A stretch of DNA of 44,063 bases from positions 1-44,063 of IMG/VR virus record IMGVR_UViG_3300036781_000212, one strand, 5' to 3'. This DNA comes from a virus. Under the pieces are notes generated by a model. That model ran no database searches, was not told where the DNA came from, and saw nothing but the letters and a program-made list of their open reading frames with translations. Position numbers and translations under genes: made by a program. This document shows positions 1 to 44,063 of the stretch, one piece after another (position 1 is the stretch's first letter; each line of letters opens with the position of its first letter).

Positions 1-3
1 ATG

Positions 4-35
4 CATAAAGGGGGTATAAAAATGAATGACCCCCC
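4..35 (-). terminator. Terminator-like hairpin at the left end
   Basis: A G-run at 10-15 (gggggt) pairs with a C-run at 29-34 (accccc), giving a 6 bp stem and a 13 nt loop. Read on the minus strand the stem is followed by CTTTAT, a short U-rich stretch. It lies downstream of the last gene (61-315), so it could end the leftward transcript carrying the polymerase and nuclease genes. The U-tract is weak. The interval 36-60 holds nothing else I recognise. Confidence 0.45.
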
Positions 36-60
36 TCCAGTGCCTCAAGACTTTTTAAAT

Positions 61-315
61 CTAAGCAGCTTGTGGTCTGACTGCTTTCCTGTACATCCCA
101 TTAATGTTAAGTCTTACAATTTCATCTATTGCTTGTTCGATCGTGTCGTCTACCTCAGTATCTGATAGATCGAAAGTAACAATAGCTATACGAGCGAGAT
201 AACCTGGTGTATCGTATCCCTTATCATGATCGAATTGATACCACTCTTCGTAATCAGTGAAGGGATTCCATGGATTATCAACAGTAGTCAGCATGTGTTC
301 GTCACTGTTTGCCAT
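61..315 (-). CDS. Conserved small phage protein of unknown function
   Basis: The product is 84 residues, acidic and probably cytoplasmic. The ATG at 313-315 is preferred to an upstream GTG because AGGAGG lies a few bases before it. The stretch with DNPWNPFTDYEEWYQFD, followed by GYLARI and an acidic helix, resembles a small protein I remember from many Gram-positive phages, always without a known function. It is the last gene of the leftward transcript, right after the RNA polymerase-like gene. Function is not assigned. Confidence 0.75.
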   Translation of the reverse strand: MANSDEHMLTTVDNPWNPFTDYEEWYQFDHDKGYDTPGYLARIAIVTFDLSDTEVDDTIEQAIDEIVRLNINGMYRKAVRPQAA

Positions 316-324
316 GGTCACCTC

Positions 325-2976
325 CTAACGATGAAGTGCAGCATTGAGTGTGCTGACAGGAATGCCAAGTGAATCGGCTATCTCTGCTTGAGTGTAACCC
401 GAAGCAAGTCTAGCTTTAGCTATAGCAAGCTTTGAAGGAGTCATAACTGTTGCTGCTCTTGGCGTTGCAAGTTTACGAACTCGATCAACGTCTGAGTTTT
501 CAAGAATCTGACGCAACCTACTACTGCTAATAGATCCTGCTTGTATTGCCTTCCATTCCTCGTCTGTGATTTCTATCTGTTGCTTCTTTGCACCTGCTCT
601 GGTTCGAGCAGCGTCAAGTGCTTGACCCTTAACCTTTTTAATATCGGAGGTATCTAGATGGGGGTTTGCCTCCAACTTTGCTGCTACAATCGCATTAGCT
701 ATAAGTTGTGCTTGTCTTTCTAGAGGACGGTTCTTAAGCGCGATGTTTAGCTTTGAATTAAGAGTGGACACTTGTGCTTGATAAGTCTTGTTCGCAGTAG
801 GTGAATACTTCATTCTTCCAGTAGTTAGTGAAGCCTTACGTGCAACGTTGGCTAGAGACTTAAGACTGTTTGAATGATCAGCGTATATGTTCTCGATAGG
901 CATACCGCTTGATAGCTTGTGTGCGTCTGAAGTTTCAGCAAGCTTTGTAGATGAGATAGTTCGAACTATAGTTCTACCTTTTATATCAGTGAATCTTTGT
1001 CCTGTTTCTACAAAGACACGTCTACCTGTAACAGGATCAATAGGTCCACCCAACGATGCGGGTCTAGGCTTACGTTCTGGTACACGAACTTCAGAACTAG
1101 CTCTTGAAACTATTGTCGAAGCACCAGCAAGACGGCCTGTTGGTCCGCGTCCTTGATACTTCTCTTTCAAAGACGCTATTCCATTATCTATATAAGACTG
1201 ACGATAATTAAGATTATGTTTTTCAGCATCAATAACCACCATCGAATGACGAACGGCCCGTGCAATCTCTTCAGGCTTAGCACCTTTAATCGTCATATCT
1301 GTGATAAGATTTGATACATCACCCATCTGTTGCTGCTTTGATCTAGCTGACATCGGCTTCATTCCCTCGTAAGCTGGATATGCTGTACGAGGATCGAAGT
1401 TCTTAAGTCCTGATAGTGGTGCAGACGTTTTAAGTTCTCGTCTATTATTAGGAATTACCAGAACCGTATCACCATCAAAGTCTGCTCCAGACAGTCTTTC
1501 TGCAACGCTAGGATGAATTCCAATTGCGTCAATAGCGTTTCCTAGTGTATGCCTGGCATCAGCATGTCTGTTATTGACAGTAACTTCTGGTATCTCGAAT
1601 GTTCCACCATGAGGAAATCTAACAAGTCCTACTTTTTCTCCATTCCTGTAATTAGGAGCATAGATTTCATGTTCCTTAAGAGATGGAATAGGAAGAATGA
1701 CGTGCGTTCCCTGGCGCGGTAGAGCCGCTGCTTTCAAATGTACTGAAGCAAAATCGGCACTATCTGCATAAGCTTGAAGAAGCTTTTGTTTAACAACAGG
1801 ATTTGTCAAACGCATAATCTCGTTTAGATCATCTCTTCTAGTTGCAAGAGCCAGATCTAGTTGCCTCTTTGCAAGCACTGTACTTTGTTTTGACAAAACT
1901 TGACTTGAAAGAGTTCGAGACCAGTCTTTCCAGTCTCCTTCTTCATTTACTATGTTCATAGGTGAAAGTCTACGATTACCGTTTTCATCTATGAAATGCT
2001 GTTGCCGAACAGTAGAACCAAAAGGATTATCTTCGTCTTTTTGCGCCTTCATGGCGTCAAGTTTATTTCCCGTATTGCTCTTATTCGTATTGAATTGCAA
2101 ATCAACGCCTTTAGGCAAGTCTTCTTTATACATAGCCATGCCTTTAAGATAATGCGTTCCATCTACAGCTATTCGAACTTGAGCATAATGAGAAGATCCA
2201 AGCGCTATATCTGACACTCCAGGACGTACATAAATTACACCGTCCGCAGAAGTTCCACCGTCTTCCGCATATCGAATTCCGATTCTTTTAGAGCTAACGT
2301 TTATCGGAGGTTGAATTCCTAGATAAGTGCGACCGCCATCTTCCGAATATGCAGCAATGGATTTAATAGCGCTAGGATTTTTAACGATATCAACATACTT
2401 AGTTCCTGGAGGAGCAAGAACTTTGATTGTTGTTTTTTGTCCTGTTCCTAGCTGAGTAACCTGAACATTATGAACTTCGTAACCTTTTTCACGAAGCATT
2501 GCTACAGCAGTAGTCAGCTTAGTCGAACTGATTCCAAGATGATTCTCAGTTCCACTTCCTATATCTAGATAACCGCCCTTATCTACTTTTTCTTTAAGAA
2601 GATTAGATGTAGAAGTGAGAACGTCTTGTTTTTCTCTTTGAGATTGATTAACGAGCGATCTTACAGTCGACTCGTTTACGCCCATTCGTTGACCTATAGC
2701 AACGTTAGACAAACCTCTATCTTTTAGCCTAACTGCTTCTGCAACGTTGGCTGCCTGAACTTCATTTTTTGCAATTGCGCGAGCAGCTCTAAGCTGAGTT
2801 GTTGTAGTTCCCATATCTCTGGCTATATCAACTTCAGATAGACCCTTGGATCTGAGATCGTCAACGTAGCCTATAAAACTTCGGCTTCTCGAAATTGAAG
2901 TTCCGCCAGATCCCCAGGGATAGCGACCTGAACGTCGAAGAATGCCGTAATGATATAGAGCGTTACCGTTGGCCAC
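325..2976 (-). CDS. YonO-like single-subunit DNA-directed RNA polymerase with HTH motifs
   Basis: The product is 883 residues. Near residues 498-503 it reads ADFDGD, the Mg-binding DxDGD loop of the double-psi beta-barrel in the RNA polymerase beta-prime subunit and in YonO/QDE-1-type polymerases. Upstream, YRNGEKVGLVRFPHGGTFE and DLPKGVDLQFNTNK look like the rest of the two-barrel core. Helix-turn-helix-like segments lie near residues 40-70 (GLSEVDIARDMG) and 85-112 (GLSNVAIGQRMG), and at the C-terminus (YTQAEIADSLG). The N-terminus carries HYGILRRSGRYPWGSG, reminiscent of a motif in phage virion proteins. The GTG at 2974-2976 is chosen because a run of six G precedes it; a TTG at 2988 would add four residues. 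The start follows the stop of the Cas4-like gene by one base, so coupled translation is likely. Catalysis is inferred from the motif; a transcription factor or structural role is the alternative. Confidence 0.75.
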   Translation of the reverse strand: MANGNALYHYGILRRSGRYPWGSGGTSISRSRSFIGYVDDLRSKGLSEVDIARDMGTTTTQLRAARAIAKNEVQAANVAEAVRLKDRGLSNVAIGQRMGVNESTVRSLVNQSQREKQDVLTSTSNLLKEKVDKGGYLDIGSGTENHLGISSTKLTTAVAMLREKGYEVHNVQVTQLGTGQKTTIKVLAPPGTKYVDIVKNPSAIKSIAAYSEDGGRTYLGIQPPINVSSKRIGIRYAEDGGTSADGVIYVRPGVSDIALGSSHYAQVRIAVDGTHYLKGMAMYKEDLPKGVDLQFNTNKSNTGNKLDAMKAQKDEDNPFGSTVRQQHFIDENGNRRLSPMNIVNEEGDWKDWSRTLSSQVLSKQSTVLAKRQLDLALATRRDDLNEIMRLTNPVVKQKLLQAYADSADFASVHLKAAALPRQGTHVILPIPSLKEHEIYAPNYRNGEKVGLVRFPHGGTFEIPEVTVNNRHADARHTLGNAIDAIGIHPSVAERLSGADFDGDTVLVIPNNRRELKTSAPLSGLKNFDPRTAYPAYEGMKPMSARSKQQQMGDVSNLITDMTIKGAKPEEIARAVRHSMVVIDAEKHNLNYRQSYIDNGIASLKEKYQGRGPTGRLAGASTIVSRASSEVRVPERKPRPASLGGPIDPVTGRRVFVETGQRFTDIKGRTIVRTISSTKLAETSDAHKLSSGMPIENIYADHSNSLKSLANVARKASLTTGRMKYSPTANKTYQAQVSTLNSKLNIALKNRPLERQAQLIANAIVAAKLEANPHLDTSDIKKVKGQALDAARTRAGAKKQQIEITDEEWKAIQAGSISSSRLRQILENSDVDRVRKLATPRAATVMTPSKLAIAKARLASGYTQAEIADSLGIPVSTLNAALHR

Positions 2977-2977
2977 G

Positions 2978-3532
2978 CTACCCCCCAATCTTTAGGCGTT
3001 CCAGATATTGATCGAAAACTACAATCTTACTCATGAGATGGGCTATGACATCAGTAGTTGGATTATCAATTATAACTTCGTCATTTTGATAAATCCGGGT
3101 TTCGATGATCATTTCTCCTGGTTTAAACCCATACTCAAGACAAAACAAAGCTACATAAACCTCGAGTTGATGCATGGAACCTTGAATGATTCCTGTTTTT
3201 AGATCATGAACTCGAAGTATGTTTTTTCTAAACGCTATCGCATCGGCAGTTCCGTAACAATTCTCTGAATAAAAAAGAATTTGTTCGGTTTCCATACGAA
3301 AGCCTATTGCGTCGTTTACATACATATTAAGCGTTTTACTAGTTTTGGGCAGCTTAACGCCTAGACGTATTGCTTGATGTGCTAGAGCGTGAAGTTCCGT
3401 TCCTCGTTTGGCGGCTTGAGCGTTGGTCCAAACTTCTGTTAGTTTTTCTTCGTCGTAGTTGATCCAATGATACTTGCTGGCGCTCAGAAATGCGTGCTGT
3501 CCTGCGAGCCTGAAATGCGAGTTGAACTTCAT
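2978..3532 (-). CDS. Cas4/RecB-like PD-(D/E)XK nuclease
   Basis: The product is 184 residues from the ATG at 3530-3532; a TTG at 3565 is possible but lacks a ribosome site. The order of motifs fits a RecB/Cas4-type exonuclease: RGTELH (His about 48), GTADAI (Asp about 97), HDLKTG (Asp 110, Lys 112) and QLEVY (motif IV, about 122-126). I see no cysteine set that would hold the Cas4 iron-sulphur cluster. The likely role is DNA end processing in replication or recombination. Its first 179 bases overlap the 3' end of the upstream nuclease gene in another frame. Confidence 0.75.
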   Translation of the reverse strand: MKFNSHFRLAGQHAFLSASKYHWINYDEEKLTEVWTNAQAAKRGTELHALAHQAIRLGVKLPKTSKTLNMYVNDAIGFRMETEQILFYSENCYGTADAIAFRKNILRVHDLKTGIIQGSMHQLEVYVALFCLEYGFKPGEMIIETRIYQNDEVIIDNPTTDVIAHLMSKIVVFDQYLERLKIGG

Positions 3533-3800
3533 GGAGGACCTTATCGACGTTCTTTGGAAAAACAAATGACGAGAAAGACATCGCGTCCATCAGCAGCACA
3601 TATTCTCGCTGATTTGGACGAGTAGAAGCGTTTTCCGAAGACTTGCATTCAAAAGCAGCCCAATGTTCTCGCCATAGAAGAAGAACGTCAGGAACTCCCT
3701 GAAGATAATTTGGATCGTTTTTCAGGATAATGCTGCCAGGAAACTGTCTACGCAAAAGTTTTATGAAGTGTGCTTGAAATCTCGATTCTGCTCTGTTCAT
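3354..3800 (-). CDS. VRR-NUC-type PD-(D/E)XK nuclease
   Basis: The product is 148 residues with an AGGAGAGG site upstream of the ATG at 3798-3800. The core has GVPDVLLL (Asp 38), AFECKSS (Glu 51, Lys 53) and a following RPNQ, the arrangement of VRR-NUC/Holliday-junction-resolvase-like nucleases common in phages. The domain ends near residue 95. The last fifty or so residues are Arg/Ser/Thr-rich, look unstructured, and are read from DNA that also codes the start of the next nuclease. The functional protein may be only the first two thirds, with the tail a by-product of the overlap. Confidence 0.7.
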   Translation of the reverse strand: MNRAESRFQAHFIKLLRRQFPGSIILKNDPNYLQGVPDVLLLWREHWAAFECKSSENASTRPNQREYVLLMDAMSFSSFVFPKNVDKVLHEVQLAFQARRTARISERQQVSLDQLRRRKTNRSLDQRSSRQTRNGTSRSSTSSNTSRR

Positions 3801-3832
3801 CCGCTTCCTCTCCTAAGCGAACTACTTAAAAG

Positions 3833-3893
3833 GTGAGAGACGTCCTAGTGTCTGTTGAGCACAGCATGCCTAGATCACCGGGACGTCTCTCAC
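3833..3893 (-). terminator. 13 bp perfect inverted repeat in an intergenic gap
   Basis: Arms at 3833-3845 (GTGAGAGACGTCC) and 3881-3893 are perfect inverted copies, with a 35 nt loop between them. On the minus strand the structure follows the stop of the GH25-like gene and is trailed by CTTTTAAG. It may be an intrinsic terminator, an RNase III-type processing site or a binding site for a dimeric protein; the long loop is unusual for a terminator. A small inner CTGT/ACAG stem could form within the loop. Confidence 0.5.
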
Positions 3894-3906
3894 GTCTATG
3901 AGTGGC

Positions 3907-4620
3907 TTAAGGATTTTGAGAAAGCCACTTGGTTCCACGCGGTGGAGTTGCACGACCAAGCGCATCTGAAGTTGCGTTACCTCCCAGATGACGCTGAAGC
4001 TGCATCCATCCTGCCACATGCATTCTTCGTGATGTAGCAAGTTCAAGTAGAGTTTTTGTTCCGTCAGTTTCGTGAACATGAGGACCTGAATGACCGCTTC
4101 GAGTACGAACGTAATCTCCAGAAAATACGTTCACATCGAAATCCCCAGCATTCTTGAACTGAACTCCCACAACAGGAAACGGCCACTCAGAATGCATGAC
4201 ATGAGAAATAGCTTCAGTCTTAGTCCAGTCCCAATCAGCGATAACCAAACGTGGACCCGACCTAATTCCTGACGAAACAAACTTGTTCGCAAGTTCAGTC
4301 GTTTGAGAAAGTGAGATGTAAAAGCCTGGATGACGTTGGCCTGGACGTTCCGCATTATGATAATTGCGAAGAGCACGTCTATACCAGTCTGGACATTCAG
4401 CAATTGTTGCTGCACCATGTTCAACATCAAGATAATCAGCATTAGCGTCAAGTGCTTGAAAATCCTGATCGATACGAAGGGCGTTTGGATGGTTTTCCCA
4501 ATCAGAAGTATTCCATCTGATCGATGATGAACCTGTAGTATAGCCAGCAAGAAGCATTCCTGTTGCTTCAGCCTTCGGAATATTAACGCGAATGCAATCC
4601 GCAACCATGACGATGTCCAT
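3907..4620 (-). CDS. GH25-like lysozyme-type hydrolase (candidate endolysin)
   Basis: The product is 237 residues. The ATG at 4618-4620 has AAAGGAGAGG just upstream, so the earlier ATG at 4638 is rejected. The pattern RIDQD, then ADYLDVE, then GFYISLSQ, then ADWDWT and GVQFKNAGDFDVNVF follows the strands of GH25/DUF1906-like TIM-barrel peptidoglycan hydrolases, with the acidic pair in YLDVE as probable catalytic residues. A C-terminal stretch TKTLLELATSRR resembles a LysM-like or repeat region of actinophage lysins. I see no signal peptide, so release through the holin at 20871-21218 is plausible, although the two genes lie far apart. Confidence 0.6.
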   Translation of the reverse strand: MDIVMVADCIRVNIPKAEATGMLLAGYTTGSSSIRWNTSDWENHPNALRIDQDFQALDANADYLDVEHGAATIAECPDWYRRALRNYHNAERPGQRHPGFYISLSQTTELANKFVSSGIRSGPRLVIADWDWTKTEAISHVMHSEWPFPVVGVQFKNAGDFDVNVFSGDYVRTRSGHSGPHVHETDGTKTLLELATSRRMHVAGWMQLQRHLGGNATSDALGRATPPRGTKWLSQNP

Positions 4621-4659
4621 AAATCCTCTCCTTTTCATTAACTAAACATTCAATCTCAA

Positions 4660-4908
4660 TTAAGACTGAAGAGCAGGCTCACTTTCTGCTTCCACTGAGG
4701 GAGTCTGAGCTCTCGTGATGGACTTCAGATGAACCAGAGCCATCTTAACCTGGCCAAGCTGATGGACGGCGTTAGCCTCCATGGAATGAGAAGGCTGACC
4801 AATTCGATTCAGAAATTCGTTGATTTCGTCCAGAGACTTAATCGACCACTCATGAACGTCGATGCTCGCCACAAGAGGGTTATCCGAGCTCTGATCCTTC
4901 TTAACCAT
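4660..4908 (-). CDS. Small hypothetical protein
   Basis: The product is 82 residues from the ATG at 4906-4908, which has AAGGAGG seven bases upstream. It looks soluble, with a helical middle (SIKSLDEINEFLNRIG, then NAVHQLGQVKMALVHLKS) and an acidic C-terminal tail. I do not recognise a family. It is the first gene after the promoter-like box at 4990-5015 and so probably leads the transcript that runs through the lysin, nuclease and RNA polymerase genes. Confidence 0.65.
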   Translation of the reverse strand: MVKKDQSSDNPLVASIDVHEWSIKSLDEINEFLNRIGQPSHSMEANAVHQLGQVKMALVHLKSITRAQTPSVEAESEPALQS

Positions 4909-4989
4909 CAGTTCCTCCTTGAAAGAATGAGAAAAGAAGTAAACGTGTCTATTGCAGCACACTTTTGAGCATGCATCGTCTACTTCCTT

Positions 4990-5015
4990 CTATTATAGGG
5001 CATGTTTTTACGCCG
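4990..5015 (-). promoter_or_regulatory. Conserved promoter box P1
   Basis: On the minus strand the sequence has CGGCGTAAA, then AACATGCCC, then TATAAT (4992-4997). The TATAAT lies exactly 18 bases after the CGG start, the same spacing as in three other boxes in this window (at 19055, 20256 and 20845). It lies about 80 bases upstream of the start at 4908, with no gene between. There is no canonical TTGACA, so the CG-starting element may replace the -35. Confidence 0.65.
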
Positions 5016-5024
5016 AGAAGATCT

Positions 5025-5226
5025 TGAATGATAATAAGTGTGATGTGTGATACTTTATTTTTATAAAACTTTTCAATATACGTATATATACTTTATTATT
5101 ATTATTATTTTATATATAAAAAAAACAGAAAACTATCACAAACTATATCTGACCTCGAGAAATACCAAGACAAAACCGTTCTAAAACTATCACTTTGTGA
5201 CGGAAAAACTATCACTTTCTCTGTTT
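5025..5226 (-). other. AT-rich repeat region, candidate replication origin
   Basis: This gap holds no supportable gene. It has a strongly AT-rich core (about 5050-5127) with a perfect TATACGTATA palindrome at 5077-5086. Near-identical AAAACTATCAC units lie at about 5129-5139, 5183-5193 and 5205-5215; the latter two are about two helical turns apart and continue as TTT. An inverted relative (GTGTGATACTTT) is at 5045-5056, beside a second TGTGATG unit. Iteron-like repeats flanking an AT-rich stretch next to a helicase gene suggest an origin or a repressor-binding region. Strand is nominal. Confidence 0.45.
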
Positions 5227-6366
5227 TTACACCATAGTTTTCAAAGCACGATTTTCGTTGAATTCCTGTTTAGTCGCGAGACTGGAAAAAACAGCACGAT
5301 CTATCACGCTCGAGGACCTTAGAAAGTAATAATACAGATCTGTAAATTTCGTGTTCAGCCGGTCAATTCTGCCCATTGCTTGCTCTGTTTTACGGTATGA
5401 ATAACTTGCAGAATAGAATATCATAGCATCAGTAATCACACAATTCCATGCTTCTGATCCTGCTGCATACTGAACTAGGTACACCCACTCAGGTACTTCT
5501 GGAACAGGATCATGATTATGTCCGTTCCATTCTGCAGAGACAGTATTGAGTGTACGCAACAACTCAAGCTCATAGTCAAAATTGTAAAAAACTATAAGCT
5601 TAGGATGCCTGATCAAAAGATTCTGAATTTCATAAACTCTTGACGTATCCTCATTAACTACTCGTCGCATTAGACTGAACAATTCTGCAGTCGATCTAAT
5701 AGGCCTGTCTTCCAGATAGTTCCATCTTCTTTTCCAGACTAGATCGAACAACTCGGTTTCGTATTCTACATATATATCTGTAGTGTGTCTAATCGTATGT
5801 CTTTCGTATGGCATCTCCACAAGGATACAACGAAGATATTTAGCTAGTGTTTGTGTTCCCAGAATTCTCTCCACCTTCGGGTACTTTGTGAACCGGCTGT
5901 ATACAACATGCTCTCGCAGGAACTCCGTCCGATTCTTGTAGAAACCATTCGAGATAAATACAGGAATGTAGTCCAGCCAGGTATCTCCTGGTGTTGCGCT
6001 CAGCAATATCCATCTGTTTTTCTTTGTTATCTCCAGGAACGATTGTACCCATATTCCGCTTCCCACCACTCTTTGCTCATCGAAGATGAAGAACGCGTTT
6101 TCTATTGCATCATAAGAAATCAAATTGTTCCATGAGTCTACAATGACGCTGCATCCCCACAACTCAGCTTCGTCTTGCCAATCAAGACTGTCTCGTTTCT
6201 TTGCTGTTGTTATAACAATAAGCTGAAGCCACGGTGCATAGTTTTTGCAATAATATGCTATTCCTGTTCTTGTCTTCCCGCTCCCAACACCTCCTTTCAA
6301 GATCTTACCGTTACTTAGCTGTTCTATCGCTTTTTCTTGATGCGGCATCAAATTCGGATTTATCAA
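5227..6366 (-). CDS. SF2 DNA helicase
   Basis: The product is 379 residues. The motifs are Walker A GGVGSGKT (25-32), a motif II variant FDEQR (about 95), motif III LLSATP (about 120) and motif VI QAMGRIDRLN (about 330). This is a compact SF2/SNF2-like phage helicase with a Gln in place of the usual third DEAx residue. The start is a TTG at 6364-6366, chosen because CGGAG lies five bases upstream; an ATG six codons in has no ribosome site. It is a monocistronic-looking unit between a terminator at 6404-6435 and the repeat region, consistent with a role in replication start or fork movement. Confidence 0.85.
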   Translation of the reverse strand: MINPNLMPHQEKAIEQLSNGKILKGGVGSGKTRTGIAYYCKNYAPWLQLIVITTAKKRDSLDWQDEAELWGCSVIVDSWNNLISYDAIENAFFIFDEQRVVGSGIWVQSFLEITKKNRWILLSATPGDTWLDYIPVFISNGFYKNRTEFLREHVVYSRFTKYPKVERILGTQTLAKYLRCILVEMPYERHTIRHTTDIYVEYETELFDLVWKRRWNYLEDRPIRSTAELFSLMRRVVNEDTSRVYEIQNLLIRHPKLIVFYNFDYELELLRTLNTVSAEWNGHNHDPVPEVPEWVYLVQYAAGSEAWNCVITDAMIFYSASYSYRKTEQAMGRIDRLNTKFTDLYYYFLRSSSVIDRAVFSSLATKQEFNENRALKTMV

Positions 6367-6379
6367 GTTATCTCCGAAA

Positions 6380-6385
6380 ATTATA
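6380..6385 (-). promoter_or_regulatory. Possible promoter -10 for the SF2 helicase gene
   Basis: On the minus strand TTGTTTTATAATTT contains a perfect TATAAT at 6380-6385, about 15 bases before the TTG start, directly after the terminator stem. No convincing -35 is seen, and the sequence does not fit the conserved box found elsewhere in this window. Confidence 0.3.
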
Positions 6386-6389
6386 AAAC

Positions 6390-6436
6390 AAGTTTAATTA
6401 AGAGGGGCCCAGAGCCTATGAAGACCCTGGACCCCC
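6390..6436 (-). terminator. Strong intrinsic terminator
   Basis: On the minus strand a GC-rich 13 bp stem forms between 6423-6435 and 6404-6416. Three positions are G-U wobbles, the loop is 6 nt (6417-6422), and the stem is followed by TCTTAATT. It closes the transcript of the secreted-protein gene before the SF2 helicase gene and is one of the clearest terminators in the window. Confidence 0.75.
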
Positions 6437-6635
6437 AATCTAATCATCGATCATGCACTTAAATCACCACCTCGAGAATAGATACGCTTTCGTCTTTGCC
6501 AACAGGATTTACCGAAAGCAGCCACATGGAGGGCGGACAGTCAGCCTGCGGCTCCGGCAGTGTCCTGGTCTTTCTCACAAACTGTCACTTGGTAGCAATC
6601 ACCAGCCAGCATGAGGACCAGCTGTAAGTCACATA
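6437..6635 (-). other. Gene-free stretch after the secreted-protein gene
   Basis: About 200 bases lie between the secreted-protein gene and the terminator. Minus-strand frames give only 22-23 residue open frames without ribosome sites. The part nearest the secreted gene (about 6510-6635) shares its higher GC content, so it may be the 3' flank of an imported segment. Confidence 0.5.
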
Positions 6636-7064
6636 CTACGTACAGACGGCTCGGCCCCAGCTGAACGGGCGAATCCAGCAAGCCACGTCATTCAGCTGCA
6701 TGGTCCACTGAAAATACCCGGCCTGAGCCTGCGTTCCAGATCCGCACTCAGCAGTCGACGATTCCTGCCCAACAGAAGTGTGCCAGCCGCCATACAGGTT
6801 GGTTCCGTTCCCGCACTGTACAAATGCGCGAACGCTCACGTTGTTGGGATTGGAAGTGATCCAAACATGTTCTCCACAAGGACTGTTTGCACAGTCGTTG
6901 CCGTACATCTGATAATCCACACCAGGTGGAGCGTTCCTGTGCGACGACGATGCGACATGATTCGCAGAAGAAACCGCCAGAGCTGATCCCGAAGAACCAG
7001 CAGCAAGACTGAGTCCCACGAAAATCAGCATACTCACTGCCAGAAATGCTCGAATGCGACGCAC
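6636..7064 (-). CDS. Secreted cysteine-rich protein, probably host-derived
   Basis: The product is 142 residues and starts at a GTG (7062-7064) with AAAGGGG upstream. The N-terminus is a clear signal peptide: MRRIRAF, a hydrophobic core to about residue 22, then small residues ending near SALA. The mature part has six cysteines (DCANSPC, then single Cys in FVQC, AEC, VAC and VC), enough for three disulphides, and many Gly, Ser and Trp. Lines of its DNA that I counted (6661-6780) have 55-60% GC, against about 35% in a sampled helicase line (5401-5460), which points to recent transfer from an actinomycete-like genome. It could act on the host surface, for example in superinfection exclusion; this is a guess. 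Confidence 0.75.
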   Translation of the reverse strand: MRRIRAFLAVSMLIFVGLSLAAGSSGSALAVSSANHVASSSHRNAPPGVDYQMYGNDCANSPCGEHVWITSNPNNVSVRAFVQCGNGTNLYGGWHTSVGQESSTAECGSGTQAQAGYFQWTMQLNDVACWIRPFSWGRAVCT

Positions 7065-7083
7065 TCGATTGCCCCTTTCTTTT

Positions 7084-7110
7084 TTCTCACTCAGCTGTTC
7101 TGAATGAGAA
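7084..7110 (-). promoter_or_regulatory. Hairpin before the secreted-protein gene
   Basis: On the minus strand CTCATTCAG (7100-7108) pairs with CTGAGTGAG (7086-7094) around a 5 nt loop, with one G-U wobble and two possible extra A-T pairs. It is followed by an A-run rather than a U-run, so it is not a leftward terminator. It sits in the leader of the secreted-protein gene just before its ribosome site and may affect its translation or message stability. Confidence 0.4.
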
Positions 7111-7113
7111 GTT

Positions 7114-7221
7114 TTAAATGATTACGACGACTATTGCCACAGTCATCGCAATCAAAGTCAGAATTTTGAAGACGAAAGTTTCACATCCTGGATTATGCGG
7201 GACCCCGTCACCTTTGCTCAT
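7114..7221 (-). CDS. 35-residue membrane protein
   Basis: This short frame begins MSKGDGVPHN and ends in one strongly hydrophobic segment (KILTLIAMTVAIVVVII) that would span the membrane. Its ATG overlaps the TGA of the upstream gene (ATGA at 7218-7221), the usual sign of coupled translation in phages. No family is recognised. It resembles the many single-span small phage proteins used in lysis timing or membrane modification, but no function can be assigned. Confidence 0.55.
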   Translation of the reverse strand: MSKGDGVPHNPGCETFVFKILTLIAMTVAIVVVII

Positions 7222-7433
7222 TTTTGCGCCGCTCTTATACGCACGTTTTCGTTAGGAGGATGACTGCTCACATGATTAACAATTAGTTCTGGATCACATG
7301 AGTAAATGATAAAGGTTTCGCCTTTATTAAGGCTGCATCCTACACACCACGCGGTTCCTGGTTTTGGATGCGTATCTATTTTCGCCGAAAGCCATTGACG
7401 AATCACGGACAAGGGCGAATCCGGATCAATCAT
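7218..7433 (-). CDS. Small hypothetical protein
   Basis: The product is 71 residues. The start ATG at 7431-7433 comes three bases after the stop of the Acb2-like gene. It looks soluble, with a WCVGCS motif (CxxC) and a third Cys in IIYSC, so a metal site or disulphide is possible. The family is unknown. Its position in a run with an anti-CBASS-like gene, a HAD phosphatase and an SSB-like gene suggests a host-interaction or nucleotide role, but that is only context. Confidence 0.6.
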   Translation of the reverse strand: MIDPDSPLSVIRQWLSAKIDTHPKPGTAWCVGCSLNKGETFIIYSCDPELIVNHVSSHPPNENVRIRAAQK

Positions 7434-7436
7434 CGA

Positions 7437-7649
7437 TTATTCCGGATGCAAAGCAAGAGCCTTATTGGCCCACATAACGGCTTCTTCGAGATGAGTAATC
7501 GCGAGAGATTTTTCTCTGCTATCTGGAGTCGCAAGATTGATTAGAATAGCGAGCTCGATAGCTGACGATCGAATCATAGTAGAAGATTCCTGAGGATCTT
7601 CAGTCATTCTGTGTTGCTTAAACCGGTCGAGTATTTCTTGTTCGTTCAT
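7437..7649 (-). CDS. Acb2/Tad1-hairpin-like anti-CBASS protein
   Basis: The product is 70 residues from the ATG at 7647-7649 (AAAGGCG upstream); a longer frame adds 31 residues without a ribosome site. The C-terminal half contains SAIELAILINLATPDSREK and SLAITHLEEAVMWANKALA. These match my memory of the helical-hairpin core of Acb2 and related proteins (PDxREKxLAxTxLEEAVMWAN). Acb2 forms hexamers that bind cyclic di- and trinucleotides and blocks CBASS and related signalling. The N-terminal part (EQEILDRFKQHR) fits the usual first helix. It overlaps the HAD phosphatase gene by 32 bases. Confidence 0.75.
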   Translation of the reverse strand: MNEQEILDRFKQHRMTEDPQESSTMIRSSAIELAILINLATPDSREKSLAITHLEEAVMWANKALALHPE

Positions 7650-8169
7650 TTTTTCGCCTTTCCATTTGATCCCAGTAATCAACGATTTCCAGAGTTTGTT
7701 CCCAATTATGGAAACAAATAGCCCGGTCATCGATATACGCAAACGCTGGAAGTTTTACATTTGTAACTAGAAGTGTTCCTTGCTTATTCCAGAATTCTGG
7801 AGTTTCTTCTCTGTTTGGAAACAAGCGTGTAGGAAAACCACTTTTAATAAGCCAATTTGCAACCTGTGCAGGATTGCGTGATGTGAAGACGAATACAGCA
7901 TATTTATTCATCAGATTTCTGAGAGCTTCAAAAGCTCCTCTAACAGGCTCGTCGTAGATGGTTCCGTTTTTCCACCCACCAGAGTATGCGTGAATGACTC
8001 CGTCGAAATCTACAGCGATTGTTTTCACACGTTTTGGCAATGGTGGAGGAGCTACTTCTGTCGCGCATTCAGGACAATGAATGACTCCGCCGCACCGGGC
8101 AACTTCTTTTGGCCTGTCGTTTTCTATTGGAGTTCCAGGGATTTGATGTCCATGTCTCGTCCAGGCCAT
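7618..8169 (-). CDS. HAD-like phosphatase with N-terminal zinc-binding segment
   Basis: The product is 183 residues. HAD motif I is VDFDGVIH (Asp 54, Asp 56), motif II is VFTSRN, and motif III/IV lie near KLPAFAYIDDRAICF. The first 40 residues hold CGGVIHCPEC, a small zinc-ribbon-like cluster preceded by GHQIPGTP, an N-terminal extension I associate with actinophage HAD proteins. The substrate could be a nucleotide or a DNA end. The ATG overlaps the stop of the SSB-like gene (TAATG at 8167-8171), with AGGAGG just upstream. Confidence 0.75.
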   Translation of the reverse strand: MAWTRHGHQIPGTPIENDRPKEVARCGGVIHCPECATEVAPPPLPKRVKTIAVDFDGVIHAYSGGWKNGTIYDEPVRGAFEALRNLMNKYAVFVFTSRNPAQVANWLIKSGFPTRLFPNREETPEFWNKQGTLLVTNVKLPAFAYIDDRAICFHNWEQTLEIVDYWDQMERRKNERTRNTRPV

Positions 8170-8675
8170 TATTCCTCCGGTTCGTTATGACTCATGATGG
8201 CAGCGGAAGCACTGTCTGGAACATCCAGATACTTAAGCTCGAGTTCGTCCTCTCTGATAGTCACGTAGATCGACTTGAGATAAGCCTTGACTCCTGTGCG
8301 CCCACTGACTTCCCATTCATAGGGCCGCACGATCATATCGACATTTTCGATGTCAGCCCAGTCAAGAAGACTAACCATACTTTCATCTAGTGGAGTCTTT
8401 CCACGGCTTGTGATGAGGATAATACGAGGAGGATTCTTTCCGAACTTGACAGATACTTCAAGTCTAGGCTGAGGCTCGTCTCCTTCTTCCCGCGGCTGAA
8501 GATATTTGACATTCCAGCCGTCTTTAAGCATCAGCTCAGCTTCTTCATGCTCGAGAAGAACGTTGAAGTTCCGAGCTCCTTTTGCATTGAACCTGCCTTC
8601 TTCTCCAGAGAAGTTACGAAAAAGAATCCGTCTTCCCTCAAGTACTACTGGCCCCAGACTCCTCTCCTTCGCCAT
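8169..8675 (-). CDS. Single-stranded DNA-binding protein-like
   Basis: The product is 168 residues with GGAGGG upstream of its ATG. The sequence GRRILFRNFSGEEGRFN followed by GARNFNVLLEHEEAELM and GWNVKYL is the hallmark of a phage family I know as SSB-like OB-fold proteins. The later TGVKAYLKSIYV and the acidic C-terminus (ELKYLDVPDS, then NEPEE) also fit, an acidic tail being typical of partner binding in SSBs. It lies in the replication module. Its first 13 residues resemble those of the neighbouring DUF6275-like protein. Confidence 0.7.
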   Translation of the reverse strand: MAKERSLGPVVLEGRRILFRNFSGEEGRFNAKGARNFNVLLEHEEAELMLKDGWNVKYLQPREEGDEPQPRLEVSVKFGKNPPRIILITSRGKTPLDESMVSLLDWADIENVDMIVRPYEWEVSGRTGVKAYLKSIYVTIREDELELKYLDVPDSASAAIMSHNEPEE

Positions 8676-8997
8676 TTGTGCCCTCCGTTCTGTTTTTTGT
8701 ATTCAAGCTAGAAGGAACAGGAACATATTCAGGATTTTCGCTTTGCCGCTGCAAAATTTTGTGTATGGCTTTCTCAATCCGTTCCATCTTGAACGGACTG
8801 GAACTCTTTTTATCCTTAATGCATACGTTGTAACACTTCTTGTAGACGTCGATGTAAGCTTTGTCGCCGTTATAAGTGACTTCGTAATACATCTTTTCTG
8901 GCGACGTGCTACTAAACAAAGCTTTCCAGCTTTTAAGAGTTTTACACCACCAGATCTTCTCGAGAACGGAAGGACCAAAACTTCTCTCTTTAGTCAT
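8638..8997 (-). CDS. DUF6275-like protein, copy 2, with altered N-terminus
   Basis: The product is 119 residues. From WWCKTLKSWKALF to MYYEVTYNGDKAYIDVYKK it matches the core of the neighbouring copy at 8997-9284, but the usual N-terminal helix is missing and is replaced by MTKERSFGPSVLE. That peptide mirrors the start of the SSB-like protein (MAKERSLGPVVLE). A charged C-terminal extension of about 50 residues is extra. The ATG overlaps the upstream stop (TAATG), and the 3' end overlaps the SSB-like gene by 38 bases. The role of the family is unknown. Confidence 0.65.
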   Translation of the reverse strand: MTKERSFGPSVLEKIWWCKTLKSWKALFSSTSPEKMYYEVTYNGDKAYIDVYKKCYNVCIKDKKSSSPFKMERIEKAIHKILQRQSENPEYVPVPSSLNTKNRTEGTNGEGEESGASST

Positions 8998-9284
8998 TAG
9001 ATTGTATCGTTAATTACGATGTTATCGAACTTCTTATAGGCATCGAAATAAGTTTCGCCTTTGTCACCGTTATAAGTGACTTCGTAATACATGCCATCTG
9101 GAAGTGTAGTACTCAGCAAGGCTTTCCAGTTCTTCAGTGTCTTGCACCACCAGACGACATACACGTCGTCATTCAGGAACGAGGTAAGATTGTCTGTCTT
9201 GTCAAGCCTGGCTTTGATATACATGAAGACATGAAACTTGGCTTGCTCTAGCATCGGCAGATCAAGATGACTTTGATTAGTCAT
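8997..9284 (-). CDS. DUF6275-like protein, copy 1
   Basis: The product is 95 residues from the ATG at 9282-9284, which overlaps the upstream stop. It has an N-terminal helix (LPMLEQAKFHVFMYIKARL) then VYVVWWCKTLKNWKALL and YYEVTYNGDKGETYFDAYKK. This fits DUF6275, a family seen in actinophages and other phages and without known function. The beta-rich core suggests a small nucleic acid- or protein-binding fold. Two more copies lie at 8638-8997 and 18608-18970. Confidence 0.7.
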   Translation of the reverse strand: MTNQSHLDLPMLEQAKFHVFMYIKARLDKTDNLTSFLNDDVYVVWWCKTLKNWKALLSTTLPDGMYYEVTYNGDKGETYFDAYKKFDNIVINDTI

Positions 9285-9613
9285 TAGATTTTCCCGTGTT
9301 CTCTGATTGCGCTGAGCAGACAATTGATGGCAAGCTCGTTGGCCTCAGCCACATAGCCCAGTTCGATCTCAGCAACGAATAGTGAGAGCTCGTGCAAGAA
9401 AGCCTTCTGAGCCTGAATCATCGGCCCGACTTCCTTGGTGTGCACATAATCATGCTGTGCGAGAACATAGTCAGTCATCGCGCTGATCAGAGCAGGACGT
9501 GCTTCCGGATGCATTTGAATCTTTTGAGTAACTGATCCCTGATTGATACTCATTTGAGAATCCTTCTCGATTAGCGATTGGGCTTCATCGAGATTAGGAA
9601 CGGCGTTAGTCAT
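9284..9613 (-). CDS. Helical hypothetical protein
   Basis: The product is 109 residues and mostly alpha-helical (PALISAMTDYVLAQHDYVH, then a second long helix with KAFLHELSLFVAEIELG). No membrane span and no recognised family. The ATG overlaps the TGA of the small membrane protein upstream (ATGA at 9610-9613), and the stop overlaps the next start, so it sits in a translationally coupled string with the DUF6275 copies. Confidence 0.65.
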   Translation of the reverse strand: MTNAVPNLDEAQSLIEKDSQMSINQGSVTQKIQMHPEARPALISAMTDYVLAQHDYVHTKEVGPMIQAQKAFLHELSLFVAEIELGYVAEANELAINCLLSAIREHGKI

Positions 9614-9732
9614 TCCCTCTCCTTCCTGATTCTTTGCGGATTAGCCGATCTGTTGTGTTTCATTGACGTTGTCAGTATCCATCCGAATGTGAAGATACTG
9701 GAAACCCACACTAGAGTTGTGCTCCAAGCCAT
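9610..9732 (-). CDS. 40-residue single-span membrane protein
   Basis: The ATG at 9730-9732 is preceded by AAGGAG about ten bases upstream. The protein starts MAWSTTLVWVSSIFTFGWIL, one membrane helix, and ends in a basic tail (KHNRSANPQRIRKERE), so the C-terminus would face the cytoplasm by the positive-inside rule. The stop overlaps the next start. The function is unknown. Confidence 0.6.
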   Translation of the reverse strand: MAWSTTLVWVSSIFTFGWILTTSMKHNRSANPQRIRKERE

Positions 9733-9746
9733 ATTAACTAATCTCC

Positions 9747-10283
9747 TTAAGGCCACAAAGGTTTTGCACCCTTGGAAAGCAGCTTGTATGCAAGATCGGA
9801 AGGTTTAACGTCTCCAGGCCAGCGACCATCATCGAAGATATGATTACCTCCGAAAGCCCATGAATAGTCAACAGACTGAGAGCAAATCTCGTCACCAGTT
9901 GAGGAGATATACTTTTGAAGACCTGGAACATTGATGCGATAATGGTGAGCTGTAAGAGCTGCGTATGTCAGCCATCCGTACTTATGGCCCTTGAGAGAAC
10001 GAGCTTTCCCTATAATCATCCCACGATTGATAGGATTCAGAACGTCGGTTGACCACATGATCATTGATTGCTGATAATGATAAGCAGTCTCAATCATGCC
10101 TTTTCCGCCCTCTTCGAGCAGAGTCACGATTGGAGGCCCGTTTCCAGTAGGTTTAGTTACCTCAGACACAAGACCTGCATGCTGAAACTGACTGGCTCTT
10201 TCTATGTATCCCTTCGGAATATCTTCTCTGTCGATTTGCTCAAAGAATGCAATCAGAGGCCCAGTATGCTGACCTCCAGTCAC
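9747..10283 (-). CDS. NlpC/P60-like (YiiX-type permuted) cysteine hydrolase
   Basis: The product is 178 residues from the first standard start, GTG at 10281-10283. The motifs GGQHTGPLIAFF near the N-terminus (candidate His), then GHKYGWLTYAAL and ICSQSVDYSW (candidate nucleophile Cys) with a final GDVKPSDLAYKL follow the permuted NlpC/P60 fold of YiiX-like proteins. Such enzymes cut peptide or amide bonds in cell wall or lipids. In-frame codons before the GTG read NVQVGDFFVV, the expected family N-terminus, so the real start may be upstream at a non-standard codon such as ATT at 10332-10334. It may be a second lysin or a virion/host-modifying protein. Confidence 0.65.
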   Translation of the reverse strand: MTGGQHTGPLIAFFEQIDREDIPKGYIERASQFQHAGLVSEVTKPTGNGPPIVTLLEEGGKGMIETAYHYQQSMIMWSTDVLNPINRGMIIGKARSLKGHKYGWLTYAALTAHHYRINVPGLQKYISSTGDEICSQSVDYSWAFGGNHIFDDGRWPGDVKPSDLAYKLLSKGAKPLWP

Positions 10284-10320
10284 AACGAAAAAATCACCGA
10301 CTTGGACATTATCCGGGACG

Positions 10321-10587
10321 TTATGGTTTAGAATCGTCGTTCTCTCTTTCTGTAACGAGATGAGATCGAATCAGCCATTCGTGTCTTTCTTCTGGAGTCT
10401 GAGCCGGAGTTAGCAGTTCGCCGTTCAGATACCATCGATCCCGCAACGTGACTGCTCGATCGAAGTCGTTAAGAACTGCACCAAGGAATGCTGCGAGAAT
10501 GTAATCCGGCGTGTTTGACCAGTTTTCTACTGAGTGTTTATTAATTAGTTCTTGCAGCTCTATTCTGAAAGCTCTGCGAGTTGACAT
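10321..10587 (-). CDS. Conserved small phage protein
   Basis: The product is 88 residues from the ATG at 10585-10587, with GGAAAGAG upstream. The stretch ELQELINKHSVENWSNTPDYI and LAAFLGAVLNDFDRAVTLRD matches a small soluble phage family that I remember without a function. A longer frame from 10668 would add a membrane helix (EYWIIIFIILFIV) but has no clear ribosome site; that extra part could also be a separate leader peptide. The stop lies beside the upstream-extended start of the NlpC/P60-like gene. Confidence 0.65.
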   Translation of the reverse strand: MSTRRAFRIELQELINKHSVENWSNTPDYILAAFLGAVLNDFDRAVTLRDRWYLNGELLTPAQTPEERHEWLIRSHLVTERENDDSKP

Positions 10588-10710
10588 AGCTAACTCTTTC
10601 CACCGTTTGACTATGAAAAGAATGATGAATATTATTATCCAATATTCACACATTCCTGGTGTTATCATTGTTCTGGTATCTTAAATTTTTTGATTTTTAT
10701 TCTTGTTAGA

Positions 10711-13700
10711 TCAAGATCTGAACTGCTCGGAATCTCCGTAATTGGAGATGGATTTGAGTGCCTGGTCGACAAGCTTCCGGAAGTAGCCAAAGTCCACACT
10801 TTCCTCGAGACCAAGTTCCCGGACGATAGCCGCCTCGCGCCAGTAGTAACCTTTAGTTCCAGTGACAGCATGAAACTTATCTTCTTTCCCTCGAAGCAGA
10901 GTACCGCCCCCCGTGCCTTCGAGAACTGGTACGAATAGCCCTGCTCGTCCAACGAAATGTGGCTCGGCCTGCCCGAAATCGAGGTAAAGCGCTGTAGTGA
11001 CAGTCTTCGTTTCGCAAAGGTCATCGAATTGAATTTCCTCTCCTGAAAATAGAGTCTTAAAAACGTAGGGATGCTGAAACTGAGCTCCAACAGCGGTCCA
11101 CCTCCCATCTAGACCCTTGGCGATATAGACGGCATCGTTTACGAGGCACATCTTTTCATATGTTGTCTCGTGTTCGAAATCGTATCCGTATTCTTTTCCC
11201 GTTTCAATTACGTAGTCAATAATTTCTTGCGTGGCTTCAGGGATTTTAATCGAATCAGTCTTGATATGGATAACCTGAAAACCTTTGTCCTGCACTTTCT
11301 TCTTCAGATCGATCATAAACAAAGCACCACGTTTGGCTACAATATTGTCTTTGTTTCGTGGATCTCTGAATGGATTGTCAAAACTGGCAGACGTTAGGCC
11401 ATAGACGATATTGATAACTAGTTTGAGCGCATCCGCGAGCGCCTTAGCATCATCGTCCGATCCAAGGTAGGGCTCAAGTTTGCCGCCGAGCATTCGTTTT
11501 GCTGAATTGTAATCACGACGTTTGATCGCGATTCGTGCTTTCTTGAGATCTGAGAAAGATTTAGTATAAGGACCAAATAGATCAAGCAGCTCGATCGAAG
11601 TTGGATGCATCGAGGCGACATCAAGCACTGCGACCCGGCTATACATTCCCGGCTCCGCATATACATAACCTCCCTCACCAACTTCCTCATCGTGATAAAT
11701 ACTTTTTCCTGCTTCGTATCTGTATCCCAGAAATGTACTGGAAAGATCTGTATAGACGAAATCTTCCTGAGGGCGTTTAACGTTGCCAAATATGATTTGC
11801 GCTGCATGTCTTTGAGTTGTATCATTTATAAGCAATCCACTCAAAGTAGCAAGTATCTGACGCGCAACGAAATCTTGCTTGCGGTTCTCAAATACTGCTT
11901 CTGTCGTAATGACATCATTACCACAATAATCGACAACCATCTCCCACAGATCTTCTGAAACGGACTGATCCCACGGAAAACCAAGTTCTTTATGATTAAG
12001 ACCTAGCTCGATCTGAAACCGCTTAAGCGACTGTCTCTTGGAAGAGAACTCCCAAACATCTGCATATGAAAGATTATATGCGTCGCCAAACAAGCCTGAT
12101 TTTTCGCCAGCTATAATTCGCTGACTGAGCTTGTACAGATCGTATTCGTTGTATCCCATAATTCGGGCATAGAGAATATGATTATCGAAACGGCGGTTAT
12201 TGAACCCGACGAGACGATATTTGCAGAGTTCCTCTATTTGTTTTCCTGTAGGATTGATCATCTTAACAACATTGGCGTCACCTTGATACTTCCAGCAAAC
12301 AACGAACAGATTTGGAAACACTTCTACATCGTAGAATACCAGTCGTTCGTCTGAAAAATGCCCCGCCGGGTTTTTTACGGCAGTAGATGATGCAAATTGC
12401 ATTGACTGAACAAGACCGACACAATATACGGAATGGTTTGTTGAGTTATTGGCAAATGCCAAAACTCTTCCTCTAAGATCTGTGACGTCGTATTGCATTC
12501 CTGAATTCCATGCGTCTTCCAAGATTTTCCAGATAAAGTCAATGCTAGACTTCGTTCCAGGATGAATTTCTTTTCTCAGATTCCGCATAATAAGTTCACG
12601 AAGAGCTCGTTCACTCTTCATAGTTTGCTCGTCAAGCACTCGCTTCTCCTTCGTAGGCAGTCCTGTGCTGATCGTTGCGATCGGAATATCATTGCACTTG
12701 GACAGCCTCCGCCTTAGCGAAGCATCGTCAGGGAACGTTTTCACTTCTATACCTGGTGAATAGGCATGACTTAGTTCCGAAACGTCGCCAGAGTAGAAAT
12801 AATGCAGATGGATTCCTGCTCCACCCTGACTATACTCAGCATAGGTAGGCGGCCATAGACTGGCTGCCGCAAGGTTCAGCGCCGGATCTTTGTCTCCTTC
12901 GCCATTTCTGAGATCAAAGTCAATGACGATGAGATTAGGGCCCGGCTTGACGTAGTGAAGTTTTGTAGTTTCAATTTCGGAAAGCATCGTTTTGACATTG
13001 ACCCACTTTTTCTGTGGTGTCCCTTCTTGCGACGCATACTGAGCTTTCGCATCCCCGAATTCCTTGTCGAATCGCGATACATCATGTTCTAGTACCAGAG
13101 ATGGCGGGGGTTCTTCTTCGGGGGTGAACTGCTGAAGTTTCTCAAGCTTGAATTGAGAATAAAGATGCCAGACTTGAACACCGTCGACACGTCCACGTTC
13201 TTGATACTGATGGTAATAGTTTCTAAGCTCATCTCTGAACTTACTTTTGTTGAGACGCCAGTCATAACCTCCCTCATCACAAAACGCTTTATAAAGTGCC
13301 CATGCTTGTTTCAGGGTCACTTCGTGTTCAAGTATTAGAGCATCTTCATGAGCTATTATGAAATTGTAGAACATGTCAGTGCGAATGATCATGTCTGTAG
13401 GCTTGTATCTTGCGTAATACTTTGATCCTCTTATTTTATAGAGCTCAAAACAATGATGAGCAATAGCTCCCAATTCAAAAGGAATTTGAGATACTGCAGC
13501 CTCATACTCATATACGTTGAGAAGATCACCGGTTGGGTGGACATCTATAAGTCTTCGGATAAGACCTGATTTTGCATCTGAGATCTTCACCGATTGATTT
13601 GTTCCAAGAAACAGCAAAGCGTTAACTCGCACTGGAAAAGCAGAACGATACTTTTCATTAACTTTGATAATCTCATGCGAAACGATTGAGTTAAGCTGAG

Positions 13701-14409
13701 AGTTATCTTTTATCTGTGACAAGTCACTGTCGTGCTGGACAGCGACTAGAGGATTATCTTTGAATGCTGCAGTTGCGAAAGCGTTCATAGTTGTTGTAAG
13801 AGCTTTTGCATCAAAGACAGCAGTGTAACCTGTAAAAAGCTGCTCCAGAATATTAAGAAATGTTGATTTTCCAGTCCCAGCTTCTCCATACAAAACGAAG
13901 AATTTCTGAAGAAATCTTGAATCTCCGGCAATTATAGATCCAATTGCCCATTCAAGTTTCTCACGTTGTTCTGGAGCATAAAGCGTTCCCATAAGTTTAT
14001 CGTAGGAAGAAGTAGATCCTTCTTTAATATGATACGGCAAACGTTTTGAGCTGTAATCTCCTTTCTTTGGCGGTGTGTCTGCGAATGTCAGAGTATTGTC
14101 TAGTTGAGTGTTTGAGTTTGGCATTTCCCTGACGAAGGTTCTGTACTGCCTCCATGCTTGTGAGCTCCAGTCACTCATAGCTCTGACATGAACAGCGTTT
14201 TCCAGCTTTTCTGCTTGCTTATACAGTTCCTCATCCACAAGACGCTGAACATCGAATTCATTTGTAGACCAAAGTCCAGCAACTTCGTCCCACACCGCAT
14301 AGAAGGAACCCCCACGTACCATCAGATCGGTCGAACGGCGAATAATAAAGTTAGGGCTAATTTCAACGCCCGTCTTAGTTTCCCGTTGCCTAATCTGACA
14401 AAAATCCAT
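10711..14409 (-). CDS. Fused SF3 helicase, AEP primase and family-B-like DNA polymerase
   Basis: The product is 1232 residues from the ATG at 14407-14409 (GGAGGG upstream). Order of parts: an SF3/D5-like helicase with Walker A GEAGTGKS (175-182), Walker B VAVQHDSD, sensor LFLGTNQ and Arg finger LIRRL; a winged-helix-like stretch (about 375-430); an archaeo-eukaryotic primase core with VIDFDL (about 495), GGAGIHLHY (about 526) and IEVKTF (about 555); a 3'-5' exonuclease with YDVEVF (about 690), NNRRFDNHIL (about 740) and YCGNDV (about 826); and a polymerase with motif A DVASMHPTS (about 931), motif B NIVYG (about 1000) and motif C IKTDS (about 1050). Motif C lacks the first Asp of the usual DTDS. 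It would unwind, prime and copy the phage DNA as one chain. Confidence 0.85.
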   Translation of the reverse strand: MDFCQIRQRETKTGVEISPNFIIRRSTDLMVRGGSFYAVWDEVAGLWSTNEFDVQRLVDEELYKQAEKLENAVHVRAMSDWSSQAWRQYRTFVREMPNSNTQLDNTLTFADTPPKKGDYSSKRLPYHIKEGSTSSYDKLMGTLYAPEQREKLEWAIGSIIAGDSRFLQKFFVLYGEAGTGKSTFLNILEQLFTGYTAVFDAKALTTTMNAFATAAFKDNPLVAVQHDSDLSQIKDNSQLNSIVSHEIIKVNEKYRSAFPVRVNALLFLGTNQSVKISDAKSGLIRRLIDVHPTGDLLNVYEYEAAVSQIPFELGAIAHHCFELYKIRGSKYYARYKPTDMIIRTDMFYNFIIAHEDALILEHEVTLKQAWALYKAFCDEGGYDWRLNKSKFRDELRNYYHQYQERGRVDGVQVWHLYSQFKLEKLQQFTPEEEPPPSLVLEHDVSRFDKEFGDAKAQYASQEGTPQKKWVNVKTMLSEIETTKLHYVKPGPNLIVIDFDLRNGEGDKDPALNLAAASLWPPTYAEYSQGGAGIHLHYFYSGDVSELSHAYSPGIEVKTFPDDASLRRRLSKCNDIPIATISTGLPTKEKRVLDEQTMKSERALRELIMRNLRKEIHPGTKSSIDFIWKILEDAWNSGMQYDVTDLRGRVLAFANNSTNHSVYCVGLVQSMQFASSTAVKNPAGHFSDERLVFYDVEVFPNLFVVCWKYQGDANVVKMINPTGKQIEELCKYRLVGFNNRRFDNHILYARIMGYNEYDLYKLSQRIIAGEKSGLFGDAYNLSYADVWEFSSKRQSLKRFQIELGLNHKELGFPWDQSVSEDLWEMVVDYCGNDVITTEAVFENRKQDFVARQILATLSGLLINDTTQRHAAQIIFGNVKRPQEDFVYTDLSSTFLGYRYEAGKSIYHDEEVGEGGYVYAEPGMYSRVAVLDVASMHPTSIELLDLFGPYTKSFSDLKKARIAIKRRDYNSAKRMLGGKLEPYLGSDDDAKALADALKLVINIVYGLTSASFDNPFRDPRNKDNIVAKRGALFMIDLKKKVQDKGFQVIHIKTDSIKIPEATQEIIDYVIETGKEYGYDFEHETTYEKMCLVNDAVYIAKGLDGRWTAVGAQFQHPYVFKTLFSGEEIQFDDLCETKTVTTALYLDFGQAEPHFVGRAGLFVPVLEGTGGGTLLRGKEDKFHAVTGTKGYYWREAAIVRELGLEESVDFGYFRKLVDQALKSISNYGDSEQFRS

Positions 14410-14430
14410 ATGAGTCCCTCCTCTGTTCAT

Positions 14431-14976
14431 CTAATACATCTTGTTTTCGGTCATATATGCACCCATTTGATACCAGAGCTCAACTTTAGTCTGGTCATAA
14501 TGAGTTCGCTTCAAGGGGAATATACCGCCAGTTCCTCTTGCTGTATATCTTCGGTCATTGAATCTTCTGATATTTTTATGTATTCCAAGACGAATACCGA
14601 TCACGTCGGATTTGTCGTGATAGATTGTCAGTTTGAGATTTTGAAGAAATATTTTGAACATTTCTCCTGGACGAATTTCGATTAGCCGTTCCGCTCTAAG
14701 AGCCAATGCTACAAGAACTTCGAAAACACTTACAGGGGGATCATGAAGTTCATCGTCGTCCAAAGGCTCGAGACACATATAAAGAAGAAATGAATTGCGA
14801 AGCTGACGTGCATCCGCAACTCTGTTGTCATCTTTTATCACGAGCACTCTGAACGGCATATGATGCATTACATCGTAGACGGTTTTGTATGTGAACTCTT
14901 CTTCACCAACAGGCAAGCTAATCTGCCTGCACAGCCATCGAAAATAATGAACAGGAAGAGGAATCGCAGAAGACAT
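14431..14976 (-). CDS. Conserved hypothetical protein upstream of the polymerase
   Basis: The product is 181 residues; ATG at 14974-14976 overlaps the upstream TGA (TGATG). It is soluble, with YFRWLCRQI, VYDVMHHMPFRVLVIKDDN and RQLRNSFLLYM segments that I associate with a phage family usually placed beside replication or membrane-protein genes. Its tight link to the polymerase gene (20-base gap containing the polymerase ribosome site) suggests a replication accessory role, but no motif proves this. Confidence 0.65.
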   Translation of the reverse strand: MSSAIPLPVHYFRWLCRQISLPVGEEEFTYKTVYDVMHHMPFRVLVIKDDNRVADARQLRNSFLLYMCLEPLDDDELHDPPVSVFEVLVALALRAERLIEIRPGEMFKIFLQNLKLTIYHDKSDVIGIRLGIHKNIRRFNDRRYTARGTGGIFPLKRTHYDQTKVELWYQMGAYMTENKMY

Positions 14977-15686
14977 CACGCATCCTGAGCAGGATTTCGA
15001 GGATTTCCGTAATTCAAGACGACATCTGCATATGATCCAGAGTTGAAAACTATTTCGAAATCTAGATCAAGTTTGTCGTTGCGGACGTACCGAATATGTG
15101 GATCTCCTGAAATTCCTCCAAAATCCAGCGGCGTGAGCGGGCCTACCGTTCGGCCTATGTTCTGAATAGGTTCGTCCTTGTCGTCGCATAGAACTTGATC
15201 GCTCGCATAGTATGTGATAGTGACCTGAGAACGACCTTCGGGCGGATCGCAAAATTCCTCCACACTGATACCATACGGCTTTGAAATATCGCGGTTTTGT
15301 ATGTCGTCCAATTCTTGAGTGGAAACAGACAATGAAGCGCCGTTTTCTTCGTCACCGCCCGACGACGTGATATCTTCAGGGTTGATTTCTTCTTCCATGA
15401 GATCATCGAGGCTTGGCTGAGCGGCAGCGAGCTGGTCCGCCACCATGCTTTTACCAAGCTCAACACGCTCGGACGATCCGTCCAAATCTGCGGCGGAGAC
15501 GATGGATTCGAGTAGTATTGTCCGCTCACGATAATGATCTTTGACGGTGGCGACGGCGGCATCAAGGCATTCGTCAAAATGTCTTGAAGAATAGATCTTG
15601 TGCACCAGCCAACCAGCCAGAGCACCAGCAACGAATCCGCCGACAGCACAAGAAAGAGTAGTCGCATTGACCTTGACTCCGTTCAT
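14976..15686 (-). CDS. Membrane-anchored conserved phage protein
   Basis: The product is 236 residues with AAGGA before its ATG. One N-terminal membrane helix (AVGGFVAGALAGWLVHKIY) is followed by a coiled, acidic linker and a C-terminal domain starting KPYGISVEEF and including VTITYYASDQVLCDD and HIRYVRNDKLDLDFEIV. The C-terminal domain recurs in phages next to DUF6353-like genes, as it does here. The protein probably faces the cytoplasm. The function is unknown. Confidence 0.65.
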   Translation of the reverse strand: MNGVKVNATTLSCAVGGFVAGALAGWLVHKIYSSRHFDECLDAAVATVKDHYRERTILLESIVSAADLDGSSERVELGKSMVADQLAAAQPSLDDLMEEEINPEDITSSGGDEENGASLSVSTQELDDIQNRDISKPYGISVEEFCDPPEGRSQVTITYYASDQVLCDDKDEPIQNIGRTVGPLTPLDFGGISGDPHIRYVRNDKLDLDFEIVFNSGSYADVVLNYGNPRNPAQDA

Positions 15687-15687
15687 A

Positions 15688-16554
15688 TCAAATCCTTATA
15701 GGACCATCGACATTGAAGTCGAGGATCGTCGAAGGCTCGATACCGTTTACGAAAGCTCTGCTGGATTCATCGAAAATGTCATAAAGACCGAAGTCAACAT
15801 GACCGTCTCCATTTCCATTGAGCTTCCATCCGACAACCTGGCCGGCCTGAGATCTTTCCATTCCCAAAGCTTCATACACCTCGTTCAGGAATATGAAACC
15901 ATAAGCATGAAGACGATCGTTGGCCCACTGCTGCTGAGAACGGAGAAACAGCATGTTGTACTCGGGAGTTTTGGACCAGTGTGGATTGTACTCATCGAAG
16001 AATCTTGCATATGGCGACGGAAGAACGTCAGTCCAGTCAATTTCACAAGGAAGTCCGTCTTCACCTGTGCCATTTTTGATTCTGATTCCGCGATAGAGAA
16101 CGAGCTCTTTCTCTTCACCGACAGCCTCTGCAACACGCCTCCTGTAGGCTCTGTAAGCCACATCAAGGGCAGAATATGCAGCCACAAGACTTGCGTTCCT
16201 TTTCACCATAATTCTGTGAGCGGAGAAGACAAAGCCTGTTGAGACCGATCCTAGCATAATCGAAGGCCAGTAGATCTTGATGAGATCAGCGGTATTATCC
16301 GCATAAACCTTCATAAGACGACGGGCAGTTTCTTTTTCGCTTTCGTCCAAATCTTGTGATTTCGATTTCGCATCCTGAATACGTGCTTTAAGTTCAGGAA
16401 ACTTCTTCTCAGCTTTGAGAGTCGCATGAACAGTTAGAATGTTGGTTGCGATTAGTCCGCTGACGCCGGCCACAGTCATAATGCTTGGACCCTTGTTACC
16501 AAGAAACAGTTTTGTCTTTCCACTGAGTCTGGTTGCTATCTGCGAGATGTTCAC
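15688..16554 (-). CDS. DUF6353-like membrane protein, copy A
   Basis: The product is 288 residues from the GTG at 16552-16554, chosen because AAGGAGAGG stands just upstream; a TTG far upstream adds 35 unlikely residues. The N-terminus GPSIMTVAGVSGLIATNIL is a membrane helix. A second hydrophobic segment (YWPSIMLGSVSTGFVFSAH) precedes a helical stretch (SLVAAYSALDVAYRAY) and a beta-rich C-terminal part ending VNGIEPSTILDFNVDG. The same plan is seen in the gene at 19230-19988. DUF6353 has no known function; its membrane location suggests host envelope interaction. Confidence 0.7.
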   Translation of the reverse strand: MNISQIATRLSGKTKLFLGNKGPSIMTVAGVSGLIATNILTVHATLKAEKKFPELKARIQDAKSKSQDLDESEKETARRLMKVYADNTADLIKIYWPSIMLGSVSTGFVFSAHRIMVKRNASLVAAYSALDVAYRAYRRRVAEAVGEEKELVLYRGIRIKNGTGEDGLPCEIDWTDVLPSPYARFFDEYNPHWSKTPEYNMLFLRSQQQWANDRLHAYGFIFLNEVYEALGMERSQAGQVVGWKLNGNGDGHVDFGLYDIFDESSRAFVNGIEPSTILDFNVDGPIRI

Positions 16555-16660
16555 AGATCCTCTCCTTAGAGATAAGAATATGAGTCTTGTTTGGTATAGC
16601 CTCACGTGGAGGGATCGAGGCCTTACGGATACGAAACAAGCAAACCTACCGAAATTCAAT

Positions 16661-17053
16661 CTATGAATGGAAGCCCGGATCGATGTAGTAATAGATCATA
16701 GCCCGGTTCGCCACTACCAAATAATGATAGTGATAATGACGAGTTGCCTTTTGAGTAAAGACACGAGATGATCTGTCAGAAAACGTAACGACCTGGAACT
16801 TCTGTGTTCCGATAAAGCATGTTCCGACCTCGAACGAACCACCGTACTTGAACTTTCCACATCCATGTTGCGTCGCGAATTGTTTCGCGTCCTGTGGTGA
16901 ATGATATGTGTAAGTGGGACTAGGTACTGGCGTATTGTTCGCTGTGCTGCTCGAAGCGTCTCTGGATATTAGAACAAACATCAGAACAAGAAACACTATT
17001 ATCGCCAGAATTGCAATGACGAAAGTAAGAACGGTTTTGTCTATCTTGGACAT
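16661..17053 (-). CDS. Single-span membrane protein with extracellular domain
   Basis: The product is 130 residues; AAGGAG precedes the ATG. Residues 8-29 (LTFVIAILAIIVFLVLMFVL) form one membrane helix, followed by a Ser/Thr/Pro linker (SSSTANNTPVPSPTYTY) and a compact domain with two cysteines (HGCGKFKYGG, VGTCFIG). The topology suggests the domain lies outside the cell. It could be a superinfection-exclusion or similar surface protein; this is inference. The gap 16555-16660 holds only the leader of the next gene. Confidence 0.65.
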   Translation of the reverse strand: MSKIDKTVLTFVIAILAIIVFLVLMFVLISRDASSSTANNTPVPSPTYTYHSPQDAKQFATQHGCGKFKYGGSFEVGTCFIGTQKFQVVTFSDRSSRVFTQKATRHYHYHYLVVANRAMIYYYIDPGFHS

Positions 17054-17097
17054 GGCTGACTCTCCTTTTTATGGAGTCTAAAGTTAAATTGCCACGA

Positions 17098-17742
17098 TCA
17101 GGTGATAGGCTGAGTACGAGGAAGATTTAGAAGATATCCCCCACGAATTGATCTAACACTCGCAGAGCGAAGATCGTACCATCCCCATTTATCATCCGTA
17201 AATTCACCTGTAAGACCGGTAAGATCGTAAAGATCATTGACTGTTGCTACTTCGTATTGACTGATCAGATCTCTGAGTCGATCAAGAACGTCTTCTGCTT
17301 CTCCACGGCTTTCCAGAATCACGTCATTGAAATCGTGAGTTGCTCGTGCTTTCCTGGACAAATCGCGGCGATCAGTTCTGTCGCTGTACCGGGTATAGTT
17401 CGTATATCCCGATCTGGTCGGTGCATGCCTTGGTCTTGAATCGCCAAAGAGAATTCTTTCTATTCCCTGACTCACTGCATCAGAAACCATGCTTTTGAAT
17501 GCCGGAACAAGCACATCCATCAAGACGTAACTTACAACAGTATTAGAATCCTCACTCAGAAAGGCTTCTCCAAACTTTTCGCGCAATCCGCGTTTCCTGG
17601 TTTTGACTTCTCCTTCGACGATTTTTTCTACAGTCTTATTTTTTTCAGGCTGAGGACGCTTCGACGATTTTGAATTCGCGGGATAATCGACCGGAACTTT
17701 TCTCTGCCTTCCTCCGCCCATATCGACGTTCATTTCGCTCAT
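17098..17742 (-). CDS. Conserved hypothetical phage protein
   Basis: The product is 214 residues. The basic, disordered N-terminus (to about residue 50) leads to VVSYVLMDVLVPAFKSMVSD, an amphipathic or membrane-associated helix, then IERILFGD, a basic Tyr/Arg linker, and a C-terminal domain with SRGEAEDVLDRLRDLI, VNDLYDLTGL and KWGWYDL. I recall this C-terminal pattern from phages carrying DUF6353-like genes. The function is unknown. The gap 17743-17866 holds no convincing gene. Confidence 0.6.
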   Translation of the reverse strand: MSEMNVDMGGGRQRKVPVDYPANSKSSKRPQPEKNKTVEKIVEGEVKTRKRGLREKFGEAFLSEDSNTVVSYVLMDVLVPAFKSMVSDAVSQGIERILFGDSRPRHAPTRSGYTNYTRYSDRTDRRDLSRKARATHDFNDVILESRGEAEDVLDRLRDLISQYEVATVNDLYDLTGLTGEFTDDKWGWYDLRSASVRSIRGGYLLNLPRTQPIT

Positions 17743-17866
17743 AAAATTCCTTAAGATAGAGTGAAGGGCGCACTTATTGTCGTTTAATTCTGAGGACTTT
17801 CTCGAGTTTTGGGGGAGAACGGAGAAAGGTACTGCTCCTAGAACCCTTCAAATCATTATGATTAGG

Positions 17867-18478
17867 CTAAAGAAGAGGTTCCCAGCCAGACGAGATACGA
17901 TTATGAACGTCAACGAGCTGTTCTCGGCTCATTTCCCGCAATTCACTGTTTGTCGGCTTACGGAAAGCCCAGGGAAGAAGAACGTCTTCAGAATTTCTTG
18001 GATGCTGCAGACCTGATCTCTGATCTTCTTCATAATACGTAGAAGGAGTTCCGACAGATGAAACGATTTGCTCAACAGTTGAACCTGATGCTTGAGCCTT
18101 TTCAACGAGCTTAGCCAGATCCTTCGGGAACAGACCGTTAACGAACTCTGCGGCAGTCTCAGGATGAGTCACCAAATCAGTAAAGAACTGATCGAAAGCT
18201 GGACCAGTCATAAATTCTTGAGTGATCTTATCAGACTTGAAGAACTTTGTCGGATTGTGAGGATCCCTCTGACCGTAAGCTTTTGAGATCAACCATGTGA
18301 ACGTTGACATGATCTCTTGACCGTTGTTAGATCTGGTCACCTGTTCAAGTCTGCTAGAAAGCCCGCCAGTTTCACTCATCTCGAGATCAACGAGCTCTTT
18401 CTTGGAGAGATGAAAATAGTGATCCTCGGTGACAGAGTTTCCATCGAAGTCTTCGAATGTGATTGTCTTCTTGATCAT
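17867..18478 (-). CDS. Conserved phage protein, tail-assembly-chaperone-like
   Basis: The product is 203 residues starting MIKKTITFEDFDGNSVTED, then YFHLSKKELVDLEM and ISKAYGQRDPHN, TKFFKSDKITQEFMTGPAF. This profile resembles a widespread phage family sometimes annotated as a tail assembly chaperone. It lies far from the tail genes here, so that label is uncertain. The ATG overlaps the upstream TGA (ATGA) and has GAGGAAAG before it. Confidence 0.55.
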   Translation of the reverse strand: MIKKTITFEDFDGNSVTEDHYFHLSKKELVDLEMSETGGLSSRLEQVTRSNNGQEIMSTFTWLISKAYGQRDPHNPTKFFKSDKITQEFMTGPAFDQFFTDLVTHPETAAEFVNGLFPKDLAKLVEKAQASGSTVEQIVSSVGTPSTYYEEDQRSGLQHPRNSEDVLLPWAFRKPTNSELREMSREQLVDVHNRISSGWEPLL

Positions 18479-18624
18479 CGCTTTCCTCGAGCTATTGTGA
18501 GACGCAGCTCTTCGATCAGGCCTTTACGCAAATTAGATTCACGTTTAGTCTTAGCAGCTGCTTGTTTGCGAACCGGTCCGTTTTTCTTTGTTTTTCTGTA
18601 CTTTCCGTCAGGCTTGCCGCTCAT
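18475..18624 (-). CDS. Small basic protein
   Basis: The product is 49 residues, starting at the second of two adjacent ATGs (18622-18624) with GGAG six bases upstream. It is very rich in Lys and Arg (GKYRKTKKNGPVRKQAAAK, then RGKR at the end), suggesting RNA or DNA binding. It overlaps the 3' end of the DUF6275-like gene by 17 bases and the start of the following gene by 4, so it is embedded in a coupled string. No family is recognised. Confidence 0.55.
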   Translation of the reverse strand: MSGKPDGKYRKTKKNGPVRKQAAAKTKRESNLRKGLIEELRLTIARGKR

Positions 18625-18970
18625 CATTATCTCCAAGAAGGACTTTGACGTTGTTGATCTTCTTGTAAATATCGATGTAAATTTCTCCCCTATGGCCATT
18701 GCAGGTTACTTCCCACAGAAGACCTCGAATGATAGGAGAAGCAACGATCGCCTTCCAATTGCCCAGAGTTTTCGAAAACCAGACGATGTAAACTCCATTG
18801 TCAGGAAGTTCAGGAGACTTGGCTGTATCGCGATATTTATTGTAATTTGCTACAACGACTTGCTTTGCTGTTCTCAGAAACCTGTCCGGATCTTCTGATT
18901 CTGGCCGCCGCTTCCGAAAAGGTGGAGCAGGCTTTGGCGATGCAGTTTCGATATCAGTTACTTCAGTCAT
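18608..18970 (-). CDS. DUF6275-like protein, copy 3
   Basis: The product is 120 residues with AGGGAG before its ATG. After a Pro-rich N-terminus it has DRFLRTAKQVVVANYNKY, VYIVWFSKTLGNWKAIV and LLWEVTCNGHRGEIYIDIYKK, the same plan as the two copies near 9 kb. It lies downstream of a promoter-like box (19055-19081) and a hairpin (18996-19022). No function is known for the family; three diverged copies in one phage suggest separate partners. Confidence 0.7.
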   Translation of the reverse strand: MTEVTDIETASPKPAPPFRKRRPESEDPDRFLRTAKQVVVANYNKYRDTAKSPELPDNGVYIVWFSKTLGNWKAIVASPIIRGLLWEVTCNGHRGEIYIDIYKKINNVKVLLGDNDERQA

Positions 18971-18983
18971 CGACGTCTCCCTG

Positions 18984-19022
18984 AAAGAAAGATAAGACCA
19001 AAAGTTTTATTAACTCTTGGTC
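18984..19022 (-). terminator. Hairpin with U-rich tail, attenuator or terminator
   Basis: On the minus strand GACCAAGAGTT (19012-19022) pairs with AACTTTTGGTC (18996-19006) over 11 positions with one wobble and a 5 nt loop, followed by TTATCTTTCTTT. It lies about 35 bases downstream of the TATAAC of promoter box P3 and just before the gene at 18608-18970. A second 7 bp hairpin (19025-19031 with 19043-19049) sits between it and the box. Confidence 0.5.
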
Positions 19023-19204
19023 TTGGATCTGCTAGAAGGATTCAGATCCGGGTTCGTTATAGGGCGTGTTATTCCTGCGAGTTCCCTTCGCAAACTTCTG
19101 ATTTTTGCCTTAGGCAAACTTTTTCCTGTTGCCTGAAAGTATGCCCTATTAGTTTGCCTAGCAACGATCCATGGCCACATAAGCCAGAAGAAGAACCTTC
19201 CCAA
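19010..19204 (-). CDS. Possible small membrane protein (doubtful)
   Basis: The frame ending at 19010 encodes RFFFWLMWPWIVARQTNRAY, a membrane helix followed by a basic stretch, which looks protein-like. The start is unclear: TTG at 19204 or ATG at 19180, neither with a good ribosome site. Its 3' part covers promoter box P3 and two hairpins, which argues against it. An overlapping frame ending at 19069 is less protein-like. Confidence 0.3.
   Translation of the reverse strand: MGRFFFWLMWPWIVARQTNRAYFQATGKSLPKAKIRSLRRELAGITRPITNPDLNPSSRSKTKS
19055..19081 (-). promoter_or_regulatory. Conserved promoter box P3
   Basis: On the minus strand the box reads CTCGCAGGA, ATAACACGCCC, then TATAACG. The TATAAC is at 19056-19061 and lies exactly 18 bases after the CGCA start, as in the three related boxes. 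It would drive the genes from 18970 leftward. It falls inside a doubtful small frame (19010-19204). Confidence 0.6.
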
Positions 19205-19229
19205 GCTCGGGAAAATCTTTGAAAGCCAG

Positions 19230-19988
19230 TCAAAACTTCCCGAAATCCGGTCTCGGAAGGTTTTCGAATCCGACTGCGAGACACGGCTGTCCGTCTTGTG
19301 CAAGATGTGAGGAGAATCTGAGTTTGATGAGGTTTTCGATATTGAATCCCAGCTCTTCGCCGATAGTTGTATGACCCAGTCCCAGAAGCTCGTAGAAATC
19401 GTTGAGAGGGGCATACATATCATTGACGATGTTAGCGTTGACGTCGTTACCTGCTTGACGAATCGATTCGATATCACTTTTGAAATACCGACCTGTCAAC
19501 TGGTCGTAGCAAAGTGAATCACCCCCTTGAGTGATGATGATCTGCTTGTCATCCACAGGATTGTTTTGAATTTGTTTTGCGGCAACTCCATCCTGAATCT
19601 TCGATTCTTTTCCTGCCCCGATTTGACTAAGAACCTCATCTTTGTACTCGCGGAAAGCAGCATCTGCAAGCGTATACGCTCCTAGATATGCGGCTTGACG
19701 GCGAAGTCCGATCTGATTGGCACCGATGATGCATGAGATTGTTGCAGCACCTGCAAGCGTAGGAGGGATATAAAACCGCCAGACAAGTTCCACTTTGTCA
19801 CGAGTAGTCAGATTGACTTCTGTTTCTGAATTCAGAAACGAATCGATTTTTTTATCTGATTTGACAGCAGCCTTCGCAGTCAAATATGCTGTTGCGATAA
19901 CACCACCGATTCCAATCGCTGACAGAATTGATGGTGAATTCTGATTGACTATTCTTCCTGTGGCATAAAGCCAAGCTGGAGTTTTCAT
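19230..19988 (-). CDS. DUF6353-like membrane protein, copy B
   Basis: The product is 252 residues with AGGAGAG before its ATG. Residues 18-42 (SPSILSAIGIGGVIATAYL) form a membrane helix, a second hydrophobic segment (YIPPTLAGAATISCIIGAN) follows, then AYLGAYTLADAAFREY and a C-terminal domain with YAPLNDFYELLGLGHT and GEELGF. The plan matches the gene at 15688-16554 (SALDVAYRAY, LNEVYEALGM), so the two are distant paralogs. The function is unknown. Confidence 0.7.
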   Translation of the reverse strand: MKTPAWLYATGRIVNQNSPSILSAIGIGGVIATAYLTAKAAVKSDKKIDSFLNSETEVNLTTRDKVELVWRFYIPPTLAGAATISCIIGANQIGLRRQAAYLGAYTLADAAFREYKDEVLSQIGAGKESKIQDGVAAKQIQNNPVDDKQIIITQGGDSLCYDQLTGRYFKSDIESIRQAGNDVNANIVNDMYAPLNDFYELLGLGHTTIGEELGFNIENLIKLRFSSHLAQDGQPCLAVGFENLPRPDFGKF

Positions 19989-20013
19989 TATCTCTCCTAA
20001 AAGTGAAAGCCTT

Positions 20014-20034
20014 TGAGTCCTTGTAATGGACTCA
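20014..20034 (-). terminator. Weak hairpin between two membrane-protein genes
   Basis: GAGTCC (20015-20020) and GGACTC (20028-20033) form a 6-7 bp stem with a 7 nt loop downstream of the 60-residue protein gene. On the minus strand the stem is followed by AAAGGCTTTCACTTTT, so a weak terminator or message-stabilising hairpin is possible. Confidence 0.35.
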
Positions 20035-20042
20035 TTGGCTAG

Positions 20043-20225
20043 TTACTCGTCTTCGGTCTTCGGGGCGACACGGTTGTGAACGTATCCGCCGACCTTGGCG
20101 GCGAAGATGTTTGCTGCAACGGTAATTGCGATGGTCACTGCGGTAGATGTTACTACCGCGGCGACTTCTCGCTTTGCGTTGGTGCGGGTCTCTTCGGGCT
20201 TGTCGGTGATCTCGGTCTTGGTCAT
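20043..20225 (-). CDS. 60-residue membrane protein
   Basis: The ATG at 20223-20225 has AAGGAGAGG upstream. A charged N-terminus (TKTEITDKPEETRTNAKRE) leads into one membrane helix (VTSTAVTIAITVAANIFAAK) and a short polar C-terminus. It is the first gene after promoter box P2. The local GC content is somewhat higher than that of its neighbours. No family is recognised; a phage-encoded membrane modifier is plausible. Confidence 0.65.
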   Translation of the reverse strand: MTKTEITDKPEETRTNAKREVAAVVTSTAVTIAITVAANIFAAKVGGYVHNRVAPKTEDE

Positions 20226-20255
20226 TGTGGCCTCTCCTTAAACACGATTGGGGCT

Positions 20256-20284
20256 TCATTATAGGGCTTGTAATTCTTGCGAGG
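20256..20284 (-). promoter_or_regulatory. Conserved promoter box P2
   Basis: On the minus strand the box reads CTCGCAAGA, ATTACAAGCCC, then TATAATGA. The TATAAT is at 20258-20263, 18 bases after the CGCA start. The box begins immediately after the stop of the 45-residue gene and lies about 30 bases upstream of the ATG at 20225. Confidence 0.7.
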
Positions 20285-20422
20285 CTAGTCTTTTTCTGCT
20301 TCTTTTTCTTTTTGTCTTACAACTTTTTTCGCACTGAAAGTAGATTTTCTTGTGCGAATTTTTCTAGCTCCAGCCTTTTTAAGTGCTTGCTCTACTTTTT
20401 TCTGTGATTCGTTCTTACTCAT
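20285..20422 (-). CDS. 45-residue highly basic protein
   Basis: The ATG at 20420-20422 follows GAGGG by a few bases and the frame ends in TAG at 20285. The product starts MSKNESQKKVEQALKKAG and is very rich in Lys and Arg with an alternating Lys/Glu C-terminus. It is probably a nucleic acid-binding or partner-binding helix. It sits between a terminator (20450-20496) and promoter box P2, so it may be expressed only by read-through or from a promoter I cannot see. Confidence 0.55.
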   Translation of the reverse strand: MSKNESQKKVEQALKKAGARKIRTRKSTFSAKKVVRQKEKEAEKD

Positions 20423-20449
20423 TATCCCTCGCATAATCTTAGATAGCAT

Positions 20450-20496
20450 GAAAACAAGAACCCAGTGTACCAGGGAAGTAGTACACTGAGCTCTTG
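20450..20496 (-). terminator. Intrinsic terminator
   Basis: On the minus strand an imperfect 16-position stem (14 pairs) forms between 20481-20496 and 20455-20470 with a 10 nt loop, followed by TTTTC. It lies downstream of the gene at 20520-20822 and ends the transcript that starts at P4. Confidence 0.7.
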
Positions 20497-20519
20497 CTGA
20501 TTGATTCTTCGAGTTATCG

Positions 20520-20822
20520 TTATAGTTTGATCTTGGGAACGAATCCCAAACTTTTCGACGTGATTACATTGGCCTTTTCGAATCCCAGAATTATAATGAT
20601 TCCGGTGAGGTGCGCAACGGCAGTAATCAGCACTTCTGGATTCACAAACGGAGTTTTCGCAGCTACCTTATCGGCATTACGAATTTCCATGAGTGTCTTC
20701 AGTGCAGTGATTGCGTTTGTATGCGCTTCATCACCAGCATCCATTATCTGTATTTCGGAAATAAGCTTTTGAATTGTCTCGTCGAGTGGATGCGATTCGA
20801 TCTTTTTGATTCGGCTAAACAC
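20520..20822 (-). CDS. Conserved membrane-associated phage protein
   Basis: The product is 100 residues, starting at a GTG (20820-20822) with GAGAGG upstream. It begins MFSRIKKIESHPLDETIQK, followed by a helical region and a hydrophobic segment (VLITAVAHLTGIIIILGFE) and KANVITSKSLGFVPK. I recall this HPLD and SK(A/S)L pattern from small actinophage proteins of unknown function. It is alone on the unit between promoter box P4 and the terminator at 20450-20496. Confidence 0.7.
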   Translation of the reverse strand: MFSRIKKIESHPLDETIQKLISEIQIMDAGDEAHTNAITALKTLMEIRNADKVAAKTPFVNPEVLITAVAHLTGIIIILGFEKANVITSKSLGFVPKIKL

Positions 20823-20844
20823 GGCTATCCTCTCAGTAGTCTCT

Positions 20845-20872
20845 CACTATAGTCCGTGTTTATTCTGCGATC
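20845..20872 (-). promoter_or_regulatory. Conserved promoter box P4
   Basis: On the minus strand the box reads ATCGCAGAA, TAAACACGGAC, then TATAGTGA. TATAGT is at 20846-20851, again 18 bases after CGCA. It starts at the stop codon of the holin gene and lies about 25 bases upstream of the GTG at 20822. Confidence 0.65.
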
Positions 20873-21218
20873 AAACCTTATGAGGGGGTGCTTGATTTTC
20901 TCGTTCGATCCCAAGTACAAAAATCTTCCCTGGAACAATATCTTCAAGTGGAGCATCTAGTTGCATTTTCATGCTTCTGGCTGCTGGATTAGAATCGTCA
21001 AGAAGAATCGTTCCAGAAGTTTCAGGTTTATAGTTCTTCTTAAACCAAGCTTGAATAAGACCCAGAAAAGTATCGATTGCCACAATAGATCCAACCACCT
21101 TTTCTGAGTTTGGCAAACCCCAAATTCCAGCCAAAGTAAAATATAGTGTGCCTGCCGACGGAAGAATAATCTGAACAAGAACGTTCAGCATATTATATGC
21201 CGTATTAGTAAGTTTCAT
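20871..21218 (-). CDS. Holin (Dp-1-like family)
   Basis: The product is 115 residues with AGGAGAGG before its ATG. The first helix (NVLVQIILPSAGTLYFTLA) is followed by GIWGLPNSEKVVG and a second helix (SIVAIDTFLGLIQAWF), the plan of Dp-1-like phage holins. The soluble C-terminus has DPL-type acidic stretches. It should form the membrane lesion that frees the endolysin. Two further membrane proteins precede it, so together they may form a holin/antiholin/spanin-like set. Confidence 0.75.
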   Translation of the reverse strand: MKLTNTAYNMLNVLVQIILPSAGTLYFTLAGIWGLPNSEKVVGSIVAIDTFLGLIQAWFKKNYKPETSGTILLDDSNPAARSMKMQLDAPLEDIVPGKIFVLGIERENQAPPHKV

Positions 21219-21235
21219 TTCCTCTCCTTTTTGTT

Positions 21236-21484
21236 TTACAAACAGCCCAAAGAATGTCCAAGATCTTTAACAAGAATATAATTCTCGTATAGTTTTTCTC
21301 TAGATGGATGAGCTTTTGGATCTTCAGGTTTTTGAATTTTGCCTGCACTTGTAATTGAAACGTTGATGATTCGGCAGAATTTATGATTGCTATCGTGTAC
21401 TTGCTTAACGGTGAAAAGACACGCCAAAGCAGAAAGCCCTACACTAAGAAGTACTAGAATTATGTAAGCCTTCCTCTCTTTCAC
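21236..21484 (-). CDS. Membrane protein in the lysis cluster
   Basis: The product is 82 residues, with a GTG start at 21482-21484 that overlaps the upstream gene by 41 bases. One N-terminal hydrophobic helix (YIILVLLSVGLSALACLF) follows the basic start MKERK, so the rest is probably outside the cell. It has three cysteines, one of them in the helix. Its position between a holin-like protein and the Dp-1-type holin suggests a lysis accessory role, unproven. Confidence 0.65.
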   Translation of the reverse strand: MKERKAYIILVLLSVGLSALACLFTVKQVHDSNHKFCRIINVSITSAGKIQKPEDPKAHPSREKLYENYILVKDLGHSLGCL

Positions 21485-21743
21485 CAGTGACCTTTCGTGG
21501 CGAGGATTTGGAATCCTGCGGTTCCTGTTGGCGTGACGATTCCGATGATTGCCCAGGCTCTGATAGTAGAGTGATAATGGCGGATCTCCCTGAGGGCACC
21601 ATAAATCCGAATCCGACCAAAATCAAATATCCGTTTGGCTGAGTTGAATATACTTGCTTCCATATAATCCACGCCCCAAAGCCCATTAGGACTATGTCTC
21701 TGAGAGACTGTCGCAGCAACTTTCGGAACGAAGCCCACTTCAC
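21444..21743 (-). CDS. Holin-like small membrane protein
   Basis: The product is 99 residues, GTG start at 21741-21743 with AGGAGGGG upstream. Two hydrophobic helices (DIVLMGFGAWIIWKQVY and NGYLILVGFGFMVPSGRSA) are joined by a short turn, and the C-terminal third is polar and charged. I remember similar two-helix proteins next to actinophage lysis genes. It may be a holin partner or antiholin. A frame ending at 21481 over the same DNA is less protein-like. Confidence 0.65.
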   Translation of the reverse strand: MKWASFRKLLRQSLRDIVLMGFGAWIIWKQVYSTQPNGYLILVGFGFMVPSGRSAIITLLSEPGQSSESSRQQEPQDSKSSPRKVTGEREEGLHNSSTS

Positions 21744-21756
21744 TTCACCCCTCCTG

Positions 21757-22965
21757 TTATTTTGTTTGTTTCCATGTTCCGCTTCGGACGTACGTTATGG
21801 CCTGCTTCCACTGGCCAGAAACACGAATATATGGAATGGCTTTCTTCCAAACCCCACCGTATCTTATCCATACACCTGCTGTTGTGGTGATGGTATTGGG
21901 ATCTGAAGGAGGAGAGAAACCGTTGCTTTGCGACGAGTTGTTGTGTGCAAGAACAGTGAAAGTATAAGTTTCTCCAGGATCAAGATCTGTAATATTTCTT
22001 GTAGTATCGTTCCCTGGATAATCGAAATGGTTACCTGTTGTATCAGTACCTATGTATCTTCTAAGAACATAGTTGTCAATTGTACCCCCTCCATTGGCTT
22101 CATTTCCATCTCCATCGACGGGAGTGTTCCATGTGATTGTCAGTTTTGTTGGGGCTTCGTTTGAAAATTGAGGTTGATCTGGAGCTCCAGGCCTGATTGG
22201 AATTGCGTCCAAATCTAGCTGACTGCTAACAGATTCATCGTCTGGAAACCGATCTAGCCCTGTTTTACCGTATTTTACAGTGAAATTGACGGTTCTAGTT
22301 CCATCGTCTTTATGTTTGATAGTAAACGTTCTTTGAATGAAAATCATTTGCTCGCCAGGTTTAAGAGATATGCTAAATCCATCAGGATTAAAACCGCCAT
22401 CTCCTGAAATACTGCGAGAAATATTCGATGCAAGATGATTGGACTCTGTATCTCCGTCGTTCGCAAGATATCCTTGAACTCTAACCTCAGAAGTAAAATT
22501 ATTATAGTTTTGTTTTCCTTGAGTGACTCTGCAAGCCATTCGGCCTGTAGCACTCACTTCTTGATATTGCGAAGGAATATGAGGCAGGTCAAGACTGTCT
22601 GAAACGGTTCCGTCATTTGGAAATACGGTCATGTTGGTTTTTCCGTATCTCACTGTAAAACTAGCAGTGCGATTTCCATCATCACCGTGTTTAAGTGTAA
22701 AATGATGACTAATAAAGACTATTTCAGCATCCTTCGCCATATTGATGTTGAAATCGTCTGGATGATAACCGCCATCACCAGATATAAATCTTGGAATGTT
22801 CTTATCTGCGTGTGTGACACGACCAGAACTATTATTTCTTAGCAGGCCTTCAACTCCGACAACAGAAAGATTGTTCCACCAATCTTGTTTGATTAGTGTT
22901 ATTCTGCATCCAATATGACCACCGTCTGATCCTACGGTATCAAAATTAGTAGACTGGACGACCAT
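21757..22965 (-). CDS. Tail protein with two DUF859-like repeats and an FN3 domain
   Basis: The product is 402 residues. Two homologous units (about residues 1-130 and 135-265) each have GDGG(Y/F)xPDxF, a hydrophobic HFTLKH/TFTIKH strand with KxDDGxRTxxFTVxYGKT, resembling siphovirus DUF859. A fibronectin type III domain follows (QPQFSNEAPTKLTITWNTPVD to about residue 365). The end has three GVWKKAIPY/GQWKQAITY/GTWKQ repeats like those in many tail-fibre tails. It probably sits at the tail tip and binds host glycans. Two bases separate it from the fibre gene. Confidence 0.75.
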   Translation of the reverse strand: MVVQSTNFDTVGSDGGHIGCRITLIKQDWWNNLSVVGVEGLLRNNSSGRVTHADKNIPRFISGDGGYHPDDFNINMAKDAEIVFISHHFTLKHGDDGNRTASFTVRYGKTNMTVFPNDGTVSDSLDLPHIPSQYQEVSATGRMACRVTQGKQNYNNFTSEVRVQGYLANDGDTESNHLASNISRSISGDGGFNPDGFSISLKPGEQMIFIQRTFTIKHKDDGTRTVNFTVKYGKTGLDRFPDDESVSSQLDLDAIPIRPGAPDQPQFSNEAPTKLTITWNTPVDGDGNEANGGGTIDNYVLRRYIGTDTTGNHFDYPGNDTTRNITDLDPGETYTFTVLAHNNSSQSNGFSPPSDPNTITTTAGVWIRYGGVWKKAIPYIRVSGQWKQAITYVRSGTWKQTK

Positions 22966-22967
22966 GG

Positions 22968-23264
22968 CTAAGTTATTATCTTAAAATATATGTTTCCGTC
23001 AACAGCGCCTCCAACTGCATCTGAAGCCACTGCTGTTCCCGAACTGATTCCGAGATTAGTGCGGGCACCATCAGCAGTTGTGGCTCCGGTTCCGCCTTTC
23101 GCTACAGTCCAAGGTATCAAAATAAGCGCTTTGACTTGTGCGATAAAGTCTCGAGTTCTGTTGATCTCGATATAACCTTCTTTGACCTCGCCACCAGTTC
23201 CAGGACCTCCTGAGGCAGGAACGATCGGGTAACCAGCAGCCAGGGCATCATCTCCAACAGCCAT
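22968..23264 (-). CDS. Small tail-fibre-like protein
   Basis: The product is 98 residues with AGGAG before its ATG. The core WTVAKGGTGATTADGARTNLG is the GGTGATT motif of phage tail-fibre proteins, a short triple-helical or connector element. Upstream, GYIEINRTRDFIAQVKALI is the usual coiled stretch. It lies between the tail hub gene and the DUF859/FN3 gene and may connect fibre parts. Confidence 0.7.
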   Translation of the reverse strand: MAVGDDALAAGYPIVPASGGPGTGGEVKEGYIEINRTRDFIAQVKALILIPWTVAKGGTGATTADGARTNLGISSGTAVASDAVGGAVDGNIYFKIIT

Positions 23265-23273
23265 ATGATGCTC

Positions 23274-26200
23274 CTATGGAACGTAGAACGACGAGAAATA
23301 ACTGTCATGTCCGGCATTTATATAAGAAGTCGAAGCTCCTACAGAACTGTCAATATAATACCCTAGTGATCCTCCTGCATCGAACCAGCAAACTGCTTTA
23401 ATTCCAATCATGGAAGTTTTACAAGCAGAAATCATATTATCGATCCAGCTAGCCTTACTTCCGCCAGTTTCAATTGATGCAGTTTCACAAATCATTACTG
23501 GTTTCGCAGAATGATATGTATCATATACTCCGCCGGTGTTGTTGAACACGTCTGCAAATTGTGTCCATGTAGCCGTCTTGTTGTATCCATCGATTCCTAC
23601 CCAGTCAACGTATGCATTCCCTGGATAGTAATTAGTGAAATCGTTGAACGATGAAGTTCCGTATCCAACTCCGTTATGAGACGGACACCAAACCCAGACG
23701 ACATTTGTTGCTCCCGCATTCACAAAACGATCTCTAATATATCGCCATGCAGCCACATACTTGGCAGGACCTGTTGCTCCCTTGCCCGTGAGCATGTCAT
23801 CCCACCAATGTTGTTCTCCAGCAATTGTAGTTGCGAGAATTCTAATTCTATGACGATAAAAAGCTGCTCCAACAGGAGCTGAAAGAATTCCCCAAACATA
23901 GGTCCAGGCTACATCACTAGTTATACTAGGACTAGATGTTGCCCAACTCACACTAAGTGAAGCTCCAGCTGAATTATACCATTCAATACCTATTTGAGCC
24001 GTTCTTCCTGCAGCTCCAACTTTGGATTTAACGAAACCTGCTCCGACAATCCAATCCCCCGCAACGCAAGCATAACCTTGAGTAAGAATATTACTTGTTG
24101 TGCAATGACCGCCAGTTACATCTCCTGCAGCCAAAGATTGAAGCTGAAAACTATGAGATCCCTTGGACGCAGTAGTTGTAACACGGCTAGAAGTAGTATT
24201 TGCATCGGTGTTCGTCCACGTTGCAGTGGTTTCAAAACTATTGTTTGCTACACTGTGAAGCTGATTTGGATTATGGTCACCAGCAGATCGATACCAGTTT
24301 CCATTCATTTCCCAATTGAGTCGCATAAATATAGGATGACCAAAGTTGGCACATGATACTGCACGAGCATCAATAACCCCGTCTTGAAGTCCGCCTAGAA
24401 TATCATCTAGAGGCGTAGACGTCGTATCACCAAGACGTTCTACATGCCACGACACCATTGAAAGTACGCCTGCAGCCCAATCGTCCTTTTGAGCCTGCAC
24501 AGGGAACACGTCGCCGTTCCAGGCATAGTATCGATGCCTGATTGCCCAGTTTCTTCCTATAAGCGTTTCCCGAGATGGGAAAGTAAGATCTGTCCATCCA
24601 CCCCAATATGCTCCGCTTACTGGTACAAGATTATCTCTAACAGCGATTGACGTTGTTCCTGAAGCAGATACGCTCATCTTCTTCATGCGAACAGAACCTG
24701 ATCCAAATATAGAATCTGCGTCTCCTGCGCCAATCCAGGTAATTGACGGATCTATATCGATCCACTGCAAAGAACCTTCAGAAAGCCAGGAACCAGGGGT
24801 AATAACGTTCACGTAAGTAAGTGTTGGATATGCGCGTTCACCTTGATCGTCTGAAACAAATATCTGTTCAGTGATCATCATTTGATTACCAAAACCATCT
24901 GAAGCACGCTCTTCGACAAGATCTCCCAAATTATAATCTACACCGTAGACATACTGAAGTTTTTGGGGAAGTTCTCCATCGAACGCGTAAAGTTCGCGTT
25001 GCTGCGCAAGAGCTATAAGACCTTCCAGATGCAAAGACGAATCAAGTTCTGGACCTGCATCGTCGTTATTACTTGAATTGACTAGAAGAACTCTTCGCTG
25101 AAAGCCTGAATTACTGGAATCTGCCTCCGGAGCATAAACTACAGAAAAACCATTCGAAGCAAATACATAAGCAACCGTTTTAACAATATCTGTAGAAGTC
25201 AGCTGGCTAACTTTTGACAAATTCTCCATACCTGGATCAAATATGACTGCAGGTTTAGTTGTTTGCCCAGAAGTCCGATCGTCACCTACATAAACTTCGA
25301 AGAAAAGCTCGCTCGAGTCGTCGTTCTTGATCAATCTGAAACCAAGATTATATGTGTCACACAAACTCTTTAGTGAGTTATAAAGAGTGTCAGGTGACAA
25401 CGTGACAGTAATGAGGTCTGTGGGTTCTGAGAGGTTACCCGCGGGGAGAAATGACCCCGGGGTATAAAAATCAATCGTGTCATGTGGATCAAGAATAGCA
25501 TCAACACAAATATTTTGAAACATTTGACGCGCTATTCCGCCGGGGGTTCCTGTGAGGATCCAATTAGGAGTTGTCGTAGTATCAGCCAAAACTCCCATAG
25601 CAACACGATCATCAAGTATTTTTTCTATTGATTTTCCCGTAACAGTAATGAGCCGTGTGCCGTCTTCATCTGTATCGTCAGATATAGTTCCGACTTTCAT
25701 AACTCTGTAGGAACCTTCCATTCCAATCAGAGTATTCTTAGCCAGAAGTTTTCTTGCCTCGGGAATTGATTTGGTAATAATTTGACAATCGCCAAAAGCC
25801 GAGTACCTTTCAGTCCATATGAAGGATTTATAACCTTCTATGATTTGATCTCGCCTAAGTTGTGTGTCTAGCGTAAACCACAAATTCGACAAAGGTTTTG
25901 GCGTAACTACTGGACTGGGAACAAATGCCACACCAGTTCCATGAACTCCCATTTTGACCATTTTGACTGAACCTGTACCATGAACCGGAACAGGTGGAGG
26001 AACAACAGTCAAAGCATCAAACAAAGACTGGAACAATGAAACTTGAATGTCTCCACTAGATGTAATGAGCTGAGCGTTCGGCGTTCCGTCATCATGATTG
26101 AAAAGCAAAACGTCTGCAATTGGATGACCACCAGTAACTCTTGCTGTCATAAAAGATTTGATATAGTTCCAGTAATTTGTTATAATAGTATTTGTTTGAG

Positions 26201-26828
26201 CCGGATCGCTTTCTTTTGCCCCAGTTTCCCAAATGGCCAAAGGAAGATTATGAGCGTCTGCGACAGTGGCAAGTTTACTAAGAAATGTACTGTCTATCAA
26301 GTATGCTGTGCAGTAAAAATCTATTGATACTTGACTTACAAAACCGTCACCAGGATAATAATCTCCAGCCCCAATTGTATTATTCGCGATTGCATAACCA
26401 GCCTGTGAATAAGACAACGGATAATAATTTTGAACAGTCGCTGAATAATACTGAATCATAGTGACGTATTGTGTCACGCTGAGACTTTGAGAAAATGGTT
26501 CATGCCATAGAGCAATTACAGCATCTAGGCCGTAAGCTTTACAACTAGACAAAAACACATCAAGATCGGTTTTATCTGCATTTGATTCTGGACCATATGC
26601 GGGTTTAAGACTAATAATAGCTTTGCGACCATGATCTGCGTCAGCTTTTAGCGCGTCTGTGATTGCACCTGGAATTGAACCTGCTCCATGACCAGCTGCA
26701 GGTCCATGATAATCACGTCGAATCTGCATAGTCCGGCCGCAAACAGTATTCCATGCTGCCATGGCTGCTTGCTTAGAAGTTAGACCCCAATCAGTCTCTA
26801 GAACATACGCACCAACTTTGGAGACCAT
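23274..26828 (-). CDS. Tail hub (ReqiPepy6 Gp37-like) flanked by two glycoside-hydrolase-like domains
   Basis: The product is 1184 residues; ATG at 26826-26828 with GGAGG upstream, overlapping the Dit stop (TGATG). Residues 1-275 form a TIM-barrel-like hydrolase with candidate acids in IALWHEPFS (about 109) and LAIWETGAKE (about 201). A GSVKMVKM linker lies near 285. Residues 310-700 match the Gp37-like baseplate hub (QLRRDQIIEGYKSFIWTER, SIEKILDDRVAM). A second GSVRMKKM linker lies near 710. Residues 725-1184 resemble GH26 endo-mannanase (RLNWEMNGNW about 836, DWVGIDGYN, VMICETAS about 1112), with a beta-rich carbohydrate-binding-like insertion at about 861-1012. It would dock the tail tip and digest surface polysaccharide. 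Confidence 0.8.
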   Translation of the reverse strand: MVSKVGAYVLETDWGLTSKQAAMAAWNTVCGRTMQIRRDYHGPAAGHGAGSIPGAITDALKADADHGRKAIISLKPAYGPESNADKTDLDVFLSSCKAYGLDAVIALWHEPFSQSLSVTQYVTMIQYYSATVQNYYPLSYSQAGYAIANNTIGAGDYYPGDGFVSQVSIDFYCTAYLIDSTFLSKLATVADAHNLPLAIWETGAKESDPAQTNTIITNYWNYIKSFMTARVTGGHPIADVLLFNHDDGTPNAQLITSSGDIQVSLFQSLFDALTVVPPPVPVHGTGSVKMVKMGVHGTGVAFVPSPVVTPKPLSNLWFTLDTQLRRDQIIEGYKSFIWTERYSAFGDCQIITKSIPEARKLLAKNTLIGMEGSYRVMKVGTISDDTDEDGTRLITVTGKSIEKILDDRVAMGVLADTTTTPNWILTGTPGGIARQMFQNICVDAILDPHDTIDFYTPGSFLPAGNLSEPTDLITVTLSPDTLYNSLKSLCDTYNLGFRLIKNDDSSELFFEVYVGDDRTSGQTTKPAVIFDPGMENLSKVSQLTSTDIVKTVAYVFASNGFSVVYAPEADSSNSGFQRRVLLVNSSNNDDAGPELDSSLHLEGLIALAQQRELYAFDGELPQKLQYVYGVDYNLGDLVEERASDGFGNQMMITEQIFVSDDQGERAYPTLTYVNVITPGSWLSEGSLQWIDIDPSITWIGAGDADSIFGSGSVRMKKMSVSASGTTSIAVRDNLVPVSGAYWGGWTDLTFPSRETLIGRNWAIRHRYYAWNGDVFPVQAQKDDWAAGVLSMVSWHVERLGDTTSTPLDDILGGLQDGVIDARAVSCANFGHPIFMRLNWEMNGNWYRSAGDHNPNQLHSVANNSFETTATWTNTDANTTSSRVTTTASKGSHSFQLQSLAAGDVTGGHCTTSNILTQGYACVAGDWIVGAGFVKSKVGAAGRTAQIGIEWYNSAGASLSVSWATSSPSITSDVAWTYVWGILSAPVGAAFYRHRIRILATTIAGEQHWWDDMLTGKGATGPAKYVAAWRYIRDRFVNAGATNVVWVWCPSHNGVGYGTSSFNDFTNYYPGNAYVDWVGIDGYNKTATWTQFADVFNNTGGVYDTYHSAKPVMICETASIETGGSKASWIDNMISACKTSMIGIKAVCWFDAGGSLGYYIDSSVGASTSYINAGHDSYFSSFYVP

Positions 26829-27652
26829 CAAATACCTCCAAATTTAGGCGTATAAATCAAGTCGTACGAAATTCCTATTCCAGGTGCAAAAGCTCCTATG
26901 AGATTTGCCCCTTTCTTCAAAGAAGGCCAAATAGGAGAAGATGACATGAAATAAAGAATTGAAGTTGTTATTCCTGCTCTTGTAAGTGTTACTGCTTTTT
27001 GTCCTTTAATCGTGTTTAGGACAATTTCATCCCCGGGGATAAATGAACCTGTAAATTCCACTTTTTGATTCACATTATCCGGATTTGTATTCGTCAGAGA
27101 GAATGAAGAAAGATTTCTGTTAACGTGAAGATTGTATATAATTCCAGCCTCTGACGTTCCGTTATACTGAACTGTTTTAGTTGTAATATTATCTGATTGA
27201 GTATGATCAGATACAGTTACAGATGCTGGAGCATAAAGATCAGGATCATAACAGATAATCGAAATATCGACTTCTGGATTTGCTGAGAACATTGCGTTTT
27301 CGAAAGTTTCAACTTGGCCCGATGTGATTACGTACAAAGACCCGTCGATATAAAATCCTAGATTTACATTAGCCTTAGGCATAAGATAATCATACAAAGC
27401 AGATTTCAAAGATTGAACGGTATCAATTGTATAGTTCGGTTTGAGACCAAGTTTCATAGTAATATTACGAACATCTCTTCTTGAATTTTGCATCTGGGCC
27501 CCGTCAACTTGCGCCAAAGTAGAAGTAATAAGTGATGCGTTGACGGGATCCAAACCTGTAACTTCTCTTACTATATATCCACCCTGGGGATCTTGTACGG
27601 GAAACTGAAGCGTATCTCCACTAGGATTGGTTACGTCAATTGCTGTTAGCAT
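26828..27652 (-). CDS. Distal tail protein (Dit/Sipho_tail-like)
   Basis: The product is 274 residues; its start overlaps the tape measure stop by 17 bases. The N-terminal half (GGYIVREVTGLDPVNASL, RDVRNITMKLGLKPN, LKSALYDYLMPKANVNLGFY) and VETFENAMFSANPEVDISI match Dit-type proteins, which form the hexameric hub below the tail tube. The C-terminal half is a beta-rich extension. Its position between tape measure and hub is the standard siphovirus order. Confidence 0.75.
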   Translation of the reverse strand: MLTAIDVTNPSGDTLQFPVQDPQGGYIVREVTGLDPVNASLITSTLAQVDGAQMQNSRRDVRNITMKLGLKPNYTIDTVQSLKSALYDYLMPKANVNLGFYIDGSLYVITSGQVETFENAMFSANPEVDISIICYDPDLYAPASVTVSDHTQSDNITTKTVQYNGTSEAGIIYNLHVNRNLSSFSLTNTNPDNVNQKVEFTGSFIPGDEIVLNTIKGQKAVTLTRAGITTSILYFMSSSPIWPSLKKGANLIGAFAPGIGISYDLIYTPKFGGI

Positions 27653-30600
27653 TATCCGCCAGAGCTCCCCTCGCTATTGATAGTTGATTCTTTGTTCTGC
27701 GATAAATATCAGACGCAGACAGTTCCTTGGGTGAGGTGTTGTTTTGAATAAAGTTCAAATTTGTTATTCCTGCAGAAAGTCCTGCTTCTTCGGCTGCTTG
27801 CTGATTTGCGGCAGATATCGATGCCGCAAACGAAGTTGAAGCATTTGCATTTATAAGCTGATTCTTAGACAATGCTGATAGCTGACTCAATCCTGCTTTG
27901 GCTTGAGTCAAGTCGATCACCGGAGTGATCCTTGGCTGAAGGTTTATCCCTTCGCTTACAATCGCTCCAACACTAGACATCGTCTTACTCAAAGTTTCTA
28001 GTGCGTCTTTTCCAGTCTTTTTCATTGAATTAATGACGTTATCGCCATTTTCTATTACTGCCAAAGTCCATCCGTCCATCAAAGCTTTGCCAATTACCTT
28101 AGCATCCTTGGATGGAGAATTCGCATGAATTGCGTGCATAGCTGCACCTATAGCGTTTTTCGCTATGTTAATAAGAGCTCCGAATAGACCTGCTGCGCCG
28201 CCAACAACAGCCGATATAATACCTTCAATGATTGCGCTTCCAAGATTTTCAGCCGCAGCATGAAGTTCTCCACTACTGCCTCTTATCTTATTGGCTATTC
28301 CATTCACAAGACGAATAACCATATCAACACCTGCTGCAACTATTCTTTGAGTACCGTTGCCTATAGCATTGATAAAGGTTATGATAACGTTCGTTCCTGC
28401 ACTAGCAATTCTGTTGATGTTTCTGCTAATTCCATTCAGAAACGCAATTATAATACTTGCACCCGAATCAACAAATCTGCCAATATGACTTTGAACAGCA
28501 TCTAGAAGTGATTGAAGAAGATTCAGGAAAGTACTAATAACATGATCTTTGTTTTTGTTTATAGCAGTAAGAATAGCATCAAGAACTGTTTGAAAAGCCT
28601 TCGCCATCTTCGGTGTTAGTTTTGTTATTCCATCAAGGACAGAACCAACAATTGAAATAAAGGCTTTTTCTATTGCTACTCCACCAGTTCCGATGGAATT
28701 AGCAAGAGCAACTATTCCTAGACCAAGTTCCTTTGCTGCCAAAGGAATAAGGTCCAATATACTCTTTACAAATGATAGTATTGCTGCACCTGAAGCTGTT
28801 AGAGCAACAGCCAATGCTGTAAGACCCGTAGCAAAGAGAAATACTCCTGCACCTGCTGCTAGAACTCCTATACCTAGAAGACCAATCGCAAGCCCTAGAC
28901 CTAGCAAGGTTGGAACAAGAGGCGTCAGTACAATTCCCGCCGCAGCCAAAATTACGAAAACGCCGACTAGAGCGACTAGACCCTTGGCAATTGCTTCCCA
29001 GGACAGCGCACCTAGAGCAATAAGCACTGGAGTTAGAATTGCCAATGATGCTGCAACTACAATAAGTGCTGCCGCACCTAGCAAAGCTTCAGTCATTAGA
29101 ATCATTGCTGCTGCAATAATACCAAGCGCACTAGCAAGTACTATAAGTGATTTGGCTATAGCTTCCCAGGACATGCCGCCCAACGAAGTAAGAACCTTAG
29201 CCAAGATAAGCAAAGATGCTGCAACTATAATAAGTGCGGATGCTCCCAACAAAGATTCAGTCATTAGAATCATTGCCGCTGCAATAATAACAAGAGCAAG
29301 AGTTATAGTTATAAGTCCCTTAGCAATTGTGCCAATTGACAAACTACCAAGTTCTTCAACCGCTTTTGCTAGAACAAGAAGAGCTGCTCCGATAATCACC
29401 ATTGCAGCAGCTGTACTAATAAGTTGTGCTCCGCTGATTAGATTAAAACCAGCAATAATCGCAAGAAGGATTGCTATTGAACCAATCCCTTTAGCAAGGG
29501 TTCCAAAGTCTAGCTTTCCAAGATTTCTTACAGCAACGGCCAAAAGATTCAGTGCAACGGCTATGAGATCCATTGCAAATGCTGAACCTATCAATCCCGC
29601 AGTGTTCTTTGACATTATGGCTGTCGAAATAACTAGTTCTGCAAGAAGAACCGCAATCGCCGCAAGTCCCTTAGTCAGTTCTTCCCAACTAAATCTTGAA
29701 AGAATTGCTACTGCTCCAGAAAGAATAACCAAAGCAATAGCAAGAAGATTAATAGCAACTCCGATGGCTGCCATTTTGACTATTCCAGCAGAAGCGCTAA
29801 CGGTCGTTATAACTTTCAACGCTGCGCCAAGTTGAATGAACATGACAGTCAAAGCCGTAAGCGATTTAGCCAAATCGCCTGGATCTATGAATGACAAAAC
29901 TAGCAAGGATGCCGCAAGAAGAGCTACAGCAATAGCGATCTTCTTAAGAATGTCAGACTTCAAACTAGCTTGCATTACAACAAGCGTTTTGGTGAGGCCT
30001 TCAAACGATTCCTTGATGGTAGCAAACAGTCCACCACCCTTACTAGTTGCACCCAAGTTCTTGATGAAGTTTCTAATAGCAAGAAGAATGCTCCCACCAA
30101 GAAGTGTATTAAGCAGAGTTCCAAGTTTCTGGAAATTTCCACTTTCAATACCTTGAGCTATTGCGTCTGTAATTCTTGACCAGATTTCACTGATCTTGCT
30201 CATCACAGGCTGCATAATGTCAGCTAGTTTGGAAATAGCGTCTGGAACTTTAGACAAAGCGGCGACGAGAAGATCTATAACTTTAATCGGGAAAGACAAG
30301 ACTTTTCCAAGTCCTTCAAAGAATCTGGTTAGAGAATCTCCAGCTTCAATACTATCTTTAATGTTTGTTACGAAATCGCCAATCTTTGCAGCAAGATCCA
30401 GAAAACTTCCTCCGCCGCTAGCTGCTGCCCCGAACATAATTCCGAGGCCTCTTGCTACAGCTTCAATAACATCAATTGCAATTTTGAAGACTGAGAAAAC
30501 ACCTTCAAAGATTGATTTAATGTCAGATGCCGTTTTAGAACTAACGCGAAGACCTTCTGTAAAGTTTTCAATAGCTTTCGCTATACCAACAACGGTTTCA

Positions 30601-31838
30601 ACAGAAGTTGGTGGAAACACTTCTCTGAACGCGTCTTTAATCGGAGCAAGAACTTCTCCAAGGAAACGGAAAGCGTTAGCAATAGATTTGACAATTGCAT
30701 CTCGTCCGCCGAGTTTATTAAACTGTTCAATGAACTTCGCAAGATTATTAACTGGACCAGTAAGTGCGTTTTCAAGAATTGTGTGAACTGTCGACAACGT
30801 TGATGTTGCATCATTAACGTTCCCGATAATAGCTTCCCAGACATGCGACCAAGCAGTTGCAACTTCTTCGGCAAGAGCTTGATGAAGTTGTGTAAGAGTT
30901 CTAATTTGAACAGCTGAAGACAAAGCTGCTTGAGCTTGCTTCATAATTGCTTTGGTTTGTTTATCTGTAAATCCTAGAGCCTTGATTTGTTTAGCGCTAA
31001 GATCTCCAGTAAATTCACTCAGAGTTTCTGTTAGAATCTTGGCAGTAAGAAATCCACTTTGCAGAGAATTACGAAAACTTCCATACTTCTTGATCATTGC
31101 ATCAACTGCAACGCCATTAACTTTCGCAGTTTGAAGTATGGCGTTTTGGAAAACTTTACCACCTAGGCCTGCATTTACAACTGAATTCCAGTCTTGAAGC
31201 TTGACTGATCCAGAAGCAATAGCCTGAGACAGCTGAAACATAGCTGTTGAAGCCTGCAAAGCACTTGAACCGGAAAGTGCTGCGAGATTAGATATGCCCT
31301 TGATCGACTCAACAGAAGTTTTGAGATTAACACCCGCAGCGGTGAAGGTGCCAATGTTTTTGGTCATTTCGCCAAAGTTGAAAACCGTTTTATTGGCGTA
31401 AGTATTCAGCTGATTCAATGCTGCTGTAACTTGTTTAAGGTTAGTTCCCTCAGATTGTGTATTTGCAAGAATCGTTTTAATAGCATTAATTTTAGTCTCA
31501 TAAACATCAAGACCGGCTTTGATTGGATCAATAGTCAATGCTTTAGCTAGACGAAGTCCCGCAAATACTGCTTGATTTACAATAGTTGCCAGAGCTGTAA
31601 TTCCAATAATACTAAGTGCTTTGAATTTACCGGCGATTGCGTCAATTCCCGAAGCCATTCCGCTTAGAGAAAATTTCTTACCGGCCTGTTCAAGATTATT
31701 TATATCTTTTTCAGAATCTTTCAGTCCACTAAGACCGGTCTTAAGCGAAGTCAATGCTGCTAGGCTTGATTTTACACCAGACAGAAAAGTTTCGCCTTTG
31801 AACGCCAGTTCAACTATACGCTCGTCAATGCTAGCCAT
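27636..31838 (-). CDS. Tape measure protein
   Basis: The product is 1400 residues. The helical N-terminal third holds a typical tape-measure domain (VYETKINAIKTILANTQSEG, LQASTAMFQLSQAIASG). The middle (about 620-1060) is a long series of hydrophobic helices with 56-residue repeats (GGMSWEAIAKSLIVLASALG, MILMTEALLGAAALIVVAAS), fitting membrane insertion during DNA injection. The C-terminal part is amphipathic helical. I see no peptidase domain. The length sets tail length. Its ATG overlaps the upstream stop by 8 bases. Confidence 0.9.
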   Translation of the reverse strand: MASIDERIVELAFKGETFLSGVKSSLAALTSLKTGLSGLKDSEKDINNLEQAGKKFSLSGMASGIDAIAGKFKALSIIGITALATIVNQAVFAGLRLAKALTIDPIKAGLDVYETKINAIKTILANTQSEGTNLKQVTAALNQLNTYANKTVFNFGEMTKNIGTFTAAGVNLKTSVESIKGISNLAALSGSSALQASTAMFQLSQAIASGSVKLQDWNSVVNAGLGGKVFQNAILQTAKVNGVAVDAMIKKYGSFRNSLQSGFLTAKILTETLSEFTGDLSAKQIKALGFTDKQTKAIMKQAQAALSSAVQIRTLTQLHQALAEEVATAWSHVWEAIIGNVNDATSTLSTVHTILENALTGPVNNLAKFIEQFNKLGGRDAIVKSIANAFRFLGEVLAPIKDAFREVFPPTSVETVVGIAKAIENFTEGLRVSSKTASDIKSIFEGVFSVFKIAIDVIEAVARGLGIMFGAAASGGGSFLDLAAKIGDFVTNIKDSIEAGDSLTRFFEGLGKVLSFPIKVIDLLVAALSKVPDAISKLADIMQPVMSKISEIWSRITDAIAQGIESGNFQKLGTLLNTLLGGSILLAIRNFIKNLGATSKGGGLFATIKESFEGLTKTLVVMQASLKSDILKKIAIAVALLAASLLVLSFIDPGDLAKSLTALTVMFIQLGAALKVITTVSASAGIVKMAAIGVAINLLAIALVILSGAVAILSRFSWEELTKGLAAIAVLLAELVISTAIMSKNTAGLIGSAFAMDLIAVALNLLAVAVRNLGKLDFGTLAKGIGSIAILLAIIAGFNLISGAQLISTAAAMVIIGAALLVLAKAVEELGSLSIGTIAKGLITITLALVIIAAAMILMTESLLGASALIIVAASLLILAKVLTSLGGMSWEAIAKSLIVLASALGIIAAAMILMTEALLGAAALIVVAASLAILTPVLIALGALSWEAIAKGLVALVGVFVILAAAGIVLTPLVPTLLGLGLAIGLLGIGVLAAGAGVFLFATGLTALAVALTASGAAILSFVKSILDLIPLAAKELGLGIVALANSIGTGGVAIEKAFISIVGSVLDGITKLTPKMAKAFQTVLDAILTAINKNKDHVISTFLNLLQSLLDAVQSHIGRFVDSGASIIIAFLNGISRNINRIASAGTNVIITFINAIGNGTQRIVAAGVDMVIRLVNGIANKIRGSSGELHAAAENLGSAIIEGIISAVVGGAAGLFGALINIAKNAIGAAMHAIHANSPSKDAKVIGKALMDGWTLAVIENGDNVINSMKKTGKDALETLSKTMSSVGAIVSEGINLQPRITPVIDLTQAKAGLSQLSALSKNQLINANASTSFAASISAANQQAAEEAGLSAGITNLNFIQNNTSPKELSASDIYRRTKNQLSIARGALADNANSN
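28990..29330 (-). repeat. 168 bp direct repeats inside the tape measure gene
   Basis: GCTTCCCAGGACA at 28993 recurs at 29161, and GATGCTGCAACTA at 29047 recurs at 29215, each exactly 168 bases apart, with long near-identical stretches such as TCAGTCATTAGAATCATTG. In protein terms this is a 56-residue unit that is also recognisable, more diverged, on either side. It reflects tandem duplication within the hydrophobic region. Confidence 0.7.
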
Positions 31839-32211
31839 TGGTCACCTCCCTCCATACAGTATTTATAATTTCATCAAATATAGGTCTAATTGCTGGATTG
31901 ATGAAATCTCTTCCTTGTACGTATCCGCCGGTCCCCGTTCCGTGACCATATTGAAGCATGATCACTATAGGAGCTCCGGCAGAATCAAGATGATTATTGG
32001 TCCACCAGATCGTAAAATCACGACCGTCGTTTTGAATTTCATAACTCCAAGAAGCAGCTGTTGCGCCTGTCTCTTCGGGAGTTGCCGCTGAAAGAGCTGC
32101 TACTCCTCTTCGAGCAAAACTATCTAGTGATTTGAAAATATCACCTTTAGACATGCGCAAAAGAAACTTTTCTGTTTTGTCGAAAGAGCCAGTCGTTGTA
32201 ATACTGAGCAT
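31831..32211 (-). CDS. HK97 gp10-like tail/connector protein
   Basis: The product is 126 residues with GAAGGAG before its ATG. GVAALSAATPEETGATAASW and, near the end, GRDFINPAIRPIFDEII match HK97 gp10-like proteins, which help join or complete the tail. In most siphoviruses this gene lies near the connector genes; here it is just before the tape measure. Confidence 0.7.
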   Translation of the reverse strand: MLSITTTGSFDKTEKFLLRMSKGDIFKSLDSFARRGVAALSAATPEETGATAASWSYEIQNDGRDFTIWWTNNHLDSAGAPIVIMLQYGHGTGTGGYVQGRDFINPAIRPIFDEIINTVWREVTNG

Positions 32212-32224
32212 TTGGCTCCTTCAA

Positions 32225-33010
32225 TTAGTCAAGTGGAACGAGAATAGTACCGCCTACTCGAGTATGAGAGCCTGCTAGCTGAACACCAACTTCGCCAGTA
32301 GTAAGAACGTATGCTGTTGCATCCTGACTAACCGTACTTGTATTACCAAGAGGAAATTGTCTATCTACAATAGGTCTGTAATTTGTTGGTGAATTCGGAA
32401 GCATTATAGAAGCAACCAGCGTTCCAGTTGTACCACTTCCAGAAAGTTGAATGTCTATCATAGTGAAATTCATGGCGTTTATTCGTACAAGTCTGTAACG
32501 ACCTTTCTGAACAGTCCATGAACCACCACCAGTTGGAAGGCCTAGCGTGTGCCAGGCTGAATCAGGATTAGAATCCAAATCTCCAACGTCTTGAGTAGTG
32601 TTATCTCCCTTAGTAAGAATTAGATGATGACTTCCATCAATTGCACCACTCTTGATAAAAGCATTCGTAAACGCACCAACAAGAAGCGTTGTACCATCGC
32701 CTTTGGTAAGAACAAGGCGATTGCTTCCATCAATAGATCCGCTAGCAACAAAACCGCCAGTAAATGAACCGACATCAAGCGTGCTGTCATCACTTCGTGT
32801 CAAAATCAAATGATTTAGACCATTAATCGATCCGCCCTTAATCAAGGAATCGATTACGTCAGGAGTTGAAACCTGACCTACAGTGACTTGAGTCACTCCA
32901 TCACCAAGAGTAAGAACAAGAAATCCACTTGAATCAATTGTTGCGGATTGAACAGTTAGATTAAGGAGCTCCTGCACATGTGCAGCAGTCATCACTTCTA
33001 CACTAGCCAT
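32225..33010 (-). CDS. Tail-associated protein with beta-strand repeats
   Basis: The product is 261 residues. After a helical start (TAAHVQELLNLTVQ) it has at least three units of about 33 residues around GSINGLNHLILTRSDDST, GSIDGSNRLVLTKGDGTT and GAIDGSHHLILTKGDNTT, likely strands of a beta-helix or fibre shaft. The last 100 residues (GSWTVQKGRYRLVRIN onward) look like a jelly-roll C-terminal domain. It may decorate the tail or form a side fibre. It is not a known essential tail component. Confidence 0.65.
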   Translation of the reverse strand: MASVEVMTAAHVQELLNLTVQSATIDSSGFLVLTLGDGVTQVTVGQVSTPDVIDSLIKGGSINGLNHLILTRSDDSTLDVGSFTGGFVASGSIDGSNRLVLTKGDGTTLLVGAFTNAFIKSGAIDGSHHLILTKGDNTTQDVGDLDSNPDSAWHTLGLPTGGGSWTVQKGRYRLVRINAMNFTMIDIQLSGSGTTGTLVASIMLPNSPTNYRPIVDRQFPLGNTSTVSQDATAYVLTTGEVGVQLAGSHTRVGGTILVPLD

Positions 33011-33022
33011 CCAAGGTCCTTT

Positions 33023-33805
33023 CTATTGAGAAGTGACTTGATACGTGTTCGAATCAATTTCGACCACGGACGGCCAGTCAATCGTGTATGTATTTGCGTC
33101 GATCTCAGTAACGCCGTCTCCAGAGATGGTAAACGTGCCATCTCCATTATCGATAACCATAAGATCTGCAAACGAATCAATCATTGCGCCAACTTCAGAA
33201 ATATCAGGTATTCTTGGAGCATTAGAATCATTACCATAAAGAATATCTTCTATTTCAGAAAGAGCAAGGCTTTTAATTGTTCGCGAATCTATCACTATAT
33301 GAGCAGTTCCTTTAAATTTTGGAATAATAACGGGAACTGCTTGAATATCCCAACTGAAAGAAGTTGCATTTATTTGATCTGATACAGAAACGTTATTTCT
33401 GTCTGTAGGAGTAGCCATAGCTCCATAAATTATATGAATTTTATAGCCATCTTCAGAAGTTACATCGTTTCCTATAAGGGTTCTATATGTAAATCCAAAT
33501 GATTTTCTGGATTGAGCTGTCAGAAACATTCCAGTTGTATATGGAATTATGCCTTCACAAAATTCAAATTCGTCGGGATACGTGAAAGCTGTAATTGTTG
33601 CTGAGTAATCTTCTGACGATGTTTCTTGGAAGTATTTTTGCCCATCCATATAGTAAGACTGAATGTCACCACCAGAAGGCTTTTCATCAACAGAAATTAG
33701 ACCGTTCCAAGGAACACCGTCAAAATTTTCAACATAAAGAACGCCACGGTCAACGCCTCTTTCATAAAAACGATCTCCCGTTGCATCCCAAACAATTCTT
33801 GACAA
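33023..33805 (-). CDS. Major tail protein paralog 2
   Basis: The product is 260 residues and aligns along its length with the gene at 34382-35257: VWDATGDRFYERGVDRGVLY, WNGLISVDEKPSGG, ITAFTYPDEFEFCEG and FGFTYRTLIGNDV all have counterparts. The C-terminus differs (two TYTIDWPSVVEIDSN/VTEIDANTY repeats instead of the Ig-like end). One of the two must be the main tail-tube protein; this one may form a decorated or terminal ring, or a cap on the tube. Confidence 0.75.
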   Translation of the reverse strand: MSRIVWDATGDRFYERGVDRGVLYVENFDGVPWNGLISVDEKPSGGDIQSYYMDGQKYFQETSSEDYSATITAFTYPDEFEFCEGIIPYTTGMFLTAQSRKSFGFTYRTLIGNDVTSEDGYKIHIIYGAMATPTDRNNVSVSDQINATSFSWDIQAVPVIIPKFKGTAHIVIDSRTIKSLALSEIEDILYGNDSNAPRIPDISEVGAMIDSFADLMVIDNGDGTFTISGDGVTEIDANTYTIDWPSVVEIDSNTYQVTSQ

Positions 33806-33819
33806 CTCATAACCTCCTC

Positions 33820-34362
33820 TCAGCCACGTGTTCCTAGTTGCTTACGCATTAGTGTGTTTCGAGCTCGTCGTTCTTCTGTAGTTTCTCTACGACTCTTTTT
33901 ATCTTTAGGAGAATTTTTAATATTGCATACTTTGATAAGAGTCAGAAGACGATTTAGATGCCAATTTTGACATTCGAAAGGTATACCTAGGGCAATCATC
34001 CAATAATAAATAAGTTCTGCAGTAACTGCTTCACGACTTTTTTCTTGTTTAGAAGATTCATTGAACCACGTAGCTGTCATTTTTGCGTTTATATACGAAT
34101 TGACTTTTCTAAAAGTTTCTTCAGTGAACTTTTGAAGAATTCTTTCCGGAAATTCATTTCCTATATACATCATTCTAACATAATCAAGAACTTGTTCGTC
34201 AGTCTTATTGTCAGAACCTAGAAAAGGAATCTCCCATACAGACTCCCATTTTGACAACGAGACAAGCGAATGCTCCAGCTCTATTACAGTCGAGTCTGAG
34301 GCGACGAATTCGTTGGTCTCCTCATCGAATCCTTCATTTGTAATTACTTTAAGCCGAAGCAT
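33820..34362 (-). CDS. Tail assembly chaperone-like protein
   Basis: The product is 180 residues with AAGGAG before its ATG. IELEHSLVSLSKWESVWEI, then KTDEQVLDYVRMMYI, MTATWFN, LIYYWMIALGIPFECQNWHL and NRLLTLIKVCNIKN match a Gram-positive phage family found between tail-tube and tape measure genes. I take it as the tail assembly chaperone, which guides the tape measure. I did not find an evident programmed frameshift product. Confidence 0.55.
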   Translation of the reverse strand: MLRLKVITNEGFDEETNEFVASDSTVIELEHSLVSLSKWESVWEIPFLGSDNKTDEQVLDYVRMMYIGNEFPERILQKFTEETFRKVNSYINAKMTATWFNESSKQEKSREAVTAELIYYWMIALGIPFECQNWHLNRLLTLIKVCNIKNSPKDKKSRRETTEERRARNTLMRKQLGTRG

Positions 34363-34381
34363 TCGCTAAATCTCCTTCCGT

Positions 34382-35257
34382 TCAGCTAACGAAAGTAAAC
34401 AGCCAATCTGTGTCGACAGGCTGGTTGAAAACAAATCCCTGGTTCGGTTCGGCTCTGACAACAACAGTCTGGCCAGAAGTAAGAATGACGGAACCTGCAG
34501 CATGAACCACGTCATCAACGTAGTAAGTCACGCCGGTCTGAGACGGAATAGTAACTGTGTGAGCACCGTCGAAGGTTGCCGGAGTCAGTGTGATTGCTGT
34601 AACGCTGCCGCTAAACAAAGCAATCACTGCATCAGGAGTTGGAAGACTTGGATCAGTACCTGAAGTTCCGTACAAGAACTCTTCCAAGTTGGCCAAAGCA
34701 GTTTCGTCTACTTTGGTGCTGTCGACAACAATAAGACAAGTAGGCTGCATATCGGTGACTGATGCCGGCGTACATTCGAAATCCCAAGAGAAACCTACAG
34801 CAGCCGGAGAATCGTTGATGGTAGCATAATCTTTCTCAGAAGGTGAAGCCAAAGCTCCATATACAAGATGAAGCTTAAAACCCAGTTCTGCAGAAACGTC
34901 GTTTCCGATTTTGGTTCTATATGATAGACCAAACGTCTGGCGAGGCTGCTGACCCACAATAATGCCTGAAACAGGAGCCAAAGTTCCGTCACAAGCACCA
35001 AATTCATCCGGATACGTGAACGCTTCAATAGTACCGCCGAAAGTTTCGGCTGACTGAAGATTCAGATACTTGATATTGTCAGCAAATTGTGGATTAGCCG
35101 CAGCTCCACCAGGCTTTTCATTAACTGCGGTTAGACCGTTCCATGCAAAGCCATCATCGTATTCAGACGTAGACGGGTTAAGCGGATAAAGAACTCCGTG
35201 ATCGATTCCGGTTTCGTACTTACGATTTCCGGTATCGTCCCAGACAACTGTCGTCAT
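34382..35257 (-). CDS. Major tail protein paralog 1
   Basis: The product is 291 residues, beta-rich, starting MTTVVWDDTGNRKYETGID. It has WNGLTAVNEKPGG, IEAFTYPDEFGACDG and FGLSYRTKIGNDV in common with the paralog at 33023-33805. The last 75 residues form an extra beta domain ending VVVRAEPNQGFVF, similar to the C-terminal end of the major capsid protein. This is the more likely main tail-tube subunit because it follows the tail terminator directly. Confidence 0.8.
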   Translation of the reverse strand: MTTVVWDDTGNRKYETGIDHGVLYPLNPSTSEYDDGFAWNGLTAVNEKPGGAAANPQFADNIKYLNLQSAETFGGTIEAFTYPDEFGACDGTLAPVSGIIVGQQPRQTFGLSYRTKIGNDVSAELGFKLHLVYGALASPSEKDYATINDSPAAVGFSWDFECTPASVTDMQPTCLIVVDSTKVDETALANLEEFLYGTSGTDPSLPTPDAVIALFSGSVTAITLTPATFDGAHTVTIPSQTGVTYYVDDVVHAAGSVILTSGQTVVVRAEPNQGFVFNQPVDTDWLFTFVS

Positions 35258-35266
35258 GTACTTCTC

Positions 35267-35572
35267 CTAGAAGTAAACGTCATAGATGTCGTGATTTAGA
35301 TTTTCGGTTGTAAAATGCCTAACATAACGAGTTTGAGGCAATTGTGCAACCTTATCGGGAATAAAGCTGTCCGGATTTTGATCGATCACTGTGATCTGGT
35401 ACCGGATCGTTCGGGAATATGGCAAATTATCTGCATAATCTACGGTTTGATAATCCCTGTTATAAACAATGGCTGGATAAACCATCGTCACATTTGGAGG
35501 AGGTTGAAAATATACACTCACTCCAGATTGAAGTCCCTCAAGAAGGGTCTGCAGCTCAAGCCGTGTTCCCAT
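35267..35572 (-). CDS. Tail terminator-like protein
   Basis: The product is 101 residues from the ATG at 35570-35572 (GGAGAG upstream). Features such as VYFQPPPNVTMVYPAIVY and YQITVIDQNPDS fit the tail terminator (HK97 gp10/lambda gpU-like) fold class, which closes the tail tube and binds the connector. It overlaps the upstream connector gene by 17 bases. Confidence 0.6.
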   Translation of the reverse strand: MGTRLELQTLLEGLQSGVSVYFQPPPNVTMVYPAIVYNRDYQTVDYADNLPYSRTIRYQITVIDQNPDSFIPDKVAQLPQTRYVRHFTTENLNHDIYDVYF

Positions 35573-35888
35573 TCCAAGGCTCTCCAATCGTCAAAGTAAG
35601 CCTAGGGCGCTGTACTTCAACATTCGTGACAGTCCAGCGCAGCCCCTTCCATTCGACATATCTAATTTTAGTGTAATTGTCATAGGCATACGCATCAGCC
35701 ACGATGCTGAACGAATTTTCAAGTGCAACATTAGCATTTAGCATCGGCGGTACAAGAAGAGGCGACTCCAAACGCCGGGCATTTCTGACAACATCTCCAA
35801 AATATGTTCTTTCAGTCATGGTGTCTTGCCAGACGCCTGGAGCCTCTTCATTTGTAGTTGCGTAGCCTACGGTTCCCGAGAACCGCAT
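35556..35888 (-). CDS. Head-tail connector protein
   Basis: The product is 110 residues, starting MRFSGTVGYATTNEEAPGVW. The sequence VPPMLNANVALENSFSIVA, followed by IRYVEWKGLRWTVTNVEVQ and a final RLTLTIGEPWNG, fits a beta-rich head-closure or stopper protein common in siphoviruses. It lies directly after the capsid gene. A second adaptor usually present between capsid and stopper is not obvious here. Confidence 0.65.
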   Translation of the reverse strand: MRFSGTVGYATTNEEAPGVWQDTMTERTYFGDVVRNARRLESPLLVPPMLNANVALENSFSIVADAYAYDNYTKIRYVEWKGLRWTVTNVEVQRPRLTLTIGEPWNGNTA

Positions 35889-35902
35889 CTAGCTCCCCCG
35901 AA

Positions 35903-37915
35903 TTAAATACGCCTAAACGTCCACTCGAATGCATCCGTGGCGAATTCATAAGTCGACGCAGGCTTGGCTCGATAAGTGACATATTCTCCAGAAGCGATCG
36001 CTGTTTGAGCACCAGCAGAAAGAGCCGAGCTCTCAACGCCCGTATCCGGATCAACAGTGACGTACGTCACATGTGTAACAGTAGGAATAGTTCCCACACC
36101 AGTAGAATCATCGAAACTAGGAATAGTCGGATCAGGCAGAAGACCGCCTGCACCAGAGAATTCCTTGATGATCAGAGCACACCGGTACTTAGTAAGAGCA
36201 CCTGACATGCGGCATTCCATGAGATACTTGAACTGGTTGTAGTCGATATCGAAGAAATCGAACATCGAAACCTGACCGCCACGATCAGCACCGACCGTGT
36301 AGTCGTTGAGATTAACAACGATTCCGATAAGACCAGAAACTTGCTCCATTACCTGCACAGGAATAACATCACGAACACCAAGTGCAGAAGCCAATTCTTG
36401 CTTGGTCGCATAAATTCTACGGCCCAACGTGTCCTTGATGAGAAGCATTCTCGTCAAATATGGAAGCGAAGTATACAGGACAGGTTCACCAGAACCGTAA
36501 TAGAACTGCATACCCTTAACAACACCGTCGACAATTTCATCGTCAGTACTGTCTGTGTCTGCAAGATCCACATTAACAGTGGTTGCATATAGATCTTCGT
36601 CACCATAGATCGGGCGAACATTGTCGGCACTAATCTTATCGGGATCTGCAATGTCTCTACCATCACCGATTAGGATAGCACGAGCCAATTCTTCGTCGAG
36701 CATGATCCGCATTTCGGTCTGCAACCAAGCAACAACGTCGAAATCTGTAATGTCGATAATGTCGTCACGATCCAGCTTCTGCTTCTTATAAACAGTCTGA
36801 GGAGTCGTAATCCTTCGAGCAATACGGAAGAATTCCTCACGCTTCAAAGAACCCTTTACATAACCCTTAGCTCTGGCTTCATCAATAGTGATGTCTGCCG
36901 TCCAACTCCTGATTCGAGAAAATGGAGTCTTGTGCACGCCGCCGAGAACACCAGCGACCCATTCCATTCTCCGACTAATAAACTCGGGAGTAGTCGTAAC
37001 GGCTTGATCGTACGGGAACAGAGTAGAAATATCATCGATTCCGTGAGCAATTGCAAACTCTTCAACTGCTGACTTAAGAGAACCTGATTTATGAGCGGAA
37101 TCGAAAATACCCTTAATGTCAGAATGCGACAGAGTTGATCCGCCCGTCTTCTTGTCTTCTTCCGTAGTAGGCGTCTTATCGAAGACGTTTCGGGTCACTG
37201 AACCGCCGTCCTTGTCTGCTGAAATTGTGTCTGATTGAACGGCACCCTGCTGTGCAGTAGCGCCAACGAGTGCGAACAGAAGATCTCTCTGACTTTGATC
37301 AAGAGAATCAAATACGTCTTGAACCGTTTTTTCATTTGAAGTAGAAGGAGAAATAGAAGGAGAAGTAGAAGGAGCTATCGGCATAGCGCCTTTCTGCTGG
37401 CCAACCTGCTTCGGACCAGAAACGGTCTGACTGTAAAGACCACCAACAGCATGAGACAATTCGAGTTCTTCTCCGCAATAAATAACGGCTTCTTCCTCGA
37501 TAACTTGAACGTTGCCGTCAGAATGTGAAACGTTGACGTTGTCAATGAATGCGCCAGGGTTCGCACCAGCTAGAACAAGACTTCCTTCACGAATATTTCC
37601 ATGAACGACATTCATGTCCTTTTGAACAAGCTGATTGGCATAGATAGATAGTGCGTTGATATCCTTGTGCATGACAAGGGCCTTGGCTTGCAGGCCAGCA
37701 GGCGTATTGTTAAAGTATCCTCCAACTCGAACGCCATCATTTACATGAGTAAGAATGAGATGACCCAAAACGTTATCGGGTGCACCATGTTGATGCTGCC
37801 ACACAAGCGGAATTTGTGCACCATCATTCGCCTTGAATGCATGGGCCAGAATCGTCCGGCCATCAGTGCACCTGACTCCGTACTTGGTAACGTACCCAGT
37901 GAAGTCTGGTTCCAT
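35903..37915 (-). CDS. Fused prohead protease and HK97-fold major capsid protein
   Basis: The product is 670 residues. The first 130 residues form an S78-type prohead protease: VWQHQHGAP (His about 41), NALSIYAN (Ser about 90) and REGSLVLAGANPGA (Glu about 110). A disordered scaffold-like linker (about 165-265) follows. The capsid domain runs to about residue 600 (RREFF-like SLKREEFFRIARRI, YATKQELASALGV, MFDFFDIDYNQF). The last 60 residues form a small beta domain (YVTYRAKPASTYEF). Such fusions are known in actinophages. The protease should cut itself off during capsid maturation. Confidence 0.85.
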   Translation of the reverse strand: MEPDFTGYVTKYGVRCTDGRTILAHAFKANDGAQIPLVWQHQHGAPDNVLGHLILTHVNDGVRVGGYFNNTPAGLQAKALVMHKDINALSIYANQLVQKDMNVVHGNIREGSLVLAGANPGAFIDNVNVSHSDGNVQVIEEEAVIYCGEELELSHAVGGLYSQTVSGPKQVGQQKGAMPIAPSTSPSISPSTSNEKTVQDVFDSLDQSQRDLLFALVGATAQQGAVQSDTISADKDGGSVTRNVFDKTPTTEEDKKTGGSTLSHSDIKGIFDSAHKSGSLKSAVEEFAIAHGIDDISTLFPYDQAVTTTPEFISRRMEWVAGVLGGVHKTPFSRIRSWTADITIDEARAKGYVKGSLKREEFFRIARRITTPQTVYKKQKLDRDDIIDITDFDVVAWLQTEMRIMLDEELARAILIGDGRDIADPDKISADNVRPIYGDEDLYATTVNVDLADTDSTDDEIVDGVVKGMQFYYGSGEPVLYTSLPYLTRMLLIKDTLGRRIYATKQELASALGVRDVIPVQVMEQVSGLIGIVVNLNDYTVGADRGGQVSMFDFFDIDYNQFKYLMECRMSGALTKYRCALIIKEFSGAGGLLPDPTIPSFDDSTGVGTIPTVTHVTYVTVDPDTGVESSALSAGAQTAIASGEYVTYRAKPASTYEFATDAFEWTFRRI

Positions 37916-37920
37916 TTTGA

Positions 37921-39240
37921 CTATCTGCTCCCTCGAGTAATTGCAGGAACTTGTGGAATGGCCGGAATTTGCGGAAGATCTGTTTTAGGAGGAAGTTTCG
38001 GCCTGGTGAGGTCTATTCCATTCTTAGGCAGTTCTCCATATGCAGCCGGAATATTCTTATTGAGAAGCTGATCTGCCTTTGGATCCTTGGAAGGCCTAAA
38101 TCCAACGATAGCACGCATGTCATTGGAAGACAGAACTTCATTCCGAGTGAACTTGTCAGCGATCTCAGCAAGATCTTTGACTGGGACAAGTTTGAATGGA
38201 TCCCTGATATAAACAATCGATTGTCCTTGACTTCTTGCTGTTCTTGTGAGGAACGTTCTCACCATAGCTTCAGCCATAGCACCCAAAATTGGTTCGATCG
38301 TTCTATTGTAATAGTTGATCATCGTTGCCTCATCAGCTGTTCCGTTCATAACTTCTTCAGTAATACCAAGTTGACCGTACAGCATTTTAGTGAGGTATTC
38401 AATCTGGCTCATCAGATTGTTTTCAGCAGGTCTGTTCAGCTGAGTAACCTTTTCGGTACCATCTGTATACGCAATACCGTATTGTGAGCCTTTAAGTTGA
38501 AGCTCTATTTCTTTCAGACGTTTATTAGCTTCTGCACGCCTGGCTTCTGTTTTGATGACATAAGGCAGTTGAATTATAAGATCCAAATTTCCTGATGCGC
38601 TTTGTTCATCAACTGCGTCAAGCAAATTGAGCTTTTTGAGAAGCCTTTTAAGAGTCGAGCTAGGTTCATTCATAACTGAATACAAAGGATTTTCAACAAT
38701 AGCAACCATACTCTTTGGAACGAGCACGTCTTCTTGAATTCCTTTATTATCGTTATAAGCTCTAACTAGAACATGTTTTGGACGCCAGTTCATTATACGA
38801 CCAACACGCATTGTGCTTATGTCGTATCCACCAGTTACAAGGGGATTCAGCGTTGTATCGACAGGAAGAATCGCCACTACTCCCTCATCAAAGAGTGTAG
38901 CTACAATATCCTGACGAAATTGACGAGCACCTTGATCGACGTTTGCCTGAACTGATAGACACTCATTAAGACCGCTATCTATATCTTCTTGATATTGTGC
39001 ATTATCGTCAAGTCTGACATGTCTAATTGGAACCGATGCAACATCAACCGCGATTCTTGTATAAATCGCAGAAATTATTGTTTTTTCGCTGGTAAAACGT
39101 GGACGAGATCGTTCAGGACGATGCGTGAATGAAGGTCCGAGATCGTCAGAAAATTGTTGATACCCAGGATGCTCGTCCTGATACTTGAAAGCGTTCCAGG
39201 CATGAATAAGACCTTTAAAACGATCCAGGCGTCTACCCAT
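37921..39240 (-). CDS. Portal protein
   Basis: The product is 439 residues with GGGGGTGA before its ATG. RPRFTSEKTIISAIYTRIAVD at the start, VGRIMNWRPKHVLVRAYN, the central helical part, LTKMLYGQLGITEEVMNG and the Pro-rich C-terminus fit HK97-type portals (SPP1/HK97 fold). It forms the dodecameric DNA channel of the head, between terminase and capsid genes in standard order. Confidence 0.85.
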   Translation of the reverse strand: MGRRLDRFKGLIHAWNAFKYQDEHPGYQQFSDDLGPSFTHRPERSRPRFTSEKTIISAIYTRIAVDVASVPIRHVRLDDNAQYQEDIDSGLNECLSVQANVDQGARQFRQDIVATLFDEGVVAILPVDTTLNPLVTGGYDISTMRVGRIMNWRPKHVLVRAYNDNKGIQEDVLVPKSMVAIVENPLYSVMNEPSSTLKRLLKKLNLLDAVDEQSASGNLDLIIQLPYVIKTEARRAEANKRLKEIELQLKGSQYGIAYTDGTEKVTQLNRPAENNLMSQIEYLTKMLYGQLGITEEVMNGTADEATMINYYNRTIEPILGAMAEAMVRTFLTRTARSQGQSIVYIRDPFKLVPVKDLAEIADKFTRNEVLSSNDMRAIVGFRPSKDPKADQLLNKNIPAAYGELPKNGIDLTRPKLPPKTDLPQIPAIPQVPAITRGSR

Positions 39241-39255
39241 GCGTCACCCCCTTTC

Positions 39256-41001
39256 TCATTCAAAGGAATCTTTATTAAGTTTATAAGCTACATAAGCATC
39301 CATTAGTGCAGAAACATTGTCTATCTTCTGTTCCTGACGTCTCTTAAGAAGCTTGCGATTACCGTTAGTATCTTCCATAGTAATCGCATTTCCCATTGCA
39401 AAGCCCATAAGTTCTTCATCGAAAAGCAGTAGTCGCTCTCCGGACAAAGCTTTAAGTTCTCCGAGTGGAACCGATTCAGTTCTAGCACCCTGAATGACTT
39501 TTTCTATTCCGAAAGGTCCATTTTCAGATTCCCAGCGATTTACAAACTCTTTTGCGTTATACGGGTCAAATCCAAAAGCTCTAATGTCATACTCATTATC
39601 AAGTATGAATCGCTCTAGATCATCATAAACTTCCATCATATCCAGAACAGCACCATCAAGAACGTGAAGGCTGCCTTCTCTAATAAACTCATCATACTTT
39701 TGACGCATAGCACCCGGGAGCTTCGACATTGTAAGACTTGAAATATAGCTTCGAGTTTTTACACCAAAAGTACCATCGTTTATTGGAAACAAAAAAGTGA
39801 AAGCTGTGAAGTCGTCACCTTGTGATAGGTCGGCACCCATAGCACAAGGCATCTTCCAAAACTCTCGTTTACGATGAGGAATAGTTTCGTCGTATGTAAA
39901 GAAATATGTGAAACCTTCCATAGGAATACCAAAACGTTTGGCGAGAATATCATTTCTAGATGCAGGTGCATTTTCTGCACGTTCTACATCAAGCTGATAA
40001 ACTTCATAGGTAACTGTCTGACCCAAATTTGGATTAGCTTTCGGCCACATGGCTGGATCTCCGACCTCTTCAATCTCGTCAAGCTTATAATGCCAGATCG
40101 AAACGTGAGGATTTATGTAGTCACCTTTGAGAATATCAGCAAGTTCCAACTTAATTGTATCGCCAGAACCATTTCGAATTGTTCCTTCAGAACTAGTAGC
40201 TACAATGACATAATCATCAAGCTTTGATGCTCCTTGCTCAAGAGCACCGATTACATCTTCTCGAATATCACCTGAAAGCCATTCGTCAATAGTAGAAACT
40301 TTTGGCCTTAGTCCCTGAAGCTTCTGAATGGACATAGGCCTAATTTCAAGTAGAGAACCCGTAAGGAAATTCTCGATACCCTTTTTCGTACTTGCAAGCT
40401 TTACACGATTGGCTCTACTACCCGTCGTGTTTTGCAGTGATCCTTCAGTAAGAAACTGAAACAGCGGACCACGAGCTCGTGTAATAGCGGTACGAAAAGG
40501 AGACATAACCTCTTCGGCTTGTTTCATAGTTGGTGCAGTAGTTACCTGATGGGTGGTAGATGTATCGACGTTTAGAAAATATGCTTGTATGCATTCATCG
40601 TACATCGATTTTGCTGCACCACGTGCAACAACCAGATATTGTTTATTAACAAGTCTTTTACGAAGACGTTTTCTTACGTAATGACCACCGTGGCCTTCAT
40701 GATTTGGTACGTAAACACTTCTTTCAACGAAATAAAACCAAGCAAGAAGAGCTTCAGCCCACAATTTGAAGCTATCTAGAAGATAGAAATCGCTTCCGTC
40801 TGTGAGTGTAAGTTCATTCTCACAATATTTGACGAAACCGTCGATAGCAGCATCGTCGTAATAAAAATTCGGGTCGGCGATGAGCTCGTCGATACGGTTC
40901 ATCTCGAGCGAGATTTCTCTGCATACAGGAATCTCTCCATGAAGGACCGAAGCACGGAATTGCCCATAATATTTAGGCGTCGCCGTGTTCGACAATGTCA
41001 T
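39256..41001 (-). CDS. Terminase large subunit
   Basis: The product is 581 residues with AGGTGAG before its ATG. The ATPase has LVVARGAAKSMYDE (about 124-136) as Walker A and VSTIDEW (about 231-237) as Walker B. The nuclease has the acidic residues in GADLSQGDD (about 386), FGFDPYNA (about 470) and DNVSALMDAY (about 560). It is of the HK97/Terminase_1 class and packages and cuts the DNA. The Walker A has Ala-Ala where Gly is usual before KS. No small terminase is visible in the window. Confidence 0.9.
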   Translation of the reverse strand: MTLSNTATPKYYGQFRASVLHGEIPVCREISLEMNRIDELIADPNFYYDDAAIDGFVKYCENELTLTDGSDFYLLDSFKLWAEALLAWFYFVERSVYVPNHEGHGGHYVRKRLRKRLVNKQYLVVARGAAKSMYDECIQAYFLNVDTSTTHQVTTAPTMKQAEEVMSPFRTAITRARGPLFQFLTEGSLQNTTGSRANRVKLASTKKGIENFLTGSLLEIRPMSIQKLQGLRPKVSTIDEWLSGDIREDVIGALEQGASKLDDYVIVATSSEGTIRNGSGDTIKLELADILKGDYINPHVSIWHYKLDEIEEVGDPAMWPKANPNLGQTVTYEVYQLDVERAENAPASRNDILAKRFGIPMEGFTYFFTYDETIPHRKREFWKMPCAMGADLSQGDDFTAFTFLFPINDGTFGVKTRSYISSLTMSKLPGAMRQKYDEFIREGSLHVLDGAVLDMMEVYDDLERFILDNEYDIRAFGFDPYNAKEFVNRWESENGPFGIEKVIQGARTESVPLGELKALSGERLLLFDEELMGFAMGNAITMEDTNGNRKLLKRRQEQKIDNVSALMDAYVAYKLNKDSFE

Positions 41002-41016
41002 CGCGTCAGCTCACCT

Positions 41017-41298
41017 CTATTCGAAGAACCACTGCCATGTCGGAGCTGCACTACCAACCCAAGCGATTGTGCTGAGTGGACGCACGCGGAACATTCCAGC
41101 GACGCGGGTCCCAACAGTCACTCCGTCTACCTTAACAGCTGTTACAGTACCGCCTGTAACTTCAACCCACATGGGTCGACCTGTCATGTTCTTTACAGTA
41201 ACGGTTGTAGCAGGAACAGCAGGCTTATTGATCCAGTCTCCTCGATCGAGTTCTGAATCAACGACCAGTTCGTCAGTCCTCAGTTCTTCATCATCCAT
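41017..41298 (-). CDS. Small beta-rich structural protein
   Basis: The product is 93 residues with AGGAG before its ATG. An acidic N-terminus (DDEELRTDELVVDSELDRG) is followed by beta strands (TTVTVKNMTGRPMWVEVTGG, then VAGMFRVRPLSTIAWVG). It lies between a head-associated gene and terminase. It may be a capsid decoration or fibre-base protein. The family is not recognised. Confidence 0.6.
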   Translation of the reverse strand: MDDEELRTDELVVDSELDRGDWINKPAVPATTVTVKNMTGRPMWVEVTGGTVTAVKVDGVTVGTRVAGMFRVRPLSTIAWVGSAAPTWQWFFE

Positions 41299-41336
41299 TT
41301 GAATCTCCTGATTTTTGTTGATTTGAGAAAGATTTA

Positions 41337-41960
41337 TTATGCTGCTCGCTCAATCAACTTTTTTATACCTTTATCTGTGTATTTAGAAGCATACGAACTA
41401 GCTTGCTGCCTGGCAACATCACCGCCAATTTTGAGAACTTCGTGTGTAATTCTTCGACCAACAGATATTTCTGTTGGATTCAACTGTCCGTGCTGTCGTT
41501 CAAGATTCAAACGTGTAACCAAATGCTGAAGATCTTCATTCGACAAAGCAGAAGTACCGTGTTTTTTGACTGTCGATTTAAGAGTTGAAGCTCTGGCAGC
41601 ATCTGAGGAAACGGTATGACCAGAAGAACTACTACTTCTTCTTTGTCCCCATTTCATGCCTTTGATTCCAAAATGAATAAGAACATCTTCCAAAGAATCA
41701 AATTGTTTGAGTGAACCATCAGGATTCCAAGTTACAGGAATCATAGATTCAAGTTTAAGCGCTTTGGCTCGATTAATAACATGCCGACGAACAGCATTTC
41801 TTCTAGCAATATCTGATTCGCCAGCATTTGGAGTAGCCCGGCCGACAGCATTAATCGCGTCACTAAGTTCAGTTCGATTTCTAATATAAAACGAACCGTC
41901 AGGCATTGCTATATGCATCTTAGCAAGTTGTCGACGCTGTTCAGCCGTTGGTTGTGCCAT
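41337..41960 (-). CDS. Head-associated protein with GIKGMKWG motif
   Basis: The product is 207 residues from the ATG at 41958-41960, which has AAAGGAGG upstream; a longer frame adds 47 hydrophobic residues without support. ARRNAVRRHVINRAKALKLE, then MIPVTWNPDGSL and HFGIKGMKWGQRR are features of phage head-morphogenesis proteins, where the GxKGMKWG peptide recurs. The C-terminal half is helical (LSNEDLQHLVTRLNLERQHG). It is likely packaged with or bound to the head. Confidence 0.65.
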   Translation of the reverse strand: MAQPTAEQRRQLAKMHIAMPDGSFYIRNRTELSDAINAVGRATPNAGESDIARRNAVRRHVINRAKALKLESMIPVTWNPDGSLKQFDSLEDVLIHFGIKGMKWGQRRSSSSSGHTVSSDAARASTLKSTVKKHGTSALSNEDLQHLVTRLNLERQHGQLNPTEISVGRRITHEVLKIGGDVARQQASSYASKYTDKGIKKLIERAA

Positions 41961-41970
41961 GACACCTCCT

Positions 41971-43935
41971 TTATACATCCATGAAAACGAACAAACTAGA
42001 AGAAATAACTGTTGAATGAGCAGTTGATCCATGAATTCCCATCTTGTGCATACGAACAGAACCAGCACCGGGAACCTTAATATGAGAAGAAAGAGAAACA
42101 TGCATCTTCTTCATACGAACTGAACCAGAACCACTTATTTTGATTTTTCCTGCAACAGAAACACTCATCTTGTGCATTTGAACTATAATGGTTCCAACTA
42201 CACCTTGCTTAAGTGCTTCTGCCAGAGCTCCAGATACCCAACCGCTATCCCAAGCATGCGATCTATTAACTGTTCCTGTATATATATGCAAGATTCCAGC
42301 TGTTGTAAGCATACCATCATACGTTACAACGTCTGAATCGAACGCAGTTCCATCACCAATCCAAATACGTGGTTCTGATTGGAATGGAGTTGCATGTGCA
42401 TTTAGAAACGCTTGAGTCAAACGATAATTAGCCTGAAAATTAGCATCTGTTCCATAGTTTGCGGATGAACTTCCATCGAATGGAACGTCATAAGCAGTCA
42501 TCTGTACTGAAGGAAAATCCCAAGACATACATTTTGCAAACACTGTAGGATTCTTAAGAATAAGATCTTGACCACCTATACCAGATTTCGAAAATCCAAT
42601 AAGATGATGATCTTCTCCACCTGTTCCAAGATTTGACTCTACCCATCCTGCGAGTTCGACCATAAACGTTTCGTATTTCTTACCACTATCGGTCGAATTA
42701 TCCGCATACCAAGGTTCAATATCAAAAGTTGGTTCAATAACAGTAAGGTTGTATGTATTATGAGCTCCGAGAACTCGAATAACATCTAGACCATCACCAA
42801 ACGTTCCAGACAAACCTTCCAGAACAGGCAAAGCGTAGATGAAAGCAGGCTCATAACTTGTATCTGGAGCAGTTGGAATAAGTACTCTAAGAATTTGAGG
42901 AGAAGGAGCATTAAGTCCGCTATCCACATGATAAGTATCAACACCGTTAATGTCAGTACTGACAAAAACGATAGACAAGCCTTGATTTCCGGTTCCAGAA
43001 ATACCCATCTTGTGCATTCGAATGGATCCGGTACCAATCAAAGGCGCATGGCCTGAAGATGAGATGGCCATTTTGTGCATACGAACTGAACCAACACCAG
43101 GAAGTCTTGCCTGGATAGAAATACCCATCTTGTGCATTCGAATGGATCCGGTACCTACTACTGGAGCTTTTCCCGTAGCAGATATACCCATCTTGTGCAT
43201 TCGAATGGATCCGGTACCGCTTACAGGTCCAGACGGAGAGGTTGGAGACAAAGTAACTGTCCACATAGACCACCAGTTAGATGATCCACCATTTGAATCA
43301 GATACTGTAATACCGCCAACAGATGTTCCAGAACCGCCAACACTACCGTTCGAATCACTAATAATAGCGCAAACGCCTGAATTATTATGATTTTCTCTTG
43401 TTGTTACGCCTGACGGAGCTGTTATGGTTCCTCCGCCATTAATACTAATAGCTCCAAGATAAACTGCCCATTCTCCACTATCACCACTGCTTCCTGATGG
43501 AGCAGTAATTATAGAATCTGTATTCGTTGTGACTGTGTGAACATCTACTCCTCCTGGAAAACCAGTCCAAACACCTAGAGCGGCCATCCAGAAGAATTGA
43601 TCTGTGCCTGGAGCTGTTCCTGTATAAGCAATTGTAAAACTAGTATTTCCTTCACCAGATCCAACAAGGCGTTTAAACAATGCTGAATAAGTATGAAATC
43701 CTGAATCTCCAGCACCAGTATCTTGAGTTGTGCCTACTTGTGTCCAAGTACCGTGAGCGTCTGTTATATTAAAACCTGGCGAAGTCGAACCATCAAAGGT
43801 AAATGCGTTGACAACCAGCAGCATAATGTCATTTTGTACAACGCCAGTCGGAATGACCATGCTGATAGTCATATCATGTGGAGCAGCAAAACCTTGACCG
43901 TCCGCCATGACAGAACCAACATTAAAACTACTCAT
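41971..43935 (-). CDS. Modular tail protein with esterase-like domain and repeated linkers
   Basis: The product is 654 residues. Residues 1-235 form a beta-rich jelly-roll-like domain. Four GTGSIRMHKMGIS-type units lie at about 238-305. Residues 335-575 form an alpha/beta-hydrolase domain with LIGFSKSGIGG (nucleophile Ser 449), IWIGDGTAFDSD (candidate Asp) and SHAWDSGWV (candidate His), like esterases with the GFSKSGxG elbow. Three more linker units (QMHKMSVS, RMKKMHVS, RMHKMGIH) end the protein at about 585-645. It could deacetylate or hydrolyse host glycans during adsorption. Its ribosome site AGGAAGG sits in a small hairpin loop. Confidence 0.7.
   Translation of the reverse strand: MSSFNVGSVMADGQGFAAPHDMTISMVIPTGVVQNDIMLLVVNAFTFDGSTSPGFNITDAHGTWTQVGTTQDTGAGDSGFHTYSALFKRLVGSGEGNTSFTIAYTGTAPGTDQFFWMAALGVWTGFPGGVDVHTVTTNTDSIITAPSGSSGDSGEWAVYLGAISINGGGTITAPSGVTTRENHNNSGVCAIISDSNGSVGGSGTSVGGITVSDSNGGSSNWWSMWTVTLSPTSPSGPVSGTGSIRMHKMGISATGKAPVVGTGSIRMHKMGISIQARLPGVGSVRMHKMAISSSGHAPLIGTGSIRMHKMGISGTGNQGLSIVFVSTDINGVDTYHVDSGLNAPSPQILRVLIPTAPDTSYEPAFIYALPVLEGLSGTFGDGLDVIRVLGAHNTYNLTVIEPTFDIEPWYADNSTDSGKKYETFMVELAGWVESNLGTGGEDHHLIGFSKSGIGGQDLILKNPTVFAKCMSWDFPSVQMTAYDVPFDGSSSANYGTDANFQANYRLTQAFLNAHATPFQSEPRIWIGDGTAFDSDVVTYDGMLTTAGILHIYTGTVNRSHAWDSGWVSGALAEALKQGVVGTIIVQMHKMSVSVAGKIKISGSGSVRMKKMHVSLSSHIKVPGAGSVRMHKMGIHGSTAHSTVISSSLFVFMDV
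43002..43218 (-). repeat. Three identical 34 bp repeats coding the RMHKM linker
   Basis: An identical 34-base sequence, beginning TACCCATCTTGTGCATTCG on the plus strand and ending in GGATCCGGTACC, occurs at 43002-43035, 43122-43155 and 43185-43218, spaced 120 and 63 bases. It encodes the GTGSIRMHKMG linker on the minus strand. A more diverged copy lies at about 43062-43095. Identity at third codon positions suggests recent duplication or gene conversion. Confidence 0.85.
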
Positions 43936-43937
43936 AG

Positions 43938-43954
43938 CCGTCCCTTCCTGACGG
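43938..43954 (-). promoter_or_regulatory. Hairpin presenting the ribosome site in its loop
   Basis: On the minus strand CCGTC (43950-43954) pairs with GACGG (43938-43942), with AGGAAGG as the 7-base loop, just before the ATG at 43935. The exposed Shine-Dalgarno loop may tune translation of the tail protein. The stem is only 5 bp. Confidence 0.35.
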
Positions 43955-43962
43955 AAGAAAAA

Positions 43963-44063
43963 CTATTCGGCTTGAGTAATTGCGAAACTTGTGACGTCGA
44001 CCTCTTCTCCAGCGACCAACGAAGTTGTCGCTAGGTTCAAATCGCATCCACTAGTTCCGACAG
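43963..44063 (-). CDS. 3' end of a structural gene (partial)
   Basis: The frame enters from the right edge and ends in TAG at 43963-43965. It encodes GTSGCDLNLATTSLVAGEEV and then DVTSFAITQAE. The codon pattern and the 27-base gap to the next start are as expected for a gene end. The beta-strand-like sequence and position upstream of a tail protein suggest another virion protein. Most of the gene is outside the window. Confidence 0.6.
   Translation of the reverse strand, partial: VGTSGCDLNLATTSLVAGEEVDVTSFAITQAE

Follow-up and report, generated by a model that had tools for sequence, protein, structure and literature searches.

The question raised by this locus is whether a large protein coded near one end of a phage genome is an RNA polymerase and, if so, at which stage of infection and on which genes it acts. 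The gene lies where the first-pass annotation had it, at 325..2976, on the minus strand of the window, i.e., the whole stretch of DNA analyzed here, a linear IMG/VR virus record of 44,063 bases, and codes for 883 residues from a GTG start. The longest version of the reading frame starts with a TTG at 2988; the start was set at the GTG at 2976 because the relatives start there. Against the phrog_4291 profile, the protein scores 1316 bits (E=0; residues 7-886 against profile positions 8-906 of 909), a match that places it, at full length, in PHROG 4291. Relatives occur in 250 of 50,697 phage records, 249 of them covering at least 80% of the length; they share less than 60% identity, are nearly all full length, and come from phages of Arthrobacter, Gordonia, Streptomyces, Lactococcus, Curtobacterium, Rhodococcus, Microbacterium, Faecalibacterium, and others. 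Since the family already stands in the databases in these 250 records, the gene itself is not new, and its relatives are labeled there mostly as "RNA-dependent RNA polymerase" or "HTH protein", and also as structural or hypothetical proteins. The first of these labels was set aside: it probably stems from a likeness to QDE-1 and the RDR enzymes and, as a library label, is probably misleading. A DNA template would fit the protein better because this is a DNA phage with promoter-like elements of its own.

An AlphaFold model built from 39 relatives (mean pLDDT 80, pTM 0.63) recovered in Foldseek searches the silencing polymerase QDE-1 (E 2e-9), the P74 phage RNA polymerase gp62, and plant RDR2. 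VIA-align superposes the model on QDE-1 with a Z-score of 16.7 (4.5 A over 367 residues, within residues 225-717), on maize RDR2 with a Z-score of 16.6 over 351 residues, on P74 gp62 with 13.3, and on the large subunits of cellular RNA polymerases with 11-12 around the catalytic barrel. These alignments place a polymerase core with two double-psi barrels at residues 223-720 (817..2310, minus strand), which bears out the two barrels for which a comparison of predicted structures had been proposed. The whole-chain TM-scores are low (about 0.24-0.32), as is to be expected because only the core is held in common. Among sequence-based searches of the PDB, that with the single protein matched nothing, and that with a profile of the family matched no polymerase and gave mainly helix-turn-helix (HTH) and designed-repeat proteins. 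The catalytic ADFDGD motif by which the protein had originally been recognized (residues 498-503; 1468..1485, minus strand) is invariant in 39/39 aligned relatives, as is most of the QVR...KGMA block upstream of it. On the strength of the model, the two-barrel polymerase fold is close to certain, and from it we infer polymerase activity.

The two HTH segments before the core and one after it, likewise noticed at the outset, are all recovered by a combination of Pfam, PHROG 664, and the helices of the model. The first spans residues 34-66 (2779..2877, minus strand), with model helices and a PHROG 664 match at 44-114; the second, residues 79-110 (2647..2742, minus strand), with Pfam HTH_23 at E=2e-10; and the third, residues 847-882 (331..438, minus strand), with Sigma70_r4_2 at E=7e-9 and HTH_3 at E=5e-6. 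With residues numbered from the TTG, Pfam places HTH_23 at 82-120 (two stretches counted), Sigma70_r4_2 at 863-887, and HTH_3 at 856-882.

The assignment to a "YonO/QDE-1 type" can be retained in part. The two barrels and the fold match to QDE-1 stand; membership in the YonO family does not. YonO itself is assigned to phrog_8308, a profile that the present protein matches weakly (E=5.9e-4 over 83 residues) and not over its full length. In hhalign, an alignment of the family gave no barrel match to the lone YonO sequence or to lone sequences of phage phi14:2, including gp66; the latter is also absent among the fold matches listed, an absence that is no exclusion. Among solved structures, QDE-1, plant RDR2, and the RNA polymerases of phages P23-45 and P74 come nearest in fold. 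As the protein belongs to a family of its own, phrog_4291, and meets the family of YonO only weakly, it is, as judged by sequence, a two-barrel polymerase distinct from YonO though related to it, outside the YonO family proper.

Ahead of the first HTH lies an N-terminal tag, NALYHYGILRRSGRYPWGSG (residues 5-24; 2905..2964, minus strand), which is disordered or of low confidence in the model (pLDDT mostly <50). The relatives start with LxH[YF]G[IT][LP]R[RKH]SGRYPWGSG or a close variant, and residues 9-24 rank as the 11th most conserved of 867 segments of 16 residues, on par with the catalytic segments. The tag is a divergent, DUF7211-like peptide: Pfam PF23847 (DUF7211) is a 25-residue family of unknown function with the similar peptide LxHYGVKGMKWG, which each genome carries one to nine times, on proteins that otherwise differ and are mostly coded next to or between the terminase and portal genes. 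A profile made from DUF7211-type tags only ranked the polymerase N-termini (7/7) within the top 9 of 705 segments with H-x-G; against PF23847 itself, the best N-terminus tried scored 15.2 bits (E=0.014), below the curated cut-off of 27 bits. DUF7211 proteins are present in all 12 of the polymerase-bearing phages tested, and searches of SPbeta, phi14:2, four same-host controls, and 14 control genomes found none, a null that is not proof of absence. The window has its own DUF7211 protein, coded at 41337-42101 upstream of the terminase gene, with the tag VLIHFGIKGMKWGQRR at 41622..41699 (minus strand) matching PF23847 at E=8e-11, above the curated cut-off. A literature search with the letters of the tag gave nothing relevant among the papers listed, and the resemblance of the polymerase N-terminus to DUF7211 appears to be a previously unreported feature.

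An array of such proteins is seen in Arthrobacter phage Qui (9746-16162), where eight tagged proteins, several annotated as membrane proteins, are coded between terminase and portal and a ninth just before the terminase, a diverse set of putative cargoes. In the window, the region ahead of the terminase genes also holds a 654-residue reading frame (41971-43935) that matches an esterase weakly and contains a 50-96 nt repeat in several degenerate copies.

The gene neighborhood and the records of relatives bear on whether the polymerase is a virion protein. Directly upstream is a gene for a Cas4-like exonuclease (2978..3565, minus strand; phrog_3953, E=2e-77), with one for a VRR-Nuc-type endonuclease as a further conserved neighbor (3354..3800, minus strand; phrog_93), both placements being supported by synteny in relatives. 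Directly downstream is a small conserved gene, the last before the genome end (61..321, minus strand; phrog_4303, E=2e-30), which has the same place in R. equi phage ReqiPoco6, where the cos end follows. Location in a nuclease operon, not among the head genes, counts against packaging. On the other side, the record of Lactococcus phage 1706 lists both orf75, the polymerase homologue, and orf7, a protein with two DUF7211 tags, as "structural protein". These labels reportedly go back to mass spectrometry in a 2008 Virology paper on phage 1706; the label of the ReqiPoco6 copy was given by similarity to 1706 orf75. The tag and the homologue's label suggest that the enzyme travels in the virion instead of being made in the cell alone, and its packaging seems reasonably likely.

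A shared intergenic element, TCGCA-N4-TTACA-N5-TATAAT, was defined from five polymerase-carrying genomes. In the window taken alone, neither a repeat search nor the counting of k-mers was strong enough to show it; it became evident in the phage Circum before being confirmed across genomes. Sites were scored with a weight matrix trained on the other genomes, leaving one genome out at a time, against a threshold from 20 shuffles. The window holds four, all on the coding strand and ahead of early genes and the polymerase operon, which gives definite form to the earlier suggestion that conserved boxes elsewhere in it might be promoters. Element A, TCGCAGAATAAACACGGACTATAGT (20846..20870, minus strand), lies ahead of the reading frame at 20520-20822 and scores above the maximum of the 20 shuffles; element B, TCGCAAGAATTACAAGCCCTATAAT (20258..20282, minus strand), is the best site (score 36 versus a shuffle maximum of 13) and has an ATG with a AAGGAGAGG Shine-Dalgarno sequence about 30 nt downstream; and element C, TCGCAGGAATAACACGCCCTATAAC (19056..19080, minus strand), found with the profile trained on other genomes, precedes the reading frame at 18608-18970. 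Element D, TCGGCGTAAAAACATGCCCTATAAT (4992..5016, minus strand), stands ahead of the gene run that ends with the nuclease, the exonuclease, and the polymerase, and sites in a comparable position, ahead of the endonuclease-exonuclease-polymerase genes, occur in other phages (Circum 54430, Eevee 52512). A weak site at 43508 (score 12.1) was dropped, as it lies inside a reading frame and falls below a larger shuffle control. The early region further holds two paralogous genes of unknown function (15688-16659 and 19230-19988, both phrog_2152). Elsewhere in the window, two adjacent genes (8638-9323) each hold a copy of a 96-nt stretch; the copies are 79% identical and lie 200 nt apart, and the genes are likely a tandem duplication.

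Across eight polymerase-carrying phages, the sites number 57 on the coding strand versus none on the opposite strand: the window 4/0, Scap1 7/0, Chikenjars 8/0, Circum 9/0, and 1706 1/0, along with three genomes outside all training, P092 10/0, Camille 9/0, and Eevee 9/0. In phage 1706, only one site passes the strict shuffle threshold, owing to its AT-rich background, and seven appear in a looser scan; the Lactococcus phages have a weak upstream TCGCA box or none. All 57 lie outside the block from terminase to tape measure, in the part of the genome after the main tail genes, and none precedes a structural gene; many are followed closely by a start codon with its Shine-Dalgarno sequence. Phages that infect the same host genera but lack the polymerase (phiC31, GTE6, Laroye, and sk1) gave 0/0, as did 40 kb each of SPbeta and phi14:2. 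Within the element, TTACA begins ten bases before TATAAT, a nearly invariant C stands immediately 5' of TATAAT, and the conserved columns hold no -35 hexamer (TTGACA) at 17 nt from it. A literature search with the letters of the element gave nothing relevant among the papers listed, and the element too appears to be a previously unreported feature. The tape measure gene of the window contains, as a separate matter, a tandem 168-nt pair that is 73% identical (28984-29319).

The element and the polymerase occur together well beyond these genomes. A 46-nt copy searched against the 50,697 phage records (E up to 10) matched 187 records at 1033 places. For Gordonia (55), Streptomyces (54), and Rhodococcus (4), it gave as many records as the polymerase search did, genus totals being compared rather than individual records. 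In IMG/VR, the exact pattern is present in at least 120 stretches; among 36 records longer than 29 kb picked by the motif alone, 27 hold PHROG 4291 (one by a short weak match only), versus a background rate of about 0.5% of phage records. The remaining nine belong to this lineage as well, and all code for its capsid-protease and DNA polymerase. Most break off no more than a few kilobases from the DNA polymerase gene, before the point where the RNA polymerase would be expected; two extend 9 and 11 kb beyond the DNA polymerase gene. Shared descent alone could lie behind part of this association and could even be the source of the joint occurrence of polymerase, element, and tag. A functional element is nevertheless favored because of its conservation between phages of Lactococcus and Actinobacteria, its strict orientation, and its placement, and the polymerase quite probably recognizes it. 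Among 84,980 bacterial and archaeal genomes, the exact pattern occurs once, in Streptomyces sp. NRRL F-5122 (NZ_LMWH01000236.1, 3424-3451), with agreement extending beyond the pattern (CTCGCAAGAATTACACGGCCTATAATGAGAC). That genome is without a PHROG 4291 polymerase, and the site is possibly a phage remnant or part of a satellite that uses the polymerase of a helper phage.

Taken together, these observations point, with a probability that we put at roughly 0.6, to a DNA-dependent RNA polymerase that is packaged in the virion and transcribes the early genes from the element. Guided into the prohead by its DUF7211-variant tag, the polymerase would be packaged in the head and enter the cell together with the DNA; its tandem N-terminal HTHs and its C-terminal HTH would help it to recognize TCGCA-N4-TTACA-N5-TATAAT; and it would then transcribe the early genes and its own operon in the new cell. 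With promoters ahead of early genes, the polymerase would be needed from the outset, which carriage in the head would explain and for which the tag offers a route. What the data show directly is the gene with its predicted fold, invariant motif, HTHs, and conserved tag, and the element that occurs jointly with it; the enzymatic activity, the recognition of the promoter, the packaging, and the ejection into the cell are inferred.

The polymerase could instead be a non-virion enzyme, first made by the host RNA polymerase from an ordinary promoter and then transcribing early and middle genes from TTACA/TATAAT, with the tag doing something else, for instance attaching to a protein of the phage or the host. 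Its place in a nuclease operon with the element ahead would suit this, as would the presence among the closest folds of P23-45 gp64, a non-virion two-barrel polymerase whose targets are the early genes and part of the middle ones (PMC10770324). We nonetheless regard it as unlikely, given the structural-protein record of the 1706 homologue and a tag that, despite its disorder in the model, is as conserved as the catalytic segments and is similar to a peptide found on the products of genes that adjoin terminase and portal. Less likely still is a division of labor in which the host polymerase reads TTACA/TATAAT for the early genes and the phage enzyme transcribes the late structural genes, as YonO does in SPbeta (PMC5467207). 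TATAAT does resemble the host -10 box, which counts against a promoter specific to the phage polymerase, and the polymerase gene, the last in the early run, adjoins the late genes after circularization. The element, however, has no -35 box at 17 nt, is common to phages of two phyla while being nearly absent from bacterial genomes, and is missing from same-host phages lacking the polymerase, including sk1, whose annotated early promoters have -35 and -10 boxes at canonical spacing. To our knowledge, TTACA with a C before TATAAT also matches no standard sigma-70 rule, which counts against reading by the host enzyme. A late role is rather improbable, and the timing would differ from that of YonO, which serves late genes, whereas the promoter-like elements here stand ahead of early ones. 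Finally, repeated conserved elements in phages can serve as operators, and the element might be one for a lineage-specific repressor or activator, with the polymerase using other sites; the single orientation of all 57 sites, together with the Shine-Dalgarno sequence and start codon that follow many of them at a short distance, makes this highly improbable.

N4-like, jumbo, crAss-like, and Thermus phages are already known to carry RNA polymerases in their virions. If the reading as a packaged early polymerase is right, such an enzyme is also present in about 250 phage records with genomes of ordinary size, where it comes with a defined promoter and a peptide that is a candidate for its packaging. 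Many of these are actinobacteriophages on easily grown hosts and would be simple systems for testing promoter recognition by virion polymerases, ejection of proteins through a siphophage tail, and cargo loading; the reading would also suggest a possible function for DUF7211 and for hundreds of vaguely or wrongly labeled genes. More tentatively, DUF7211 may be a general head-cargo signal in a large siphophage lineage, by which the virion polymerase and a changing assortment of further proteins are packed for delivery, and the polymerase may fire, in bacteria of two phyla, a promoter of its own that does not depend on the host.

Among known systems, YonO of SPbeta is likewise a single-chain two-barrel polymerase of about 100 kDa, linked to the present one by the weak profile match (E=5.9e-4), but it differs in PHROG family and in its late-gene transcription, and its phage lacks both a DUF7211 tag and, in the 40 kb tested, the promoter-like element. 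QDE-1 and plant RDR2 superpose best among solved folds (Z 14.6-16.7, with about 345-450 residues aligned), yet they are eukaryotic RNA-silencing enzymes without the phage tag, at 11-14% identity. P23-45 gp64 and P74 gp62 are phage single-chain two-barrel polymerases (Z 12.6-13.3) but are shorter (about 590 residues) and share no established sequence family with the window polymerase; gp64 further differs from the proposed packaged enzyme in being non-virion. The two-barrel polymerase of phi14:2 (picked here by its length of 2180 residues) is given in its GenBank record as a virion protein by MS/MS; the window polymerase, at 883 residues, differs in length, neither an hhalign match nor a shared PHROG was found between the two, and the phi14:2 phage has no DUF7211 tags. 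A parallel in kind might be struck with the capsid targeting sequence of T4, a short N-terminal peptide that steers different proteins into the prohead; its sequence is unrelated, and packaging by DUF7211 is a hypothesis put forward here. The closest counterparts are the PHROG 4291 proteins of other phages (e.g., Streptomyces phage Scap1 gp55 and Lactococcus phage 1706 orf75), full-length homologues with the tag in common, similar gene neighbors, and the same position as the last large gene before the genome end, from which the window polymerase shows no essential difference.
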